This document shows, in pieces, positions 1 to 64,000 of a DNA stretch of 64,000 nt. Within the stretch, counting starts at the first letter, position 1. Every line of letters starts with the position of its first letter. This DNA comes from an uncultured delta proteobacterium (GTDB lineage Bacteria > Myxococcota_A > UBA9160 > JAFDET01): contig CAMYLJ010000028.1 in assembly GCA_947259215.1 (NCBI GenBank), positions 1 to 64,000 on the forward strand. The letters run 5' to 3'. The notes beneath the pieces were generated by a model. It saw only the letters and a program-made list of their open reading frames with translations, had not been told where the DNA came from and made no database searches. The translations under genes and the position numbers were made by a program.

Positions 1-180
1 GACATCGTCGGCGACAAGCTCATGGAGATCAACGTCTTCAGCCCGGGAGGCCTCGGCAGCGCCCAGAAGTTCGAGAACGTGAACTTCACCCACGCGGTCA
101 TGGAGGCGCTGGAGCGGAAGGTCGACTACATGTCGTACTATAAGCGCAACTTCGACAACGTGGAGATGGCGACGCTCTAG
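1..180 (+). CDS. Glutathione synthetase-like ATP-grasp protein, C-terminal end (5' truncated by window)
   Basis: The frame is open from base 1 and ends at TAG 178-180, giving the last 59 residues of a longer protein. It carries the ATP-grasp C-terminal signature GDKLMEINVFSPGGL, in which the E and N of EIN normally bind the Mg2+ ions of ATP. This spacing (G-D-x-L-x-E-I-N-x-x-S-P-G-G) is characteristic of the GshB and related amide-ligase branch of the ATP-grasp superfamily. GshB joins gamma-glutamylcysteine and glycine in the cytoplasm. The N-terminal and central domains lie outside the window, so the substrate cannot be assigned and another ATP-grasp ligase is possible. Confidence 0.6.
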   Translation, partial: DIVGDKLMEINVFSPGGLGSAQKFENVNFTHAVMEALERKVDYMSYYKRNFDNVEMATL

Positions 181-333
181 CGCCGGGATCGGCGCGCCAG
201 CTCCGTTTCTCCCACCTGGAACGAGGCCCCCTCACGACGGTCCGCGCGCGCGGACCGAAGGACGGGTGCCGTCAGCAGCCGACGAGGGGACCTGCATGCT
301 GAGCGAGCCCCGCGAGGGCGTGAGGCCGCTGCG

Positions 334-2505
334 GTGAGACGGGTGCTGGTGCGTCTCGCGTGGGCCGGAGCGGTGGTGGTCGCAACGCTGGTGCTCCTGT
401 CCGAGGCCATCCTGCCCGCGGCGGGCCGCTTCCTGCTCGAGAGACGCCTCGGCCCCGCGCTGGGAATGGGGCTCGACGTGGAGCGCGTGGACGTCTCGCT
501 GGTCCCGCTGGCGCTTGCGCTCGAGGGGATCGCGGCCTCCGCGGAAGAGGCCGGTCCCCTTCGCGCTCTCCGCTGCGAGCGCCTCGCGGTCCGGCTGCGC
601 GCGAGGGATCTGGTGCGCCGGCGCCTCACCTTCCTCGCCGTCGACGCCGCTGACCCGGCGCTGGAGATCGATCTCGCAGCGGAGTCGACTGCGGGTGAGG
701 GATACGGAGGCGTTGGCTGGCCCGTCCGGATCGAGGCGCTCTCGATCGCGGCCGCGGAGGCGCGGGTCGCGCTCCCGGACGCCCGAAGCGTCGAGCTGTC
801 CGTTCCCGCTCTCCGCGTCCAGGGCTTCGCGCTTCCCGGGCCCGACGCAGTGGCGGCCTGGCGGTTCGATGAGCTGGTGCTGCAGGCTTCCCAGGCAATC
901 GTCCCGTGGGATGGCGGGAAGCCGCGCGCGATCACGTTCGGTGGCACGGTCTCGGACGCCGAGGCCGGAGGGGCGTTTCCGATCCAGCTGGGGCTGTCGA
1001 GCGAGCGCGGCGGCAGCTTTGCCGTGTCGGCCCGGTTGGATCTCGCCGAAGCGCGTCTGGACGGCGAGGTGGCCGGGCAGGAGATCGAGCTGGCGCCGCT
1101 GCTGGCGCCGCTGGCCCCCGGCCTGGGAGTACAGGAGGGGCGGATCCGGGGGCGGCTCGCGTTCGCGTCGGCGCGGACGCCGAGGGGGCGCTACGCGGTT
1201 CGATTTGGACGGGCGCCGGGGAGCCGCGGCCCGGACCTGGAGATTGGAGGCCTGGTCTTCCGGGCCGGGGACCGGAACCCGCTCTCGGGCAGCTCCGACC
1301 GCTGGGCCGCGGTGGTGGACGAGATCCGCATCACGGGCCTCCCGGCCACCCCCCGGATCGACGCGCGGCTGGCCCGGCTCGAGCTCGCGCAACCGGAGGT
1401 CGCCTACGTGCGAGCGGTGGCTTCCGAAGCGCGCGCCGAGGGCGCAGCCGACGCGGAGCCGGGGGCGCGGATCCACGCCGCGGAGCTCCAGATCGAAGAC
1501 GGAGTGCTGACGCTTCGCGACACCACGACGGATCCACCCCTCGAGGGTCATTGGTCGCACATCAACGGAGACGCGGACGGCCTGACCTGGCCGCAGCTCG
1601 CCATCGACCGCCTCGTCGTCGCGGGCTCGGGCGTCGGGGGGGATCCGGTTCGGATCTCGGGGACGGTCTCGCCCGAGGAGAGCGAGCTGCTGGTGGAAGG
1701 CCGCGGCGACTCGCTGAGTCGCTACAGCCCCTACGTGGAGTCGCGCACCCAGATCCAGGTGGTCGGAGGCACGGGAGCGCTCCAGTCCAGCGTCCGGATC
1801 CAGCGTGAGGGGGTCCGGGCCTCGGGCCGCGTGGTGCTGTCGAGCGTCGAGCTGAAGGGCAGCCAGCCGGTCCTGTCGCTCGGCAAGCTCGGCGAGCTGC
1901 CTCTGCCCGTGCTCCTCGCCCTGCTGGAGGACGCGCGGGGCGACGTAGCGCTCGATCTGGAGCTGGAGGTCAACGAGCACACCCCTGTCGTCGACTGGCT
2001 GTCCCTGGTCGGGACGGCCTTGAAGAGCAGCCTGGTCCGGGCGGCCACGTCGCCCCTACGCGTGGTCGCCCAGGGCCGGAAAGAGGGCGAAGAGCCGCCT
2101 GCAGCGGGCGGCCCGGTGGGATTCGTGACGGGAACCGCCAGGCTGAGCGACGATGGGCGCGCGCGCGTGGCCACGATCGCGCGGCTGCTCGCCGAGAGCC
2201 CGCAGCTGTCGGTCGTCGTGCACGGGACAGCGACCGAGGCGGATCTCGCTACGGACCGCCTCGCCGAGGCGGAGCCGGATTCCGACCCGGCCGGGGACCT
2301 GGCCGCCCGGCGGGCGCGCGCGGTCGCACACCTGCTGACCGATGCCCATGGCATCGACGCCGAGCGGATCCGGATCGGGCCGCCGCCGGCTGCGCTCTGG
2401 CCGGGTGAGCCGGGCGCCGTGCTCGCGCTGGCGGTGCGGGCGACCGCGGATGCGCCGGCGCCGCCCGTCGCCGCGCCACCGCCGGTCGCGGCTCCTCCCG
2501 ACTGA
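334..2505 (+). CDS. DUF748 / AsmA-like envelope protein
   Basis: This 723-residue protein starts with GTG. An N-terminal membrane anchor (about residues 5-25) is followed by a long beta-rich periplasmic region with the pattern of AsmA/TamB-like DUF748 proteins. About residues 470-570 hold the conserved DUF748 segment: a repeat of basal strands, then LPVLLALLEDARGDVALDL and a conserved hydrophobic helix. The C-terminus (about 590-700, from VGFVTGTARLSDDGR) looks like an OmpA-type fold in which a starting D/S-x-G-R segment precedes a helix and a strand. A proline/alanine-rich tail closes the protein. Family members sit in the inner membrane facing the periplasm and are linked to lipid transport or outer-membrane homeostasis; the exact role is unknown. 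A terminator-like hairpin follows. Confidence 0.75.
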   Translation: MRRVLVRLAWAGAVVVATLVLLSEAILPAAGRFLLERRLGPALGMGLDVERVDVSLVPLALALEGIAASAEEAGPLRALRCERLAVRLRARDLVRRRLTFLAVDAADPALEIDLAAESTAGEGYGGVGWPVRIEALSIAAAEARVALPDARSVELSVPALRVQGFALPGPDAVAAWRFDELVLQASQAIVPWDGGKPRAITFGGTVSDAEAGGAFPIQLGLSSERGGSFAVSARLDLAEARLDGEVAGQEIELAPLLAPLAPGLGVQEGRIRGRLAFASARTPRGRYAVRFGRAPGSRGPDLEIGGLVFRAGDRNPLSGSSDRWAAVVDEIRITGLPATPRIDARLARLELAQPEVAYVRAVASEARAEGAADAEPGARIHAAELQIEDGVLTLRDTTTDPPLEGHWSHINGDADGLTWPQLAIDRLVVAGSGVGGDPVRISGTVSPEESELLVEGRGDSLSRYSPYVESRTQIQVVGGTGALQSSVRIQREGVRASGRVVLSSVELKGSQPVLSLGKLGELPLPVLLALLEDARGDVALDLELEVNEHTPVVDWLSLVGTALKSSLVRAATSPLRVVAQGRKEGEEPPAAGGPVGFVTGTARLSDDGRARVATIARLLAESPQLSVVVHGTATEADLATDRLAEAEPDSDPAGDLAARRARAVAHLLTDAHGIDAERIRIGPPPAALWPGEPGAVLALAVRATADAPAPPVAAPPPVAAPPD

Positions 2506-2531
2506 GCAGCGAACGCATCGGTTCCCTCCGA

Positions 2532-2605
2532 CCGGAGGCGCAGCCTCCGGATGGGCGCGCGTGAACCCCGCAGGGTCGCTCGCGGGCCTCGGGGTTTTTC
2601 CTTTT
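2532..2605 (+). terminator. Hairpin plus Rho-independent terminator after the DUF748 gene
   Basis: A perfect 8-bp stem with a 3-base loop (CCGGAGGC-GCA-GCCTCCGG, 2532-2550) lies 27 bases after the stop codon. It is followed by a second hairpin whose outer stem is AACCCCG/CGGGGTT (2564-2595), ending in a T-rich run (TTTTTCCTTTT to about 2605). The second hairpin with its T tract has the form of an intrinsic terminator and separates the DUF748 gene from the next transcript. Confidence 0.7.
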
Positions 2606-2694
2606 GCGATTCGTGCCCTTGCAGCTTCCGGTCCGTTGACGTCGAACCGGCACGGCGCGTGCAATGCGCCAGGCGCAAGGAGGAACGGACTGCC

Positions 2695-2985
2695 ATGAGC
2701 AAGCGTGACGCGTATGCGAAGAAGGCGGAGGCCAGGCTCGCGGAGAAGCGGGCCGAGATCGACAAGGCCAGGGCGAAGGTCAGAGGCGCCGGTGCGGACG
2801 CCGAGCTGGAGGCCAAGCAGGCCCTCGACGAGCTCGAGACCAAGTACGACGCCGCCAAGCGGCGGTTCGGCGAGCTGGCCGACGCGGGCGAAGACGCCTG
2901 GGAGGAAGTCAGCAAGGGCTTCGAGTCCGCTTGGGACGACGTGGCGGGCGCCGCCAAGAAGCTGTTCGCGCGAAAGCGCTCGTAG
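2695..2985 (+). CDS. Small charged coiled-coil protein, sll1863 stress-response type
   Basis: The protein has 96 residues, is almost entirely helical and is rich in Lys, Glu and Ala. Heptad-like repeats run through residues 5-65, and a conserved aromatic stretch (EDAWEEVSKGFESAWDDV) sits near the C-terminus. This matches the layout of small proteins annotated as the sll1863 stress-response family, whose biochemical role is not known. The ATG at 2695 is chosen because a strong AAGGAGG ribosome-binding site lies at 2677-2683. The same frame is open further upstream, but that part is arginine-rich and shows no family likeness. It lies 9 bases ahead of the BON lipoprotein gene and is probably co-transcribed with it. 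Confidence 0.7.
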   Translation: MSKRDAYAKKAEARLAEKRAEIDKARAKVRGAGADAELEAKQALDELETKYDAAKRRFGELADAGEDAWEEVSKGFESAWDDVAGAAKKLFARKRS

Positions 2986-2993
2986 GGCGCGGC

Positions 2994-3512
2994 GTGTCGA
3001 AGCGAAACCCCCGAATCGCGACGAGAGGTTCCCGGGTGCGGCTGCTGTCCGCAGCCGGGCTGGTTTTCTTCCTGGCGGGCTGCGGGGACCCGGGCGAGGC
3101 CGCGTATGGGGACGCCAGCACGCACGTCCGCGAAGCGGAGCAGGCGGTCCGGCGCGGGGAGAAGGCCCTCGCCGCCAGTGAGCGGAACGTCCAGCTGGCG
3201 CTCGAGCGGGCGGAACGCGCCCGCAAGGGCCTGATCGATGCCCGCAGGGACCTCGCCCGCGCCGAAGGCCGGCTCGGCGAGGCCGCCACCGACGAGGTGC
3301 TGTTTCGCGTGATCCAGCGGCGGCTTCTCGACGACAAGGCGCTGCGCCAGACGGCGATCTCCGTCCGCGTGGATCGGGGCAGCGTGTCGCTGTACGGCCG
3401 GGTTTCGGACGAGAAGCTCCGTGCCCGGGCGGGCGACGCCGTGGCTCGCGCCCGGGGCGTGAGGTCCGTGGAGAATCTCATCGAGGTGGCGGCTTCGCCT
3501 GCGGGCGCCTGA
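2994..3512 (+). CDS. BON-domain lipoprotein with coiled coil
   Basis: This 172-residue protein starts with GTG, 9 bases after the previous gene. The leader ends in a clear lipobox (LAGC, Cys about residue 30), so it should be lipid-anchored on the periplasmic side. Residues about 38-95 form a charged coiled coil. The C-terminal 60 residues (from LDDKALRQTAISVRVDRG, with GSVSLYGRVSDEK and the VRSVENLIEV end) form a BON domain, a small alpha/beta fold found in OsmY and associated with membrane binding and osmotic stress. Pairing with the small coiled-coil gene and the ion antiporter suggests an envelope or osmotic stress unit; that link is inference. Confidence 0.72.
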   Translation: MSKRNPRIATRGSRVRLLSAAGLVFFLAGCGDPGEAAYGDASTHVREAEQAVRRGEKALAASERNVQLALERAERARKGLIDARRDLARAEGRLGEAATDEVLFRVIQRRLLDDKALRQTAISVRVDRGSVSLYGRVSDEKLRARAGDAVARARGVRSVENLIEVAASPAGA

Positions 3513-3516
3513 GGCG

Positions 3517-4491
3517 ATGCTCGTCGATCTCCTCCAGCTCGTCGGCGGACTGGCGCTCCTGCTCGCCGCCGGGTTCGCGCTGGTGCAGGGCGCCGGGTCG
3601 CTCGCTCGGTCCCTGGGCGTTTCACCCCTGGTCATCGGCTTGACGGTGGTGGCCTTCGGAACGAGTGCACCCGAGCTGGCCGTCAACGTGACCGCCGCGA
3701 TACGGGATCAGGGCGACGTGGCGTTCGGCAACCTGATGGGTTCGAACCTGGCCAACGTGGGCCTGGTGCTGGGCACCGCGGCCGTGGTCCGGCCTCTCGT
3801 GATCCAGGGAGTGCTCATCACGCGCGAGATCCCGATGATGCTTCTGGCCAGCTTCAGCGTGCTGGTGATGGGGCTCGACCACTTGCGCGGCGAGCCAGAG
3901 TCGCGTTTCGATCGATCCGAGGGACTGCTGCTCCTCCTGCTGTTCTGCGTCTTCCTGTACTACACGGTGCGCGCGGCGCTGGGGGGGCACGCGGCCGATC
4001 CCCTGGTCGAGCAGGTGGCGGGCCGGCGTCTGCCCAGCTTCGAGTCGGCCCTGCGCCACGCGCTCCTGATGGGCGGGGGCTTCCTGGGGCTGATCATTGG
4101 CGGCCAGCTCACGGTGGCGGGTGCGGTCGCGACCGCGGAGGCCCTGGCCGTGCCCGAGTCCGTGGTCGCCCTGGTCGTGATCGCCGTCGGCACGAGCCTG
4201 CCCGAGCTCAGCACCAGCGTGATCGCCGCCTGGCGTGGGGAGACGGATCTCGCCGTCGGCAACGTGGTCGGCTCCAACATCTTCAACCTGCTCTTCGTAC
4301 TGGGCGTCACGGCGACGATCCGACCCGTGCCGGTCCCGGTCGCGGGGTCCATGGACCTGATCGCGATGGTCGTGATGGCGGCCCTGCTGTTCGTCGTCTG
4401 CTCCGTCTACGGCGGGCGGCGCATCAGCCACGCGGAAGGCTGGCTGCTCCTGGCCTGCTACGCCGGCTACGTGGCGGCGCGGGTGGAGTAG
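3517..4491 (+). CDS. Calcium/sodium antiporter (CaCA family)
   Basis: The 324-residue integral membrane protein has about ten hydrophobic segments. The two inverted alpha-repeats that define the CaCA superfamily are both present: GTSAPELAVNV at residues 48-58 with GNLMGSN at 71-77, and GTSLPELSTSV at about residue 228 with GNVVGSNIFN shortly after. The paired Glu residues in these repeats bind Ca2+ and Na+ in family members. The length is that of bacterial YrbG-type exchangers. The start is 4 bases after the BON gene stop, consistent with an operon with 2695-3512. The ion actually moved (Ca2+ or another cation) cannot be read from sequence. Confidence 0.92.
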   Translation: MLVDLLQLVGGLALLLAAGFALVQGAGSLARSLGVSPLVIGLTVVAFGTSAPELAVNVTAAIRDQGDVAFGNLMGSNLANVGLVLGTAAVVRPLVIQGVLITREIPMMLLASFSVLVMGLDHLRGEPESRFDRSEGLLLLLLFCVFLYYTVRAALGGHAADPLVEQVAGRRLPSFESALRHALLMGGGFLGLIIGGQLTVAGAVATAEALAVPESVVALVVIAVGTSLPELSTSVIAAWRGETDLAVGNVVGSNIFNLLFVLGVTATIRPVPVPVAGSMDLIAMVVMAALLFVVCSVYGGRRISHAEGWLLLACYAGYVAARVE

Positions 4492-4557
4492 GGAAGTCGG
4501 ACCCGCGAGTCGGAAATCTTTGCAACCCCGGACCCTCGGGCCCGCTACCCTGGCGCC

Positions 4558-6381
4558 ATGGATCCGCCCGCCATGCACGAGTGGTCCCCGCCCGCCGGGG
4601 TCTGCCTCCTCGAGGTCTCCTGGGAGGTCTGCAACCAGGTCGGCGGCATCTACCAGGTGCTGCGCTCGAAGGCGCCCGCCATGCGCGCGCGCTGGGGCGA
4701 TCGCTACCTGCTGGTCGGCCCGCTGGTGCCCGAGATGGTGGAGGTCGAGTTCGAGCCCGAGCCGGCCGAGGGCTGGCTCGGAGAGGTCCTCGGGGCCCTC
4801 GAGGCCAAGGGCACGCGCCTGGTGCACGGCCGCTGGCTCGCCACCGGCCGGCCGCGGGTGATCCTGCTCGACCACCGCCTCCCCCCCGAGCGCATCGAGC
4901 GGATCCGCCACGAGATGCACCGTGACCACGGAATTCCACCGGCACGGGGTGATGCGCTCGTGGACGGGGTGCTCGGGTTCGGCGACGGGGTCCGGGGGCT
5001 CATCGAAGCGGCGTCGCAGCACGGGAGCGCACCGCGGCTTCTGGCCCACTTCCACGAGTGGCTCGGCGGCGCGGCCCTTCCGCCGCTGCGCAAGCAGGGG
5101 CTGCCGGTAGCCACGGTCTTCACCACCCACGCCACCTCCGTCGGGCGCTACGTGGCGTCGAGCGGAGAGGACCTCTACGAGCGGCTGCCGGCGCTCTCTG
5201 GCGATGGCGAAGCGGAGCGCTTCGGCATCGGCGCCCAGCACGCGATCGAACGCCAGTGCGCCCGCGAGGCCGACGTCTTCACCACGGTGTCTCCGATCAC
5301 CGGCGAGGAGTGCGAACGCCTGCTCGGCCGCGGGCCGGATCTGGTGACGCCGAACGGGCTCGACCTCTCGCGCTTCGACCTGGGCCATGACTTCCAGACC
5401 CACCACGCGCAACACAAGGAGCAGATCCACCGCTTCGTGATGGCGCACTTCTTCCCGAGCTATTCGTTCGACCTCGAGCGGACGCTCTACCTCTTCAACG
5501 CCGGTCGCTTCGAGCCGCGCAACAAGGGCTTCGACCTGTGTCTCGAGGTCATGTCGCGCCTGAACGCCGAGCTGCGCGATCTGGACTCCGACGTGACCGT
5601 CGTCTTCTTCATCGTGACCTCCCGAAGCACCCGCTCGATCGAGCCGCGTGCCCTCCACGCTCGGGGCGTCCTCGACCACCTCGATGAGGCGTCGGAGCGC
5701 ATCGGCCGGGACGTCGGCGAGCGTCTCTTCCGCAGCAGCGCTTCGGGCGCGCGGCCGCGGCTCGACGACCTGGTCGACGAGTACTGGCGGCTGCGTCACC
5801 GCCGCCTCCAGCACGCGTTCTCGTCCGCCGCCGCGCCGCTCCTCTGCACTCACGTACTCGATGATCCTGACGGCGACCCGATCGTCGCACAGCTGCGGGA
5901 ACTCGGCCTGCACAACCGCCGCGAAGACCGGGTGAAGGTCGTCTATCACCCGGAGTTCATCAGCCCGGTGAATCCGCTCTGGGGAATGGACTACGAGCAG
6001 TTCGTGCGCGGATGCCACCTGGGCGTCTTCCCGAGCTGCTACGAGCCGTGGGGCTACACGCCGCTCGAGTGTCTCGCGATGGGCGTTCCCGCCATCAGCA
6101 GCGATCTCGCCGGCTTCGGCCGCTACGTGGCCGAGGCGTTCCCGGACCACGACGAGTGGGCGCTTCAGGTCCTTCCGCGACGCGAGCGCGGTTTCCAGGA
6201 CACCGCAACGGACCTGACGGAACGCGTGCTCACCTTCTGCCGTCTCGACCGTCCGGCGCGCATCGCCTTGCGCAACCGGGCCGAGGTCCACTCCCACGCC
6301 TTCGACTGGTCGCAGCTCGCAGTGGCCTACCACGAGGCGCACGACCGCGCCCTCACTGCAGTCCCGCCGGTCGCCAGCTAG
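4558..6381 (+). CDS. Eukaryote-type glycogen synthase (glycosyltransferase family GT3)
   Basis: This 607-residue protein matches glycogen synthase of the GT3 (GYS) family rather than the shorter bacterial GlgA (GT5). Its motifs are SWEVCNQVGGIYQVLRSKA at residues 21-39, HFHEWLGG, TTHATSVGRY, the NAGRFEPRNKGFDLCLE segment, and the C-terminal PWGYTPLECLAMGVPAI followed by SDLAGFGRYV. It has two GT-B Rossmann domains with the nucleotide-sugar site between them, and it elongates alpha-1,4-glucan from UDP- or ADP-glucose. GT3 enzymes occur in some bacteria (Bacteroidota, some deltaproteobacteria). ATG 4573 is an alternative start. No partner glycogen gene is adjacent, although a GH13 enzyme lies at 31637. 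Confidence 0.85.
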   Translation: MDPPAMHEWSPPAGVCLLEVSWEVCNQVGGIYQVLRSKAPAMRARWGDRYLLVGPLVPEMVEVEFEPEPAEGWLGEVLGALEAKGTRLVHGRWLATGRPRVILLDHRLPPERIERIRHEMHRDHGIPPARGDALVDGVLGFGDGVRGLIEAASQHGSAPRLLAHFHEWLGGAALPPLRKQGLPVATVFTTHATSVGRYVASSGEDLYERLPALSGDGEAERFGIGAQHAIERQCAREADVFTTVSPITGEECERLLGRGPDLVTPNGLDLSRFDLGHDFQTHHAQHKEQIHRFVMAHFFPSYSFDLERTLYLFNAGRFEPRNKGFDLCLEVMSRLNAELRDLDSDVTVVFFIVTSRSTRSIEPRALHARGVLDHLDEASERIGRDVGERLFRSSASGARPRLDDLVDEYWRLRHRRLQHAFSSAAAPLLCTHVLDDPDGDPIVAQLRELGLHNRREDRVKVVYHPEFISPVNPLWGMDYEQFVRGCHLGVFPSCYEPWGYTPLECLAMGVPAISSDLAGFGRYVAEAFPDHDEWALQVLPRRERGFQDTATDLTERVLTFCRLDRPARIALRNRAEVHSHAFDWSQLAVAYHEAHDRALTAVPPVAS

Positions 6382-6506
6382 TTCCCGCTCTCGCGCCGAG
6401 GCGGGAGCCGGCCGTCGCTCGGCTTCAGCGCGCCGGCCACAACCCGGCCACACGATTCCCAGAGTCGAAACTCAATGATTGCAAGGCGTTGCGCTCATTC
6501 CGGACG

Positions 6507-6531
6507 GGTTCGAGTCCCGTCCGCCCCGCCA
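6507..6531 (+). repeat. tRNA 3'-end fragment, copy 1 (T-arm, acceptor, CCA)
   Basis: A 25-base block occurs identically at 6507, 7417 and 11797. It reads as the 3' end of a tRNA: T-stem ACGGG and CCCGT around TTCGAGT, then acceptor strand CCGCCCC, discriminator G and CCA. The matching acceptor strand GGGGCGG is absent within 100 bases upstream, so this is not a functional tRNA. Such partial copies typically mark attachment sites of elements that integrate into tRNA 3' ends. The 338 bases between the glycogen synthase gene and the toxin gene hold only this fragment and the palindrome at 6677. Antisense frames here encode the familiar GGRDSNP artefact peptide. Confidence 0.8.
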
Positions 6532-6676
6532 TAAGTGCTTGGTATCAATCAGGTTTCCGCGCCCGCCGAGAGCCGGGATACGAGTGGGATACGCGCCGGG
6601 GAGCCCTGTCCCGTCTGCCGTGGCCTCGCTTGCGCATGCTCGCTTCCCGCGACCTGCCGCGACGCGTCCGAGCAAT

Positions 6677-6711
6677 GGTAAGTCATTGACGTAGTACGTC
6701 AATGGCTTACC
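6677..6711 (+). promoter_or_regulatory. 35-base near-perfect palindrome, probable TA operator
   Basis: Two 17-base arms (GGTAAGTCATTGACGTA and TACGTCAATGGCTTACC) flank a central G at 6694 and match except for one T/G pair. It ends 8 bases before the preferred GTG start of the toxin gene and covers an alternative ATG at 6702. A long dyad at the head of a toxin-antitoxin operon is the expected form of the operator bound by the antitoxin or by the toxin-antitoxin complex. The stretch is visibly more AT-rich than its surroundings, which also suits a promoter. Confidence 0.6.
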
Positions 6712-6719
6712 TTGGCCAC

Positions 6720-7010
6720 GTGCGTTTCGAGTGGGACGATGCGAAGGACCCGCTCAACCGGGAGAAGCACGGCATCTCGTTCGAGGAGGCTCGAAGGCTC
6801 TTCGAATCCGGTGTCGATTACCTGGAGATCTTCGACAGCGAGCACTCCGACTTCGAGGATCGCTTCATCGCGATCGGTCCCATCGAGCAGGGACTCGTGG
6901 TCGTCGTCTACACGGAGCGAGAGGAAGACATCATTCGAATCATTGGCGCACGTTGGGCCAACACACGCGAGCAGTCGTTGTACCGCTCGTACATGGATCA
7001 GAACCAATGA
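6720..7010 (+). CDS. brnT: BrnT-family toxin (putative ribonuclease)
   Basis: The 96-residue protein shows the BrnT pattern: an N-terminal RFEWDDAKDPLNREKHGISF, a central D/E-x-R-F-I-A-I-G segment, and the C-terminal RIIGARWANTREQSLY. BrnT toxins have a RelE-like fold and cleave RNA in the cytoplasm when free of antitoxin. GTG 6720 is preferred because family members normally begin at the (M)RFEWD segment and because the alternative ATG at 6702 lies inside the palindrome. It overlaps the downstream antitoxin gene by an ATGA junction at 7007-7010. Toxin-first order with a palindromic operator is usual for this family. Confidence 0.85.
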   Translation: MRFEWDDAKDPLNREKHGISFEEARRLFESGVDYLEIFDSEHSDFEDRFIAIGPIEQGLVVVVYTEREEDIIRIIGARWANTREQSLYRSYMDQNQ

Positions 7011-7297
7011 CGGACATTCCCGAACTCACCGAAGAGCAACTCAAGAGAGCGATTCCAGCCCGTTTGCGGAGGCGGCTGATGCAGGGGCGCTTCGAGTCCG
7101 GAGAGGATATCGCTGCGCTTCGCACCTTCGTGGGCCTTACGCAGACGGAGTTCGCAAAGGCGATCGGCATCAGCGTCCATACGCTGCGCAACTGGGAGCA
7201 GGGACGAAGGCAGCCGGAGGGGCCTGCGGTTGCACTGCTTCGGATCGCCGCGCGCCACCCAAGGATCATTCGCGAGAACCTCGAATCCGCGGCGTAG
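7007..7297 (+). CDS. Xre-type helix-turn-helix antitoxin
   Basis: The 96-residue protein has an N-terminal helical stretch (PELTEEQLKRAIPARLRRRL). A Cro/C1-type helix-turn-helix follows at about residues 40-80 (LRTFVGLTQTEFAKAIGIS, then TLRNWEQGRRQPEGPA), with a short C-terminal helix LLRIAARHPRIIRENL. It is translationally coupled to the BrnT gene through an ATGA overlap, so it is taken as the cognate antitoxin and autorepressor. The classical BrnA partner is a ribbon-helix-helix protein, so this pair uses a different DNA-binding fold. The C-terminal layout resembles HigA- and NadS-like antitoxins. The pairing is inferred from gene order and not from direct evidence. Confidence 0.82.
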   Translation: MTDIPELTEEQLKRAIPARLRRRLMQGRFESGEDIAALRTFVGLTQTEFAKAIGISVHTLRNWEQGRRQPEGPAVALLRIAARHPRIIRENLESAA

Positions 7298-7377
7298 CCG
7301 GGAGGGCGCCAGCCGCTCGATCCAGTTCCTCCTCGCCAGCCCCTTGAGCACACCTTGAGCACGGGTTCCGCTCAACA

Positions 7378-7400
7378 AAGCCCCTCTATTCCGGGGGCTT
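7378..7400 (+). terminator. Hairpin downstream of the toxin-antitoxin pair
   Basis: A 7-bp stem (AAGCCCC, 7378-7384, with GGGGCTT, 7394-7400) encloses a 9-base loop 80 bases after the antitoxin stop. No T-run follows, so it may be a weak or Rho-dependent terminator. It could also be the relic of an anticodon arm, since a tRNA 3' fragment begins only 16 bases further on. Confidence 0.4.
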
Positions 7401-7416
7401 ATCGTCGGAGTCCGCG

Positions 7417-7441
7417 GGTTCGAGTCCCGTCCGCCCCGCCA
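7417..7441 (+). repeat. tRNA 3'-end fragment, copy 2
   Basis: This is identical over 25 bases to the copies at 6507 and 11797 (T-arm, acceptor 3' strand, CCA). No matching 5' acceptor strand is found upstream, so it is not a complete tRNA gene. Copies 1 and 2 bracket about 0.9 kb holding the toxin-antitoxin pair; copies 2 and 3 bracket about 4.4 kb. The rest of 7298-7622, between the antitoxin and the amidohydrolase pseudogene, holds this repeat and the hairpin at 7378, and nothing else recognisable. Confidence 0.8.
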
Positions 7442-7622
7442 TTCTGTCGGCATTGGGTTACGGCGGGTCGCAGCGCCGCGAGCCCTCGATTTCGCGCGCG
7501 TTCTGGGCGGTCGAGCCACGCTTGAGCAGCGCGCGAGCGTCGAACGCTTCGCGGAATCGAAGGGACGCGTACATGCTTCAGCGGTGCCGCTTCGATCGCC
7601 CGTGCGTGTTGGCCGGTGCTCG

Positions 7623-7985
7623 TCACGAGCCGATCCGACGTCGCAGTCGAGGCAGCAATCGAAGCGCATTTTCGCGCTCCACCGCGAGCCTCGCGACGTC
7701 GTGGAATCCATCGTACTCGCGGACACCCTGGACGGCGACTCCGGTGAGCAGCTCGGGCGCGAAGGGAAAGTCGCTCCCGAAGAGGATCTGCTCCGCCCCG
7801 ACGAGCTCCTCGAGCGAGCGCAGCGCGTGGGGGTTCGTGGGCAACGCAGTGTCGTAGTAGAGCTGGGAGAGGTAGTGCATGCCTCCCTTCGGCGCGCGCT
7901 CCGTCAGCTCGCGATCACGGAACCAGAGCAGGCTGAAGCGCCAGGCCAGCTAGGGAACGATGCCTCCCGCGTGGGAGAGGATGGG
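7623..7985 (-). pseudogene. Amidohydrolase (ACMSD-like family) C-terminal remnant with internal amber stop
   Basis: On the minus strand the frame reads a typical amidohydrolase-2 C-terminus: PILSHAGGIVP, then an in-frame TAG at 7952-7950, then LAWRFSLLWFRDRELTE and an 85-codon open frame from ATG 7880. That frame contains LYYDTALPTNPHALRSL and ILFGSDFPFAP, which carries the conserved metal-ligand Asp. Family members have PYLAWRF where the TAG sits, so a Tyr codon probably became a stop. Homology also ends abruptly upstream of about 7985, so the N-terminal two thirds with the metal-binding HxH are missing. It is judged non-functional, which suits its place between tRNA-fragment repeats. Confidence 0.72.
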
Positions 7986-8246
7986 TGGACATCGTGGTTT
8001 TCTTTCGGTTCCGCAGTCTGCCATTCGAACTCGCGGCGATGGGCACGTTCGGGCGTGGTGCGGTTCCGGGATTCGTCAGTGTACCATGGGCGTCCGTGAA
8101 TCGGCGCGCCGCGACCGACGACCGGCAGGTCCCTGGGGTCCTCTACACGAGGTCTGCGGGATGTCGACCGGGCGGTAGAATGCGGCGCGGCGGATGCAGC
8201 AGGCCCGTCATCTGATGGGGGCGCAGAGCGTCGAGCGAGGACGGAC

Positions 8247-9344
8247 ATGATCGAGAAGGCACTGTTCTGCACGGGAGCCGGTGGGTTCATCGGGAGGTAC
8301 ATCCTCTCGCACTACCTCGAGAAGGAGGAGTGCGACGTGTATCTGTTGGAGAACGGTCGCTTTCAGGAACGTCTCGAAGCCTATCTGGACGAGCAGGTCC
8401 GCGACCCCGAGCAGCGAAAGCGCCTCAAGGTATTCGCCGGCGACATCTCCCAGCCGGGTCTGGGACTGGAGGCTCCCATTCAGGAAGAGCTGAGGCAGCG
8501 GGTCACCCACGTCATCCATCTTGCGGCGCTCTACAGCCTCTCGGCGCCGCGAGACATCTCGATGCGCGTCAACGTGGACGGAACCCGCCACCTGCTCGAC
8601 TTCCTCGCTCAGATTCCTTCCATGAAGCGCCTGGGGTACGCCAGCACCATCGCCGTCTCCGGCAAGCACAACGGGACCTTCCGCGAAGACGACCTCGACG
8701 TGGGACAGGCCTTCGAGAACAATTACGACGAGACCAAGTTCCGGGCAGAGAAGCTGGTCCGCGAGCGCCGCGACGGCATTCCCACCGTGATCCTCCGACC
8801 CACGACCGTAGTGGGCCATTCCCGAACCGGCGCGATCGAGAAGATCGACGGACCGTACTACGCGCTCGGGATGATCGCGCGCGACATGCACTACGTCGTT
8901 CCGAACACCAAGGGCAACAAGTTCCACTTCGCGCCCGTCGACTTCATCGCGGACGCCTTCTATCACCTGTTCGAGGACGAGGATTCTGTCGGGAAGGTGT
9001 TCCACCTGGTGGATCCCGAGCCCGTGACCTATCTGGAGTTCTTCGAGCTGGCGGCCACGGCCATGGGCAAGCGGAAACCCTTGTGGAAGCTCCCAGCGGC
9101 GTGGATGCGCCCCGTGGGATCTCTGCCGGGCTTCGAGCGGTTGACCGGAGTGCCCCGGGAGGCCTTCGAACACTCCTTCATCGGGGCCGACTACGACCGG
9201 ACCCATGCGACCCCCGTTCTCGCCAAGCACGGGGTGACGTGTCCGCCGGTGTCTTCGTACATCGACGTCTTGGTCGACTATTTCGTGAAGCACTCGGCCG
9301 ATCCCCGGATCCGGAAGGGCGACTGGCGACAGACCACCAGCTGA
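8247..9344 (+). CDS. Extended SDR, NAD(P)-dependent epimerase/reductase
   Basis: The 365-residue protein has an N-terminal Rossmann motif GAGGFIGRY (about residues 10-18), a conserved HLAA, and the catalytic pair Y160/K164 in NYDETK. The VILRPTTVVGHSRTGA segment and the long C-terminal substrate domain suit the extended or male-sterility-type (NAD_binding_4) SDRs, which reduce or epimerise acyl or sugar-like substrates. A GAGCGAGGA ribosome-binding site precedes ATG 8247. It lies 23 bases upstream of the amidohydrolase gene, so the two may form an operon. The substrate is unknown. Its GC content looks lower than that of genes outside the 6.4-12.9 kb patch. Confidence 0.78.
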   Translation: MIEKALFCTGAGGFIGRYILSHYLEKEECDVYLLENGRFQERLEAYLDEQVRDPEQRKRLKVFAGDISQPGLGLEAPIQEELRQRVTHVIHLAALYSLSAPRDISMRVNVDGTRHLLDFLAQIPSMKRLGYASTIAVSGKHNGTFREDDLDVGQAFENNYDETKFRAEKLVRERRDGIPTVILRPTTVVGHSRTGAIEKIDGPYYALGMIARDMHYVVPNTKGNKFHFAPVDFIADAFYHLFEDEDSVGKVFHLVDPEPVTYLEFFELAATAMGKRKPLWKLPAAWMRPVGSLPGFERLTGVPREAFEHSFIGADYDRTHATPVLAKHGVTCPPVSSYIDVLVDYFVKHSADPRIRKGDWRQTTS

Positions 9345-9367
9345 AAAGGGGGATATCGTCCAGCGGG

Positions 9368-11050
9368 ATGTTCAAGACGCACGCTGCGGTATGTGTGCTT
9401 CTGCTGGTCCTTGCAGGGCTGGCCTGCGGGCGAGGCGGTGCGGACCTCGTGTTTCGCGGCGGTGGCGTCTACACCTTGGACGAGGACCGGTCCTGGGCGG
9501 AGTCCGTCGTCGTCGACGGCGGTCGGATCGTAGCGGTCGGACCCGAGGCCGAGGCGACTTCTCACATCGGCCAAGGTACCGAGGTGATCGATCTCGCTGG
9601 CAAGATGCTCCTGCCGGGTTTCCAGGACAGCCACACGCATCCGATCCTGGGAGCGAGCCTGGAGCCGCTCTGCCGCCTCGACCAGGCGACGAGCCAGAAG
9701 GCCGTTGTCGAGGCCGTCGCGGACTGTTCTCGACGAACGTCCGAGGACTGGATCCTCGCCTTCGGCTGGCGCTCGTCGCTCTTCTTCCCGGAGATCGCCC
9801 CCAGGAAGGAAGCGCTCGACGCGGTCGTGAGCGACCGCCCAGCCGTGCTGATCGCCAAGGACATGCACACATTCTGGCTCAACTCGAGGGCGCTCGAGGC
9901 CGTGGGCGTGACTCGCGAGACCGAGACGCCGCCCGGGGGAGTCATCGTGCGCGATCCACGCAGCGGTGAGCCGACCGGAGCGCTTCGCGACCTCGCTCTC
10001 GATCTCGTCCTCGACGTCATGCCCCGACCCAACCTTCGCGAGAGCCTGGTGGCGCTGCATGCCACGCTCCGGGAGATGAACCGCTTGGGTTACACGTCGC
10101 TCCTGGACGCGCGGGTGTCGGAGCCGGAGATGGCCTGGGCCTATTGGCTGCTCGAAGCTGTCGGCCTGCTCGACATGCGCGTCTCCCTGGCGATCCTCTT
10201 TGATCCCCACGAGGGGCTCGCGCAGCGAGCGGCGTTCCGAGAGCTCAGGGACGACTTCGCAACCGACCGCCTCCAGGCTCGCGTCGTGAAGATCTTCGTC
10301 GATGGCGGAACGGCGATGGGGGCGAGCGCTTCGGTGCCCCACGTCGGTGGCCGACCGAGCGCCGCTCCCTACATACCGGAGGCGGCCCTCGCCGAGGCCG
10401 TGACGGCATTCGACACGGACGGCTTTTCCCTGCACCTGCACACACTCGGCGACCGCGCCACGCGAAGCGCACTCGATGCGATCAAGGCGGCGAGGACGGC
10501 CAACCCCGGGAGTGAAGCAAGGCACGTCATAACCCACCTCGTCTATCCTCATCCCCAGGATGTCGCTCGCTTCCGATCACTCGGCGTGATCGCCAACATC
10601 TCACCGTGGTGGGCCTTCCGGAACGAATGGACGGAGTCGTTCCCGCCCACCCTGGGCCCCGATCGGGAGCGCTGGATGTATCCCTTCGCCAGTCTCGAAC
10701 GGAGCGGCGTGCTTCTCGCGGCGGGCAGCGACTACCCGTTCACGCCGCTCAATCCGTTCGAAGCGATCGAGGTCGGGATCACGCGGCGCGATCCTGACGA
10801 CCCTTCCAGCCGCCCGCTCGTGGAGGACGAGGCGCTCACGCTCGAGACCCTGCTGGCCGCCTATACGATCAACGCTGCTTACCAGCTCCACCAGGAGGAC
10901 CGCACCGGCTCGATCGAGCCGGGCAAGCTGGCCGACCTGATCGTGATCGACCGGAACCTGTTCGAGGTACCCGCCGAGTCGATCAGTGAAGCCCGGGTCC
11001 TCCTGACCCTGCTCGAGGGGGAGGTGGTCTATCGGGCGGGATCGCTCTAG
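9368..11050 (+). CDS. YtcJ-like metal-dependent amidohydrolase, probably exported
   Basis: The protein has 560 residues from ATG 9368. A hydrophobic leader ends in LAGLACGRG; this could be a lipoprotein signal, though the residue at -3 is atypical. The body is an amidohydrolase-3 (YtcJ/NfdA) fold: a beta-sandwich strand pair DLVFRGGGVYTLDED, the metal motif DSHTHP, the putative carboxylated Lys in VVKIFVDGG, His in LHLHTLGDRA and HVITHLVYPHP, and the Asp of AAGSDYPFTPLNP. The C-terminal GSIEPGKLADLIVIDRN closes the sandwich. Family members hydrolyse N-substituted amides such as formamides. The same frame is open upstream inside the SDR gene, but that part is a shadow frame. Confidence 0.82.
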   Translation: MFKTHAAVCVLLLVLAGLACGRGGADLVFRGGGVYTLDEDRSWAESVVVDGGRIVAVGPEAEATSHIGQGTEVIDLAGKMLLPGFQDSHTHPILGASLEPLCRLDQATSQKAVVEAVADCSRRTSEDWILAFGWRSSLFFPEIAPRKEALDAVVSDRPAVLIAKDMHTFWLNSRALEAVGVTRETETPPGGVIVRDPRSGEPTGALRDLALDLVLDVMPRPNLRESLVALHATLREMNRLGYTSLLDARVSEPEMAWAYWLLEAVGLLDMRVSLAILFDPHEGLAQRAAFRELRDDFATDRLQARVVKIFVDGGTAMGASASVPHVGGRPSAAPYIPEAALAEAVTAFDTDGFSLHLHTLGDRATRSALDAIKAARTANPGSEARHVITHLVYPHPQDVARFRSLGVIANISPWWAFRNEWTESFPPTLGPDRERWMYPFASLERSGVLLAAGSDYPFTPLNPFEAIEVGITRRDPDDPSSRPLVEDEALTLETLLAAYTINAAYQLHQEDRTGSIEPGKLADLIVIDRNLFEVPAESISEARVLLTLLEGEVVYRAGSL

Positions 11051-11182
11051 CCATGGCTTCTCTGCGGCACCAGTGTCTGGTCGAAGAGCCGCCGCATAGG
11101 ACGGCTCCACGGCGGCCGCTTCCCCGAGCATCTGCAGCGACGCCAGGACTGAGCTCATCAAGGAGCCCATGGCTCGTCGCCG

Positions 11183-11740
11183 TCAGGGACCGGGCAGCGG
11201 AAGACCGCCGTCGGGCACCGAGAGGCGGACGCGGACCTTGGGCTTCACCTTCAAGGTGCCCAGCATCGCTCTGAAGGGCTCGATCCCGTAGTCGGGCTGG
11301 TTGATGGAGACCAGGGTGCTCCAGCGGCCGCGGCTGGGATTCACCTTGGCGCTGATGGGGCATGTGACGCCGTGGAGGGTGAGCTCCCCCTTGATGCGGT
11401 AGCCCTTGCCCTCGGACACGACCTCGCTCGACTCGAACTCGATGCTGGGATGCTTCCGGGCGTGCAGCACGTCTGTGACGATGCTCTTTTCGATCTTCTT
11501 CTTGTCACTGTCCGAGAGGACTCCCGGATTCTCCCGGCCCTTCAGCATGGCGTCGACGACGCGCAGGCTACGGGGATCGAAGCGGGCGGTGAGCGTCGTG
11601 CCATCCCAGGCGAGGCTGAACTTGGTGACTCGGATCTTCAGGTCGTGGGCCACCTCGGAGAGCAGCCCTTCCTTCTCCGTGAACACCAGGCACTCGGCAG
11701 ATGAGGCGTCGATCTCGACGGTGCGCGACTTGGGAGAAAT
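11183..11740 (-). CDS. YceI-like protein, 5' end apparently lost at a tRNA-fragment junction
   Basis: About 185 residues match YceI-type lipid-binding beta-barrel proteins: AECLVFTEKEGLLSEVAHDL, a central FDPRSLRVVDAM, then a helix LSDSDKKKIEKSIVTDVL. It ends with HPSIEFES, GELTLHGVTCPI and a terminal INQPDYGIEPFRAMLGTLKV. The frame stays open to 11908 on the minus strand, but the extra N-terminus is the antisense reading of the tRNA fragment and neighbouring DNA (GLWRGGRDSN), which is not protein-like. No ATG, GTG or TTG falls at the expected start (about 11730); the 11740 boundary marks an ATT. The next in-frame GTG (11686) would remove the first strand. Probably a damaged gene, possibly still translated. 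Confidence 0.6.
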   Translation of the reverse strand: MSPKSRTVEIDASSAECLVFTEKEGLLSEVAHDLKIRVTKFSLAWDGTTLTARFDPRSLRVVDAMLKGRENPGVLSDSDKKKIEKSIVTDVLHARKHPSIEFESSEVVSEGKGYRIKGELTLHGVTCPISAKVNPSRGRWSTLVSINQPDYGIEPFRAMLGTLKVKPKVRVRLSVPDGGLPLPGP

Positions 11741-11796
11741 GGATCCACTCCTGGGTCGGCACGAAGAACCCTCACGATTCCGAGGGGTTGTCTTCC

Positions 11797-11821
11797 GGTT
11801 CGAGTCCCGTCCGCCCCGCCA
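11797..11821 (+). repeat. tRNA 3'-end fragment, copy 3
   Basis: This is the third identical 25-base copy of the T-arm/acceptor/CCA block, immediately next to the broken 5' end of the YceI-like gene. Just upstream, CCCTC and GAGGG around an 8-base spacer could be the relic of an anticodon arm, but no D-arm or 5' acceptor strand is present. The copy sits where the YceI frame loses family similarity, so it looks like an insertion or recombination point. Confidence 0.8.
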
Positions 11822-11879
11822 AAGTCCCGGGTTCTGCTTGGTTTTTCGGCCGCGTTGTCGGACTCGTCCGCATGCAGCG

Positions 11880-12677
11880 CTAGCGCGCGGAGAACACTCC
11901 AACGACATGCTTCACCCACAGCGGTATCAGGGTCGCCCAATAGCTCGCCATCCAGGTGAGGCCAACGAGTCCGCCCCACGCTTCGGCGTCGCTCGTCCGG
12001 TTCCTCACGTGGATGGATCGACCCACCCCTTTCGCCAGCAGCTTCCAGGTCACCCCCGTGCGCGGTTCGGCCGTCTCAGCGCCCGTCCTCGCGTCCGAAC
12101 GCAGAGCTCTCACGTGAATGAACTGCCACGGCAGATATACGAGGCCGAAGAGCAGGTTCAGCTGGATGAGAATCTCCCCGCCAGCGAGCGTGTCGACGGT
12201 CGCGTAGAGATAGGCGCTGGCAATCGTGTTCGCCGCGAAGATGATCGCCCATCCCAGTTCTTCGTAGTAGTAGAACACGAGCCGCCTGGTCAGGATGGCC
12301 CACCAGACGAACCCCTGGGAGATCACGACCTGCAGCACCATCACCCAGGAAAGGGCGTTCACCCATCCGACGTGATCGACATTGAGCAGGCGAATCACGT
12401 GAGAGAACTGGTAGATGAAGGCCACCTCGGCGAAGGTGGCCAACAGACGCGTCAGGAAGATCGAGGAAAAGGGGGAGCTGTGGAAGACGACGTTGTCCTT
12501 GTACCGGACTGGGAAGAGGCAGCGATAGGCGGACACGCCAAAAAGGATCTGCGCGGGGATGACGATCTGAGCATCCGTCGTGCCCGAAGGGAGCGCATAG
12601 GTGTTCGCCAGGAAGGAGAGGTTGATCAAAGCCCCAAGCTTCAACAACCAGAGAAAGATCTTGAAATCGTTGAACAT
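11880..12677 (-). CDS. Multi-pass membrane protein of unknown function
   Basis: The 265-residue protein has roughly six to seven hydrophobic segments, including FLWLLKLGALINLSFLANT near the N-terminus, LSWVMVLQVVISQGFVWWAI in the middle and LVGLTWMASYWATLIPLWV near the C-terminus. Tyr, Phe and Trp are frequent, and an RLVFYYYEELGWAIIF segment stands out. No family is recognised. GC content and codon choice look more AT-rich than flanking genes, with many ATC, GTG and ATG codons and fewer GCC/GGC runs, suggesting recent acquisition. Its 5' end abuts a scrap of an aminotransferase gene at 12679. No obvious ribosome-binding site is present, so the start is uncertain. Confidence 0.55.
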   Translation of the reverse strand: MFNDFKIFLWLLKLGALINLSFLANTYALPSGTTDAQIVIPAQILFGVSAYRCLFPVRYKDNVVFHSSPFSSIFLTRLLATFAEVAFIYQFSHVIRLLNVDHVGWVNALSWVMVLQVVISQGFVWWAILTRRLVFYYYEELGWAIIFAANTIASAYLYATVDTLAGGEILIQLNLLFGLVYLPWQFIHVRALRSDARTGAETAEPRTGVTWKLLAKGVGRSIHVRNRTSDAEAWGGLVGLTWMASYWATLIPLWVKHVVGVFSAR

Positions 12678-12678
12678 T

Positions 12679-12738
12679 TCCCGTGAAGCCGCTGATCATC
12701 TCGTCGAACACGAGCAACACGCCGCACTCGCGCGTCAA
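12679..12738 (-). pseudogene. Fragment of a class-III (GSA-type) aminotransferase
   Basis: Twenty codons on the minus strand read LTRECGVLLVFDEMISGFTG. The core (C-G-x-L-L-x-F-D-E-M-I-S-G-F) is the PLP-binding Asp motif of glutamate-1-semialdehyde-aminomutase-like class-III aminotransferases. Nothing on either side continues the family in any frame, so it is a gene scrap. It lies directly upstream of the membrane protein at 11880, at the edge of the accessory patch. Chance similarity over 20 residues is possible but unlikely given the motif. Confidence 0.5.
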
Positions 12739-12887
12739 CCACCCTGTCGGGCACCGTGTCGGTCGTCGCCGGGACGTACGAGCCGTCGTCTCCGCACTCA
12801 TTGTACCCCGGGTCCGGCTTCATCCACCCAGTGCAGCGACACATCCGGACGCTTGAGTGGCGGGTGTGAATCGGGTTGAATGTCCGC

Positions 12888-13604
12888 ATGGATGCTTCCG
12901 GAGCCCTCTCCACACCCCTCGTGGGCCTCGCCGATCCCATGGCGTCGGGCTTGCATCTGCTGGGGGCGGCATTGTTCGGCTGGCAGGCCCTGCGCCTCGT
13001 TCGCCGCGCCGGCGATGCGCGGCGCCGGAGCGCGGCCCTTGCCGTGTTCGCGATCTCGGCGATCGCTGTCCTCACCATCAGCGGCACCTATCATGCGCTC
13101 CCGGTGGACCACGCCTGGAGGCCCTTCTTCCAACGCGCCGACCACTCCGCCATCTTCCTGCTCATCGCGGGTACGCTCACCTGTTTCTGCGCCGTCGGGT
13201 TTTCTGGGCAAGGGCGCTCGTGGATGGTGGGCTTGGTGTGGGTGGTCGCGCTCACGGCTCTCTTTGGGAAGGTCGCCCTGTGGTCCCGCGTGGGCGACGG
13301 TGTTGGCCTCGTGCTGTACGTGGGGCTCTCGGCCGTCGGCCTCCCGTCCATCGCATTCCTGCCGCGCAAGCTCGGCTGGAGCGCCTACGTTCCCATGGGC
13401 CTCGGCGCCGCCGTCTACGCGGGGGGCGCGCTGGTCGATCACCTCGGTGAAGAATGGCTGTGGCCCAGCGTCTTTGGGCCCCACGAGTTCTTTCACGTCG
13501 CAGTGCTCACGGCACTGCTCCTTCACTGGCGCTTCTTCCACGACTGGGCGCTGCCAGGTAGGGTCGTCGTCCGGCCGGAGCCCCTTCCGATCCAGGGGTC
13601 GTGA
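12888..13604 (+). CDS. Hemolysin III / PAQR-family membrane protein
   Basis: The 238-residue protein has seven hydrophobic segments in the order typical of the hemolysin III (PAQR/TrhA) family. The family's metal-site residues are visible: S-G-T-Y-H in TISGTYHALPVD after the second segment, ADHSAIFLLIAGTLT after the third, and the C-terminal GPHEFFHVAVLTALLLHW with paired His. Bacterial members are implicated in membrane-energetics and lipid homeostasis, and direct haemolysis is doubtful. ATG 12888 is chosen over an in-frame TTG at 12876. It is convergent with the lipoprotein gene at 13621, which begins 16 bases beyond. Confidence 0.85.
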   Translation: MDASGALSTPLVGLADPMASGLHLLGAALFGWQALRLVRRAGDARRRSAALAVFAISAIAVLTISGTYHALPVDHAWRPFFQRADHSAIFLLIAGTLTCFCAVGFSGQGRSWMVGLVWVVALTALFGKVALWSRVGDGVGLVLYVGLSAVGLPSIAFLPRKLGWSAYVPMGLGAAVYAGGALVDHLGEEWLWPSVFGPHEFFHVAVLTALLLHWRFFHDWALPGRVVVRPEPLPIQGS

Positions 13605-13620
13605 GTACGGGCCCGGCTCC

Positions 13621-14073
13621 TCAGCGCGCCCCGAGCCGGAACAGGTAGGCCTCGGCAACGTTCCCGTTGCGCGGACGGCGCCCGTATTTCTGCTCGTAGG
13701 CGTCGCTGAAGTGGTCGAACTCCTCCTGTCGCTCGACGCGCGAGGCCACGAGCTCATAGATCGAATCGTTCACGCGTAGCCGGACCTCCGGGTCTGCCTC
13801 CATGTTCTCCACCCAGGTGCTGCGATTGGCCCCGGCGTGGACGTAGAGGTTCTCGCCCATAGCGATCACCCAGATGTTCACGGAGTAGGGGTCGGCGGGG
13901 AGTGTCTCGAGCTGCACCGTCTTGACGGCGCCCGTGAAGGACCAGCTGTCGGGGGTGGCAACCGTCGAGCCTTCGAGGGCTCCGCCGGGCAGGAGGAGGA
14001 AGGGCCCGCCGCAGCCTGCGATCGGCGCGGCCAGCATCAGGGCGAGGAAGAGGACAGGTCTTGTCGTGACCAT
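13621..14073 (-). CDS. Lipoprotein with DUF2255-like split-barrel domain
   Basis: The 150-residue protein has a signal peptide ending in lipobox IAGC (Cys about residue 21). The mature part resembles DUF2255/pyridoxamine-phosphate-oxidase-like split barrels: YSVNIWVIAMGENLYVHAG, then a Trp-containing helix NRSTWVENMEADPEVRL and a C-terminal HFSDAYEQKYGRRP. Relatives bind flavin or F420, but an exported lipid-anchored form without clear cofactor residues is unusual, so function is unassigned. It lies 70 bases downstream of the aldo/keto reductase gene on the same strand and may be co-transcribed with it. Confidence 0.65.
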   Translation of the reverse strand: MVTTRPVLFLALMLAAPIAGCGGPFLLLPGGALEGSTVATPDSWSFTGAVKTVQLETLPADPYSVNIWVIAMGENLYVHAGANRSTWVENMEADPEVRLRVNDSIYELVASRVERQEEFDHFSDAYEQKYGRRPRNGNVAEAYLFRLGAR

Positions 14074-14143
14074 GGGAATCTCCGATCGGGCAAACGCTAG
14101 CCCGGGCTGCGCCGCCTGGAATGGCGCCTGGCTTCGGCGACGC

Positions 14144-15202
14144 TCAGGCGAAGAGCGACGGGGATCGGGCCGTCGCCGCCACGTTCTCCTGCAGCTGTGC
14201 GGCGTCTCCGATGTCGGAGTTCACCACGTCGAGCCCGTGCCCGAGCACGAAGGCGTAGCTGCGCTGGAAGGGGGAGAGCGGAGCGGCCATCAGCTTCTCG
14301 TCGTAGTGCTCGTCGAAGGCGTCGAGCTTCTTCCACCACCCCAGCACCGGAAGTCCCGAGAGGTACCGCGCCGCCTTCATGCCGACGAGTGCGATGCCCG
14401 ACGATTTCGCCTTCTCGAGCACCGGCCGCAGGTCCTTCATGGGCTTCGATCCCTCGAGCACGGCCTTGCTCTCCCAGTCGTACCAGCCGGCCGGCGTGAT
14501 CGCGATCATGGCCAGGTCGTACCAGCCGGTCCCGGCCGCGGCGAGGAGCACCTTCTCGGCGTTGCGATGGGTGCTCACGCCGAGGTGCTCGACCTTCCCA
14601 GCCTGCTTCGCGGCTTCGAAGGCACGATGGATCTCCTCGCTCTGGATCAGCGACGGGTTGTATGCAGCCATCAGGTAGTAGGCGTCGACCCGATCGACCT
14701 CGAGATCCCGAAGGCTCTGGTCGAGTCGCTCGCTCCAGATCGCCGCGGCCTGCTTCGCCTGGTCGACCGTCACGACCTGGTCGGGCTCGGCCTCGATCTC
14801 GGCGGGCGCCTTCGAGATCAGGAAGATGTCGTCCCGGGCCTTCTTCAGGAAGGGTGCGAGGTGGCGCTCCGCGGACCGATAGTAGCCCCGATAGCCCACG
14901 TCGAAGACGTTGATCCCCGCCTCACGAGCCGCGTCGAGCAGGTCGTCCTTGCGGCGGAACATGAGGCTTGCCCCGCATCCCATGACGAGACGGCTGGCGT
15001 CGAAGCCCGTCCGACCGAGCTTGCGGTAGGTCATGGCGGGCCAGGCGGCGGGCCCGCCCGCCGCATCCTTCGCGGCGACCAGCGCGGCCCGGGCGTCGCC
15101 CGAGTTCCAGAGCGTGCGCCCTCCGATGCTCAGCATCGCGAGATACTGAAGGAACCGCCTGCGGCTGACGGACATCCGGTCGCTTCGCTGCCACTGCCCC
15201 AT
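14144..15202 (-). CDS. Tat-exported aldo/keto reductase
   Basis: The 352-residue protein has a twin-arginine leader, SVSRRRFLQYLAML, near residues 11-24. The mature protein is an aldo/keto reductase TIM barrel: MTYRKLGRTGFDASRLVMG, then GINVFDVGYRGYY with the catalytic Asp and Tyr. FLISKAP carries the catalytic Lys, SLRDLEVDRVDAYYLMA follows, and the typical catalytic His position is an M/A region, so that residue seems altered. ATG 15202 is chosen because GGGAGA lies 9 bases upstream; ATG 15175 is an alternative. Tat export implies folding with cofactor in the cytoplasm and action in the periplasm, as in other exported oxidoreductases. The substrate is unknown. Confidence 0.8.
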   Translation of the reverse strand: MGQWQRSDRMSVSRRRFLQYLAMLSIGGRTLWNSGDARAALVAAKDAAGGPAAWPAMTYRKLGRTGFDASRLVMGCGASLMFRRKDDLLDAAREAGINVFDVGYRGYYRSAERHLAPFLKKARDDIFLISKAPAEIEAEPDQVVTVDQAKQAAAIWSERLDQSLRDLEVDRVDAYYLMAAYNPSLIQSEEIHRAFEAAKQAGKVEHLGVSTHRNAEKVLLAAAGTGWYDLAMIAITPAGWYDWESKAVLEGSKPMKDLRPVLEKAKSSGIALVGMKAARYLSGLPVLGWWKKLDAFDEHYDEKLMAAPLSPFQRSYAFVLGHGLDVVNSDIGDAAQLQENVAATARSPSLFA

Positions 15203-15504
15203 TTGCCATTCTCCCGTGCGATCGAGGCCTGACTGGAGCGTACCGGAGTTGGCAGCCGGCCAATTGGCTACCAGCCAGCGTGGCCGGAAGACTCCGATTC
15301 GTTCCGGATTCGGGCGGGATACGTGTACCCCACCTGGGTTCTGGATCCCTACGTTTCCAGGCACTTGCAGCCGACGGTGGCGCCTTCGAGTCGGGAACCG
15401 CGCGGGAACCCAATGCCGGGTCGCCGGCTGGATCGGGCGTAGTGGGGCGACCGGAGTCGCGGTGGAGCCCGGTGCAGCGATCGCGAACCCGCTGAGGACC
15501 TCGG

Positions 15505-16809
15505 ATGCCCGCCTACCCGCTGGCCAGCGCATTGCTGTACGCGCTCGGCTCCATCGCAGTCGTGGTGAACGCATGCGCCCGGGTCCCCCGGTTCGCCGCC
15601 ACGAACCCCCTCGAGCGAATCGTCCCCGACGAGAGCGTTCCGCTGGACCAGTTTGGCACCTTCACACCCTCCGTGAGCCGCGGCTGCGGGTTCGTCTCGG
15701 TGACGTCCAACCACCAGGTCTACGTCTACGACCGGCGGCGCGAGCGCTTCACCCTCGCCAGCGCCGCGCCCTCGGGAGAGCCGGCCACCTATTCCTCGCA
15801 CGGAGGCCTGCTTCCCGGCGGCGGGCGCCTCAGCGAGGATGGAAGCCGCGTCGCCTTCACCTCGATGGCCGACAACCTGGTAGCGGGCGGCCCTCGGCTT
15901 CGAGACCAGGTCTACGTACGGGAGCTCACGTCGGGTCGAGTCTGGCGAGTCAGCCAATCCGGCGCGGGCGAGCCTGGGAACGCGCCCTCTCGATTCGTCC
16001 GGCTGAGCGGTGATGGCACGACGGTCGCCTTCATCTCGGCAGCCACCAACCTGGTGGAAGGCAAGACCCACCGAAGCGAGGACGTGTTCCTTCACGACCT
16101 GCGTTCTCGCGAGACGGTGCGAATCAGCGCCGCCCGGCAGGGGGGTCGAGCCGATGGAGCGAGCTACGCACCTTCGCTGACTCGCGATGGCAGACGGGTC
16201 GCGTTCGCATCGGAAGCCACGAATCTCGTCGCGAACGACTCCAACGGCGTCGCCGACGTCTTCGTGCGTGACGCCGTGACGGGGCGCACGGAGCGGATCT
16301 CTCTCGCAGCCGGGGGACGCGAGGCGTCTGCTCCCAGTGATTCGCCGTCCCTCAGCGCAACGGGGCGCTTCGTCGCCTTCTCGTCGGAGTCAGACGAGCT
16401 GGTTGCGCGAGATCGCAATGGGTATCGCGATGTCTTTCTGCACGATCGCCAGACGGGTCGCACCGCATTGGTCAGCGTCGTCGAAGAAGGCGAGGGGGCG
16501 AATGGCGCGAGCGATTCCGCGGTGGTATCCGAGGACGGATCGACGGTGGCCTTCGTCTCGACGGCCTCGAACCTGGTTTCGGAGGATCGCAATGACCGGC
16601 GCGATGTGTTCGTGAGAGACATGGTGCGTGGCGAGACGATTCGCCTGAGTGAAGGACCTGGCGGGACCGAGGCCAATGAGGAGAGCGGCGCCTTCGGCGT
16701 GGCGATGAGTTCGGATGGAAGCTGCGTGGCGTTCGACTCGTACGCCTCGAATCTCGTGCCCCAGGACGGTGACGGTAGGGTGGACGTGTTCGTCCGGCAT
16801 CTCCGATAG
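15505..16809 (+). CDS. Exported TolB/WD40-like beta-propeller protein
   Basis: The 434-residue protein has an N-terminal hydrophobic leader with a possible lipobox (VNAC, about residues 26-29). About six repeats of roughly 55 residues follow, each containing L-S-x-D-G-x-x-V-A-F-x-S-x-A-x-N-L-V and then D-V-F-V-R-D-x-x-T-G-x-T-x-R-I-S. These are PD40/TolB-type propeller blades, as found in periplasmic scaffold and recognition proteins. No catalytic domain is attached. The repeats make the gene internally repetitive at the protein level. The function is probably binding or structural and no partner is apparent from the neighbours. Confidence 0.75.
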   Translation: MPAYPLASALLYALGSIAVVVNACARVPRFAATNPLERIVPDESVPLDQFGTFTPSVSRGCGFVSVTSNHQVYVYDRRRERFTLASAAPSGEPATYSSHGGLLPGGGRLSEDGSRVAFTSMADNLVAGGPRLRDQVYVRELTSGRVWRVSQSGAGEPGNAPSRFVRLSGDGTTVAFISAATNLVEGKTHRSEDVFLHDLRSRETVRISAARQGGRADGASYAPSLTRDGRRVAFASEATNLVANDSNGVADVFVRDAVTGRTERISLAAGGREASAPSDSPSLSATGRFVAFSSESDELVARDRNGYRDVFLHDRQTGRTALVSVVEEGEGANGASDSAVVSEDGSTVAFVSTASNLVSEDRNDRRDVFVRDMVRGETIRLSEGPGGTEANEESGAFGVAMSSDGSCVAFDSYASNLVPQDGDGRVDVFVRHLR

Positions 16810-17095
16810 GCGAGAACCGACCTCGGTCTCCTCGCCCGCGCGCTCGTACAAGCAGGCCAAGCGCGCGGTCCGCCGCCCCTTCGCACCCCCTGCTTCCGTG
16901 GCCGCCGAAACGGTCGAAGCCAGACCGAGAACCTGGAAACTCCTCCGGAATCGCCCGACGATCCCTCTCCGAGCCGTACGCAGCCGAGTAGCGGCGACCG
17001 GGGCCCCTGCCCTCAGACCCGGCCCCGCCTCCATCGGTCCAACCGCGCCCCACCCGGGCCTCTTTCCGGCGTACACTCCCCCCGTCGAGAACCGT

Positions 17096-20000
17096 ATGAA
17101 CTGCCACCGCTGCGCCGCACCGGCCGCCGAAGATGCCTCGTTCTGCGCCGCCTGCGGCGCTGCCCTCCAGCTCGCCTGCGCGCGGTGTGGCCGGAGCGCC
17201 TCCCCGGACGACGCCTTCTGCGCCGGCTGCGGGGCTCCCCTCGAGCGGCACGCGGCCCGGGAGACGCCGCCGGCTGCACCGGCCGACTTCCAGGCCGGTG
17301 AGCGTCGGATCGCGACCGTGCTCTTCTCGGACCTCTCCGGCTACACCGCCCTGAACGAGCGGCTGGACCCGGAGGAGGTCGCCGAGATCATGGACGAGAT
17401 CAAGCGGGACGCGACCAGTCTGGTGGAGGCCTACGGCGGCGTCGTGAACCAGTTCGTGGGCGACGAGGTGATGGCGCTGTTCGGGCTGCCCACGGCCGAG
17501 GACGACGATCCGCGCCGCGCCGTGGCCGCAGCGCTCGAGCTGCACGAGCGGGTCCGCAGCCTCGATCGACGCCTGGGCCGCCGCCTGCCCGAGCCGCTGA
17601 GCATGCACACGGGCATCCAGACCGGCCTGCTGATCGCCCAGCTGCGCGATCAGCGCGACGGCCTCTACGGCGTCATTGGCGACACCGTGAACACCGCCGG
17701 TCGGCTGCTCAAGCTGGCCGGTCCCGACGAGGTGTGGATCGGAGCCGACACGTTCCGGCTGGTGAAGGGCTTCTTCGAAACGGAGTCGGGCGGCAGCCAC
17801 CCGGTGAAGGGCAAGGCCGAGCCGGTCGAGGCGTTCCGTGTGCTGGGCCGCCGGGCGGTGGGGAGCCGTTTCGAGGCGGCGCAGGAGCGCGGGCTGACGC
17901 CCCGCATCGGCCGTGCGAGCGAGCTGGCCCGGCTCGAGCAGGCCTTCGCTCGGGCCGCCGACGGCCGCGGGCAGGTGGTGACCCTGGTGGGCGAAGCCGG
18001 CGTGGGCAAGAGCCGCCTGGCGCACGATTTTCGCGGCGGGATCGACCCGGAGACGGCCTACGTCTTCGAGGGTCGCTGCCAGGCCTACGGCTCGGTCACC
18101 CCCTACCTCCCCTTCATCCAGGCGCTCCGATCCGGCGTGGGCGTGAGCGAGAGCGACACCGCCGAGGAGGTGGTGCGGAAGACGGCCGACGCGATCCTGG
18201 GCATCGACCCGTCGCTCCAGTCGTTTCTGCCCCTCTACCTCCAGCTGCTGTCCGCACCGAGCAGGGATCACCCGATCCCGGCCGAGATGGCCGGCGAGGA
18301 GCTCCCGGGCGCGATCCGCCAGGCCGTGGTGGCCCTGAACGTGGCGCTCTCGCAGCAGCGGCCCGTGGTCCTGCACCTCGAGGACTGGCACTGGGCGGAC
18401 GAAGCCTCGGACGGCACCTTCGCCAACCTGGCCCGGCATGTCCCGGAGCACCGCATCCTGATCGTGCTCAGCCATCGCCCGCAGCTGCGCCCGCAGTGGA
18501 CCGGCGTGAAGACGGACGAGATCGCGCTGCTGCCCTTCGACCGGGCCGACACGGCAGCCCTCGTGGCCCATTGCTTCGGCGCCGGTCAGGTGGAGGACGC
18601 GCTGGCCACGCGGATCCACGAGCGCACCCTGGGCAACCCCTTCTTCGTGGAGGAGATCTGCGTCTCCCTGGCCCAGTCGGACGCGCTGCGCCGGGAGGGC
18701 GACACGGTCGTGCCGGCGGACGAGCTGGCCAGCCTCGAGCTGCCCGAGAGCGTGCAGGCCGTGCTTCGCAGCCGCATGGACAAGCTGGAGCCGCGCGTGC
18801 GCGAGGTGTTGCGCTTCGCCTCCGTGATCGGGCGCGAGTTCCCGTTCGAGATTCTCTCGCGGCTGGTTCCGGACGGCTGGCCGACCCAGTCCCTGCTCAC
18901 CTCTCTCGAGCAGCTCGAGTTCGTGCAGCCGCTCCCCACCAGCGATGACCACGTCTACCGCTTCAAGCACGCGATCACCCAGGAGGTCGCGTACGGGACG
19001 CTGCTGCGACGCCGTCGCGCGGGCATCCACGGCAGGGTCGCCGAGCTGATCCAGGAGCTGGAGCGCGGCCGGCTGGAGGAGCACTACGAGTCCCTGGCCG
19101 AGCACTACCTGGCGGCCGGCGATGACGAACGGGCCCTGCAGTTCCTGGAGCGCGCGGGCGACAAGGCCGCCGCCAGCTACGCCATGCATCAGGCACGCGA
19201 GCACTACCGGCGCGCCGTCGAGCGGACCCTGGCCCTGGAGGGGGACGGCGCTCTCGCCCGCAGGCGTGTGGACCTGACGCTTCGCTACGCGGCCACCTGC
19301 CCCTTCAGCCCGTCGCTCGACCAGGTGGCGTTCCTGGAGACCGCGGTGCGCGAGGCGGAGGAGCTGGGCGAGCCCGCCCACGCCGTGCGCGCCCTCTACT
19401 GGATGTGCTGGATCTACTACGCCATCGGCGACCACCAGCGCGCGCTCGCGGAGGCCGGAAAGGCCATCGAGCGCGTGGCTCCGTTGGGCAACGACGACGT
19501 GACCGGCTCCTTCATGTGTCACCTGGGGGTCTGCTACGTGATCGCGCGGGACTTCGATCGTGCCGGGCCGATCCTGACCCAGGGGGTCGCTTTCCGGCGC
19601 CGCCAGGCCGAGGCCAGCGGGACGTCCCTGGGCGGCACTACGGCCTATGCCGTGGCCCAGCACGCCCTGCTCGAGGCGGACCGCGGCGAGTTCGCCGAGA
19701 GCGACCGCCTGATGGCCACGGCCCTGGAGATCGTCGGTGGCCTGGGACAGCGCTCCACCGAGAGCTCCGTGCGCATCACCATGGGCTTGATCGCCACCAT
19801 TCGGGGGGACTGGCAAGGCGCGGTGGCGGCGGCCCGGGAGGCACGGCTCCTCGCCCAGACCATGAACGCGCCCTACCACCTGGCCACCTGCGAGACCCTG
19901 GAGGGCTACGGCCGCTTCTGGCTCGGCGACCACGAGGCCGGTCAGGCCGCCCTGCGCCGCGGGCTCGACCAGCTCGAGCGCAGCGGGCTCCCCATGACCA

Positions 20001-20398
20001 AGACCTGGAGTCTCGCTTGCCTGGCGGACGCCCTGGCGGAGCTGGGCGCGCTGCACGAGGCCGAACGCCTGGCGGAAGCGGCCCTGGACCGCGGCCCCGC
20101 CGGGGACCGCCTGGGTGAGGACATCGCCGAGCGGGCCCTGCTGCGGATCGCCGGGCAGCGCGCGCCGGAGGAGCTGGAGTCCTCGGTGGCCTCCCTCCTG
20201 GCGAGCGCTGAGAGCCACGGCAGTCGGCGCGAGCTGGCCATCGCCGAGCTCTGCGCTGCCCAGGTGCTCCACGACGCGGAGCGGCCGGACGCCGCGCGCC
20301 GGCATCTGCGGCGGGCCCAGGCCGGGCTCGCCGCCCTGGACCTGCCCGCCCATCACCGGCAGGCCGGGAAACTCGAGCGCGCCCTCGGCGCCGACTAG
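17096..20398 (+). CDS. Zinc-ribbon / class-III cyclase / AAA-ATPase / TPR signalling protein
   Basis: The protein has 1100 residues from ATG 17096. Two zinc ribbons come first (C3/C6/C17/C20 and C28/C31/C42/C45). A class-III nucleotide cyclase homology domain follows at about 64-250: VLFSDLSGYT and GDEVMALFG supply the two metal Asp, and GDTVNTAGRL is conserved. A STAND-type ATPase has Walker A GEAGVGKS at about 298-306 and Walker B VVLHLEDWHWAD at about 425. The C-terminal 450 residues are helical TPR-like repeats. Such proteins couple protein or ligand sensing to cAMP or cGMP synthesis in the cytoplasm. The gene ends one base before the convergent P450 gene. The 286 bases before it (16810-17095) hold nothing recognised. 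Confidence 0.85.
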   Translation: MNCHRCAAPAAEDASFCAACGAALQLACARCGRSASPDDAFCAGCGAPLERHAARETPPAAPADFQAGERRIATVLFSDLSGYTALNERLDPEEVAEIMDEIKRDATSLVEAYGGVVNQFVGDEVMALFGLPTAEDDDPRRAVAAALELHERVRSLDRRLGRRLPEPLSMHTGIQTGLLIAQLRDQRDGLYGVIGDTVNTAGRLLKLAGPDEVWIGADTFRLVKGFFETESGGSHPVKGKAEPVEAFRVLGRRAVGSRFEAAQERGLTPRIGRASELARLEQAFARAADGRGQVVTLVGEAGVGKSRLAHDFRGGIDPETAYVFEGRCQAYGSVTPYLPFIQALRSGVGVSESDTAEEVVRKTADAILGIDPSLQSFLPLYLQLLSAPSRDHPIPAEMAGEELPGAIRQAVVALNVALSQQRPVVLHLEDWHWADEASDGTFANLARHVPEHRILIVLSHRPQLRPQWTGVKTDEIALLPFDRADTAALVAHCFGAGQVEDALATRIHERTLGNPFFVEEICVSLAQSDALRREGDTVVPADELASLELPESVQAVLRSRMDKLEPRVREVLRFASVIGREFPFEILSRLVPDGWPTQSLLTSLEQLEFVQPLPTSDDHVYRFKHAITQEVAYGTLLRRRRAGIHGRVAELIQELERGRLEEHYESLAEHYLAAGDDERALQFLERAGDKAAASYAMHQAREHYRRAVERTLALEGDGALARRRVDLTLRYAATCPFSPSLDQVAFLETAVREAEELGEPAHAVRALYWMCWIYYAIGDHQRALAEAGKAIERVAPLGNDDVTGSFMCHLGVCYVIARDFDRAGPILTQGVAFRRRQAEASGTSLGGTTAYAVAQHALLEADRGEFAESDRLMATALEIVGGLGQRSTESSVRITMGLIATIRGDWQGAVAAAREARLLAQTMNAPYHLATCETLEGYGRFWLGDHEAGQAALRRGLDQLERSGLPMTKTWSLACLADALAELGALHEAERLAEAALDRGPAGDRLGEDIAERALLRIAGQRAPEELESSVASLLASAESHGSRRELAIAELCAAQVLHDAERPDAARRHLRRAQAGLAALDLPAHHRQAGKLERALGAD

Positions 20399-20399
20399 C

Positions 20400-21731
20400 T
20401 CAGGGGCCGTCCCACTCGAGCTCCCAGCGGATCGGGAAGTATTTCTCCGTGACCCCGGTCCCGAACTCGAGCGTCGCGCCCGGAGCGGGTCGCAGACCCG
20501 GGAGCTTGAGGAGTGCCTTCGCGGTGTAGGTCAGCATGGAGATTCCGACGCCGCGGCCCAGGCACTCGTGCTGGCCCTGACCGAACATCACGTAGTTCCA
20601 GTCCGGCCGGCCGGGGCGGAAATCGTGGGGTTGATCCACGAACTCGGGATCCATCATGGCCGACGAGAGCAGCAGGACGAGCCGCGAGCCCTCGGGGATG
20701 AGGGTCTCCCGCGGCGTCCCCTTGGCGATCACGTAGTCCTGGTTCGCCACGCGGAACATGGTGGGTGGGCTCGGGGGTCCGAGTCGCGCCACCTCGAGCA
20801 TGCATTGGCGCAGCAGGGCGTCGTCGCCGTCGAGGGCCGCCTGGCGCGTCATCGCGAAGGCCTTGGGCGCGGTCACCTGGAGCCGCAGGAGCGTCGCGAT
20901 GGCGGCCACCAACATGCCCATCGGGGCGACGGTGGAGCCCAGGATCAGTCCGGCCAGGTTCCGGCGGATGCCCACGGGGTCGAAGCTCGTGGCCGGGTCC
21001 GCGAGCCACATGCGTAGGAGGCGGGTCAGCACGTCGTCCGGTGCGGGCTGCCCGGACTTGAGGAGATCGAGCCGGTCCTGGATGACCCGGTCGAGGTAGG
21101 CGGCGAAGTGCACGCCGCCCTGAGACGCCGTGGTCTTGATCGACCCCCGGAAGACGTCCGCATCCGTCCAGGAGTTGAAGATGTAGAGCACCGCGGCCTG
21201 CACCCAGCGGGTGTAGGCCGCGGCGTTCGGTCCCGGCACGCCGAAGTAGTGGCCCACGAAGCCCAGGGGGATCGCATAGGCCACCTCCTGCACCACATCG
21301 AAGGTCCCCTCGCGGGCGGCCGCCTCCACCGCCTGCTTCGCATACTTCTCGATCCAGCGCCCGAGCGCCGGCTGGCCGATGCCGGGGCACGCCAGGTGTA
21401 CGACGGCCGACGCGTGATCGTAGCGCGGGCCCGGGTCCATCCCGAGCATGAAGGCGCCCGTGATGTCGACCATGCGGTCCCCGTAAGGGGCGACCGAGAA
21501 GACTTCGTTGCGATCGAAGCCCTCCATGACGTCGCCGAAGCGCGACGCCAGGAAGCCCAGGGGCGTCTCGAAGACGGCGCCGTGATTGTGCGCGCGGAGC
21601 TCGTCGGCGAGCTGGGGCAGGAGTCCTCTTTCCATGTACATGAGGACGAGGTTGATCTGGTCCTCCCGGGACGCGGCCTCGAACTGCTCGACGAAGGCCC
21701 CCGGGGCGGGGGCGGTTGTCGGGGCGCTCAT
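20400..21731 (-). CDS. Cytochrome P450 with non-canonical I-helix
   Basis: The 443-residue protein has the heme-thiolate motif FGQGQHECLGRGV (Cys about residue 390). The I-helix segment LAGLILGSTVAPMG (about residue 260) lacks the acid-alcohol pair (D/E-T) that normal monooxygenase P450s use to protonate the bound oxygen. P450s that rearrange hydroperoxides (CYP74 type, and the P450 half of fungal Ppo oxygenases) also deviate here. The start overlaps the stop of the DyP peroxidase gene by ATGA (21728-21731), so the two are co-translated. No ferredoxin or reductase is nearby. It is proposed to act on a peroxide made by, or shared with, the peroxidase; this is inference. Confidence 0.85.
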   Translation of the reverse strand: MSAPTTAPAPGAFVEQFEAASREDQINLVLMYMERGLLPQLADELRAHNHGAVFETPLGFLASRFGDVMEGFDRNEVFSVAPYGDRMVDITGAFMLGMDPGPRYDHASAVVHLACPGIGQPALGRWIEKYAKQAVEAAAREGTFDVVQEVAYAIPLGFVGHYFGVPGPNAAAYTRWVQAAVLYIFNSWTDADVFRGSIKTTASQGGVHFAAYLDRVIQDRLDLLKSGQPAPDDVLTRLLRMWLADPATSFDPVGIRRNLAGLILGSTVAPMGMLVAAIATLLRLQVTAPKAFAMTRQAALDGDDALLRQCMLEVARLGPPSPPTMFRVANQDYVIAKGTPRETLIPEGSRLVLLLSSAMMDPEFVDQPHDFRPGRPDWNYVMFGQGQHECLGRGVGISMLTYTAKALLKLPGLRPAPGATLEFGTGVTEKYFPIRWELEWDGP

Positions 21732-23161
21732 CGGGTTCCTCTCTCCGGGGCGTCGACGGGTGCGCCCAGGCTGTCCAGGGCCTTGAGGCTTGGGACGAAG
21801 AAGTAGTCGCCGCCCTTCACGGTGACGAAGCGGGGCAGGTCGTAGAGGGTGGCGACGCATTGGCCCCGGGGAATCGAGAAGGTCGCCTGGAGCCGGCGAC
21901 TCTCGGGGCCCATGGTCTCGTTCGAGCCCGCGATCGGGTCGCGGTCCGAGCTCAGGCCGAAGCTTTCGTTGGCGGACCCCGTCCACACCGCCTGGACGAC
22001 CTCGAACTGGTCCATCAGGTTGGCGTTGAAGGCCCGGAAGTGGATGCCGCGGCGCTCGTCATCGTCCTCGGCCCCTTCCGGGAGCCACGGCCCATAGGGC
22101 TTGCTGCGGCGGATGATCCGGTGCGCCCCCGGGTCGATGACGCCCGCGTGCTTCTCCAGGAAGCGGTCGCGCGGGTTGGTCCGGCGGATGTGGGAGGAGT
22201 GGGGGACCTTTTCCCCGCGGCGGTCGTCGTCGAAGTAGCGGAAGTCGTTGTTGCGTTGGGGGTCCGCGGCCAGCGCCGGGTCGTCCCGATCCGGGGCCAG
22301 CTCCAGGGGGGCTCCGCTCCGCCAGCGCCCGACCATCTTGGCGGCCAGGAGCTCCTTGTCGCCGCCCACCACGTGGGCATTCGCGTCGATGAAGTCCCGG
22401 AAGCGCACCACGTCCTGCTCGAGCTTGCGGTAGGCCATGTATGTGCCGTTGTGGCGCAGCACGTCGGACTTCGGGCGCGTGGCGGTGCGGCCGTAGGCGT
22501 CCGGGTAGCCGAGCAGGAAGCAGCCCACCGGAATCGGGACCCAGCCGCCCCCCTCGCGGGGCGTGCCCGTCCCGGGATGGACGGGGCAGCCCACGCCCTC
22601 CACCCCGGGCTGGCCGATGCCGTCCATGAAGCCGAAGTGCTCCCGGGCAGGGGCGTGGGCGGGGCCGAAACCCGCCCCGTCCTGCTCGCAGATCAGCTCG
22701 ATGGCGCCGGACGCCCGGGCCATCGCCAGCACCTCGTCGCGGCGACCGGTCAGATCTTCCGGGCGGGCGGCCTGCACCAGGACCCAGACGTGGAGCTTGC
22801 GTTCTCCGAGCGGCGGATCCCACTGGCCGGGTGCGCTCGGGCCGTTGTCCCCCAGCAGCCCGGCACGCGCCGCCATGCCCTCGCGGAACTCCACGGGGAA
22901 GGACGCCAGGGCCGCGTCCTCTACGCCCAGGGCGTCGAGGCCGGGCCAGGTGAAGCCCAGGTTGAGGCGGGTGTCGGCCGCCTGCTCCTGAGCCTTCGCG
23001 TTCGTGACCCAGGGTCGGACTGCGCGCACGAAGGCCCGGCCCGCATCCACGCTCCCGATCGCGAAGAACAGGTGCTTCTCGAATTCGACCTCGTAGTCCT
23101 TGAAGATGCCGCCCTGGACGTCGCTGAGATCGACGGCGGGCTGGGTGGGCGTCTGCGGCAT
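21728..23161 (-). CDS. DyP-type heme peroxidase
   Basis: This 477-residue protein has the DyP ferredoxin-like double fold with the hallmark HFGFMDGIGQP (GxxDG, about residue 178), whose Asp is the distal acid-base residue. The proximal heme His falls in HSSHIRRTNPR (about residue 323). The N-terminal DLSDVQGGIFKDYE is the usual first strand. It has no signal peptide or Tat leader, so it appears cytoplasmic or encapsulin-free. It is 16 bases downstream of the 23178 gene and overlaps the P450 gene, making the middle gene of a three-gene operon. DyP enzymes use H2O2 to oxidise dyes, lignin models or lipids; the native substrate is unknown. Confidence 0.9.
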   Translation of the reverse strand: MPQTPTQPAVDLSDVQGGIFKDYEVEFEKHLFFAIGSVDAGRAFVRAVRPWVTNAKAQEQAADTRLNLGFTWPGLDALGVEDAALASFPVEFREGMAARAGLLGDNGPSAPGQWDPPLGERKLHVWVLVQAARPEDLTGRRDEVLAMARASGAIELICEQDGAGFGPAHAPAREHFGFMDGIGQPGVEGVGCPVHPGTGTPREGGGWVPIPVGCFLLGYPDAYGRTATRPKSDVLRHNGTYMAYRKLEQDVVRFRDFIDANAHVVGGDKELLAAKMVGRWRSGAPLELAPDRDDPALAADPQRNNDFRYFDDDRRGEKVPHSSHIRRTNPRDRFLEKHAGVIDPGAHRIIRRSKPYGPWLPEGAEDDDERRGIHFRAFNANLMDQFEVVQAVWTGSANESFGLSSDRDPIAGSNETMGPESRRLQATFSIPRGQCVATLYDLPRFVTVKGGDYFFVPSLKALDSLGAPVDAPERGTR

Positions 23162-23177
23162 GCTCGTGCCCTCCGCG

Positions 23178-23855
23178 CTACTCGCCCACGACCATGACGT
23201 CGATCTGGGCGGCCTCCCGCTTGAACCGGTCGTAGATCCGGACCAGCTGGGGAGGCCACTGGGAGCGGTCGACGGTCTGCACCTCGTGGTCGAAGGCGTC
23301 GAAGCGCTTCTTGAACTTCTTCAGCCACGCGATGTCGCGCACCGTCGTCTCCGGGATGTTCGGGAAGAACAGCGTCGTTTCGACCTGGTACTTGCGTACC
23401 CAGTCCCCGAAGTCCTGGAAGTCGTCGGTGCCGGGGTAACCGACGCAGTTGCGCCAGACCAGGTCCATCCAGGGCACCGCCTTCGGGTCCTGCGCCGTGG
23501 GCTTCCGGTTGGCGACGACGGCGAAGTCGCGCAGGTAGCGGTCCCAGCTGCCGTCGAAGTTCGAGCTGAAGAGCAGGCGCGCGTCATCGTCGATCAATAC
23601 CCAGCGGGCGAAGTGGATCGTCGCCATCTGGTTGAGGGCCGTGATCTCGCCGCGCTCGACGAAGCCCCTCACCAGCTCGAGCGCTTTGCGGAGGTTGTCC
23701 GCCCAGCGGACCTGCGGGAGCGCCGGATTGAAGAGCGTCGGGAAGTCGGGGTCGAGCTGCGTCGTCAACCCCTGCTTGATGGGCAGGAGCAGCGTCATCT
23801 CGCTGACGGCCCCGATGGTCTGACTCAGGGCTTTGCCGCCCAGGGGTGTGGTCAC
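23178..23855 (-). CDS. Unknown protein of the DyP/P450 operon (HFARW family)
   Basis: The 225-residue protein starts at GTG 23855; an internal ATG at 23798 is an alternative. It has the segments LLLPIKQGLTTQL, IHFARWVLIDDDARLLFSSN followed directly by FDGSWDRYLRDF, and a YPGTDDFQDFGDWV stretch near residue 145. From memory, small proteins with HFARW-x-V/L-D-D and L-L-F-x-S-N-F-D-G occur beside DyP and related peroxidases in other bacteria, often as a fold with two similar halves. No enzymatic motif is recognised. Being first in the operon and closely spaced, it may be an accessory or heme/substrate-handling subunit. The family is undescribed as far as can be told from sequence. Confidence 0.65.
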   Translation of the reverse strand: MTTPLGGKALSQTIGAVSEMTLLLPIKQGLTTQLDPDFPTLFNPALPQVRWADNLRKALELVRGFVERGEITALNQMATIHFARWVLIDDDARLLFSSNFDGSWDRYLRDFAVVANRKPTAQDPKAVPWMDLVWRNCVGYPGTDDFQDFGDWVRKYQVETTLFFPNIPETTVRDIAWLKKFKKRFDAFDHEVQTVDRSQWPPQLVRIYDRFKREAAQIDVMVVGE

Positions 23856-23979
23856 GCCGAGACATTCCGTGTTGCTGCGCCCAGAGCAGGCATCCTCATC
23901 GCGGAGCGGGCGGCATGTCAAGCAAATCCGTTGGCGCGGCGGCGCACGAATGTGCAACGATCGGCCCTAAGCGCCCGCC

Positions 23980-24345
23980 AACGGGGTATTCGCGCTGGCC
24001 AATCCGGGAGTCGTGGCAGCGCTCGACGCCGCAGGCGGAAGCTGGGGCAGCGCGCCCGGACCCGACGTGATCCGCGCCATCAGCACGGAGCTCTTCCTGG
24101 ACTTCGTCGGCATCCGCATGGACCCGCGCACGTCCGTGGGCATGACGTTCACCGCCAACCCGATCACGCCCGATACCGGCGCAGCGATCTGGAGCCCGTC
24201 ATGATGGGAGTGAAGGCCGTGTGGGCCCAGATCGAAGACGGCACGGCGAAGGCCGACGGCAACAGCGAGATCATGGGGCAGCTCGCGTCGACGCTGGTGG
24301 TGTTCGATCCGCGCTTCGAGATCATGCCGGGCACCGGGGGAGCGT
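23980..24345 (+). pseudogene. Remnant of an alkylsulfatase-like (BDS1) C-terminal region, frameshifted
   Basis: Two plus-strand frames hold consecutive pieces of one protein. The first (to TGA 24202-24204) reads VFALANPGVVAALDAAGG and, further on, DVIRAISTELFLDFVGIRMD, like the dimerisation segment of BDS1-type alkylsulfatases. The second, from 24201 in the other frame, reads VWAQIEDGTAKADGNSEIMG and LVVFDPRFEIMPGT, like the SCP2-like C-terminal domain of the same family. The metallo-beta-lactamase domain is missing and a frameshift joins the pieces, so this is a dead fragment. The family match is by motif only and is moderate. From 24346 to 24499 nothing else is recognised. Confidence 0.45.
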
Positions 24346-24499
24346 GCCCCGGGCGCGACGCCATCCTTTCAAGGGTCCTTGCGGTCATCCCGTCGGCCCC
24401 GTGGGTTCGCGAGAGGCGACGGCGCCGCGGAATCCCTCCCGGGCACCACAGCGTCGGGTAGGATGGGACCGAGCCGATGACGGACCTGGAGGGACTCGC

Positions 24500-24844
24500 A
24501 TGGCCCGCGGACCCCGGCCGGATGTGAGGTGGAGCTCGCGCGGAGGGCTCGCACGGGGGCTCGACGCGGTCGCGATCGCCGCGGCCCTTTCCCTGCTCCT
24601 GGCTTGCGCGCCGAGCCTCCCGGCGAACAGCGAGTTCGAGCGGGCCGAGTGGCTGGCCCAGAACTGGTCCGACGAGGAGCGCTTCTGGTTCCACCACGCG
24701 ACCCAGGGCACCGCCACGCTGCCGGTCGATTACGGCTGGCTCATGGCGCTGGAGCAGCCGGAGATCTCCTGGTTCGGGGATTCGCCGCTCCTCATGGACG
24801 AGGAGTACCTGCGGCGCTTTGGATTCATCCCAAGCCACCACTGA
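24500..24844 (+). CDS. Short lipoprotein, possibly a truncated cytochrome-associated protein
   Basis: The protein has 114 residues from ATG 24500, with a signal peptide and lipobox (LLAC, Cys about residue 36). The mature part contains WSDEERFWFHHATQGTATLP, YGWLMALEQPEISWFG and a terminal EYLRRFGFIPSHH. The aromatic pattern (W-F-x-H-x-T/A-Q-G-T and F-G-F-I-P) resembles the N-terminal part of longer exported c-type cytochrome-like proteins, but the C-terminal heme or ligand region is absent and the frame stops at 24844. It may be a 3'-truncated gene left beside the FAD oxidoreductase. The identification is tentative. Confidence 0.5.
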   Translation: MARGPRPDVRWSSRGGLARGLDAVAIAAALSLLLACAPSLPANSEFERAEWLAQNWSDEERFWFHHATQGTATLPVDYGWLMALEQPEISWFGDSPLLMDEEYLRRFGFIPSHH

Positions 24845-24859
24845 CGCGACGCGGCTGGC

Positions 24860-26272
24860 TCATTCTCCCGACACCAGGCCTGGCATGCTCCGCTCTTGCA
24901 CGTGGTCCACGGTTCTGAGGAGCGCGCGCACCGCCTTGATGCTCAGGAATGGCAGCAATCTGCCCGGCAGACGGATCGCGCTCCGATTCACGATCCAGAA
25001 GTTCGTCAGCTCGGTCTCCTTGCCGTTCAGCAGGTCGGCAATCAGCCGGCCGTTCAGGTGGGTCAGCGACACGCCGTGGCCGAGGCAGCCCGTCGAGTAG
25101 ATGATCCGCTCGTCACCGAGGAAACCGATCTCCGGCGCCATATCGATGTTGACGGAGACCGCGCCGGCCCAGCGATACGCCACCTTGACGTCGCGCAGGC
25201 TCGGGAACATGCGCCGGAGGTGGCCTTCCAGCTCGAGCCAGACAGCGGGGGTGAAGTCGTAGTCCATGCTGTCCTGGGAGCCCCGGGGCGCGTGAACATC
25301 CCGCCCACCGATCAGGATCCGGCCGTCGGCCGTGGGCCTGAAGTAGTGGATCAGCTGGCGCACGTCTTCCAGGCCCTGGCGGTTGGCCCAGCCAATCGAC
25401 GCCCACTGCTCTTCGCTGAGTCTCTCGGTCACGATGACCGAGGTCCACACGGGAAACTGGAGCGAACGCGTCCCCTCGAGGCCCTCGAGGAGATGGGTGT
25501 AGGCGTTGGTCGCCAGCACGAGCTTGTGGGTCCGCACGCTGCCGCCGGGGGTGGTCAGCACCACCTGGTTGCCCTGGCGCGCGATCATCTGGACGGGCGT
25601 CTGCTCGTATACCTCGGCCCCGGCCTCCGTGGCCAGGCGCTTCAGTTCGCGAACGTGCTTGCAGGGATGCAGAAGACCGGCGTGGGCCTCTGACAGCCCG
25701 GCGCTGAACAAGGGGCTGTTGAACTCGCCGCGGAGCTCCTCCCGCTCCACCCAGCGCATGCCCAGCTCGTTGGCGACGTCGAGATCCTGGTAGACCTTGT
25801 AGGCGCCTTCGAGGGTCTTGACCTGGGGATTGCTGTAGGCGAGGCGGAGAAAGCCGGGATGGGAGTAGTCACTGTCGAGCTGATGGTCCTCGATGAGCCG
25901 CCTGGTGTAGTTCACCGCCTTGATCATGTATCGGCAGGCGTCCAGCGTGCGCTGCTTGCCCCAGCGCAGTTTGGTCACCTGGGGCTCGAGACCGAAGAGC
26001 GTCATGCTGAAGCCGGCGTTACGGCCGCTGGCGCCGTAGCCGATCACGGCAGCTTCGAGCACCGCGACCCGGGCGTTGGGGTTGTCCCTCTTGAACTCCC
26101 GGGCGGTGTTGAGGCCCAGAAACCCTCCGCCCACGATCGCGACGTCGACCTGGATGGGCTCCTGCAGGGACGGCTCGGGCCTGTAGGGGCCGAAGTCCCG
26201 GGACCAGAACGACTTTTCTTCATACATCGTGAGCGCGTCGACAGGATAGTTGCCCTGATCCCTGGAGGACAC
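24860..26272 (-). CDS. FAD-dependent amine/amino-acid oxidase (DAO family, PuuB-like)
   Basis: The 470-residue protein has a Rossmann FAD motif VDVAIVGGGFLGLNTAREF (about residues 42-60) and the GASGRNAGF segment typical of the DAO/PuuB branch, followed by a mixed substrate-binding domain. The C-terminal YSTGCLGHGVSLTHLNG completes the FAD site. Relatives oxidise gamma-glutamyl-putrescine, glycine or sarcosine-type secondary amines. GTG 26272 is taken as start; ATG 26227 is equally likely. It is divergent from the SDR gene at 26317 across 44 bases, which must hold both promoters. With the kinase and PLP-lyase-like genes downstream of the SDR, it may belong to catabolism of an amino-polyol or amine. 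Confidence 0.82.
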   Translation of the reverse strand: MSSRDQGNYPVDALTMYEEKSFWSRDFGPYRPEPSLQEPIQVDVAIVGGGFLGLNTAREFKRDNPNARVAVLEAAVIGYGASGRNAGFSMTLFGLEPQVTKLRWGKQRTLDACRYMIKAVNYTRRLIEDHQLDSDYSHPGFLRLAYSNPQVKTLEGAYKVYQDLDVANELGMRWVEREELRGEFNSPLFSAGLSEAHAGLLHPCKHVRELKRLATEAGAEVYEQTPVQMIARQGNQVVLTTPGGSVRTHKLVLATNAYTHLLEGLEGTRSLQFPVWTSVIVTERLSEEQWASIGWANRQGLEDVRQLIHYFRPTADGRILIGGRDVHAPRGSQDSMDYDFTPAVWLELEGHLRRMFPSLRDVKVAYRWAGAVSVNIDMAPEIGFLGDERIIYSTGCLGHGVSLTHLNGRLIADLLNGKETELTNFWIVNRSAIRLPGRLLPFLSIKAVRALLRTVDHVQERSMPGLVSGE

Positions 26273-26316
26273 GGTAGACGTCTACACCGCCTCTGGGTCG
26301 CAAAGGAGTACACGGC

Positions 26317-27144
26317 ATGAGATTGGGGGACAAGGTTGCGATCGTGACCGGCGGAGGCGGCGGTTTGGGCGAGGGCATCTCGCTCTGTTTCGCAAGAGAA
26401 GGCGCCGACGTCGTCGTCAGCGACGCGAAGCTGGAGCTGGCCGAGAAGGTCGCCGCGGAGGTGAAGGAGCAGGGGCGAAAGTCGCTCGCGATACAGGCCG
26501 ACGTGCGCAGCGAGGTGCAGGTCGAGCAGCTGGTGAGCAGGACGATCGCCGAGTTCGGGGGGGTGGATATCCTGGTCTGCTCGCACGGCGTCAGCGGCGT
26601 GACGCACAGGGAGCACGATCCGGATGAGCCGATCACGCTGGAGGCCATCAGCGAGGAAGACTGGGACCTGACGCTGGACGTCAACCTCAAAGGCGTATTC
26701 CTGTGCAACAAGGCGATCGCTCCGCATTTCAAGCAGAAGAACGCCGGCAAGATCATCAACGTATCCTCGGTCGGCGGTCGCAAGGGGAGCCCACAGCTCT
26801 TCGCGTATTCGATCAGCAAGGCCGGCGTGATCACGCTCAGCCAGGCGGTCGCCCAGCAGCTGGCGCCTTACAGCGTCAACGTCAACACGATATGTCCCGG
26901 GATCATCTACACGCCGATGTGGGAAGAGGGCGCCAGGCTGCTGGCGAAGATGGACCCCAGGTTGAAGCAGCTGGAGATGGAGCCGAAGGACGCGCTCGAC
27001 CTCGTCGTCCAGATGACGATCCCGTTCAAGCGATACCAGACCGCCGAGGACATCGGCAACGCCGCCGTGTTCCTCGCATCGGACGAAGCGAAGGAGATCA
27101 CGGGCCAGGCGATCAATGTCTGCGGCGGAATGCACTTCGCGTAG
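26317..27144 (+). CDS. Classical short-chain dehydrogenase/reductase
   Basis: This 275-residue SDR has the NAD(P) motif TGGGGGLGEG (about residues 10-19), the expected NVSS-type segment KIINVSSVGG, and the catalytic pair Y164/K168 in YSISK. An AAGGAG ribosome-binding site precedes the ATG. The C-terminal ITGQAINVCGGMHF is the usual FabG-like end. An acidic residue at the end of strand 2 (SDAKLE) suggests NAD(H) preference. It is divergent from the FAD oxidoreductase and followed convergently by the MFS gene, so it is transcribed alone. It probably oxidises an alcohol or ketone intermediate in the 24.8-31.6 kb catabolic locus; that role is inference. Confidence 0.9.
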   Translation: MRLGDKVAIVTGGGGGLGEGISLCFAREGADVVVSDAKLELAEKVAAEVKEQGRKSLAIQADVRSEVQVEQLVSRTIAEFGGVDILVCSHGVSGVTHREHDPDEPITLEAISEEDWDLTLDVNLKGVFLCNKAIAPHFKQKNAGKIINVSSVGGRKGSPQLFAYSISKAGVITLSQAVAQQLAPYSVNVNTICPGIIYTPMWEEGARLLAKMDPRLKQLEMEPKDALDLVVQMTIPFKRYQTAEDIGNAAVFLASDEAKEITGQAINVCGGMHFA

Positions 27145-27188
27145 CGTCGAACCACCTGGCCGTAGGCGGTCGCGAGCCGGCGGATGTG

Positions 27189-28376
27189 TCAGCCCTGCGG
27201 GGCCCGATGGGGCCTGACGAGCTGCAGCAGGACGAGACCGACCAGCTGGAAGGCGGCGGCGACGGGGAAGATCGAGCGGTAGCCCAGGGTGTCGATCAGC
27301 TCGCCGCCGATCAGCGGGCCGACGAACTGGGCGCTGGCGATGGTGAGCACGCCGATGCCGACGAACTCCGCGGTCCGTTCTTCGGGGATGAGGTCGAGGA
27401 AGAACGCGTAGCCGACGGCCATCACGGCGGCGAACGGAATCCCGGTGAGCCCCACGCTGACGAGGGCGTGGGCGAGGTTCTGCGACAGGGCAATGATCAG
27501 GCCACCGGCCGCCCACAGCGCGATCATCCACGAAAGGATCTGTTTGCGGCCGAAGTGATCCCCGAGCATTCCCATGGGCAGCATGGCGACGGTCGCCACG
27601 ATCGAGAACACCATGGGGACGAGGAACGACCGACCCTCGGCGACCCCGAGCTCCTCGGCGACGAAGAGGATCAGGAAGGACGAGATCATCCAGAAGCCCA
27701 GCCACCAGAAGAACTGCGCCACGAGGAAGCGCACCGCGTTCCCCTCCGCGGCGAGGCCCTTCAGGTAGGCCGCCGGGCTCACGGGATCGGCGGGGGGCCC
27801 GGGCTGGGCTGCCTGCTCGCGGATCAGGGCGATGCTGAGCAGCATGAAGCCGAAAGAGGCGACGGCCACCAGGGCGAACATGGCGTCCGGGCTGCGCTCC
27901 CAGACCAGGGAGCCGGCCACGAAGCAGAGGATCAGCCCGATGCTGCCCACGAGGTTCATGACGCCGCTGGCGGTGCTGCGCTGCTCCCGCGGCGTGATGT
28001 CCGGGAGCAGCGAGAGGAACGGTGTCTCGGCGATGCGCAGGGAGAAGTACATGAGCCCCGAGACGAGGGTCACGACGCCGAAGGCCGCCGTTCGCGGCAG
28101 GGCCAGCACGCAGACGAGCACGCCGAGCATTCCGAAGAAGACGTAGGGCGTGCGGCGTCCGAAGCGGACGAAGGTGCGATCGCTCAGGTAGCCGACGATG
28201 GGGGGTACGACGAAGCCCGAAATGCCGGCCAGGCTGAGCACGAGCGAGATCCGGAACTTTGAGTCCGTCAGATCTGCCAGGAAGAGCGGCAGCGTGGCGC
28301 CGTGGAACGCCCAGAAGACCTGGACGCCGAACCACCCCACGCCCAGGAGGATCATCCTGCCCCGCGTCAGCTGCAT
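27189..28376 (-). CDS. MFS transporter (GPH/SLC45-like sugar transporter type)
   Basis: The protein has 395 residues from ATG 28376 and twelve hydrophobic segments. The MFS motif between TM2 and TM3 reads GYLSDRTFVRFGRRTPYVFF, and the second-half motif is GMLGDHFGRKQILSWM. The D-R-x-x-x-R-x-G-R-R form is typical of glycoside-pentoside-hexuronide and SLC45-type sugar transporters. Its substrate may be the compound processed by the neighbouring kinase and lyase. It is divergent from the FGGY kinase (28552) across 175 bases, which should hold both promoters, and convergent with the SDR. The open frame upstream of ATG 28376 is not protein-like. Confidence 0.88.
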   Translation of the reverse strand: MQLTRGRMILLGVGWFGVQVFWAFHGATLPLFLADLTDSKFRISLVLSLAGISGFVVPPIVGYLSDRTFVRFGRRTPYVFFGMLGVLVCVLALPRTAAFGVVTLVSGLMYFSLRIAETPFLSLLPDITPREQRSTASGVMNLVGSIGLILCFVAGSLVWERSPDAMFALVAVASFGFMLLSIALIREQAAQPGPPADPVSPAAYLKGLAAEGNAVRFLVAQFFWWLGFWMISSFLILFVAEELGVAEGRSFLVPMVFSIVATVAMLPMGMLGDHFGRKQILSWMIALWAAGGLIIALSQNLAHALVSVGLTGIPFAAVMAVGYAFFLDLIPEERTAEFVGIGVLTIASAQFVGPLIGGELIDTLGYRSIFPVAAAFQLVGLVLLQLVRPHRAPQG

Positions 28377-28551
28377 CTGGGCATTGTACGCTCCACCTGC
28401 CGACCCGGGCGAGCCAGATGGTAGGACGGCGCGGTCGATTCGGAGGTCCACAGCCTGAGTCGCCGTTTCACGCGCTTGCGCTCGAGGACGAGGAGCTGAA
28501 TGCTTGCGCGGTAGACCCGGTATTCGGGAACGACAGGGGGCCAGGGCCCCG

Positions 28552-30102
28552 GTGAGCGCATCGCAGTACATCCTCTCGATCGACCTGGGCACGGGCGGTC
28601 CCAAGGTCTCCCTGGTGGGAGACGACGGAGGGATCGCGGCCTCGACGGGGCGGGCCGTCGAGACGCTGGACGTGGGAGTCGGAGGCGCCGAGCAGGACCC
28701 GGAGGAGGTCTGGTGCGCCATCCTCAGCGCGGCGAGGCAGGTCGTCCACGAGGCCGGAGTGCCCGCCGAGGCGGTCCTGGCCGTGACGTGTGCGAGCCAG
28801 TTCTTCTCGGTCGTCCCGATCGACGAGAAGGGCCGTCCCGTCTCCAACATGATCCTGTGGATGGACCACCGCGGCGGCCCCCACACGGTCGCCATGTACG
28901 AGAGCCACCCGGACGCTCCGCTCCGCTGGCTCGAGATCAACGGCATGCTCCCCCTCCCGACCGGGAGCGACTCCTTGTCGCACATGCTGTTCCTCCAGAA
29001 CGAGCGGCCCCAGGTCTACGGGCAGGCCCACAAGTTCGTCGAGCCGATGGACTACGTCACCACGCGGCTCACCGGCGTCTGCACCGCGAATCCCTGCACG
29101 GCGTTCGCCCAGCTGCTCACCGACAACCGTCGGCTCGACGCCGTCCGGTACCACGAGGAGCTCCTCGGCCTGTCGGGGATCGACCCGGCCAAGCTCCCGG
29201 AACTGGTGCCTGTGAACGCGTGCATCGGCACGCTCACGAGGGACGTCGCCGCGGAGATCGGGCTCTCCCCCGCGACGAAGGTCTTCACCGGCGTGAACGA
29301 CACCCAGGCGGTCTCCATCGGCGCCGGCGTGCACCACGGCGGCCACGGGGGCGTCAACATCGGGACGACCTGCCAGATCCTCGCCCACGTTGGGGGCATG
29401 CGGTCCGACCTCGAGCACGGAATCTTGAGCATGCCGAGTCCGATCGCGGGTCGGCACACGGTCATGGCAGAGTGTGGGCTCGGCGCGAAGCCGCTGGAGC
29501 ACTTCCTCAGCCAGGTGGTCTTCTCCAGCGACGCCCTCGCCGATCACTCGACTCCGGACCCGTTTGCCAACGTCGAGAAGCTCGTCGAGTCGGCGCCGCC
29601 CGGAAGCGGAGGGCTGCTCTACCTCCCATGGCTCACGGGCACCCATTCCCCCCGGACGAATCCCGCCATGCGCGGTGGCTTTCTCAATCTCTCGCTCGAG
29701 ACCACCCGGGCCCGGATGGTCCGCTCCGTGCTCGAAGGCGTCAGCTTTCACCTGCGTTGGGTCCTGCCTGAGGTCGAGAAGTTCGCCGAGCGGGAGTTCG
29801 CGGAGCTGCACTTCGCCGGAGGCGGGGCAGTCTCGGACGAGTGGTCCCAGATCCTCGCGGACGTCATGGGCCGGCCGGTCCGACAGCTGGCCGAGGCTCG
29901 CTACGTCAACAACCGTGCCACGGCCATCCTCGCCTTCGATCAGCTGGGCATCGTCTCCCTGGACGAGATCGAGCGACTCTGCCCGATCGCGCGCAGCTAC
30001 GAGCCGAGGCCCGAGAGCCAGCAGGTCTACGAGCGGCTCTTCGAGCAGTTCGTCCTCGCCTTCGAGCAGACCCGTCCCATCTTCGAGGCGCTCAACGCCT
30101 GA
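28552..30102 (+). CDS. FGGY-family carbohydrate kinase
   Basis: The protein has 516 residues from GTG 28552. Its actin-like ATPase fold shows ILSIDLGTGGPKVSL (phosphate-1 loop), a catalytic Asp region GVNDTQAVSIGAG, GGVNIGTTCQI, and the adenosine-binding FAGGGAVSDEWSQILADVM. FGGY kinases phosphorylate pentuloses, glycerol and related polyols in the cytoplasm. The D-hexulose or pentulose specificity loop is not identifiable here, so the substrate is open. It is 25 bases upstream of the PLP-dependent lyase-like gene, a probable operon. The order kinase then lyase parallels phosphorylation followed by retro-aldol cleavage. Confidence 0.88.
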   Translation: MSASQYILSIDLGTGGPKVSLVGDDGGIAASTGRAVETLDVGVGGAEQDPEEVWCAILSAARQVVHEAGVPAEAVLAVTCASQFFSVVPIDEKGRPVSNMILWMDHRGGPHTVAMYESHPDAPLRWLEINGMLPLPTGSDSLSHMLFLQNERPQVYGQAHKFVEPMDYVTTRLTGVCTANPCTAFAQLLTDNRRLDAVRYHEELLGLSGIDPAKLPELVPVNACIGTLTRDVAAEIGLSPATKVFTGVNDTQAVSIGAGVHHGGHGGVNIGTTCQILAHVGGMRSDLEHGILSMPSPIAGRHTVMAECGLGAKPLEHFLSQVVFSSDALADHSTPDPFANVEKLVESAPPGSGGLLYLPWLTGTHSPRTNPAMRGGFLNLSLETTRARMVRSVLEGVSFHLRWVLPEVEKFAEREFAELHFAGGGAVSDEWSQILADVMGRPVRQLAEARYVNNRATAILAFDQLGIVSLDEIERLCPIARSYEPRPESQQVYERLFEQFVLAFEQTRPIFEALNA

Positions 30103-30127
30103 ACGCTCGCCCCGCGAGCAGTGAGGT

Positions 30128-31567
30128 ATGGCCATGGCAGACGATCCGCAGAGCCCGATGGGCGATCTCCATCCGTACGCAGAGCGCTTCGGCGTGATCG
30201 ACGCGTTCCCCGAGAAGGGGCGTCCTCGGCAGGAGGTCCTGCGCGAGCTCCAGGAGATCGCGAGGCAGGAAGACAGCTTCTGGCAGACGGGCCAGTGCTC
30301 GGGGACGATGTACTGCGGCGACACGGAGCACTACGCGTTCCTGAACGACGTGTGCTCCTTGTACTCCCACGTGAACGCCCTCCAGCGCGACATCTGCCCC
30401 AGTGCCACCCGGTTCGAGGGCGAGATTGCGGCGATGGCGCTCGATCTCATGCACGCGAGCGCGGCCGTCGGCGAAGGTCCGGACGCGAAGCCGTGCGGCT
30501 CGGTCACCTCCGGCGGAACGGAAAGCATCATCACGGCGGTGCTGATGTACCGGGACAAGTTCCGTAGCGAGCGCGGCATCAGCGAGCCCGAGATGATCCT
30601 CCCCACCACCGCTCATCCCGCCTTCGAGAAGGGCGCCCACCTCTTCGGCGTCAAGGTGGTCCATGTGCCGGTGGATCCCGAGAGCACGCTCGTCGAGGTG
30701 GATCGGGTGCGTGAGCAGATCAACGACAACACCATCATGATCGTCGGCTCCGCCGGGAACTACCCGTACGGGACCATCGATCCCATCGAGGCGCTCTCGG
30801 ATCTGGCGCTGGAGCGGGACGTCGCCCTGCACGTCGACGGCTGCCTGGGCGGATTCATCCTGCCCTGGGGCGAGCAGCTGGGCTACGAGATTCCGGTCTT
30901 CGACTTCCGCCTGGCGGGCGTGACGAGCATTTCGGCCGACACCCACAAATACGGCTTCGGTCTCAAGGGCACTTCGGTCCTCCTGTGCCGCGACCGGGCC
31001 CTGCGACGCCATCAGTACTTCGCGACCCCGGAGTGGCCCGGCGGCAAGTACAACTCGCCGGGCATCGCCGGGAGCCGCTCCGGGGGGCTGCTGGCGTCCG
31101 CGTGGGCCTCGATGGTGAGCCTCGGGCGGGAGGGCTACCTGCGCTACGCGAAGGCGATCTTCGAGACCAGCTTCGAGATGCAGGAGGTCGTGAAGAGCCA
31201 CCCCGAGCTCAAGCTGATGGGCAAGCCGACCTTCTGCTTCTCCTTCTCCTCGGACCGGTTCGACATCTACCACGTGAACGACTTCATGAAGGAGCGGGGC
31301 TGGCGCTTCAACGGCCAGCAGTACCCCAATGCCATCCATATGTGCGTGACACGGCCCCAGACCCGGCCTGGCGTGGTCGAGAGGTTTGCGGAAGATCTGG
31401 CCCCGGCGGTGAAGTACGCCCTCGATCCCCCCAACGAGACCCCCATCTCGGCTGCGATCTACGGCGGCGTCCCGACGGAGGTGCCCGGCATCCAGGAGAT
31501 GGTGAAGGGCGCGCTATTCAAGTACTTGGATTCCTGTCAGGACCTGCCCCCGGGTCATGGGGATTGA
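30128..31567 (+). CDS. PLP-dependent sphingosine-1-phosphate-lyase-like enzyme
   Basis: This 479-residue group-II PLP enzyme shows the S1P-lyase arrangement: QCSGTMYCG near residue 57, CGSVTSGGTESIITAV, then IVGSAGNYPYGTIDPIEAL. The PLP Lys is in SADTHKYGFGLKG (K274), and a C-terminal NAIHMCVT strand closes the fold. S1P lyase cleaves a phosphorylated 2-amino alcohol into an aldehyde and phosphoethanolamine; bacterial relatives may act on other phosphorylated amino alcohols. It directly follows an FGGY kinase, which could supply the phosphorylated substrate. Glutamate decarboxylase-type activity is less likely because the SGTMYxG/GSAGNYPYG signature favours the lyase branch. Confidence 0.85.
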   Translation: MAMADDPQSPMGDLHPYAERFGVIDAFPEKGRPRQEVLRELQEIARQEDSFWQTGQCSGTMYCGDTEHYAFLNDVCSLYSHVNALQRDICPSATRFEGEIAAMALDLMHASAAVGEGPDAKPCGSVTSGGTESIITAVLMYRDKFRSERGISEPEMILPTTAHPAFEKGAHLFGVKVVHVPVDPESTLVEVDRVREQINDNTIMIVGSAGNYPYGTIDPIEALSDLALERDVALHVDGCLGGFILPWGEQLGYEIPVFDFRLAGVTSISADTHKYGFGLKGTSVLLCRDRALRRHQYFATPEWPGGKYNSPGIAGSRSGGLLASAWASMVSLGREGYLRYAKAIFETSFEMQEVVKSHPELKLMGKPTFCFSFSSDRFDIYHVNDFMKERGWRFNGQQYPNAIHMCVTRPQTRPGVVERFAEDLAPAVKYALDPPNETPISAAIYGGVPTEVPGIQEMVKGALFKYLDSCQDLPPGHGD

Positions 31568-31636
31568 GCGCGCGGAGGCCCTGAATCCGGTTGCCAGACT
31601 TGGCGGCTGCTCCGCACTCCCGGCATAATCAGACGC

Positions 31637-33574
31637 ATGCCCGACCGCGTCGGACGCCGCCTCTCCGACATCGATTGGCAAGCGCTCACCGCAGGCCGCA
31701 GCTACCACCCTTCGCCGGCCGCCTGGGAAGACGAGATCCTGTACTTCCTGTTCCTCGACCGCTTTTCGGACGGCAAGGAACACGGCGGCTTCGCGGATTT
31801 CCGAGGGGCCCCGGCCGTCCCGGGCGGCCAGCGCACCACGCCGCTCTTCGACTTTGCGACGGACGCCGGGACGGCGAATCGAATGACGTGGTTCGAAGCC
31901 GGAAAAACCTGGTGCGGCGGGACGATCGCTGGCCTGCGCGACAAGCTTGGCTATCTGCAGCGGCTGGGGATCACGGCGGTCTGGATCAGCCCGGTCTTTC
32001 GGCAGGTCTCGGGCTCGGACGACTACCACGGCTACGGCATCCAGAACTTCCTGGATGTCGATCCGCACTTCGGCACCCGCGAGGAGCTGCGCGACCTGGT
32101 CGCCGAGGCCCACGGGGCGGGCATCCGCGTCGTCCTCGACATCATCCTCAACCACGCCGGCGACGTCTTCGCCTACCAGGAAAACCACCCCTATTACTAC
32201 CACCAGGGGCGGCGCTTCCCCGTGGAAGGCTTTCGGCGCGACCGCCAGGACGCGGGTACGCTCGACTTCGGTCCGCTCCTCGAGGGGACGCCGATGGATG
32301 AGGGCGTCTGGCCGGCGGAATTCCAGCAGCCCGAAGCCTGGGCGCACCAGGGCGAGATCCAGGATTGGGACGCGTTCCCGGAGTACATCGACGGCGACTT
32401 CCTCTCGCTGAAAGAGATCGAGCAGGGACCCGCGCCAAAAGATCCATCGCTGGCCTGGGACCTGCTTCGGCGGATCGACGAACATCTGCCGTCCCCGGCG
32501 CTGTTCGCCCTGTGCGAGGTCTACAAGTTCTGGATCGCCTACGCCGACGTGGACGGGTACCGGGTCGATACCGTGAAACACATGGAGCCTGGCGCCGTTC
32601 GGCTGTTTGCGAACGTGATTCACGAGTTCGCCCAGTCGCTTGGAAAGGAAAACTTCTATCTGATCGGGGAGATCACCGGCGGCCGGTCGCACGCGGTCAA
32701 CCTGTTGAATACGACCGGCATCGATGCCGCGCTCGGCATCAACGAAATCCCCGACAAGCTCGAATTCCTGGCCAAGGGGTACCGAAGTCCCGGGCATCCG
32801 AGAACGGCCGAGCAGGAGGGCTATTTCGATCTCTTCCGCAACAGCCTGCTCGAGCGAAAACACACACACCAGTGGTTCGGACGCCACGTGGTGACGATGT
32901 TCGACGACCACGACCAGGTTGGGACCCGGCACAAGTTCAGGTTCTGCGGGCGACAGGACGGCTATCGACACCTGCTGGCGGCGCTCGGGCTCAACCTCGC
33001 GACCATGGGCATTCCGTGCATCTACTATGGAACCGAGCAGGCCTTCGATGGCGCCGACCACCGGGAAGACGACGACTCCTACAGCGATGCCTTGCTTCGA
33101 GAGTGCATGTTCGGGGGGCCGTTCGGGTCGCTGCAATCCACCGGCAGGCATTTCTTCAATGAAGAGCACGACGCCTATCGGTTCATCCAGGGCCTGGCGG
33201 CCTTGCGACGTGAGCACATCGCGCTGCGGCGCGGCCGGCAGTACTTGCGGGAGGTTTCGGCGACGGGGCTGGAAGGCGACTTCCACTTTCCGCAAGCGAT
33301 CGGCGGCGAGTTGAGGTGGGTGGTCGCGTGGTCGAGAATCTTCGCCGACCGCGAGGTTCTCTGTGCGATCAACACCGACGCCGAGCGTGAGCTGACCGTC
33401 TTCGCCACGGTCGACCATCGATTGAATCCGCCCGGAGCGGAGATGGAGTGTCTGCTCTCGACGGACTTGCAGCGCCTGGGGCGGAGAACGGCAGTCGAGG
33501 CCCGGAACGGCTCGGCGTTGCAGATCACGCTTCCCGCTGGGGGATTCGAGGTTTGCGGGCGCATTCAGGGATGA
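31637..33574 (+). CDS. GH13 alpha-amylase-family enzyme
   Basis: The protein has 645 residues and no signal peptide, so it is probably cytoplasmic. The GH13 conserved regions are present: VVLDIILNHAGDVF, then VDGYRVDTVKH with nucleophile D311, FYLIGEITGG with acid/base E345, and MFDDHDQVG with D426. A (beta/alpha)8 barrel is followed by a short C-terminal beta-domain. Subfamily cannot be fixed; maltose- or trehalose-processing enzymes and oligo-glucosidases are candidates. The 69-base gap from the PLP-lyase gene may hold a promoter, so linkage to that operon is uncertain. It may act on alpha-glucan made by the GT3 synthase at 4558. Confidence 0.88.
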   Translation: MPDRVGRRLSDIDWQALTAGRSYHPSPAAWEDEILYFLFLDRFSDGKEHGGFADFRGAPAVPGGQRTTPLFDFATDAGTANRMTWFEAGKTWCGGTIAGLRDKLGYLQRLGITAVWISPVFRQVSGSDDYHGYGIQNFLDVDPHFGTREELRDLVAEAHGAGIRVVLDIILNHAGDVFAYQENHPYYYHQGRRFPVEGFRRDRQDAGTLDFGPLLEGTPMDEGVWPAEFQQPEAWAHQGEIQDWDAFPEYIDGDFLSLKEIEQGPAPKDPSLAWDLLRRIDEHLPSPALFALCEVYKFWIAYADVDGYRVDTVKHMEPGAVRLFANVIHEFAQSLGKENFYLIGEITGGRSHAVNLLNTTGIDAALGINEIPDKLEFLAKGYRSPGHPRTAEQEGYFDLFRNSLLERKHTHQWFGRHVVTMFDDHDQVGTRHKFRFCGRQDGYRHLLAALGLNLATMGIPCIYYGTEQAFDGADHREDDDSYSDALLRECMFGGPFGSLQSTGRHFFNEEHDAYRFIQGLAALRREHIALRRGRQYLREVSATGLEGDFHFPQAIGGELRWVVAWSRIFADREVLCAINTDAERELTVFATVDHRLNPPGAEMECLLSTDLQRLGRRTAVEARNGSALQITLPAGGFEVCGRIQG

Positions 33575-33629
33575 GGCGGGCGTTTCGGCGGCGCCAGGTG
33601 CGCGAGGCTGCCGGTCGGGACGGCCCGCG

Positions 33630-34991
33630 CTACAGGAACGGCGCGATGCAGGCGCGGACGTCCACATGGGCGCGGATGCGGCCGCAGAGCAGGAAGGTCC
33701 CGACCAGCTTCCGGTGCAGGAACACGGTCTCCGGCGGCGGGGCGCGCAGGAACCCCTTGCGGAAGGCGAGGTCGAGGCCCGCATCGCGCGTGCGGGAGGC
33801 CAAGGTCGTGCGCTCGAAGCGGTAGACGCCCTCGTGGCGCAGGGGCTCGCAGACCAGCCAGACGAGGTCGATGACCGCGCGAACGTGGTGCTCGGGGTCG
33901 TCGGGGCGCAGATAGCCGATCTCCGTGGCGGCCCGCTGCGTGCCGTCCCGGTCTCCCGCGATGACTGCGCGGCACAGCCGCCCATAGCATGCCACGAACT
34001 CCCGCGGGTACTCGCGTGAGGCGCCGAAATCGAGCAGCAGGATGCGCGCGTGCTCGTCGAGCGCCGCATCGCACGGCTCGTCGTTCGCCGGGGCGATCAG
34101 GTAGTTGGCGAAGTTGGGATCGGTCTGCACGAAGCGGAACTCGAAGAGCTCGCGGAAGAGCAGCTTCTGGAGCAGCGTCCCCGCAGCGTCGCGCGCCGCC
34201 TGGGGCGTGCCGCGCGCGCGCAGCTCCTCGATCGGTAGGCCCCGCGCCAGGTCCATGGCGAGGACGTGCTTCGTGGTGAAGTCCTCGTGCACGCGCGGCA
34301 CCCAGAGGCGCGGCTCGTCCTTCACCAGCGCCCGGTAGCGTCGCAGGTGCGCAGCTTCCGCCAGATAGTCGGCCTCCTGGCGCAGCTGCCGCTTGGCCTC
34401 GGCGACGATTCCCGAGATGTCGATGTCCACTGGGAGGATTCGCGCGATTCGCAGGAGCGAGGCCACGTTGTCGACGTCGCTCTCGATGCTCCTGGCCACT
34501 CCGGGGTACTGGATCTTGAGCGCCAGCTCGCGCCCGTCGCGGGTGCGGACGCGGTGCACCTGCCCGATCGAGGCGGCGGCGAGCGGCTCGAGCTCGAACT
34601 CGGCGAAGCGCGCCTGCCAGCCCTTGCCGTACGCCCGCCCGAGCACGCGCCGTACCTGGGCGTCGGGCATGCGATCCGCCTGGGAGCGCAGGACGGCGAG
34701 CGCCTCGGCGAACTCGGGCGGCAGGATGTCCTCGCTTTCGAGCGAGAGCAGCTGGCCCAGCTTCATGGCGGCGCCGCGCATCTGCGAGAGCCGGCGGGCC
34801 AGCCGCTGCGCCTGAGCCGGTGCCAGCAGGGCACTCGCCGCCCCGGCCGCCTCGGCACCGGCGCCTACGGCCCGGCGCGCGCCCTCGTAGAGACCCCCCG
34901 CCGCCAGCTCGCCGGCCAGGAACCCGAAGCGCAGCAGGCGCTCCGCGCGGCTCGTCGGTACCCGCGATCGTCGGCTCTGCTTCTTCGGCAT
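33630..34991 (-). CDS. ABC1/UbiB (AarF) family atypical kinase-like protein
   Basis: The 453-residue protein carries the KxGQ region RGAAMKLGQLLSLE, the Ala-rich nucleotide loop AAASIGQVHRV, ELALKIQYPGV with the conserved Lys, QTDPNFANYL, and the DFG-type LLLDFGASR. UbiB-family members are ATPases needed for ubiquinone biosynthesis or lipid trafficking. The C-terminus (HRKLVGTFLLCGRIRA) is well conserved in the single-domain bacterial branch. A GCAAGGG ribosome-binding site is weak. It is convergent with the GH13 gene and divergent from nothing immediate; the next gene on its strand (35105) begins 113 bases upstream of its start. The substrate is unknown. Confidence 0.88.
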   Translation of the reverse strand: MPKKQSRRSRVPTSRAERLLRFGFLAGELAAGGLYEGARRAVGAGAEAAGAASALLAPAQAQRLARRLSQMRGAAMKLGQLLSLESEDILPPEFAEALAVLRSQADRMPDAQVRRVLGRAYGKGWQARFAEFELEPLAAASIGQVHRVRTRDGRELALKIQYPGVARSIESDVDNVASLLRIARILPVDIDISGIVAEAKRQLRQEADYLAEAAHLRRYRALVKDEPRLWVPRVHEDFTTKHVLAMDLARGLPIEELRARGTPQAARDAAGTLLQKLLFRELFEFRFVQTDPNFANYLIAPANDEPCDAALDEHARILLLDFGASREYPREFVACYGRLCRAVIAGDRDGTQRAATEIGYLRPDDPEHHVRAVIDLVWLVCEPLRHEGVYRFERTTLASRTRDAGLDLAFRKGFLRAPPPETVFLHRKLVGTFLLCGRIRAHVDVRACIAPFL

Positions 34992-35104
34992 GGGTGCAAG
35001 GGTAGTCGACCGTACCCCGGCGGCTTCCCGAGCCCTACGGAGGTGCGCTCCCGGCGCGCATCCACCCGCTCAGCATCCGGGGCGCGGAGAAGAGCTGCAG
35101 GACT

Positions 35105-35497
35105 TCAGCGCGAGATCCGTGCTCGGACCTTGATCTCGACGAGCGCGCCGAAGGCCAGCTCCGCCACGCCGACGGCCGTCCAGGCGGGGTAGGGCTCCTT
35201 CAGGAAGCCGTCCCTCACCTGCATGAAGATGCCGATGTGCTCGTTGAACCCCACGTGGAAGCTGTTCAGGTCGACCACGTCGGCCAACGAGGCCCCCGCT
35301 TCTTCGAGAACGGTGCGCACGTTCTCGAACGCCTGCGTGATCTGCGCGGCCGGGTCCGAGTCGAGCTTGCCGTCCGGTCCCGAGCCGACCTGGCCCGAGC
35401 AGAAGATGTCCTTGCCCACGCGCACGGCGGGGGCGAAGTGGAACTGGTCATGAAGGGCTCGCATTTCCTCGGGAATCACGATGCGCCGTTTGGCCAT
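35105..35497 (-). CDS. Rid-family (RidA-like) protein lacking the canonical Arg
   Basis: This 130-residue member of the YjgF/YER057c/UK114 fold starts at ATG 35497, after an AGGTTTGC spacer. It contains DIFCSGQVGSGPDGKL, AFENVRTVLEEAGASLADVV and a final AELAFGALVEIKVRARI. In RidA proper the motif P-A-R supplies the Arg that binds the carboxylate of imino acids. Here the equivalent segment reads YPAWTAVGV, so Trp replaces Arg. That substitution excludes standard 2-aminoacrylate deaminase chemistry and places it in a non-RidA Rid subgroup of unknown role. It is monocistronic by spacing. Confidence 0.85.
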   Translation of the reverse strand: MAKRRIVIPEEMRALHDQFHFAPAVRVGKDIFCSGQVGSGPDGKLDSDPAAQITQAFENVRTVLEEAGASLADVVDLNSFHVGFNEHIGIFMQVRDGFLKEPYPAWTAVGVAELAFGALVEIKVRARISR

Positions 35498-35582
35498 GCA
35501 AACCTCCAGGATCGGATGTCGCTACGATAGGGCGCACCGGAAGGGTGCACACCCCGTGTCTTTGTCGCTGGGAGTGGGTTGC

Positions 35583-35951
35583 CTACCCCAGGAAGAAGGC
35601 GTTCAGCTTGTTGCCGTCGAGGTCGCGAAAGTACGCGGCGTAGAAGCCGTCGCCGCGCGCGCCCGGCGCGCCCTCGTCCTGTCCGCCGAGCTCCAGGGCG
35701 CGGGCGTGGAGGGCGTCCACCACCTCCTTCGACGGAGCCCGCAGCGCGACCATGACGCCGTTTCCAACGCTTGCCGGATCGCCGTCGTAGGGCTTCGTGA
35801 GGGCGAGGCCGGGCTCTGTCAGGGCCGTGCCCCAGAGGACGAAGCTCTCGATCTCCATGATCCGCTTTGCTCCCAGCAGCTCGAGCAGCGCGTCGTAGAA
35901 CTTCTGGCCGCGCTCCGGATCATTGGTGCCCAGGGTCACGTATCCCACCAT
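35583..35951 (-). CDS. VOC/glyoxalase-superfamily protein
   Basis: The 122-residue protein has two beta-alpha-beta-beta-beta modules of the vicinal-oxygen-chelate fold, VGYVTLGTNDPERGQKFYDAL and GVMVALRAPSKEVVDALHARA, ending in AYFRDLDGNKLNAFFLG. The last segment carries the usual metal-region pattern D-G-N-K. Family members are glyoxalases, dioxygenases and resistance proteins; the metal-binding set cannot be confirmed. ATG 35951 is used, since upstream extensions in the same frame are arginine-rich and not protein-like. It is separated from the Rid gene by 85 bases and is likely monocistronic. Confidence 0.8.
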   Translation of the reverse strand: MVGYVTLGTNDPERGQKFYDALLELLGAKRIMEIESFVLWGTALTEPGLALTKPYDGDPASVGNGVMVALRAPSKEVVDALHARALELGGQDEGAPGARGDGFYAAYFRDLDGNKLNAFFLG

Positions 35952-36078
35952 GGTCGTTCTTCTCCGTGCGTGTGCGCGCAGTCGGGTGTCCTGAGAGCGT
36001 GCCACGGCCCGGGCCGTTCCGCTCGCGTGGCCCGGCACGTGCTGGCGCTGCCGGGCGCCGGCACAGTAGACTCGCGGC

Positions 36079-36555
36079 ATGAGCCGTCCGACCCCGTCGA
36101 AGCCGCGCGCCGCCCCCTTGGTGCCGGACTCCGAGACCGGCGAGTGGCTGCCCGAGCACCCCGGCGACGGCGACCTCGCCCCCGAGGATGCCTGGGGCCG
36201 GGTGCTGGCGATTCTGGGCGGGACGGCGCGCAAGGGTGCGTGGGAGCCTCCGGCCTACCTGCGCGTGACTGCGGTGATGGGCGGCGTGGAGCTCGACTTC
36301 CGCGAGGCCGACCTGCTGGAGGGTGAGACCGTGATCGAGGTCTTCGCGCTGATGGGCGGCGTTTCCATCGTGGTGCCCCCGCACGTGGACGTGCAGGCCG
36401 GCGGCACCGGGCTCCTGGGCGGCTTCAGCGGTCTCTCCCACCGGGCCCGGGAGGCCGACGCGCCCCTGCTCCGGATCGAGGGCGTGGCGGTGCTGGCCGG
36501 CGTGGACGTCAAGGTGAAGAAGCTGCCCCTGAAGAAGCGCCTGCTGCCCAGCTGA
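36079..36555 (+). CDS. LiaF-like / cell-wall-stress response domain protein
   Basis: The 158-residue soluble protein has a hydrophilic N-terminus (about 1-40), then a beta-rich LiaF-C-like domain: VLAILGGTARKGAW, YLRVTAVMGGVELDFREADL, IEVFALMGGVSIVVPPHVDV, and a final IEGVAVLAGVDVKVKK. The repeated (G)G-V-x-L-D/I-V strands mark the C-terminal domain of LiaF and other cell-wall-active-antibiotic response proteins, which form right-handed beta-helix-like layers. No membrane segments are attached here. The function is probably protein interaction at envelope stress. It precedes the GMC gene by 43 bases but is not obviously linked to it. Confidence 0.78.
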   Translation: MSRPTPSKPRAAPLVPDSETGEWLPEHPGDGDLAPEDAWGRVLAILGGTARKGAWEPPAYLRVTAVMGGVELDFREADLLEGETVIEVFALMGGVSIVVPPHVDVQAGGTGLLGGFSGLSHRAREADAPLLRIEGVAVLAGVDVKVKKLPLKKRLLPS

Positions 36556-36598
36556 CCGTTCTCGACAGCGAGCCCTGTTTGCGGGGATACTGCGAGCC

Positions 36599-38257
36599 AT
36601 GGCGGTGCGCGAGACCTTCGACGTCTGCGTGATCGGGACTGGCGCCGGAGGCGGGGTGATGCTTCAGGAGCTCACCCGCGCCGGGTTCTCGGTGGTGGCG
36701 CTCGAGCGGGGGCCGCAGCTCGAGGCGTCGCAGTTCATGAGCGACGACGAGCTGGCCTTCGTGATCCGCGACCAGGTCTTCTCGCCGGACCAGATCGAGA
36801 CCTGGCGGCCGGACGAGGCCACACCGGCGGTTCGTGGCCACTACAACATGATCGCTCACTGCGTGGGGGGGAGCATCACGCACTGGGCGGCCTGGTCGTG
36901 GCGCTTCCGCCCGGACGAGTTCAAGGTGCTCTCCAGCGATGGGCCGCTGGCCGGCGCCAGCCTGGCCGACTGGCCCGTCGACTACGCTGAGCTGGAGCCC
37001 TGGTACCAGCGCGCCGAGTGGGAGCTCGGCGTGTCCGGCAGTGCCGGCGCCAATCCTTTCGAAGGTCCCCGCAAGAAGGGCTATCCGAACCCCGCGCACC
37101 CGCCCCGGGCCACCACCTCCCACGTGCGCCGGATCGCCGGGAAGCTCGGCTACACGGCCTTCCCGGTGCCCATGGCGATCAACTCGAGGCCCTACGAAGG
37201 CCGCCCGCGCTGCATGTACGGGGGAGCGTGCCAGCAGTACGGCTGCCCGATCCACGCCAAGGCCACGACCTTCTCGATCCACGTGCCGCGCGCGCTCGCC
37301 ACGGGCCGGCTCGACCTGCGCCCGAACGCGCGCGCCACCGAGATCCGGCTCGGCGAGGATGGGCGCGCCCGGAGCGTCCGCTACCTCGACGGTGACGGAA
37401 AGGAGCACGAGGTGCGCGCCCGGCGGATCGTGGTGTCCGCGGGCACCCTGGGGACGCCGCACCTGCTCTTGATGTCGAAGTCGGGAGCGTTTCCGCAGGG
37501 CCTCGCCAACTCGAGCGGGCAGGTGGGCCGTCACCTCACCTTCCACCACTTCGCTGCGGTCCACTTCACCGTCGAGGGCGAGACGCGCGCGTTCACCGGT
37601 CTCGAGGCTCAGGCGGCCATCGACGACCTCCATCCCAGCGATCCGAAGCGCGGCTTCATCCGCGGTGGCGTCGTTGCGGATGCCAACGCGCTGATGAAGC
37701 AGCCGCTGGCGTGGGCCCTCCAGGGACTGGGAGGGCAGGGCCGCGGCTGGGGCGCGGACTTCAAGCGGCGCCTGCGCGACTTCCCGCGCACCGTCCCGCT
37801 GGCGGCGATCCTGGAGGACCTGCCGATGGAGTCGAACCGCGTCGACCTCGATCCGGACGTGGTGGACGACCAGGGGCTGCCGGCGCCCCGCATCACGCAT
37901 CGCCAGCATCGCAACGACGTCGCCATGAATCGCTGGTTCACGGCGCGCATGCTCGAGATGGCCGACGCCGCGGGCGCGCGCGAGAAATGGGAGTCCATCA
38001 GTCCGCTCACCGTCGCCGAAGAAGGGGCGGCGATGCCGGGGAGCGTGCACCTGCACGGCACTTCGCGTATGGGCGACGACCCGACGACGTCGGTCGTCGA
38101 TCGCTGGTGCCGCAGTCACGACGTCCCGAATCTCTGGATCGTGGACTGCGGCGTCTTCCCGACCTCCGGCGGCTACAACCCGACCTTGACCTTGCTGGCG
38201 ATGGCCTACCGTGCGGCCGACCGGATGATCGGCGAAGCGAAGAGGCAGAACGCATGA
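36599..38257 (+). CDS. GMC-family oxidoreductase, large subunit type
   Basis: This 552-residue GMC flavoprotein has the FAD motif VCVIGTGAGGGVML at about residues 10-23. The MYGGACQQYGCPIHAKATTF segment (Cys-rich, typical of the gluconate-2-dehydrogenase-type subunit) lies in the middle. The C-terminus shows GSVHLHGTSRMGDDP and WIVDCGVFPTSGGYNP followed by LTLLAMAYRAADRM, carrying the catalytic His and Asn. The next gene, encoding a gluconate-2-dehydrogenase subunit-3 homologue, overlaps by ATGA (38254-38257). Together they form a membrane or periplasmic sugar or alcohol dehydrogenase. The large subunit lacks its own signal and is probably carried out by the Tat-borne small subunit. No cytochrome c subunit is adjacent. 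Confidence 0.87.
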   Translation: MAVRETFDVCVIGTGAGGGVMLQELTRAGFSVVALERGPQLEASQFMSDDELAFVIRDQVFSPDQIETWRPDEATPAVRGHYNMIAHCVGGSITHWAAWSWRFRPDEFKVLSSDGPLAGASLADWPVDYAELEPWYQRAEWELGVSGSAGANPFEGPRKKGYPNPAHPPRATTSHVRRIAGKLGYTAFPVPMAINSRPYEGRPRCMYGGACQQYGCPIHAKATTFSIHVPRALATGRLDLRPNARATEIRLGEDGRARSVRYLDGDGKEHEVRARRIVVSAGTLGTPHLLLMSKSGAFPQGLANSSGQVGRHLTFHHFAAVHFTVEGETRAFTGLEAQAAIDDLHPSDPKRGFIRGGVVADANALMKQPLAWALQGLGGQGRGWGADFKRRLRDFPRTVPLAAILEDLPMESNRVDLDPDVVDDQGLPAPRITHRQHRNDVAMNRWFTARMLEMADAAGAREKWESISPLTVAEEGAAMPGSVHLHGTSRMGDDPTTSVVDRWCRSHDVPNLWIVDCGVFPTSGGYNPTLTLLAMAYRAADRMIGEAKRQNA

Positions 38258-38868
38258 GCGGCCTCACCCGGCGCGAGCTGCTGGCCGGGGCGACCGTCTA
38301 CGGCGGCGCTGCTCTGCTGGCCCTCCACTGGCCTCGCGCGGCGGCTGCCGCGAAGGAGAGCGCCACGCCGCTCGTCCTGTCCGCACACGAGTGGCGCACG
38401 CTCGACGCCGTCGCCGCGCGGATCGTGCCCTCCGACGACGGAAGCCCCGGGGGCCGCGAGGCCGGCTGCGTCAACTTCATCGACAAGGCGCTTGCGCACG
38501 AGGACGCCGCGACGCGGCCCAGCTACACCACCGGGCTGCGCGGGCTGGACGTCGTCGCGAAGCGGCGCCACGATCGCACCTTCGTCGAGCTCGACGAAGA
38601 GAAGCAGGACGCGATCCTCGCGGCACTCCAGGACGGCCAGGCCGACGGCTGGCCCGGCGACGCCGGGCCGTCCCCCGACTTCTTCGAAACCCTCCGCTCC
38701 CACACCCTGATCGGGTTCCTGGCCGACCCGAAGTACGGCGGCAATCGCGACTTCGTCGGCTGGAAGCACGTCGGCTACCCTGGGCCGAGCCACGCCCGCG
38801 GCGGCTATACGGCAGACCAGATGCTCGGGAAGGCTCCGATCCGCGCCGTCTGGGACGAGGAGATCTGA
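38254..38868 (+). CDS. Gluconate-2-dehydrogenase subunit-3-like Tat protein
   Basis: The 204-residue protein has a twin-arginine-like leader, LTRRELLAGATVYGGAALLA, then the subunit-3 domain: SAHEWRTLDAVAARIVPSDD, FIDKALAHEDAATRPSYTTG, and the C-terminal FLADPKYGGNRDFVGWKHV. This is the small, cofactor-free subunit of the gluconate/sorbitol-type dehydrogenases, which binds the GMC flavoprotein and supplies the export signal. The start overlaps the GMC gene stop by 4 bases. It is 24 bases upstream of the SDR gene, which could be part of the same transcript. The real substrate is open. Confidence 0.87.
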   Translation: MSGLTRRELLAGATVYGGAALLALHWPRAAAAAKESATPLVLSAHEWRTLDAVAARIVPSDDGSPGGREAGCVNFIDKALAHEDAATRPSYTTGLRGLDVVAKRRHDRTFVELDEEKQDAILAALQDGQADGWPGDAGPSPDFFETLRSHTLIGFLADPKYGGNRDFVGWKHVGYPGPSHARGGYTADQMLGKAPIRAVWDEEI

Positions 38869-38892
38869 CCGGCCCGAGACGGGAGGAGCCCC

Positions 38893-39840
38893 ATGTCCTG
38901 GACCACGAAGGACATCCCCGATCTGACCGGGAAGCTGGCGGTCGTCACCGGCGCCAACGGAGGCCTCGGCCTGGAGACCGCCCGCGCCCTGGCGGGAGCG
39001 GGCGCACACGTCGTGATGGCGGCGCGCGACCAGGAGAAGGCCGCTGCCGCTGAGAAGAGCATCCGCGAGGCCCGTCGGAGTGTCTCTCTCGCGGTGATTC
39101 CCCTCGACCTGGGATCGCTCGCCTCGGTGCGCGAAGCCGCAGACCGCATCGGATCGGCCCACGCACGGATCGACATCCTGGTGAACAACGCCGGCTTGAT
39201 GGCGATTCCGGAGCGGCGCACCGTGGATGGCTTCGAGATGCAGTTCGGGGTCAACCACCTGGGCCACTTCGCCCTGACCGCGCACCTGCTGCCCGCGCTT
39301 CTGCGTGCGGAGGCCGCGCGAGTCGTGAGCGTGACGAGCACGGCACACCACATGGGGCGGGCTGTGGACCCGAGAAATCCCCATCTCGAGGGGAACTACG
39401 GGGCCTGGAAGTCCTACGGCCAGTCGAAGCTCGCGAACTACCACTTCGGGATCGGCCTCCAGCGACACTTCGAGGCGGCGAGCGTCGCCGCAGCCAGCCT
39501 GATCGCGCATCCGGGGCTCTCCGACACGGACCTCCAGGCGACGAGCGTCAGTGAGACGGACGGCGGGTTCTGGCAACGCGTCTTCCACGGTCTGGCGGGC
39601 TCGACCGGGATGACGCCCGCGGCCGGCGCGCTTCCCCAGCTGCGGGCGGCAACCGACCCCGATGCGAAGGGTGGAGAGTTCTACGCACCGCGGTTCGTGA
39701 ACAATGGGGCCCCGGTGCGCCGGCCGATCCTCCGGCGCGTCGGCCTCGCCCGCGCGATCGAGACGCTGTGGGAGGTCTCGGAACGGGAGACGAAGGTGGT
39801 GCTCGACGTCGAGGCCGCGAAGCGGTCGCTCGAAGCGTAG
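38893..39840 (+). CDS. Retinol-dehydrogenase-like short-chain dehydrogenase
   Basis: This 315-residue SDR has [19 protein letters not shown] (about residues 19-37), the NNAG motif in [19 protein letters not shown], the [20 protein letters not shown] helix, and Y175/K179 in SYGQSK. This layout is that of the RDH/WWOX-like branch of SDRs that act on lipophilic alcohols, consistent with neighbouring lipid-catabolism genes. A GGGAGGAG ribosome-binding site precedes ATG 38893. It ends 17 bases before the convergent DUF35 operon end at 39858. Confidence 0.88.
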
Positions 39841-39857
39841 CCGCCCCTGGCTGGACG

Positions 39858-40283
39858 CTATCCCTGCCTGGGCCGAAAACGCGGAATCGCCAGGTCCGCG
39901 CTCATGTCCTCCCAGACGAGCTCGACCGGCATTCCGATCTCGAGCACGTCCGGATCCACATCGACCAGGTTCGAGAGGATCCGCACTCCGCCCGCATCCT
40001 CCAGCGCGATGACCGCGATCACGAAGGGAAGCTCCTGACCGGCTGCGATGGGGCGGTGCACGAGCGTGTAGGTATAGACCTCGCCGCGGCCGGAGACTTC
40101 CCGCCAATCCGAGTCTTCGGAACGGCACTCGGAACAGATGGGTGCCGGGGGGAGCCGCGTGTGGCCGCACGCCGTGCAGCGTTGTACGACGAGTCGGTGC
40201 TCCGCGGCAGCTTGCCACCAGGGCAGGGTGGTGGCGTCCGCCAGGGGCGGCGGCATGCCGTCGGGAAAGAAGCGTTCGCTCAT
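39858..40283 (-). CDS. DUF35 OB-fold / zinc-ribbon protein (thiolase partner)
   Basis: The 141-residue protein has an N-terminal helix and PLP-free head, then rubredoxin-like zinc ribbon RCTACGHTRLPPAPICSEC, and an OB-fold SGRGEVYTYTLVHRPI with PFVIAVIALEDAGGVRILSN. DUF35 proteins bind acyl-CoA and act as obligate partners of thiolase-like enzymes. In steroid side-chain catabolism, the ChsH2 DUF35 domain supports the Ltp2 aldolase. Here it overlaps the thiolase-like gene by ATGA (40280-40283), a strong hint of such a partnership. It is the last gene of a six-gene minus-strand operon. Confidence 0.88.
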   Translation of the reverse strand: MSERFFPDGMPPPLADATTLPWWQAAAEHRLVVQRCTACGHTRLPPAPICSECRSEDSDWREVSGRGEVYTYTLVHRPIAAGQELPFVIAVIALEDAGGVRILSNLVDVDPDVLEIGMPVELVWEDMSADLAIPRFRPRQG

Positions 40284-41503
40284 CGCCGCCCCAGCAGGAC
40301 TGCGCTCGAGGGGACGCAGGCTGCGCTCGTCACCAGGCAGACCTCCGCGCCCTCCACCGGGCTGGTGGACTCGCCGCGCAGGGCGCGCACGCCCTCGACC
40401 ACGTGGTTGAGCCCGTGGATGTAGGCCTCGGAGAGGCTTCCACCGTGGGTGTTGGTGGGCAGGCTCCCGCCCTTCCAGGCCAGGGCACCGCTCTCGACGA
40501 ACGGGCCCCCCTCGCCGCGCTTGCAGAAGCCGTAGTCCTCGAGCTGCATCAGGACGCAACCCGTGAAGTGGTCGTAGATCTGGGCGACATCCACATCGCG
40601 AGGCCCGAGCCCGGCCTTGCCCCAGAGGCGCCCCGCCATCTCCTCGCAGGCACCGGTGGCGTAGAGCTCGTCGGCGACGTTGGCGTTGGTAAAGGGACCG
40701 AAGGCGTATCCCCGGGGTGTCCCTTGCTCGCTGGCGAGGAGTTCCACAGGCGGCCTGGCCAGATCCCGAGCGCGCTCCTGGCTGGTGACGACCACCGCGC
40801 AGGCTCCGTCGCTCTCGAGGCAGCAGTCGAAGAGGCGATGGGGATCCGCGATCATGGGCGACGCCTGGTGGTCCTCGAGCGTCATCGGACGGCCGCCCAT
40901 GACGGCGCGTGGATTGCGACTCGCGTGCTCCCGGAACGTCACCGCGATCGCGCCCAGCTGCTCGCTCGTGGTTCCGTAGAGGTGCATGTGACGGCGGGTC
41001 GGGAGGGCGTAGGCGGCGGCGGCCATCAAGAGGCCGTAGGGCATCGCGAACCCCATGGAGGCCAGGAGGAGCGAGCTCGCCTGCTGCACGGTCGGGGGCG
41101 CCGGCTGCGTGGGTGCACCCGCATCCGCCACCGGGTTGCCGAAGCGGAAGAACTGCCCCTGACACAGCGAGCGGTAGACCACGACGACCTCGGCCTGGCC
41201 GGTCTCGACCGCCATCGCGGCATTCGCGACGGCCGCGCAGCCGCCGCCTCCGCCGGGCATCCAGACCATGTTGGCGAAGCGCAGGGCGGGGAGCCCCAGC
41301 TCCGCGGCGAGGAAGATGGCCTCGTTGCGGTCTTCGGCGAAGGAGGCCATCCCGTCCACATCGTCCAGCGAGAGGCCGGCATCCGCGACGGCGCGCTGGA
41401 TCGCCTGGCACGCCAGTGCGTGCTCGGTCACGTCACCGATCTTGCCCCAGCGGGTGTAGCGGGACTCCCCAATGCCGACGATGTGCGCCCGCGGCCGGCT
41501 CAT
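40280..41503 (-). CDS. Thiolase-like lipid-transfer protein (Ltp2-type aldolase candidate)
   Basis: The 407-residue protein has the thiolase fold of the lipid-transfer/SCP2 group: HIVGIGESRYTRWGKI, DVDGMASFAEDR, GGGGGCAAVANAAMAVETG, YDHFTGCVLMQLEDYGF and NTHGGSLSEAYIHGLNHVVE. The usual N-terminal catalytic Cys position appears shifted or lost relative to degradative thiolases, as it is in Ltp-type aldolases, but this needs an alignment. It is embedded between the cupin gene (overlap 41500-41503) and the DUF35 gene (overlap 40280-40283). With DUF35 next door it is proposed to be a retro-aldol lyase of steroid-like acyl-CoAs, though a plain thiolase is not ruled out. Confidence 0.85.
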   Translation of the reverse strand: MSRPRAHIVGIGESRYTRWGKIGDVTEHALACQAIQRAVADAGLSLDDVDGMASFAEDRNEAIFLAAELGLPALRFANMVWMPGGGGGCAAVANAAMAVETGQAEVVVVYRSLCQGQFFRFGNPVADAGAPTQPAPPTVQQASSLLLASMGFAMPYGLLMAAAAYALPTRRHMHLYGTTSEQLGAIAVTFREHASRNPRAVMGGRPMTLEDHQASPMIADPHRLFDCCLESDGACAVVVTSQERARDLARPPVELLASEQGTPRGYAFGPFTNANVADELYATGACEEMAGRLWGKAGLGPRDVDVAQIYDHFTGCVLMQLEDYGFCKRGEGGPFVESGALAWKGGSLPTNTHGGSLSEAYIHGLNHVVEGVRALRGESTSPVEGAEVCLVTSAACVPSSAVLLGRR

Positions 41504-41973
41504 GCCGCTCCGGTGTGCTCCTTCCAGTCGGCGATGAGCACTTCCATCGTGACGTCCACGGCGACCTTCAGGTCCTCGTCGAGGATCTCGTAGAGCTGCC
41601 CGTCGCTGGAGTGATTCCCGAAGAACGCCATCCCGCCCACCGGTCCACCTCGCTCGAGGTGCGGCAGCGCGTCGCCCAGCGTCAGCGCGTGGTCCCCGGC
41701 GCGTCGCACCCTGTGCTCCCCGCGCGTGCCGTCTGGGTGGAGATCCCACAGATGCTGCTCGCCCTCGAGCACGAGGACGGTCGTGGTCGCGGTGTGTCGG
41801 TGGATCGGGCAATGACCGCCGTCGCCGGTCCAGCGCACCAGCATGTCGAGGGTGCCGGCGGCCAGGTCGTAGCCCAGGATCGTGTAGTCGTGGTGGACCT
41901 TGTAGGAAAGACCCGGCTCGCCCGTCACCTCGCGCCACTTGTAGCGCGCGGGATCGAAGCTGCTCTGGGCCAT
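41500..41973 (-). CDS. Cupin-domain protein of the acyl-CoA operon
   Basis: The 157-residue protein is a single cupin beta-barrel: HCPIHRHTATTTVLVLEGEQ, with two His and a Glu in cupin motif 1, and GDALTLGDALPHLERGG-like motif 2 features. It may bind a divalent metal and act as an isomerase, dioxygenase or binding protein; no known family enzyme is recognised. Its stop overlaps the thiolase start, while 50 bases separate it from the BVMO gene upstream. Its place in the operon suggests a step between Baeyer-Villiger oxidation and carbon-carbon cleavage, which is inference. Confidence 0.75.
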   Translation of the reverse strand: MAQSSFDPARYKWREVTGEPGLSYKVHHDYTILGYDLAAGTLDMLVRWTGDGGHCPIHRHTATTTVLVLEGEQHLWDLHPDGTRGEHRVRRAGDHALTLGDALPHLERGGPVGGMAFFGNHSSDGQLYEILDEDLKVAVDVTMEVLIADWKEHTGAA

Positions 41974-42023
41974 GGCGAGATCCTCCTTGCCCGGGTGTAG
42001 AACACCTGGCGGCCTTCGGCGAG

Positions 42024-43853
<1,830 letters not shown>

Positions 43854-43881
43854 CTTGACTTCGCGCCTCGTTCCGCGGGGC

Positions 43882-44292
43882 TCACCCGAGCGGCAGGGAA
43901 ACGACCACCTTGCCGGTTGCGTGATCGCCGAGCTCGTTCGCGGCTCGAATCGCCACCTCCATCACGCACTCGTCTCCCTCCTGGCTCGTCTGCATGACCT
44001 GGCCGCTGAAGCGCAGGGGCTGGCCGGGAATCGCCGGGACGCCGAGTCGGATCGCGATCTTGCGGATCATCGCTTCCGGTCCGGCCCAGTCGCTGATGAA
44101 GCGGGCCACGTAGCCGTTGGTGGTGAGGATGTTCATGAACATGTCCGGCGCGCCCTGCGCCTTTGCGAACTCCGCGTCGTGGTGCGCGGGCATGAAGTCT
44201 CGGGACGCGATGGCTCCGGCCACGATCACCGTCGAGGTCACCGCGAGCTCGAAGAGCGGCAGCTCGTCGCCCACGCTGTGCCCACCGCTCAC
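43882..44292 (-). CDS. MaoC-fold enoyl-CoA hydratase subunit
   Basis: The 136-residue hot-dog protein contains ASRDFMPAHHDAEFAKAQGA with the catalytic Asp-x-x-x-x-His hydratase-2 signature, then DMFMNILTTNGYVARFISDW. It overlaps the upstream 44289-44846 gene by ATGA, which encodes a second MaoC-like half. Such paired short genes (as in ChsH1/ChsH2) form heterodimeric hydratases for bulky acyl-CoAs like steroid side chains, where only one subunit bears the catalytic pair. This subunit is the catalytic candidate. Confidence 0.85.
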   Translation of the reverse strand: MSGGHSVGDELPLFELAVTSTVIVAGAIASRDFMPAHHDAEFAKAQGAPDMFMNILTTNGYVARFISDWAGPEAMIRKIAIRLGVPAIPGQPLRFSGQVMQTSQEGDECVMEVAIRAANELGDHATGKVVVSLPLG

Positions 44293-44846
44293 GACGCGGC
44301 TCCGATTGTGGAAGGGTCGAACTTGAAGATCCGGAAGAGCTGCCGGCCCACGACTTCGTCGTCACACGTGTAGGTAGTCACCCAGGTCAGGAAATAGCCC
44401 TTCCCGAGGGAGGTGGTCTTGCGGTTCGAGATGGACTCCACCTCGGTCGTCACGTGCAGGTGGTCCCCGGGTTTCAGGTAGCGCACGAACTCGAGTTCGG
44501 AGTTGGTGGCCAGGGTCCCGACATAGCCGGCCTCGTCCAGTGCGACGATCGGGTTGTCCCGGGGAATCTCGCCCGGAGCACCACCGCGCGTGGCGATGCC
44601 CTCGATCTTCGGTCGGGGCATCGTCCAGGCCTGGAGCATCGCCGGAGGCGCGACGATTCCGCCGAAGCGGGTGGTCGCGGCGAACGCTTCGTCGAGATAG
44701 ACCGGGTTGCGGTCGTCCAGGGCGTCGACCCAGTGCCGGATCATCGGCAGGTTGACCGGATCGGGCGCCACCGCGGGCGGGCCCATCGGTTTGCCGACGT
44801 ACTTCTCGAGCTGCGCTCGAAGCCCATCCGTCTCGTCGTCTGCCAT
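44289..44846 (-). CDS. FAS1-like / MaoC N-terminal half dehydratase subunit
   Basis: The 185-residue protein has the FAS1-like dehydratase pattern: LRAQLEKYVGKPMGPPAVAP at the start, RHWVDALDDRNPVYLDEAFA in the middle, then FGGIVAPPAMLQAWTM and the helix-strand FVRYLKPGDHLHVTTEVE. The hydratase-2 His-Asp pair is not obvious, so it is probably the structural half of a heterodimer with 43882-44292. It is the first gene of the operon and starts at ATG 44846. The next upstream gene is the cysteine-rich protein (44972-45751), 125 bases away and on the same strand. Confidence 0.83.
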   Translation of the reverse strand: MADDETDGLRAQLEKYVGKPMGPPAVAPDPVNLPMIRHWVDALDDRNPVYLDEAFAATTRFGGIVAPPAMLQAWTMPRPKIEGIATRGGAPGEIPRDNPIVALDEAGYVGTLATNSELEFVRYLKPGDHLHVTTEVESISNRKTTSLGKGYFLTWVTTYTCDDEVVGRQLFRIFKFDPSTIGAAS

Positions 44847-44971
44847 GGAGCGTCCTCGTCCCGCTGTGGGAGCGGCCGCGGGCTTCCGCGATCGGCGGGC
44901 GGAGGATAGCGAGGCCCGGCCCGGCGAGCAGCGCAGGGAAAGCAGCAAGCGGCGTGGCGCCGCTCCAGCGT

Positions 44972-45751
44972 CTAGGGCGTCGGGAGGGGCAGCGGCGGCG
45001 GCGCTCCGATGCCGACGCAACGGTGGTCGATGCAGGCCGGGACCTGCACCAGGCAGCCCGGGATGGCCAGCGGGCAGCCGTTGGCCGTGTAGTCGCTGCA
45101 GATCTTCGTGTCGATGCGGTCGATGAGTCGCGACGCGCGGCGCGCGCGGCTTCCGTTCACGAAGGCGCCGCAGGTGCCGCCGCACCGGGTGCTGTCATCG
45201 ATCCGCACGCAGTCGCTGTCCATGCGGCAGTAGTTCGAGCGCTTCACGACCGCGGCCACGGCGGCCCCCGCCTTGCGCCGGCGCTCCGCGCAGATGCGGT
45301 CGCCGGGCCGGTCCGGGCACACGTTCGAGCCGCCCTGGCGGTACTCGCACATCTCGCCGGCGGGGCAGGAGCCGGGCTCGTCGCAGCAGAAGACCGGGAC
45401 GATCCCCGGCAGGCACTGGCCCTGGAAGCAGGCCAGGCCGCCCGGACAATCGCAGGCGGTCCGGCACGGGCGCTTCACGTTGCGCAGGCAGACCTGCGCG
45501 TCGCAGTCCGCGCACGTGGGGCAGCTCGGCACGCAGGTGCAGGTGGTTCCGGTGGGGCAGGTGTCGGAGAGGATCGAGGGCGCCAGCGACGCGCCCGAGC
45601 CGAGCGGGATCGGCCCGAGCTGGCAGGTCGAGATCGGCGGCTCGCAGAGCGGGGCCGAGACCGGGTACAGATCCTGGGCGCCGCTGGCAGCCGCCAGCAG
45701 CAGCCCGGCGGGCAGGAGGCCGAGAAGGAGAAGGGTTCGTGCGCGCGTCAT
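44972..45751 (-). CDS. Cysteine-rich secreted protein
   Basis: The protein has 259 residues from ATG 45751, with a Sec signal peptide (TRARTLLLLGLLPAGLLLAA) and 29 cysteines in the mature part, many as CxxC or C-x(3-7)-C modules. Blocks such as CPTGTTCTCVPSCPTC and CDCPGGLACFQGQC resemble small disulphide-rich EB-type modules seen in secreted proteins of myxobacteria. The tail is Pro-rich (PPPLPLPTP). Function is unknown: adhesion or protection is typical, but not shown. The 125-base gap to the following gene on its strand holds nothing clear, and 45752-45878 is an empty intergenic stretch. Confidence 0.75.
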   Translation of the reverse strand: MTRARTLLLLGLLPAGLLLAAASGAQDLYPVSAPLCEPPISTCQLGPIPLGSGASLAPSILSDTCPTGTTCTCVPSCPTCADCDAQVCLRNVKRPCRTACDCPGGLACFQGQCLPGIVPVFCCDEPGSCPAGEMCEYRQGGSNVCPDRPGDRICAERRRKAGAAVAAVVKRSNYCRMDSDCVRIDDSTRCGGTCGAFVNGSRARRASRLIDRIDTKICSDYTANGCPLAIPGCLVQVPACIDHRCVGIGAPPPLPLPTP

Positions 45752-45878
45752 GGTCGTCTCCTGCGTCCCCGGCGGGCGGATCGGGCCCTTCCCGGTCATG
45801 GAAGGTGCTTGGCAGAGGGCTGGAGGTGACGCGAGGCGCGGGTCGCGAATCCCCGCGGGGGCTGGTCCGGGCGTGGGC

Positions 45879-47777
45879 TCAGGGAAGCCCCGCGCGCCGA
45901 AGGCTGTCCCGAAGCTCCGCCCGTTCGTCCGCATCCATCAGTGCGGCGTTGCGGGCCTCTACCACGAAATCGGCGCTTAGCTCGGGATTCACCCGCAGGC
46001 TCTCCTGAACGAGGAGCTGCGCTTCGTCGCGACGCCCCTGTGAGTCGTACATGACCGCCAGCTGAAGCCGAGCCAGGATCATGTCCGGATTGGCCACCCG
46101 GATGCGCTCATAGAGCTCGCGGGCGACCTCCGTGCGGCCCGCCAGGTAGTTGATGTCGGCGATCGCCATCAGGTCGCCCCCCGAGATCTTGGGGTTGCGG
46201 CGCAGCGCTCGCCGGGCCGACCGGAGCGCACCCAGCGGATCCCCCGACAGCACCCGGATGTACGCGAGAAACGTATGCGGGACGTCCCAGTTCGGGTCCA
46301 CTTCAACGGCGCGCTCGGCGTAGGCCCGCGCTTCAGCGGTCCGGCCCTGCGCAGCCAGTCCGGCCGCCTTGTTGACGAGGGCGGTCGGGTTCGATTCGTC
46401 GATCGCGAGGGCCCGATCGGCCTGCTCCACGACGCGATCCGGGAGCGTCGGGTCGAGGCTCCACAGGTTGTAGTACTCGTTGAGGTAGATCCCTCCGAGC
46501 AGCGCGTGGGCGCTCGCGTAGTCCGGATCCAGCGCGAGCGCGTGCTCGATCAGCGCTCGCGCTCGCCGGTGGTCCTCGCGCGTGAACTTCATGTAGTGAT
46601 GGAACGCCCTCATGTACACGTCATGGGCGGTCTGGCTCTCGGTGGGCTTACGGCGCGTGCGCTCGATCTCGGCGGCGCGGATCTCGACGCCCACGGCGCC
46701 CATGATCTGCTCCGAAAGCTCGGACTGGACCGAGAAGAGGTCGGCGAGCTCGCGGTCGTAGCGCTCGCCCCACAAGTGGAAGCCGCTCGTCGCGTCGATG
46801 AGCTGAGCGGTCACGCGCACCCGATCCGAGTCCCTGCGCACGCTTCCCTCCACCACGTAGCGCACGCCGAGCTCGCGCCCGACGTCCTCCACCTTGACCG
46901 CCTGACCCTTGTAGGTGAAGGCCGAGTTCCGGGAGATCACGAAGAGCGCGTCGTTGCGCGACAGGTCGGTAGTGAGGTCTTCCGTGATCCCGTCGGCGAA
47001 GTACTCCTGTGCCGGGTCCCCGCTCATGTTGGTGAAGGGCAGGACGACGATCGAGGGTTGGTCGGGCAGGGGCGGATCGACCGGCGGGCCGCTCACCCCG
47101 GCGAGATCGATCACGAGGCCCATGGGTCGCGGCCAGGTCGCCCACAGGACACCTCCCAGGAGCAGCAGGGCCGCCGCGGAGATGGCCAGCACGGAGAGGC
47201 GTCGCCGCCTTCCGCGCGACCGGACCGTACCGCGTGCGGCCTTGCCCGGCCCGTGCGGCTGAACCCGGTAGACGCGTACGGGCTCCGGGATGTTCTTGAC
47301 CGTCTGCGCGCCGAGGTCCTCGTATCCGAAGGCGAGCTTGTTCTTGACCTGGTCGTAGGCGGTGCCGGAGATGCACACGCCGCCGGGCTCGGCCAGGCCC
47401 TCGAGCCGCGCGGTCACGTTCACCCCGTCGCCGTAGATGCGCTCGCCGTCCACCACCACGTCGCCGAGGTTCACGCCGATGCGGAAGCGCATCCGCTGCT
47501 CCTCGGGCAGCGCGGCGTGCCGGCGCGCCAGCTCGCCCTGGATCTCCACGGCGCACTGCACCGCATCCACCACGCTCGGGAACTCGGCGAGGACGTTGTC
47601 GCCCGGGGCATCCACCACGCGGCCGCCGTACTGGCCGATCGTGTCGCCCAGGAGCTGGCGGCACTCGGCCAGCAGCCGCACGGTGCCCATCTCGTCCGCG
47701 GCCATCAGCCGACTGAAGCCGACCGCGTCGGCGGAGAGGACGGTGGTGAGCCTGCGCTGGGCTCGCTCAGCGGGCAC
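45879..47777 (-). CDS. Class-III adenylate cyclase with TPR domain, membrane anchored
   Basis: The 632-residue protein has an N-terminal class-III cyclase domain (about 10-180) with metal sites in VLSADAVGFSRLM and APGDNVLAEF, and IYGDGVNVTARLEGLAEPGG. An Arg-rich stretch and one TM segment (AISAAALLLLGGVLWATW, about residue 208) follow. Then comes a periplasmic FlgO/TolB-like domain (IVVLPFTNMSGDPAQEYFAD), and seven or so TPR-like repeats up to the C-terminus. This layout is common in cyclase sensors of the rhizobial/deltaproteobacterial type, where external sensing may gate cAMP production. It is unlinked to the neighbouring genes by spacing. The antisense strand is open too, but only as a shadow. 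Confidence 0.87.
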   Translation of the reverse strand: MPAERAQRRLTTVLSADAVGFSRLMAADEMGTVRLLAECRQLLGDTIGQYGGRVVDAPGDNVLAEFPSVVDAVQCAVEIQGELARRHAALPEEQRMRFRIGVNLGDVVVDGERIYGDGVNVTARLEGLAEPGGVCISGTAYDQVKNKLAFGYEDLGAQTVKNIPEPVRVYRVQPHGPGKAARGTVRSRGRRRRLSVLAISAAALLLLGGVLWATWPRPMGLVIDLAGVSGPPVDPPLPDQPSIVVLPFTNMSGDPAQEYFADGITEDLTTDLSRNDALFVISRNSAFTYKGQAVKVEDVGRELGVRYVVEGSVRRDSDRVRVTAQLIDATSGFHLWGERYDRELADLFSVQSELSEQIMGAVGVEIRAAEIERTRRKPTESQTAHDVYMRAFHHYMKFTREDHRRARALIEHALALDPDYASAHALLGGIYLNEYYNLWSLDPTLPDRVVEQADRALAIDESNPTALVNKAAGLAAQGRTAEARAYAERAVEVDPNWDVPHTFLAYIRVLSGDPLGALRSARRALRRNPKISGGDLMAIADINYLAGRTEVARELYERIRVANPDMILARLQLAVMYDSQGRRDEAQLLVQESLRVNPELSADFVVEARNAALMDADERAELRDSLRRAGLP

Positions 47778-47898
47778 GGCGGACAGGGTACACCCGCGTT
47801 CGCCTGCACCCCCGTGTGCATAGGAGGGCTCTAGACAAAATAACGCAAGATCAAGGAGTTACGCGTGATCCAGCTCCGAAACAATAGATGGGGAGCGC

Positions 47899-48150
47899 AT
47901 GGCCATCCTCGTCTCCGTCTGCGGCGTGCTTCTGGCGGGCCTCGCCTCGCCGCCCCCGAGTGCCGGCTGCCGGAGGTGGTCCGCATCGGCGGGATCGTGG
48001 CGCTGGTGGCCGCCGCCGTGCCGGCGCTGATGCCGACGGCACGTTTCGAGTCGAGCGTGCGTTGGGCGCTCTCCCGCCCCCTCGCCATCCACCGCGTCTG
48101 GTTCGCGATGGCAGCCAGCCTGGGTGTCCTGATCGTCTACGCGGGCGCTT
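47899..48150 (+). pseudogene. Small membrane-protein gene (DUF2065-like), frameshifted and 3'-truncated
   Basis: From ATG 47899, with GGGGAG upstream, the frame reads a signal-anchor-like MAILVSVCGVLLAGLASPPP. The likely continuation lies in another frame: CRLPEVVRIGGIVALVAAAV, then a basic stretch, RPLAIHRVWFAMAASLGVLI and VYAGAS. Two hydrophobic helices around a basic stretch with R-x-W/W-F-x-M/L-x-x-x-L-G match small YjeT/DUF2065-type membrane proteins. One indel near 47960 would restore a single protein. The 3' end runs antisense into the thiolase gene. This is a broken gene or a sequencing error. Confidence 0.35.
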
Positions 48151-49621
48151 CGTCCAGACGGAGCTTGCCGTGGCCGTCGATGTCTCCTCGCCGGCCGCAG
48201 AACTCCTCGTGCATCATGGCGTCCATCCGCGCGGGGTCGCTCGTCGTTCCCCAGGTACGGCGGCCGTCGTCCGTGAGGCACGCCGCGTGGGCGATGCGAG
48301 GCGTGCCCTTCTGGTGCGCCACGGTGTAGGCCTCGATCGTCACGGGGCCCTCCCACTCGACCAGGGCCTCGCGCAGCGGGAGGGCGTCGACCTGCGCCTG
48401 GAGATTCTCGTAGCGGAAGCCCTTCGAAGGCGGCTCGGCGGAGTAGATCCCGATGGCGTGCTTGGCGAGCCAGCCACCGTTGCCGTGGACCAGGCCGGTC
48501 GACGTACGGTTCTCACGCAGCACCTCGGCCATGCGCGCGATCGCGTGGAGTCCGTAGCTGTTCAGGGGCCCGCCCCCGAAGGTCAGCCCGCCGGTGACGG
48601 TGAGCGCGCGGTCCTCGGGAATCCCGAGCTCCGCGGCGGCCACCTCCACCGAGGACGGGAAGCAGCTGTACAGATCGAAGTGGTCGATCTCCTCGACGCT
48701 CTTTCCGGCCAGCTCGAGCGCGCGCGCGCCTGCGATGCGCATCGCGGGCGAGCGATGGAACTCCGCCCGCGTGGACAGGAAGCTGGCGTCGTTGGCTTCG
48801 GTCGCGGCGTGCAGGAAGACGAGCTTCTCGTCGGGCACGCCCGCCTCGCGCGCGGTTTCGAGCGAGCAGAGCAACAGGCCCGCTCCCATGTCCACACGGG
48901 CGTTGGCGTTCATCAGCCGCGTGTAGGGGAACGAGATCATCGGATTGTCGGGCGAAGCCTGGCCGATCTCCTGGGCGGAGTAGGCCTGGCGGATCCAGGC
49001 GTGGGGGTTGTCGCGCGCGACGGCGTTGAAGCCGGCCCAGAGCTCGGCGATCCGTTCCACGTGCGCCTCGAGGGTCTCGCCGTTCGCGAAGCGGATCGCG
49101 CTCTCGATGATGGCGAAGATGTCGCCGGCGCTGTTCATGCCGCGCGCGAGCTCGGCGTCGTGGAAGATCGCCTTGTCCTCAGCGAGCTTGCGGTCGGGCG
49201 TGCCGGGTGCCTCGCTCTGGGGAAGCTCGACGCCCTGGCGCTGGGCCTGGCCCACGCTGCGGCCGTTCTCCGCGCCGGTGACCAGCACGACGCCGCGGCG
49301 CCCCGCCTGGATCTCGCGGGCGGCATCGATCACGCAGGCCTGGGAGAAGTTTCCGCCGTAGGGCGTGCCGACGGTCTCCTCGGGCGTGGCGCCGAGGCGG
49401 CGCGCGATCTCACGCCCGGGGTCCCCGTAGCCCCAGGCTCCCCGCAGCACGTAGATCGCATCCGCTCGCTGCAGCAGCTTCGGGGCGGCGGCGTCTTCGC
49501 CCGCCCGCTCGAGCGCCGCCAGCATCAGCGCCAGCGGCTCGGCCGCCTCGCGCGGATCGTCCAGGCGCTGAAGGATCTGGCCGACGCCGACCAAGACCGG
49601 GATCGATTGACCTGAGCTCAT
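48137..49621 (-). CDS. Thiolase-like acetyl-CoA acetyltransferase family protein
   Basis: The 494-residue protein has thiolase-fold landmarks IPVLVGVGQILQRLDDP, VVLVTGAENGRSVGQAQRQG, FDLYSCFPSSVEVAAAELG and GGLTFGGGPLNSYGLHAIAR, plus an extra C-terminal OB-like domain (from about 410). This longer form is the acetyl-CoA acetyltransferase-like group common in actinobacteria and deltaproteobacteria, related to SCP2/Ltp enzymes. It is divergent from the BVMO operon at 49770 with 148 bases between, a probable shared control region. It likely acts in thiolytic or aldolytic chain cleavage in that pathway. Confidence 0.85.
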   Translation of the reverse strand: MSSGQSIPVLVGVGQILQRLDDPREAAEPLALMLAALERAGEDAAAPKLLQRADAIYVLRGAWGYGDPGREIARRLGATPEETVGTPYGGNFSQACVIDAAREIQAGRRGVVLVTGAENGRSVGQAQRQGVELPQSEAPGTPDRKLAEDKAIFHDAELARGMNSAGDIFAIIESAIRFANGETLEAHVERIAELWAGFNAVARDNPHAWIRQAYSAQEIGQASPDNPMISFPYTRLMNANARVDMGAGLLLCSLETAREAGVPDEKLVFLHAATEANDASFLSTRAEFHRSPAMRIAGARALELAGKSVEEIDHFDLYSCFPSSVEVAAAELGIPEDRALTVTGGLTFGGGPLNSYGLHAIARMAEVLRENRTSTGLVHGNGGWLAKHAIGIYSAEPPSKGFRYENLQAQVDALPLREALVEWEGPVTIEAYTVAHQKGTPRIAHAACLTDDGRRTWGTTSDPARMDAMMHEEFCGRRGDIDGHGKLRLDEAPA

Positions 49622-49769
49622 CGTCTCTTTCTGGTTCCCCGGGGGGAGGCGGGTGCGGGGGTCGTTCAGCCCCTATCCTCCCACTCCCTCTAGCGTTCAT
49701 GTGGCCTCGGAGAGTAGGCGCTCGGGCGCCAGCCGACCCGCCGATCCGCCCGCGTGGCTTCTGGAAGCG

Positions 49770-51257
49770 ATGACGACGGAACCGACTTCGACCCCCGCCG
49801 CTGCTCCCCGCAACGACCTCCGCTTCATCGTGATCGGCGCAGGGATGTCGGGGATCCTCAGCGCCATCAAGCTGAAGCAGGCCGGCTTCGACGACTTCGC
49901 CGTCTACGAGAAGGCCGATCGCCTGGGCGGGACCTGGCGGGAGAACACGTACCCGGGCATCGCCTGCGACGTCCCGTCGCACTTCTACAGCTACTCCTTC
50001 GCCCCGAACCCCGACTGGAGCCACCGCTTCTCGCCGGGAGCCGAGATCCACGCCTACTTCGAGGCCGTCGCGCACCGCTACGGCGTCCACGAGCGGATCC
50101 AGTTCGGCAAGGAAGTCACGCGCTGCGCGTTCGAAGACGGGCGCTGGCGGATCGAGACCAGCGACGGGGCGACCGACGTAGCGGACTTCGTAATCGCAGC
50201 GACGGGGGTGCTCCACCATCCCGCCATCCCGGACATCGAGGGCCTCGACGACTTCGAGGGCGCGCTCTTCCACAGCGCGCGCTGGGATCACGACGTGCCC
50301 GTGGCGGGCAAGCGCGTGGGCGTCGTGGGCACCGGCTCGTCCGCGATCCAGATCGTCTCCGCGCTGGTGGACCGGGTGGAGGAGCTGACGCTCTTCCAGC
50401 GCACCGCCCAGTGGATCACGCCGATCGAGAACCCGGCCTACAGCGACACCGAGAAGGCCGAGTTCCAGGAGCACCCGGAAGCCATGCAGACGATCCGGGA
50501 TGCGGTCGCGCGCGCCTTCACCGACGGCTTCGCCAACGTGCTGGTAGATGCCGACTCGCCCATGCTCCAGGTGATCCACGACTCCTGCCTGGCCAACCTC
50601 GAGAACAACGTCAAGGACCCGGAGCTGCGGGAGAAGCTGCGCCCCGACTACCGCGCGACCTGCAAGCGCCTGATCATGTCCGAGGACTTCTACGACGCCA
50701 TCCAGCGACCCAACGCGAAGCTCGTGACGGAGGGGATCGAGCGCCTCGAGAAGTCCGGCGTGCGCACGCGCGACGGGCGCCTGCACGAGCTGGACGTGCT
50801 GGTCCTGGCCACCGGGTTCCGGGTCGAGGACTTCGTGCGGCCGATGCGGGTGATCGGCCGCAGCGGCGCGTCCATGGACGAGGTCTGGAAGGACGGACCG
50901 TTCGCCCACCTGGCGATCTCGGTCCCGGACTTTCCGAACTTCTTCATGCTCAACGGGCCCAACGGCCCGGTGGGGAACTTCTCGCTGATCGAGGTCGCGG
51001 AGCTCCAGTTCGGCTACATCCTGCAGCTGGTCGAGCAGGTCCGGTCCGGCGCCTGTGACGAGATCTGCGCCTCCCAGGAGGCGATGCAGCGGTTCGACGC
51101 CGAGCGTCGCGAGGCCGCGAAGAAGACGATCTGGGCCAGCGGCTGCAAGAGCTGGTATCTCGACGCCGACGGCCTGCCGACGGCCTGGCCCTTCACCTTC
51201 GACCGCTTCCGCGAGGAGATGAGCAAGCCGCAGCTCGGCGACTTCGAGCGGAGATGA
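49770..51257 (+). CDS. Flavin-binding Baeyer-Villiger monooxygenase
   Basis: The 495-residue protein starts at ATG 49770. It has FAD motif FIVIGAGMSGILSAIKL (about 19-35), RLGGTWRENTYPGIACD, BVMO fingerprint FEGALFHSARWDHD, and NADPH motif VGVVGTGSSAIQIVSAL. It lacks the long N-terminal extension of the 42024 enzyme, matching the shorter group of BVMOs/flavin-containing monooxygenases such as those for 4-hydroxyacetophenone or terpenoid ketones. An in-frame extension upstream (49653) is not protein-like. It heads a six-gene plus-strand operon. The substrate is unknown. Confidence 0.9.
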   Translation: MTTEPTSTPAAAPRNDLRFIVIGAGMSGILSAIKLKQAGFDDFAVYEKADRLGGTWRENTYPGIACDVPSHFYSYSFAPNPDWSHRFSPGAEIHAYFEAVAHRYGVHERIQFGKEVTRCAFEDGRWRIETSDGATDVADFVIAATGVLHHPAIPDIEGLDDFEGALFHSARWDHDVPVAGKRVGVVGTGSSAIQIVSALVDRVEELTLFQRTAQWITPIENPAYSDTEKAEFQEHPEAMQTIRDAVARAFTDGFANVLVDADSPMLQVIHDSCLANLENNVKDPELREKLRPDYRATCKRLIMSEDFYDAIQRPNAKLVTEGIERLEKSGVRTRDGRLHELDVLVLATGFRVEDFVRPMRVIGRSGASMDEVWKDGPFAHLAISVPDFPNFFMLNGPNGPVGNFSLIEVAELQFGYILQLVEQVRSGACDEICASQEAMQRFDAERREAAKKTIWASGCKSWYLDADGLPTAWPFTFDRFREEMSKPQLGDFERR

Positions 51258-51294
51258 GCCGCCGTCCCTTCCCGGCGCAACCCAGGAGCCCCCA

Positions 51295-52092
51295 GTGAAC
51301 CCCGAGCATTGCCTCGTCGAACGCGAAGGCCACGTCCTGACCGTCACCCTGAATCGCCCCGAAGCGAAGAACGCCCTCTCCGGCGGCATGCTGGCGGGGA
51401 TGTACCGGGCCTGGCGCCTGCTCGACGAGGATCCCGACCTGCGCGTCGCCGTTCTCACGGGCCGCGGCGACGTCTTCTGTGCCGGCGCCGATCTCAAGGC
51501 CATGGGAGGCGGCCAGAAGGACGAGGAGTTCCAGAAGCTGATGGCCGAGGTGCCGGACCTGCACTGGCAGGCGCTGCTGCGCCACAACCGGCCCCTGAAG
51601 CCGATCATCGCGGCGGTGGAGGGCTTCGCGGTGGCCGGGGGGACGGAGATCCTCCAGGGCACGGACATCCGGGTGGCTGCCGAGGACGCGACCTTCGGCG
51701 TCACCGAGGCCCGGCGCGGCCTCTTCCCCCTCGGCGGCAGCAGCGTGCGGCTGCGGCGACAGATCCCCTACACCCTGGCGGCCGAGATCCTGCTCACGGG
51801 ACGCCACGTCACGGCCCAGGAGGCGCTCGACTTCGGCCTGGTGGGCCGGGTCGTTCCCAGCGGCCAGACCCTGGACGAAGCCCGGAAGATCGCCGCCGAG
51901 ATCTGCGAGAATGGCCCGCTTTCGATCCGGGCCCTGATGCGCATGCTGCGCGAGATCGACGAGAGCTACCCTGAGGCCGTCGCTCTGGAGAAGGAGCTCG
52001 AGATCGGCGGCCCCGTCTTCGCCTCGAAGGACGCCCGGGAAGGACCGCGTGCCTTCGCGGAGAAGCGCAAGCCCGTGTACCGGGGCGAGTAA
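51295..52092 (+). CDS. Enoyl-CoA hydratase/isomerase (crotonase family)
   Basis: The protein has 265 residues from GTG 51295. Crotonase oxyanion-hole motifs GRGDVFCAGADLKAMGGG (about 60-77) and ALRHNRPLKPIIAAVEGFAV-like GFAVAGGTEI are clear, followed by FGVTEARRGLFPLGGSSVRL. Glu at the second site lies in VTEARRG, one position from the canonical place. It catalyses hydration or isomerisation of unsaturated acyl-CoA. It is 37 bases downstream of the BVMO gene and 16 bases upstream of the Zn-ADH gene, so it lies within the operon. Confidence 0.9.
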   Translation: MNPEHCLVEREGHVLTVTLNRPEAKNALSGGMLAGMYRAWRLLDEDPDLRVAVLTGRGDVFCAGADLKAMGGGQKDEEFQKLMAEVPDLHWQALLRHNRPLKPIIAAVEGFAVAGGTEILQGTDIRVAAEDATFGVTEARRGLFPLGGSSVRLRRQIPYTLAAEILLTGRHVTAQEALDFGLVGRVVPSGQTLDEARKIAAEICENGPLSIRALMRMLREIDESYPEAVALEKELEIGGPVFASKDAREGPRAFAEKRKPVYRGE

Positions 52093-52108
52093 CCGGAGGA
52101 GACCGACC

Positions 52109-53197
52109 GTGAAAGCAGCCGTCATGCGCGCGAATCACGCCCCCCTCGAGCTCGAGGAGGTCGGGATCGACGACCCGGGTCCGGGCGAGGTGCTCCTGAA
52201 GACGGTCGCGTCCGGCATCTGCCACAGCGACCTCCACGTGATCGAGGGCAGCCTTCCCATGCCGCCGCCCTGCATCCTCGGCCACGAGCCAGCGGGCATC
52301 GTCGAGGCGGTAGGGGAGGGCGTCGTCGACTTCGCTCCGGGTGACCATGTGATCGGCTGCCTCACCTCGTGGTGCGGCGTCTGCAAGTTCTGCACGGAGG
52401 GGCGCCCCTACCTGTGCCCCACCCAGTTCGCGGGTCGGCCCGAGGGCTCGAAGCCGCGGCTCGTCGACGCGAAGGGCGATCCGCTGATGCAGTTCGCCAA
52501 CCTCTCTTCGTTCGCCGAGCAGATGCTCTGTCCGCAGCGCTCGCTGGTCAAGATCCGCGACGACATGCCCTTGGACCGGGCGTCGCTGATCGGTTGCGGC
52601 GTCACCACGGGGCTCGGCGCCGCGCTCAACACCGTGCACGTCCGGGCCGGGTCGAGCGTGGTCATCATCGGCTGCGGCGGCGTTGGACTGGCCGCGATCC
52701 AGGGCGCACGCATCGTGGGGGCGAGCCGGATCATCGCCGTGGATGCCCAGTCCTGGAAGTTCGATCTCGCCCGCAAATGCGGCGCCACCGACTGCATCGA
52801 CGCCACCGATGGCGACGCTGTCGCCGCGGTGCACGCGCTCACGGGCGGAGGTGTCGACTTCGCGTTCGAGTGCATCGGGCTCGTGCCCACCGTACAGCAG
52901 GCCGTCGCCATGACGGGCCGCGGCGGCACCACCGTGCTGGTCGGGGTCGTGCCGATTACCGAGCTGGTGCCGGTCTCCGCGGCCGACCTCACCTTGCAGG
53001 AGAAGAAGATCACGGGTTCCTACATGGGGTCGAACCGCTTCCGCTTCGACATGCCCAAGTACATCGATTTCTACCTGGACGGCCGCCTGTTCCTGGATGA
53101 GATGATCTCCTCGCGCATCGCCCTGGAAGACGTCAACGAGGCCTTCGATCACATGCGCAAGGGCGAGGCGGCCAGGCAGGTGATCGTCTTCGACTGA
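52109..53197 (+). CDS. Zinc-dependent alcohol dehydrogenase (MDR family)
   Basis: The protein has 362 residues from GTG 52109, after GGAGGA. The catalytic zinc ligands appear in GICHSDLHVIEG (Cys) and GHEPAGIVE (His-Glu), and structural zinc in CGVCKFCTEGRPYLC (four Cys). The NAD site GCGGVGLAAIQGARIVGA and the acidic D following indicate NAD(H). It belongs to the class-III-like long-chain MDR group. It oxidises a primary or secondary alcohol intermediate after BVMO and hydrolase steps. The stop is 10 bases before the next gene. Confidence 0.9.
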   Translation: MKAAVMRANHAPLELEEVGIDDPGPGEVLLKTVASGICHSDLHVIEGSLPMPPPCILGHEPAGIVEAVGEGVVDFAPGDHVIGCLTSWCGVCKFCTEGRPYLCPTQFAGRPEGSKPRLVDAKGDPLMQFANLSSFAEQMLCPQRSLVKIRDDMPLDRASLIGCGVTTGLGAALNTVHVRAGSSVVIIGCGGVGLAAIQGARIVGASRIIAVDAQSWKFDLARKCGATDCIDATDGDAVAAVHALTGGGVDFAFECIGLVPTVQQAVAMTGRGGTTVLVGVVPITELVPVSAADLTLQEKKITGSYMGSNRFRFDMPKYIDFYLDGRLFLDEMISSRIALEDVNEAFDHMRKGEAARQVIVFD

Positions 53198-53207
53198 GGC
53201 GAGGACG

Positions 53208-53678
53208 ATGTCCGAGCGCTGGATCGTCTGGCTCTCCACCAATCCCGTGGCCACCTGGCTGATCCGGCACGTCGCGTCCCCGCTCGACCCGCTGATCTTC
53301 AAGGCGACGAACGGCCGCTTCACGTCTCTGGGCCCGCCCGCGATGCCCATGCTCACGCTGACCGCGATCGGCCGCCGCTCGGGCGAGCCGCGTTCGGTGC
53401 AGCTCGCCTGCGTCGAGCACGTCGGGGATCCCCTGGTGGTGGCGAGTGCCATGGGCCAGGAGCGGCATCCGGCCTGGCGCTACAATCTCGAGACGAATCC
53501 CGAAGTCCAGGTCCAGATGCGCGGCGAGCGCTTCGCCGCCCGGGCGGAGCTGCTGAGCGACGCGGAGAAGCAGGCGGTCTGGGACGACGTCCGACGGGCG
53601 ATTCCCCAGCTGAACGTCTACGAGAAGCGAACCGACCGGAACATCCGCGTCTTTCGCCTGCGGAGGGCACGAGCGTGA
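53208..53678 (+). CDS. Deazaflavin (F420)-dependent nitroreductase-like protein
   Basis: The 156-residue protein of the DUF385/Ddn split-barrel family has LTLTAIGRRSGEPRSVQL, matching the conserved T-x-G-R-K/R-S-G-x-P-R, and WRYNLETNPEVQVQMRGE. Ddn relatives bind F420H2 and reduce quinones, nitro-compounds or unsaturated ketones. An N-terminal amphipathic stretch may touch the membrane. It overlaps the next gene by GTGA (53675-53678). Together with the LLM gene it suggests that F420 is used here, although no F420 biosynthesis gene is in the window. Confidence 0.82.
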   Translation: MSERWIVWLSTNPVATWLIRHVASPLDPLIFKATNGRFTSLGPPAMPMLTLTAIGRRSGEPRSVQLACVEHVGDPLVVASAMGQERHPAWRYNLETNPEVQVQMRGERFAARAELLSDAEKQAVWDDVRRAIPQLNVYEKRTDRNIRVFRLRRARA

Positions 53679-54748
53679 AGAAGTACAGAGTCGTTCAATG
53701 GGCCACCGGCGTGGTCGGCAGCTCCGCGCTGCGGGGCATCCTGCGGCATCCGAGGCTGGAGCTGGCGGGTGTCAAGGTGTACAGCGAGGACAAGGAGGGG
53801 CGAGACGCCGGCGACCTGATCGGCGCAGGCAAGACGGGCATCGTGGCCACGCGCGACGTGGATGCGATCCTGGCCCTGGACGCGGACTGCGTGCTCTACT
53901 GTCCGCTGCCCTGGGACCTGGGCGAGATCTGCCGCCTGCTCGAGTCCGGCGTCCACGTCATCACGCCCTGCCCCTACTGGTTTCCCTTCGTACAGAGCCC
54001 GGACGTGGCTGCTGCCATCAACGTGGCCTGCAAGCAGGGCAACGTCAACATGCACGCCTCCGGCTGCAACCCGGGAGGGATCGCGGAGCGCTTCCCGCTC
54101 ACGTTCAGCGGCTGGTGCAACCAGATCGACCGCATCACCATGACCGAGTGCGGGGACTGCACCAGCTACAGCTCCGAGGGCGTGATGCGGGAGCTGATGA
54201 ACCTGGGGAAGACCCCGGACGCGGCCCGCAACAATCCCCTGAAGGCGATGCTCGCCAAGAGCTGGTATGAGCCAATCGACATGATCGCGGACGGTCTGGG
54301 CACCCACGTGGTCTCCTACGCCGCGAAGCATGACTTCATCCTGGCCGCCGAGCCGATCGAGACGGCCGTGGGCACGCTCGAGAAGGACACGATCGCCCTG
54401 AACCACTACCAGCACATCGGGACCACCGCGGCGGGCACCGTGATCACCCAGGAGCAGATCTGGTTCGTGGGCGGCACGGAGCAGAAGCAGCTTCAGGCGA
54501 AGATGGACATCCCGCGCGAGAGCGGCTGGCGGATCAGCCTCGAGGGCGACGTGAACCTGAACGTCGACGTGGACTTCCCGCCGGAGCTGAGCCACGACGA
54601 GCGGGTGGCCCAGGGCCTGAGCACGACCGCCTTCCACCTGGTGAACGCGGTGCCCCTGGTGTGCGAGGCCCCGGATCCGGGAATCAAGACCCACCTCGAC
54701 CTGCCCATGGTGACGGGCTGCATGGGAACGGACGCAAGCGCTCGTTGA
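53675..54748 (+). CDS. Dihydrodipicolinate-reductase-like NAD(P) oxidoreductase
   Basis: The protein has 357 residues from GTG 53675. The N-terminal Rossmann segment YRVVQWATGVVGSSALRGIL and the middle SGCNPGGIAERFPLT match the dihydrodipicolinate-reductase/2,4-diaminopentanoate-dehydrogenase-like group, frequent in actinobacterial and deltaproteobacterial steroid/lipid operons. The reaction there is not established. Six cysteines are spread through the protein, but no Fe-S motif. Overlap with the Ddn-like gene implies co-translation. Likely a reductase of a catabolic intermediate. Confidence 0.83.
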   Translation: MKKYRVVQWATGVVGSSALRGILRHPRLELAGVKVYSEDKEGRDAGDLIGAGKTGIVATRDVDAILALDADCVLYCPLPWDLGEICRLLESGVHVITPCPYWFPFVQSPDVAAAINVACKQGNVNMHASGCNPGGIAERFPLTFSGWCNQIDRITMTECGDCTSYSSEGVMRELMNLGKTPDAARNNPLKAMLAKSWYEPIDMIADGLGTHVVSYAAKHDFILAAEPIETAVGTLEKDTIALNHYQHIGTTAAGTVITQEQIWFVGGTEQKQLQAKMDIPRESGWRISLEGDVNLNVDVDFPPELSHDERVAQGLSTTAFHLVNAVPLVCEAPDPGIKTHLDLPMVTGCMGTDASAR

Positions 54749-54776
54749 CGGGTCGACGGAAGGGGCAGGGCAGTCC

Positions 54777-55682
54777 ATGCGAATCGGAGTGATGGTCGGG
54801 GCCGACCGGCGCCGGGGCGGCCTCGACGATCTGGTCGAGCAGGCGCAGGAGCTCGAGTCCCGGGGCTTCGCCAGCGCCTGGATCCCGCAGGTCTTCGGGC
54901 TCGATGCCGTGACCGCTGCCGCGCTGATCGGGCGCGAGACGGAGCGGATCGAGATCGGCACTGCCGTCGTGCCGACCCATCCACGGCATCCGACCGCGCT
55001 GGCCCAGCAGGCGCTCAGCGCGGGAGTCGCCTGCCAGGGACGCTTCACCCTCGGCATCGGCCTGTCGCATCCGGTGGTGATCGAGGGCGTGCTGGGCCTG
55101 TCCTACGCCCGGCGCGCGTCGCACATGCGTGAGTATCTGGAGGTGCTGGGCCCCTTGCTGCGGGGCGAGCCGGCGAGGTTCCACGGTGAGGAGTACCGGG
55201 TCGACCTGACTCTCGACGTGCCCGAGGCGCAGCCGGTGCCGGTGCTCATCGCCGCCCTTGGCGACCGGATGCTGCGGATCGCCGGACGCAGCGCCGCGGG
55301 AACGATCCTCTGGATGACGGGCCCCCGCACCATCGAGAGCCACATCGCCCCGAAGCTGCGCGCGGCGGCCCGGGAGGCCGGCAGGCCCGAGCCGCGCATC
55401 GTGGCCGGGGTGCAGATCGCCCTGACGTCGGATCCCGGAGCGGCGATCGAACGCCTGACCCGGAGCATGGCCGTGTACGGCCAGCTGCCGAGCTACCGGG
55501 CGATGCTCGACAAGGAGGGTGCCGAGCCGGCCGACCTCGCCCTGGTCGGAGACGAGAAGGCGCTCGACGCGGGGCTCGCGCGCCTGCGCGACGTGGGGGT
55601 CAGCGACTTCGAGGCGGTGATCGTCCCGGTGGAGGACGGGGCCGACGAACGAACGCTCCAGTACCTCGAGAGCCGCCTCTAG
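54777..55682 (+). CDS. LLM-class F420-dependent oxidoreductase
   Basis: The 301-residue TIM-barrel protein is of the luciferase-like monooxygenase class: RIGVMVGADRRRGGLDDLVEQ at the start, ASAWIPQVFGLDAV, IEIGTAVVPTHPRHPTALAQQ, and RFTLGIGLSHPVV, all usual for the F420-dependent subgroup. It reduces or oxidises an alcohol or alkene with F420 as hydride carrier. It is the last gene of the operon and lies 8 bases before the convergent lipoprotein gene, so transcription meets head-on at 55690. Confidence 0.86.
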   Translation: MRIGVMVGADRRRGGLDDLVEQAQELESRGFASAWIPQVFGLDAVTAAALIGRETERIEIGTAVVPTHPRHPTALAQQALSAGVACQGRFTLGIGLSHPVVIEGVLGLSYARRASHMREYLEVLGPLLRGEPARFHGEEYRVDLTLDVPEAQPVPVLIAALGDRMLRIAGRSAAGTILWMTGPRTIESHIAPKLRAAAREAGRPEPRIVAGVQIALTSDPGAAIERLTRSMAVYGQLPSYRAMLDKEGAEPADLALVGDEKALDAGLARLRDVGVSDFEAVIVPVEDGADERTLQYLESRL

Positions 55683-55690
55683 ACCCGACC

Positions 55691-56917
55691 TCACCCCCCG
55701 ACGGGGAGGGTCAGCACCGGCTTGACCTCCTCGACGTCGCCCGCCTGGAGCGAGAAGAGATCGTGCAGGAGCAGGAAGGTGGCCTTCGAGTCTGCGTCGT
55801 CGTCCGGGATGTAGAACCAGTGACCGCGGTGGCGAACCGCGACGGCCGCACGCTCGGGCCTCTTCTTGCTCGTCTTCACCGTGAAGAGACCGGCCAGCAC
55901 CTCCTGCCAGTCGAAGGGCTCGTCGGTCGCGTCCGTGGTCAAGTTCACGACACCGGCGTCCACGTGCTCCTGGGGAAGCTGCACCCCGTTGGAGAGGTAG
56001 TAGAGCACACCGATCAGGGAGCGCGCGTCGATCGCCATCTCGTGGAGCACCTGGTCCGGCTCGAAGGCATCCAGCTCGCTGTCCTCCGCGTCGACGAAGC
56101 CGAAGCGCCGCTGGCTCGGATCGAGCCGCAAGAGCTTCCGCAGCCGCACGGCTTCCGGGGAGGCGTCGGACTTCGGAGCGAAGCGCAAGAACAGCCGTCG
56201 CTTTTCCGCGATGAGGGCAAGCGCGCCCGACGGGGTCGCCTCGAACTCGATGCCCGCCTTGACGGCATTGACGGTGTCCTCTCCGTCCACCTGGGAAGTC
56301 GGAAGCGAGGCCGAGAGCTGCTCGCGCCGGATCTCGAACTCGAAGTCGATCAGGCGCTGCCTCGACAGGCTTCTGATCAGCTTCGCCGCCTCCTCGAAGC
56401 TCTCGAACTTCGGCTTGCGCATCGGGGTGGGCCCCGACGCCTGCGGCGCGTTCTTCAGTCCGTTCACCTCCTCCGTGGTGAGGCGCAGCACCCGGTCCTC
56501 GCGCCAGCCGGACTCGGCCAGCAGCGCGATGGCCGGCGTCTGGAGGGGCTGGAGCATGCGCTGCTGGAAGCCCTCCCCGCCCATGATCGAGAAGCTGATG
56601 GTCGGCCGCTCGGAGTAGCGCACGCCGACCCCGAGGGTCGCCCCGTCGGGACCGCCGCTCACGATGTCGCCGCTGATGTCGGCCTGGCCCTCGAACTCGA
56701 ACTGGGTCGAGATGTTGCTGACCGCGAGGAAGACGGGGACGTCCCGGTACCGCAGGCGCACCAGGTTGACGAGGATCTGCTCGGACTCGGCGATCCGCAC
56801 CGCATCGCTGTAGTGGGAGCTGGCCACGATCATGGCCCGGGGGCCGATCTGGCAGCCGGCGAGCCCCAGCCACAGGGTCGCGGCGCCGACCGTGATTGCT
56901 GCGCTGTACCCCTTCAC
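55691..56917 (-). CDS. Lipoprotein of unknown function, HTTM operon
   Basis: The protein has 408 residues from GTG 56917. A signal peptide ends at lipobox LAGC (Cys about 22). The mature part has an N-terminal segment SSHYSDAVRIAESEQILVNL with NLVRLRYRDVPVFLAVSNIS, then a middle beta-rich region, and a C-terminal acidic segment. No enzyme motif is seen. Similar lipoproteins of the same start, with SEQ-ILLNIVRLRYRD-x-P, are known as uncharacterised exported proteins in deltaproteobacteria. It overlaps the upstream HTTM gene by GTGA, so it is probably part of that complex. Confidence 0.72.
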   Translation of the reverse strand: MKGYSAAITVGAATLWLGLAGCQIGPRAMIVASSHYSDAVRIAESEQILVNLVRLRYRDVPVFLAVSNISTQFEFEGQADISGDIVSGGPDGATLGVGVRYSERPTISFSIMGGEGFQQRMLQPLQTPAIALLAESGWREDRVLRLTTEEVNGLKNAPQASGPTPMRKPKFESFEEAAKLIRSLSRQRLIDFEFEIRREQLSASLPTSQVDGEDTVNAVKAGIEFEATPSGALALIAEKRRLFLRFAPKSDASPEAVRLRKLLRLDPSQRRFGFVDAEDSELDAFEPDQVLHEMAIDARSLIGVLYYLSNGVQLPQEHVDAGVVNLTTDATDEPFDWQEVLAGLFTVKTSKKRPERAAVAVRHRGHWFYIPDDDADSKATFLLLHDLFSLQAGDVEEVKPVLTLPVGG

Positions 56918-57876
56918 CGGTATCCCCCCAGGCGTTCGGAGCGGTCCGAGGCGAGAGTATTCCCGCCGCGGATCTGTTTGGCCAGAGGATTCGGGACGAG
57001 ACGCTGCCGCAGCCGGTCCAGCCCGGGGGCCATGCTCGCGGGGGGCACGAAGGCCAGGTACGCCAGCAGCATCGCCCAGCTGAAGAAGCCGATGCGCAGT
57101 GCGTAGTCGAAGCCCAGGTGGAGAGCGATGCCGAGCGCCATGGCGGCGAAGCGGGTGCGATTCCACCAGAGCAGCGCGGGGAGTGCGAGCTCGACCAGCA
57201 GCGTTCCGTACGTGAGAACGGCGACGGGTGCGGCCGACTCCGTCAGCCAGGCCGGCAGCGGAAAGCGCTGGAGCTCCTCGATGCGGAGCGCCCAGTACAC
57301 CGCGCTGCCGTCGCGCCAGGTCTCGCCGCGGAGCTTGTCGAGGGCCGATGCCAGGTAGATCAGGCTGAGCTGGATCTGCACCAGGCGCAGGGGCCAGACC
57401 GGCTCCGGCCGGAAGCCGTCCCCCCGCAGCCAGCCGCGGAGCGAGGGGCCGGCGCGGGCTCCCGGCGTGAAGACCAGGTACAGCGCCAGGTACGTGGTGA
57501 GGATCCGCAGCAGGTTGTCGCCCGCGTTCAGGACGTGGGGATTCCTCGCGTGAAAGGCGCCCAGGAGCAGCCAGCACAGCGGCGCCGCCAGCCGAACGCG
57601 CCAGCCCGCCGCGAGGCAGGCGGCCGCCGCCGCCAGGCACGCCCATCCCGCGAGCAAGGCCGGGGTCGTGGGGAACCAGCCAAACAGGTCGGGTCGCCCG
57701 GGGCGCGGGGGTGGAATCGGCAGCACGCCCCTCGGGCCGTAGAGGTCGTGCAGGTCGGGGAACACGCTCGCCGCCCACGCCAGCACCAGCAGCCCCATTC
57801 CGAGCCGCAGCGCGAACAGGGTCGACGCCGGGCGCAGGGCGAGCCAGAACGCGGTCGGCCCCCGGGAATCCGTCAT
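56914..57876 (-). CDS. HTTM-domain membrane protein (gamma-carboxylase-like)
   Basis: The protein has 320 residues from ATG 57876 and about eight to nine TM helices. It has the HTTM-type signature: N-terminal TLFALRLGMGLLVLAW, then DLHDLYGPRGVLPI, RNPHVLNAGDNLLRILTTYL, and LVQIQLSLIYLASALDKLRG with TWRDGSAVYW. Vitamin-K-dependent gamma-glutamyl carboxylase and many bacterial proteins share this fold; bacterial functions are mostly unknown. It overlaps the gene 57873-58424 at its start and the lipoprotein gene at its end, giving a three-gene operon. There is no GGCX-type propeptide-binding region visible. Confidence 0.85.
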   Translation of the reverse strand: MTDSRGPTAFWLALRPASTLFALRLGMGLLVLAWAASVFPDLHDLYGPRGVLPIPPPRPGRPDLFGWFPTTPALLAGWACLAAAAACLAAGWRVRLAAPLCWLLLGAFHARNPHVLNAGDNLLRILTTYLALYLVFTPGARAGPSLRGWLRGDGFRPEPVWPLRLVQIQLSLIYLASALDKLRGETWRDGSAVYWALRIEELQRFPLPAWLTESAAPVAVLTYGTLLVELALPALLWWNRTRFAAMALGIALHLGFDYALRIGFFSWAMLLAYLAFVPPASMAPGLDRLRQRLVPNPLAKQIRGGNTLASDRSERLGGYR

Positions 57877-58424
57877 GGTCGGGGGGCCGGCAGGAAGAGG
57901 GGCGTCAGCCGGTAGATCTCGAACTCCTCCCAGGCGCGGGGCTCCTGCGAGTCCGGCGGCGGGGTCGTCGCCCGGAGCCGCACCAGGGCCACGTGGCGCA
58001 GGCCGCGCGGATCGCGCGTGAAGTCGCGCGCGACCCAGCGCGCGAAGCCCGACGACAGATCCGGGTGATCGGGGTCGAGGACGCGGCCTTGCCACTTCCG
58101 CCAGCGGTACCCGCGCAGGGCTCCGACGAGGGGATCGCCGAGCGGGAGGGTCACCGTCTCCTGGGAGCCGTCGGCCAGCTGGACGCGCGCCTCCAGCGCC
58201 TGGGAGCGCAGGGCCGGGTTGGGCGAGAAGAGGCCCCAGTCCTGGTAGAGACCCAGGCGCAGCATTCCCGGCCGCAGCAGCGGCCTCGCCTGCGCGCGAA
58301 ACGGCCCCGCCGGAAGGTTCCAGAGCGCGATCGCGGCGACGAGCAGCCACAGGGCCGTGGTCAGGGCTGCGCGGCCGAAGCGACCGCTGGGCACGAGACG
58401 AGAGCTGTCTTCGCGGCGGGTCAT
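57873..58424 (-). CDS. HTTM-partner membrane protein
   Basis: The 183-residue protein has a single N-terminal TM helix (AALTTALWLLVAAIALWNLP, about 19-38) and an external domain. The signature LGLYQDWGLFSPNPALRS is typical of small proteins encoded beside HTTM genes, in which W-x-L/M-F-S-P-x-P is conserved. The remaining domain is beta-rich and ends in EEFEIYRLTPLFLP. It overlaps the HTTM gene by ATGA (57873-57876). A role as the extracytoplasmic subunit of the HTTM protein is inferred from this constant pairing. Confidence 0.75.
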   Translation of the reverse strand: MTRREDSSRLVPSGRFGRAALTTALWLLVAAIALWNLPAGPFRAQARPLLRPGMLRLGLYQDWGLFSPNPALRSQALEARVQLADGSQETVTLPLGDPLVGALRGYRWRKWQGRVLDPDHPDLSSGFARWVARDFTRDPRGLRHVALVRLRATTPPPDSQEPRAWEEFEIYRLTPLFLPAPRP

Positions 58425-58484
58425 ACGCGCGCACTGTACCCGAGCCGGACCCCGCTGGTCCGACCCGCGTGGCTCGGGCCCCGT

Positions 58485-59048
58485 TCACGGGTAGCGCGCG
58501 AGCAGCTCGCGAAGCCGCCGATAGCGCGGGTCCTGCCCGCCCACGATGCGTTCCAGCCAGTCCGTGGCGTAGGCCGCGTCGAGCTCGTCGCCCATGGCGT
58601 AGATCAGCTCCTCGATGTCGCGCCAGTCCTTGTCGCGGTCGAAGACGGCCTTGAAGACGAGCAGGTCCTCGGCGGCGAGGACGTGGATGGCGTCGCCGTC
58701 GCCGAAGGGCATCTGCTGGCGTCGCTCGAGACAGCTCTCGTGCAGGGCGTCGTAGGAGAAGAAGAGATCCAGCGGGGTCCGGTCCCAGTGGATGCGCACC
58801 TGCTCGTGACGCTCGAGCTGCGCGCGTTCCTCGGCGCGCAGGGGCTCGGCGCCCAGCACCTGCAGCACCCCCAGCACGTCGTCGGCGCGGGCCACGGGGA
58901 CGAAGACGTTGACGTCGATGTCGATGGTGGCGCGCGGAGTGGCGTAGTAGGCGAGGGCGATGGCGCCGCCGAAGGCGTGGGGAATGCGGCGCTGGCGGAA
59001 GCCCTCCTCGATCAGCAGCACCTTCTCGGGGAGGGAGGCGGTCGCCAC
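58485..59048 (-). CDS. Nucleotidyltransferase-fold protein (AbiEii-like)
   Basis: The protein has 187 residues from GTG 59048. It shows a minimal nucleotidyltransferase core: FGGAIALAYYATPRATIDID, with the D-x-D pair in IDIDVNVF, and LDLFFSYDALHES as a third acidic strand. VLAAEDLLVFKAVFDRDKDWRDIEEL is the helical segment found in AbiEii/MNT-type toxins and related proteins. It follows the 59051 gene, whose stop lies just before this start. The pair has the form of a type-IV-like toxin-antitoxin module. GTG 59048 is chosen because the upstream frame duplicates the previous gene's DNA. Toxin activity is inferred. Confidence 0.78.
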   Translation of the reverse strand: MATASLPEKVLLIEEGFRQRRIPHAFGGAIALAYYATPRATIDIDVNVFVPVARADDVLGVLQVLGAEPLRAEERAQLERHEQVRIHWDRTPLDLFFSYDALHESCLERRQQMPFGDGDAIHVLAAEDLLVFKAVFDRDKDWRDIEELIYAMGDELDAAYATDWLERIVGGQDPRYRRLRELLARYP

Positions 59049-59050
59049 CG

Positions 59051-59554
59051 TCAGCTTGCTTTGCGCTGCGAAGAGAAGCGCGGGAAGCGCGCGCGCTCCC
59101 GCTGGCGCCGCGGGGGACGGCTGGCGGCGATGCGCCCGTAGAGGTCGAGGAGCTCGCGCAGGGCGGCACCGCGCTCGGCCGCGCTGGCGCCGACCCACTC
59201 GCACACCTCGGCCAGGGGCTCCGGAATCGGCGCCTCGGGGAGTCGCGCGAGCGCGCGCCGCAGGGACGTCGCGAGCGCCGGGTCGAGGCGGTCGCCGCGT
59301 CGCAGGCGCGCCAGCAGGGCCCGCGCCTCGGGCTCGCGCGAGCGCTCCAGCACCGGGATGCCCTGGGCGCGCGCACGCCGGACGAGCGCGGAGGCGTCGA
59401 ACGGCCGCGTGGCCCGCGAGGCCGCCCGGTCCAGGGCGTCGCGCGTCAAGGCCCCGGGAAAGCTCGCCAGCACGCGGGAGCGCGGTCCCCTGGGCGTGGC
59501 GCGGCTCTCGCGGATCTCGACCCGGGTGGGGCTGCGACGGACCAGGTAGGCCAT
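59051..59554 (-). CDS. Partner protein of the nucleotidyltransferase (antitoxin candidate)
   Basis: The protein has 167 residues from ATG 59554 and is Arg-rich. The N-terminal MAYLVRRSPTRVEIRESRAT, with PRGPRSRVLASFPGALT, looks like a short beta-hairpin, and residues 50-160 are helical. It ends in a basic tail PPRRQRERARFPRFSSQRKA. Proteins starting MAYLVRR-x(3-4)-RVEIRES sit beside AbiEii-like nucleotidyltransferases in other genomes, so it is taken as the regulatory or antitoxin partner. The stop is 2 bases before the next start. The palindrome at 59569-59585 lies just upstream and may be its operator. Confidence 0.7.
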   Translation of the reverse strand: MAYLVRRSPTRVEIRESRATPRGPRSRVLASFPGALTRDALDRAASRATRPFDASALVRRARAQGIPVLERSREPEARALLARLRRGDRLDPALATSLRRALARLPEAPIPEPLAEVCEWVGASAAERGAALRELLDLYGRIAASRPPRRQRERARFPRFSSQRKAS

Positions 59555-59568
59555 GGCTAGCAGCAATG

Positions 59569-59585
59569 GTAACTAAAATAGTTAC
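59569..59585 (-). promoter_or_regulatory. Perfect 17-base palindrome upstream of the nucleotidyltransferase module
   Basis: GTAACTA-AAA-TAGTTAC is a perfect 7-bp dyad with a 3-base spacer, 15 bases upstream of ATG 59554, in a locally AT-rich stretch (the surrounding 30 bases contain ATGGTAACTAAAATAGTT). Its place directly ahead of a two-gene toxin-antitoxin-like operon makes it a strong candidate operator for autoregulation, overlapping the promoter. The remaining 146 bases to 59731 hold nothing else recognised. Confidence 0.65.
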
Positions 59586-59731
59586 TATGTAAAGCATCGC
59601 TTCCGAAGAACGCACGGCTCCATGCGGAAACTCCAACAAGGCCAGTGAGATATGAGGTGAACCTGCCGACCGGCGAGCGCTGAACGGCGCCTGCCTCACG
59701 GCTCACGCGGGGACTGCTTCGCCCCGACCCG

Positions 59732-60226
59732 CTAGCCCGCCGGCTCCGGGCGCCGGTGCATCAGGGCGTCGCGGACGGCGCGGCAGACGAGCTCGCCGCG
59801 CTGGTTGAAGCCGCGGTGCTCGAAGGTGACGATCCCCTGGGCCGGACGCGAGCGGGAGGCGCGGGCGGCCACCACCTCGCTCTCGACCCGGATCGTGTCC
59901 CCGTGGAAGACCGGGGCGGGGAACACGATCTCCTTGAAGCCGAGGTTGGCGACCGTCGTGCCGAGCGTCGTCTCGTGCACGCTGATGCCGATCACGACGG
60001 CGATCGTGAGCATCGAGTTGACCAGGGGGCGCCCGAACTCGGTCTCGTTCTCCGCGTAGTCGAAGTCGAGGTGCAGCCAGGCCGGGTTCATCGTCATGGA
60101 CGTGAAGCTCACGTTGTCGGACTCGGTCAGGGTGCGCCGGATCGCGTGCTGGACGACGGTGCCCGGCTCGAGCTCCTCGAACCAGCGTCCCGTGTGCGGG
60201 CGGGACGGCAGATCAGGTCGGGTCAT
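59732..60226 (-). CDS. MaoC-family dehydratase (mesaconyl-CoA-hydratase-like)
   Basis: The protein has 164 residues from ATG 60226. A single hot-dog domain of the MaoC type is preceded by [20 protein letters not shown]. The active-site region [21 protein letters not shown] carries the Asp and His of the hydratase-2 pattern, and [20 protein letters not shown] the second half. This start-to-end layout is that of (R)-mesaconyl/beta-methylmalyl-CoA dehydratases. It overlaps the HpcH/HpaI-type lyase gene by ATGA (60223-60226), so the two probably act in sequence on a C4-C5 dicarboxylic acyl-CoA. Confidence 0.85.
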
Positions 60227-61095
60227 GCGGTCTCCTCGTCCGCCCCGGCCGCGGCCAGGGTCTGTCGCGCGCGGGCGGCCAGGGGCTCGTCCACCATCTG
60301 TCCCTCGAACTCGATCGCGGCGACCCCCGAGGCCGAGGCCCGCTCGTAGGCCTCGAGCAGGCGTCGCGCGTGGTCGACCTCCGCTTGCGAGGGCACGAAC
60401 CCGGCATTCGCGAGCGCGACCTGCCCGGGGTGGATGCAGAGCTTGCCCTGGAAGCCGAGCGCTCGGGCCTCGCGAACCTCGCGCTCGAAGGCCGCGTCGT
60501 TGCGGAAGTCGGTCACCACCTGGTCGAGCGTCGGCACGCCGGCCAGCCGCCCGGCCAGGGCGACCTGCGAGCGCGCGTAGAGAACCTCCTGGTTGCCCGG
60601 GGTGCGGACGCCGCCCATGTCGGCGATGAAGTCCTCGGCGCCGAAGTAGGCCGCGTGGAGGCGCGGATGTGCGAGGAGCCCGCGGGCATCCGCCACACCG
60701 AGCGCCGTCTCGATCCCGGCGAGCACCGGCAGCTCCGTACGGCCTGCCCGGGCGAGCGCTCGCTCGAGGCTGTCGATCTGCGCCGCGCTGTCGAGCTTCG
60801 GAACCACGATCCCGGCCAGCTCCGCGCACAACCCGTGCTGCAGGTCCTCTTCGAACCAGCGCGAAGCCACCGCGTTCACGCGCACGAAGACCTGGGAGCC
60901 GCGCCCCGCGATCTCGCGGGCCAGCGCCGTCGCGTTCGCCCGGCCCTGGGACTTGGCGCCCGGCGGCGTGGCGTCCTCGCAGTCGATCACCACGCCGTCC
61001 GCACCGCTCGTGGGAAGCTTGGCGATCAGGTCGGGCCGCACGGCGGGCGCGAAGAGCAGGGATCTCAGTCGGCCGATCGGTGCACGGGTCGACAC
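60223..61095 (-). CDS. HpcH/HpaI aldolase-type CoA-ester lyase (CitE-like)
   Basis: The protein has 290 residues from GTG 61095. The TIM-barrel CoA-ester lyase carries [37 protein letters not shown] and [17 protein letters not shown] with its Arg. The Mg-binding pair lies in [16 protein letters not shown] (Glu) and [16 protein letters not shown] (Asp), as in malyl-CoA/citramalyl-CoA lyases. It cleaves a 3-hydroxy-dicarboxyl-CoA to acetyl- or propionyl-CoA and a keto acid. It overlaps the MaoC gene, which would supply the hydroxylated substrate. Confidence 0.88.
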
Positions 61096-61109
61096 GGTCA
61101 CGTTTCCGG

Positions 61110-61691
61110 TCACGCCGGGTCGTCCGCCGCGGCCGACTGCTGCGTGCGCGTCAGGCCCGCGGGATCGTAGCTCTGGGCCACGATCGACTCGAGGATCCGG
61201 TCGTAGGTCTCCTCGTCGAGCTGCGGGGTACGTGACAGGATCCACAGGTACTTGCGCGAGGGCGAGCCGACGACCGCCCAGCGGTACTCCGGGTCGAGCG
61301 CGATCACCCAGTAGTCCGCCCACACGAAGGGCAGGGCGGACAGCCAGCGCGGCGCGAAGCGCACCTCCAGGCGCGATGCGGGGCCCTCCGCATCCGCGCG
61401 GCGCGCCACGCCGCGCGCGTCGATCTCGCGTCCGTCTTCGCGCAGGCAGCGGTTCACGACACGGATCTGCCCGTCGTCCTGGAGGGCGTAGTCGGCCGTG
61501 ACGTCGCCGGCGCAGTTGCGCTGGAAGAATTGCGGATAGCGCGCGATCTCGAACCAGCGTCCGGCGTAGCGCTCCAGCTCGAGGCTCGGCACCGCCTCCA
61601 CCGGACCCGATCCCACGGCGGAGGCCGCCGGCAGCAGGCTCGAGAGCAGGGCGATCAGCAGGTTGCGGAGCGGGGGTCCCGATCGGGGCAT
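61110..61691 (-). CDS. Lipocalin (Blc-like)
   Basis: The 193-residue protein has an N-terminal signal segment ([17 protein letters not shown]) and no Cys lipobox, so it is exported but probably not lipidated. The lipocalin barrel shows [20 protein letters not shown] (the G-x-W signature), [18 protein letters not shown], and the C-terminal [20 protein letters not shown]. This matches bacterial lipocalins that bind lysolipids and other hydrophobic ligands. It lies 14 bases downstream of nothing on its strand but its 3' end approaches the lyase gene start by 14 bases. The promoter lies in the 100-base gap shared with 61792. Confidence 0.9.
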
Positions 61692-61791
61692 GCCCGGAGC
61701 CTAGCGGCCCGGCCTGGCCTCTTCCTCGACACATCGCGCCCTTCGGCCCCACTTCTCCAGGAGGCCGCATCCGGCCAGGCAGGAGTGGTTC

Positions 61792-62775
61792 ATGCGCAGG
61801 CCGTGCAGGGGGATCGCCTCGGGGGTCGCGCTGGCCGTGGGGCTCGCCGCGGGGCTCGGGGCCGGGGAATCCGGCGCCGCCAGCGTCTCGGTGCTCACGT
61901 ACAACGTGGCCGGGCTGCCGGAGGGGATCTCCAGCTCGAATCCCAGCGTGCACATGCCGCAGATCAGCCCGCTCCTGAACGGGTACGACCTGGTGCTGGC
62001 CCAGGAGGACTTCGCCTTCCACCCGGAGCTGGCCTCCCAGGCCGCGCACCCGCACCAGTCCGGCTCCTTCCCCGACGATTCCTTCAATGCGGACGGCCTC
62101 AACCGCTTCTCGCTCTCCGCGTTCGCGAACCACACCCGCATCACCTGGGACGAGTGCTTCGGCGTGCTCAGCGACGGATCGGACTGCCTCACGACGAAGG
62201 GGCTCTCGTTCGCGCGCCACGAGATCGTGCCGGGCGGCTTCGTCGACGTATACAACTGGCACGCGGACGCCGGAGGCGATCCGGGCAGCAACGCGGCGCG
62301 CCGGAGCAACCTGCGGCAGCTCGCCGCCGCGATCGTCGCCAACTCGGCGGGACACGCGGTGATCGTGGGTGGCGACAGCAACAGCCGCTACACCGACGTG
62401 GAGGACATCGTACCGGAGCTGCTCGACACGGCCGGCCTGCTGGACGTGTGGGTGGAGCTCTCGCGGGCCGGCGACCGGCCCGGTGCGGGCCCGCGCAACG
62501 ACACGGGCTGCGCCACGGATCTGACCGGCGGGGACTGCGAGCTGATCGACAAGATCTTCTACCGCAGCAGCGCGTCGGTCCGGCTGACCCCGATCGACTA
62601 CGACGTCCCGGATGCCGTCTTCAGCGACGTGACCGACGGTGGTCCGCTCTCGGACCACGAGCCCGTCTCGGCCGTGTTCGACGTGCAGCTCGTCCCGGAG
62701 CCCGCGCTGGGCCTGCTGCTCGCTCTGGCGGGCGCGTCGCTGGCGGCGCGGCGGCGCCGGAAGGCTCGCGCGTAG
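61792..62775 (+). CDS. Exported endonuclease/exonuclease/phosphatase with PEP-CTERM tail
   Basis: The 327-residue protein has a signal peptide (GIASGVALAVGLAAGLGAG) and an EEP/DNase-I-like domain. Its motifs are VLTYNVAGLPEG, LVLAQEDF with the metal Glu, FVDVYNWHADAGGD, VIVGGDSNSRYTD and PLSDHEPVSAVF. This is closest to bacterial sphingomyelinase-C-like or phospholipid-specific members. The last 26 residues form a PEP-CTERM signal: VPEPALGLLLALAGASLAAR, then a basic end RRRKARA. It is therefore probably processed by an exosortase, which is not in the window. It is divergent from the lipocalin gene by 100 bases. Confidence 0.85.
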   Translation: MRRPCRGIASGVALAVGLAAGLGAGESGAASVSVLTYNVAGLPEGISSSNPSVHMPQISPLLNGYDLVLAQEDFAFHPELASQAAHPHQSGSFPDDSFNADGLNRFSLSAFANHTRITWDECFGVLSDGSDCLTTKGLSFARHEIVPGGFVDVYNWHADAGGDPGSNAARRSNLRQLAAAIVANSAGHAVIVGGDSNSRYTDVEDIVPELLDTAGLLDVWVELSRAGDRPGAGPRNDTGCATDLTGGDCELIDKIFYRSSASVRLTPIDYDVPDAVFSDVTDGGPLSDHEPVSAVFDVQLVPEPALGLLLALAGASLAARRRRKARA

Positions 62776-62797
62776 GACGCCTCCGGGAGAGCCCCGG

Positions 62798-63567
62798 TCA
62801 GCGCACCCGACGCAGGTAGCCCCGGATCGTATTGGTCAGCCGGAAGCGCTCCCTGCTCGCATCGACGGTCCAGCCCGGGTTGGCGGCCAGGAATGCGTCG
62901 ATGGCTCCGAGGGCGTCCAGCGGAGAGTCCTGCACGATCACGTAGCTTCCCACCGCGACGAGCGGGGCGTAGGCCTGGAGCTCGGCCGCCACGTGCTCCT
63001 CGGTGTGGAGCGAGTCGAGCAGCACCAGTACGCGCTTGCCCTCTGCCTGGCGCTGGACCTCGGCCACGATCTCCGGCGCCGTGGAGCTTCCGAGCAGGAA
63101 ATCCACCCGGCTTCGGGTGATGGTGTGCCGCCTGGCCTGCGGCTCGCGCTGGTCCTCGATGTCGATGGTGACGACCCGACCCTCCGGGTTCACCTCTCCC
63201 AGGACCAGGGCCCAGAGCATCGCGCTGCCACCGTGGTAGCTCCCGGTCTCGACGATCAGGTCCGGGGCGACTTCGTGGATGATCTCATCACGATCCAGGC
63301 GTCGAGCGGGTTCTGGACGGTCGTGACGCCCAGGAACTTGCTCTGGTAGACGGGTTTGTGCTTGGCCCAGACCCTCCAGAACTGCTGAATGGCCTCGCGT
63401 TCCTCGCTCCCGCTGATATCACCACGCTGGGACAGCTGTTCGCCGAAGAGCTGCTGGTTGGTCGGGCGCTCCACGCGCTCGGCTTCGGCCTGGGGCGTCG
63501 GCTCGCCACATCCCGCTACCAGCAGCACCGCCAGCATCGCGGCCCACGGACATCGATCTCGTGCCAT
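62798..63567 (-). pseudogene. CmcI-like (cephalosporin hydroxylase family) lipoprotein gene with frameshift
   Basis: From ATG 63567 the frame encodes a signal peptide with lipobox VAGC (CGEPTPQAEAERVERP), then FWRVWAKHKPVYQSKFLGVT and QNPLDAWIV; this runs out at 63256. In the next frame the family continues at once: DEIIHEVAPDLIVETGSYHG, then SAMLWALVLGEVNPEGRVVT and VDFLLGSSTAPEIVAEV, to the stop at 62798. A one-base deletion near 63285-63290 joins them. CmcI-like proteins are SAM-dependent methyltransferase folds. The gene is probably broken, or there is an assembly error; a single missing base would make a 256-residue exported protein. Confidence 0.75.
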
Positions 63568-63584
63568 TTCTCTCCCGCCGCCCC

Positions 63585-64000
63585 CTAGAGGCGGCCCTCC
63601 GCCATCAGGTCCACCGGATCCCGCAGCTCCACGGCGCCGAGGTAGCCCCCGGCCGAGGCCAGGGCGTCGTGAGCGGCGTATCCGAGCAGCTCCTGGGCGT
63701 GACGGGGCAGGCTGCGCGCGACGTCCGGGGGGGTCGTGAGGTAGTGGTTCTCCTCGGTGCGCAGCCAGCCCAGCACGTAGGAGAGGTGCATGCCACGCCG
63801 CCACTGGTCGCTCGTGGTGTTGGCGCCGCCCTGGTGGATGGTGGAGCCGAGGTAGACGACGGCCGCACCCGCGGGCATCTCGGCCGCCACGAAGTCCTCC
63901 TCCTTCGGCTCGCGCTCGAGGGGCCAGCGGTGGCTGCCCGGGATCAGCCGGGTGGCGCCGTTGTCGGCGCTGAAGTCACACAGGGCGATGACCGACGCCA
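63585..64000 (-). CDS. Phytanoyl-CoA dioxygenase (PhyH) family, partial (5' end beyond window)
   Basis: The last 138 residues of a minus-strand gene that begins outside the window. It has the C-terminal half of a PhyH Fe(II)/2-oxoglutarate double-stranded beta-helix: CDFSADNGATRLIPGSHRWP, VVYLGSTIHQGGANTTSDQW with the distal iron His, and RRGMHLSYVLGWLRTEENHY. The N-terminal H-x-D pair is not in view. PhyH enzymes hydroxylate branched acyl-CoAs or other lipophilic molecules. It is 17 bases upstream of the frameshifted CmcI-like gene on the same strand and may be co-transcribed with it. Confidence 0.85.
   Translation of the reverse strand, partial: ASVIALCDFSADNGATRLIPGSHRWPLEREPKEEDFVAAEMPAGAAVVYLGSTIHQGGANTTSDQWRRGMHLSYVLGWLRTEENHYLTTPPDVARSLPRHAQELLGYAAHDALASAGGYLGAVELRDPVDLMAEGRL

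Follow-up and report, generated by a model that had tools for sequence, protein, structure and literature searches.

We have found that an HFARW protein, a DyP-type peroxidase and a cytochrome P450, encoded by adjacent genes of the window (the whole 64,000-nt stretch of DNA analysed here), are one functional unit, of which a convergent regulator gene is the fourth conserved part. By analogy, the unit seems to be a bacterial equivalent, so far unreported, of fungal and animal lipid-signal enzymes; a search of the open literature gave no prior description of an HFARW-DyP-P450 system. The features of the locus are as follows:

23178..23855, minus strand: HFARW protein, 225 aa from a GTG codon, start uncertain
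21728..23161, minus strand: DyP-type peroxidase, 477 aa, ATG start with GGAGGG upstream
20400..21731, minus strand: cytochrome P450 without the acid-alcohol pair, 443 aa
21728..21731, minus strand: ATGA overlap of the DyP stop and the P450 start
22622..22624, minus strand: DyP Asp180 of GXXDG, the distal catalytic Asp
22190..22192, minus strand: DyP His324, the proximal heme ligand
22109..22111, minus strand: DyP Arg351 in IIRRSKPYG, taken as the distal Arg by alignment
20916..20939, minus strand: P450 I-helix motif GSTVAPMG (V-A replacing the acid-alcohol pair, then Pro)
20784..20795, minus strand: P450 K-helix ExxR (EVAR)
20562..20564, minus strand: P450 heme-ligand Cys390 (HECLG)
17096..20398, plus strand: convergent regulator with zinc ribbon, adenylate/guanylate cyclase, AAA_16 ATPase and TPR parts, about 1100 aa from the likely ATG

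As the first-pass annotation had claimed, the three genes are closely spaced and the DyP and P450 genes overlap by ATGA: all lie on the minus strand, with a 16-nt gap between the HFARW and DyP genes and then the overlap at 21728-21731. One nucleotide separates the end of the regulator gene from the P450 stop. In some lineages, HFARW, DyP and P450 share one polypeptide.

Conservation of the neighbours in relatives, whose absence had been set beforehand as a possible refutation, was found across two phyla, where the three families were fused or adjacent. P450-family matches occurred in 10 genomes among the 379 from the phylum, and all of them (10/10) were linked to HFARW and DyP. Single-ORF HFARW-DyP-P450 fusions of 1216-1553 aa were present in Myxococcota-type genomes and in Alphaproteobacteria (OFTM107, G202, SZUA-336, Sandarakinorhabdus, Henriciella, Hyphomonas, G464 and G411). 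Sphingopyxis carried a DyP-P450 fusion, and in Polyangia such a fusion was accompanied by a separate HFARW gene. Independent lineages carry fusions of these three families, and chance gene order was therefore rejected. The pairwise distances of the four parts were also correlated (Mantel r 0.62-0.91, for the fused genes partly through shared ancestry).

The window P450 passed the PF00067 cut-off (49.8 bits against 22.8; 2.9e-13), and both its heme-ligand Cys390 (FGQGQHECLG, which fits FxxGxHxCxG) and its ExxR motif (EVAR) are intact. Its I-helix had been said to lack the acid-alcohol pair, and alignment to 4mm0 and 24 relatives agreed, with Val at the acid position and Ala at the alcohol position of NLAGLILGSTVAPMG. 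The structure model of this P450 was poor (pLDDT 59) and served only to confirm the P450 fold, so that the I-helix assignment depends on the alignment. As aligned, the acid and the alcohol are both absent from 13/13 members of the P450 group to which the window protein belongs (group A), in two phyla, and the loss thus holds across the whole group. In the source genome, at least 15 further P450s have the canonical I-helix pattern. The earlier claim that no redox partner is encoded was likewise upheld, no ferredoxin or reductase having been found among the roughly 30 neighbouring genes tested at the window and at related loci.

These data bear on whether the enzyme is an ordinary O2-dependent monooxygenase served by a remote ferredoxin system, with DyP only clearing the H2O2 from uncoupling. 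Class I P450s commonly have no redox partner nearby, the window protein retains Cys and ExxR, and some DyP-linked relatives have Glu-Thr or Asp-Thr, all of which would be compatible with such an enzyme. However, both residues are gone throughout the group in two phyla, the P450 is covalently fused to DyP, with no ferredoxin domain in any HFARW/DyP/P450 fusion, and most triple fusions miss the Arg or Glu of ExxR. We therefore consider an O2-dependent monooxygenase unlikely.

Loss of the pair is not needed for linkage to a peroxidase, because, outside group A, Asp-Thr or Glu-Thr is kept by two DyP-linked P450s (L064 and L102), and four more (L052, L053, L065 and L103) keep the Thr but have Pro instead of the acid. 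Related P450s also pair with genes for RoxA-like diheme or animal-heme peroxidases in Methylobacterium, Bradyrhizobium, Rhizobium and Sinorhizobium. Such pairs resemble the window unit in placing a related P450 beside another heme oxygenase or peroxidase, but they have no HFARW or DyP, and Glu-Thr was kept in 5/5 of the P450s adjoining these enzymes. Acid-alcohol loss as a simple sign of peroxidase linkage was thus rejected; judged from the aligned residues, it marks the regulator-linked group A.

An H2O2-driven peroxygenase resembling CYP152, which would hydroxylate fatty acids while DyP and HFARW tune the local peroxide or use up its excess, appears rather unlikely. It would fit the missing redox partner, the absent acid and the group's Pro at or beside the Thr position; peroxygenases lack the acid-alcohol pair (PMC10988616). 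Nevertheless, the position of the CYP152 Arg-Pro pair reads V-A-P in the window and G-P, P-P, A-P or V-P in the relatives, with no Arg-Pro, the nearest sequence relatives are not CYP152s, and a peroxidase on the same polypeptide would be a competitor for H2O2. CYP152, CYP74 and CYP8A1 are likewise without a working pair, and use or rearrange peroxides, but they are distant in sequence, and the window P450 has neither the Arg-Pro nor the I-helix Asn. CYP74 relatives (plant AOS/HPL) were absent among the PDB matches listed for the window P450, for which the model was poor.

Alternatively, the P450 might have no catalysis of its own and serve as a heme protein to stabilise or activate its partner, in the manner of P450-derived glycosyltransferase activators. 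A weak TIGR04515 similarity and the degenerate I-helix, joined in the fusions by a degenerate K-helix, point in this direction, whereas the heme-ligand Cys and the His before it were kept in 25/25 aligned sequences. P450-type glycosyltransferase activators are not known to have the heme-ligand Cys, and we regard such a role as very improbable.

The window DyP scored above the cut-offs of PF21105 (41.2 vs 27.5), PF20628 (22.3 vs 20) and NCBIfam TIGR01413 (116.9 vs 100.5). Asp180, His324 and Arg351 are all present, and the Asp, the His and the Arg of the RR motif are conserved. Its nearest solved relative was DrDyP (8re2/8re3, E 2.9e-76), which shares with it an upstream HFARW gene. DrDyP differs in having GXXDM instead of GXXDG, no P450 beside its gene, and a third gene of the catalase family.

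The HFARW protein, described earlier as one of unknown function, gave no Pfam, NCBIfam or PDB-sequence match. Its AF2 model (pLDDT 75) retrieved mostly ferredoxin-like beta-alpha-beta-beta-alpha-beta folds as top Foldseek matches, which were weak (best E 0.013); a ferredoxin-like or dimeric alpha+beta barrel domain is predicted from this model. Kinship to pectate lyase or occludin was discarded, the matches being at chance level. The tightest link of HFARW is to DyP and not to the P450: the two were fused or adjacent at 13/13 places in the phylum, and also linked in Deinococcus, Nitrososphaera, Bacteroidota and Alphaproteobacteria, making HFARW an unnamed protein family of bacteria and archaea. 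In D. radiodurans, the HFARW gene lies 1 nt before the DrDyP gene, and DrDyP alone is inactive at neutral pH (PMC10820274). Because of this, HFARW is a candidate for the missing partner of DyP, and we propose that the partnership is obligate; if true, DrDyP was inactive alone because its HFARW gene neighbour had been left out.

A patatin phospholipase was fused to the unit or encoded upstream in two lineages, and no patatin or other substrate gene was found among the window neighbours tested. Elsewhere, a mini-catalase took the place of the P450 beside HFARW-DyP, either fused (L021) or in an operon (Deinococcus and Rhodococcus). In the PDB, the L021 domain had 3e4w as its best relative, and such proteins, together with the coral allene oxide synthase (3e4w, MAP-2744c family), appear as an alternative third heme protein, of catalase fold, which the window does not have. 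The patatin association and the mini-catalase replacement make fatty-acid hydroperoxides the best guess for the substrate. RoxA-like enzymes of P. aeruginosa make a fatty-acid hydroperoxide and a diol (PMC4496055).

The same genes could instead form a detoxification module for peroxide stress or lipid hydroperoxides, with no biosynthetic or signalling role. DyP, mini-catalase and P450 all act on peroxides, as the D. radiodurans HFARW-DyP-catalase operon would illustrate. We find this improbable, however, as a dedicated cyclase/kinase-AAA-TPR regulator and a patatin fusion suggest that the pathway is controlled and substrate-specific, and the distribution is sporadic, unlike that of housekeeping stress genes.

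Our preferred reading, to which we give about an even chance, is an HFARW-DyP-P450 complex (one polypeptide in relatives) controlled by the cyclase-AAA-TPR regulator, in which an acyl hydroperoxide would pass from the DyP that makes it to the P450 that processes it. HFARW, as a small alpha+beta-barrel domain, would dock on DyP and activate it or present the substrate, and DyP would use peroxide to turn an unsaturated acyl chain into a hydroperoxide or radical. The P450, with neither O2 activation nor an electron-transfer partner, would split the hydroperoxide O-O bond and then rearrange or hydroxylate the product, as do fungal DOX-CYP enzymes, CYP74 and prostacyclin synthase. In some lineages, patatin would free the acyl substrate. 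We know of no DyP established as a fatty-acid dioxygenase.

The Ppo-like logic of a peroxidase feeding a P450, put forward in the first-pass annotation, gained support from the P450 relatives beside animal-heme peroxidases or RoxA-like dihemes, the patatin fusions and the mini-catalase swaps. Fungal DOX-CYP enzymes (Ppo and linoleate diol, allene oxide and epoxy alcohol synthases) likewise join a self-sufficient P450 to a domain of heme peroxidase type, and their P450 I-helix is altered too. The fungal 9-AOS I-helix reads TPxG or (V/A)PxT, which the APMG of the window resembles, and the HxCxG Cys loop is common to both P450s (PMC13049297). The fungal peroxidase part is PF03098, whereas that of the window is a DyP (alpha+beta barrel), so that the unit falls outside a PF03098-CYP definition; it is also bacterial and has an extra HFARW domain and a cyclase/kinase-AAA-TPR regulator. 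More tentatively, it may belong to a bacterial lipid-mediator cascade whose parts are unrelated to COX/LOX: patatin, HFARW-activated DyP and a hydroperoxide-processing P450, joined in a single polypeptide in some lineages and tied to a cyclic-nucleotide/kinase regulator, with HFARW as the missing activator of a whole class of DyPs currently considered inactive at physiological pH. If true, hydroperoxide cascades of a peroxidase and a P450, with a COX-type partner in fungi and animals, would have arisen again in bacteria from DyP, DyPs would have a physiological role, and the self-contained multi-heme fusions could find biocatalytic use.

The regulator gene (17096-20398, plus strand) had been overlooked as a conserved part in the first-pass annotation. 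At 13/13 group-A loci, the unit and a cyclase (or kinase)-AAA-TPR regulator lay tail to tail. The source genome encodes about a dozen full-length paralogs from this regulator family, and the linked copies were not clearly closer than these (best linked copy 466 bits by blastp, best own paralog 436 bits in a different search); we therefore claim adjacency only, and not orthology. An anti-phage system was rejected, as the padloc matches of cyclase and patatin reflected shared domains, and padloc gave no match for HFARW, DyP or P450. No Pycsar effector model matched among the window proteins scanned. The likeness to Pycsar lies in the regulator's class III cyclase domain, which scores to PycC models, but the AAA-TPR architecture and the common paralogs in the genome set the regulator apart.

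The HFARW, DyP peroxidase and P450 genes constitute a real unit. In the window they are arranged as follows, together with a large regulator gene:

17096-20398, plus strand, regulator, ending 1 nt from the P450 stop
20400-21731, minus strand, P450, above family cut-offs
21728-23161, minus strand, DyP peroxidase, above family cut-offs
23178-23855, minus strand, HFARW protein, with no Pfam, NCBIfam or PDB sequence match

The close spacing of the three genes, as read in the first-pass annotation, was borne out, with a gap of 16 nt between HFARW and DyP and an ATGA overlap between DyP and P450. In the source genome HFARW and this kind of DyP each occurred once, whereas P450 matches numbered about two dozen, at least 15 of the P450s other than the window's carrying the canonical acid-alcohol pattern.

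HFARW was first searched in 237 genomes of the window organism's phylum. Relatives were present in 11 of them, at 13 places, and at all 13 a DyP adjoined HFARW or shared its reading frame. Two genomes of the same order encoded HFARW-DyP-P450 in one frame (1216 and 1377 aa). When 379 phylum genomes were searched with a P450 profile, 10 matches were obtained, all linked to HFARW and DyP (10/10); because the profile was made from DyP-linked members, such linkage counts favour DyP-linked P450s. Five genomes (G350, G369, G371, G330 and G259) were absent from the profile's members. The order of one Polyangia match was also searched, which revealed triple fusions in two genomes (G464 and G411) and a three-gene operon in another (G476). 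Sorangium-size genomes displayed an intermediate state, with a separate HFARW gene and a DyP-P450 fusion.

A scan of named genomes added triple fusions in Proteobacteria (SZUA-336, Sandarakinorhabdus, Henriciella and Hyphomonas) and showed that Nitrososphaera-type archaea and Agaribacillus have HFARW-DyP pairs. The order was reversed (P450-HFARW-DyP) in fusions from Novosphingobium aromaticivorans, Pararhizobium and Sulfitobacter; Sphingopyxis had a DyP-P450 fusion and Skermanella an operon of three genes. The neighbourhood survey confirmed the joint occurrence of the three families that had been proposed from the window, the genes being fused or adjoining across two phyla in a sample that included metagenome-assembled genomes and a plasmid collection skewed to Alphaproteobacteria. 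When distances were compared part by part across 11 loci, they were correlated. At two loci (L050:2706-4382 and L103:3691-8553; coordinates local to each locus, here and below) we have observed HFARW domains in tandem with hydrophobic segments between them, which suggests that these proteins may be membrane-anchored.

A fourth part was found at every locus of group A (the window's P450 group, 13 loci), where a large regulator lay tail to tail with the unit. Its architecture was cyclase-AAA_16-TPR, with a kinase in place of the cyclase in the Sorangium-size genomes, the domain content having been tested with Pfam at nine group A loci and the window. The source genome has about a dozen full-length paralogs of this family, from which we estimated a chance adjacency of roughly 0.1-0.5% per locus, negligible for 13 loci. 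Crp-type regulators were found near the unit in Sandarakinorhabdus, Sphingopyxis and Pararhizobium. A SARP/TPR-type regulator lay directly upstream of two reversed P450-HFARW-DyP fusions (L052:5051-6739 and L103:2003-3634).

A P450 tree from which the I-helix columns had been left out placed the 13 regulator-linked members of group A, the window's included, apart from 12 others with support of 99/98. The earlier reading that the window P450 lacks the acid-alcohol pair held in the alignment, with V-A at these positions, and the pair was missing across group A (G-P, P-P, A-P or V-P in the other members). The P450s outside group A included those of reversed or tandem-HFARW systems, which had P-T, P-Q, D-T or E-T. 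Since the P450 model was poor, the apparent I-helix states are supported by alignment and not by structure. The heme Cys was conserved in all aligned P450s, ExxR was degenerate in most triple fusions, and a helix-breaking Pro recurred at or beside the O2 site. Fungal 9-allene-oxide synthases have TPxG or (V/A)PxT at the same I-helix position (PMC13049297). Two DyP-linked P450s have kept the acid-alcohol pair (D-T, E-T; L064:6555-9407 and L102:1944-3197) and offer natural controls for the mechanism.

The catalytic residues were conserved in 15 DyPs. The closest solved structure to the window's DyP was that of Deinococcus radiodurans (DrDyP), which is reported to be inactive at pH 7.5 with a six-coordinate low-spin heme, and whose authors raise the question of other proteins governing it (PMC10820274). 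In the text searched, neither an operon nor a partner is mentioned. The D. radiodurans gene immediately upstream of DrDyP (8re2/8re3) encodes an HFARW protein and stops 1 nt short of it (L042:7812-9918). For HFARW itself, the model (pLDDT 75) predicted a beta-alpha-beta-beta-alpha-beta domain, with weak top fold matches, mostly to alpha+beta-barrel proteins. The predicted fold would be of the same superfamily as that of the DyP halves.

The unit would resemble the fungal DOX-CYP cascades in its working; membership in DOX-CYP was rejected because its peroxidase belongs to another family. The window P450 was rejected as a CYP152 because it has no Arg-Pro, and as a normal class I monooxygenase because it has no acid-alcohol pair. 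Neither a DyP-P450 fusion nor HFARW was found described in the open PMC full texts searched, nor do fusions come up in a survey of alphaproteobacterial P450s.

Several neighbours gave clues to the substrate, none of them at the window itself. A patatin phospholipase was fused ahead of HFARW-DyP-P450 in G464 (PF01734, 1.9e-22) and lay directly upstream of the unit in G371. In other lineages a mini-catalase occupied the P450 slot, fused at locus L021 (best PDB relative of the domain, 3e4w) and operonic in Deinococcus and, once more with an overlap of 4 nt, in Rhodococcus. Oleate hydratase and acyl-CoA genes were near the Novosphingobium HFARW-DyP, and RoxA-like enzymes of P. aeruginosa produce fatty-acid hydroperoxides and diols (PMC4496055). 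Taken together, the patatin, mini-catalase, oleate hydratase/acyl-CoA and RoxA-like clues speak for unsaturated acyl chains and the corresponding hydroperoxides as candidate substrates.

Beside HFARW-DyP, the catalase-like domain or gene replacing P450 was located at L021:7805-11710, L016:4551-8654 and L104:5941-9223. Related P450s were found near RoxA-like diheme proteins (L046:2790-7245, L047:2806-7248 and L049:3739-7098), the Bradyrhizobium copy having an oleate hydratase nearby. All five P450 relatives that neighbour a RoxA-like diheme or an animal-heme peroxidase had E-T (5/5) and fell outside group A. In Rhizobium etli and Sinorhizobium medicae, the P450 adjoins an animal-heme peroxidase (PF03098; L048:5998-8900 and L051:5995-8912), possibly forming a bacterial Ppo-like pair.
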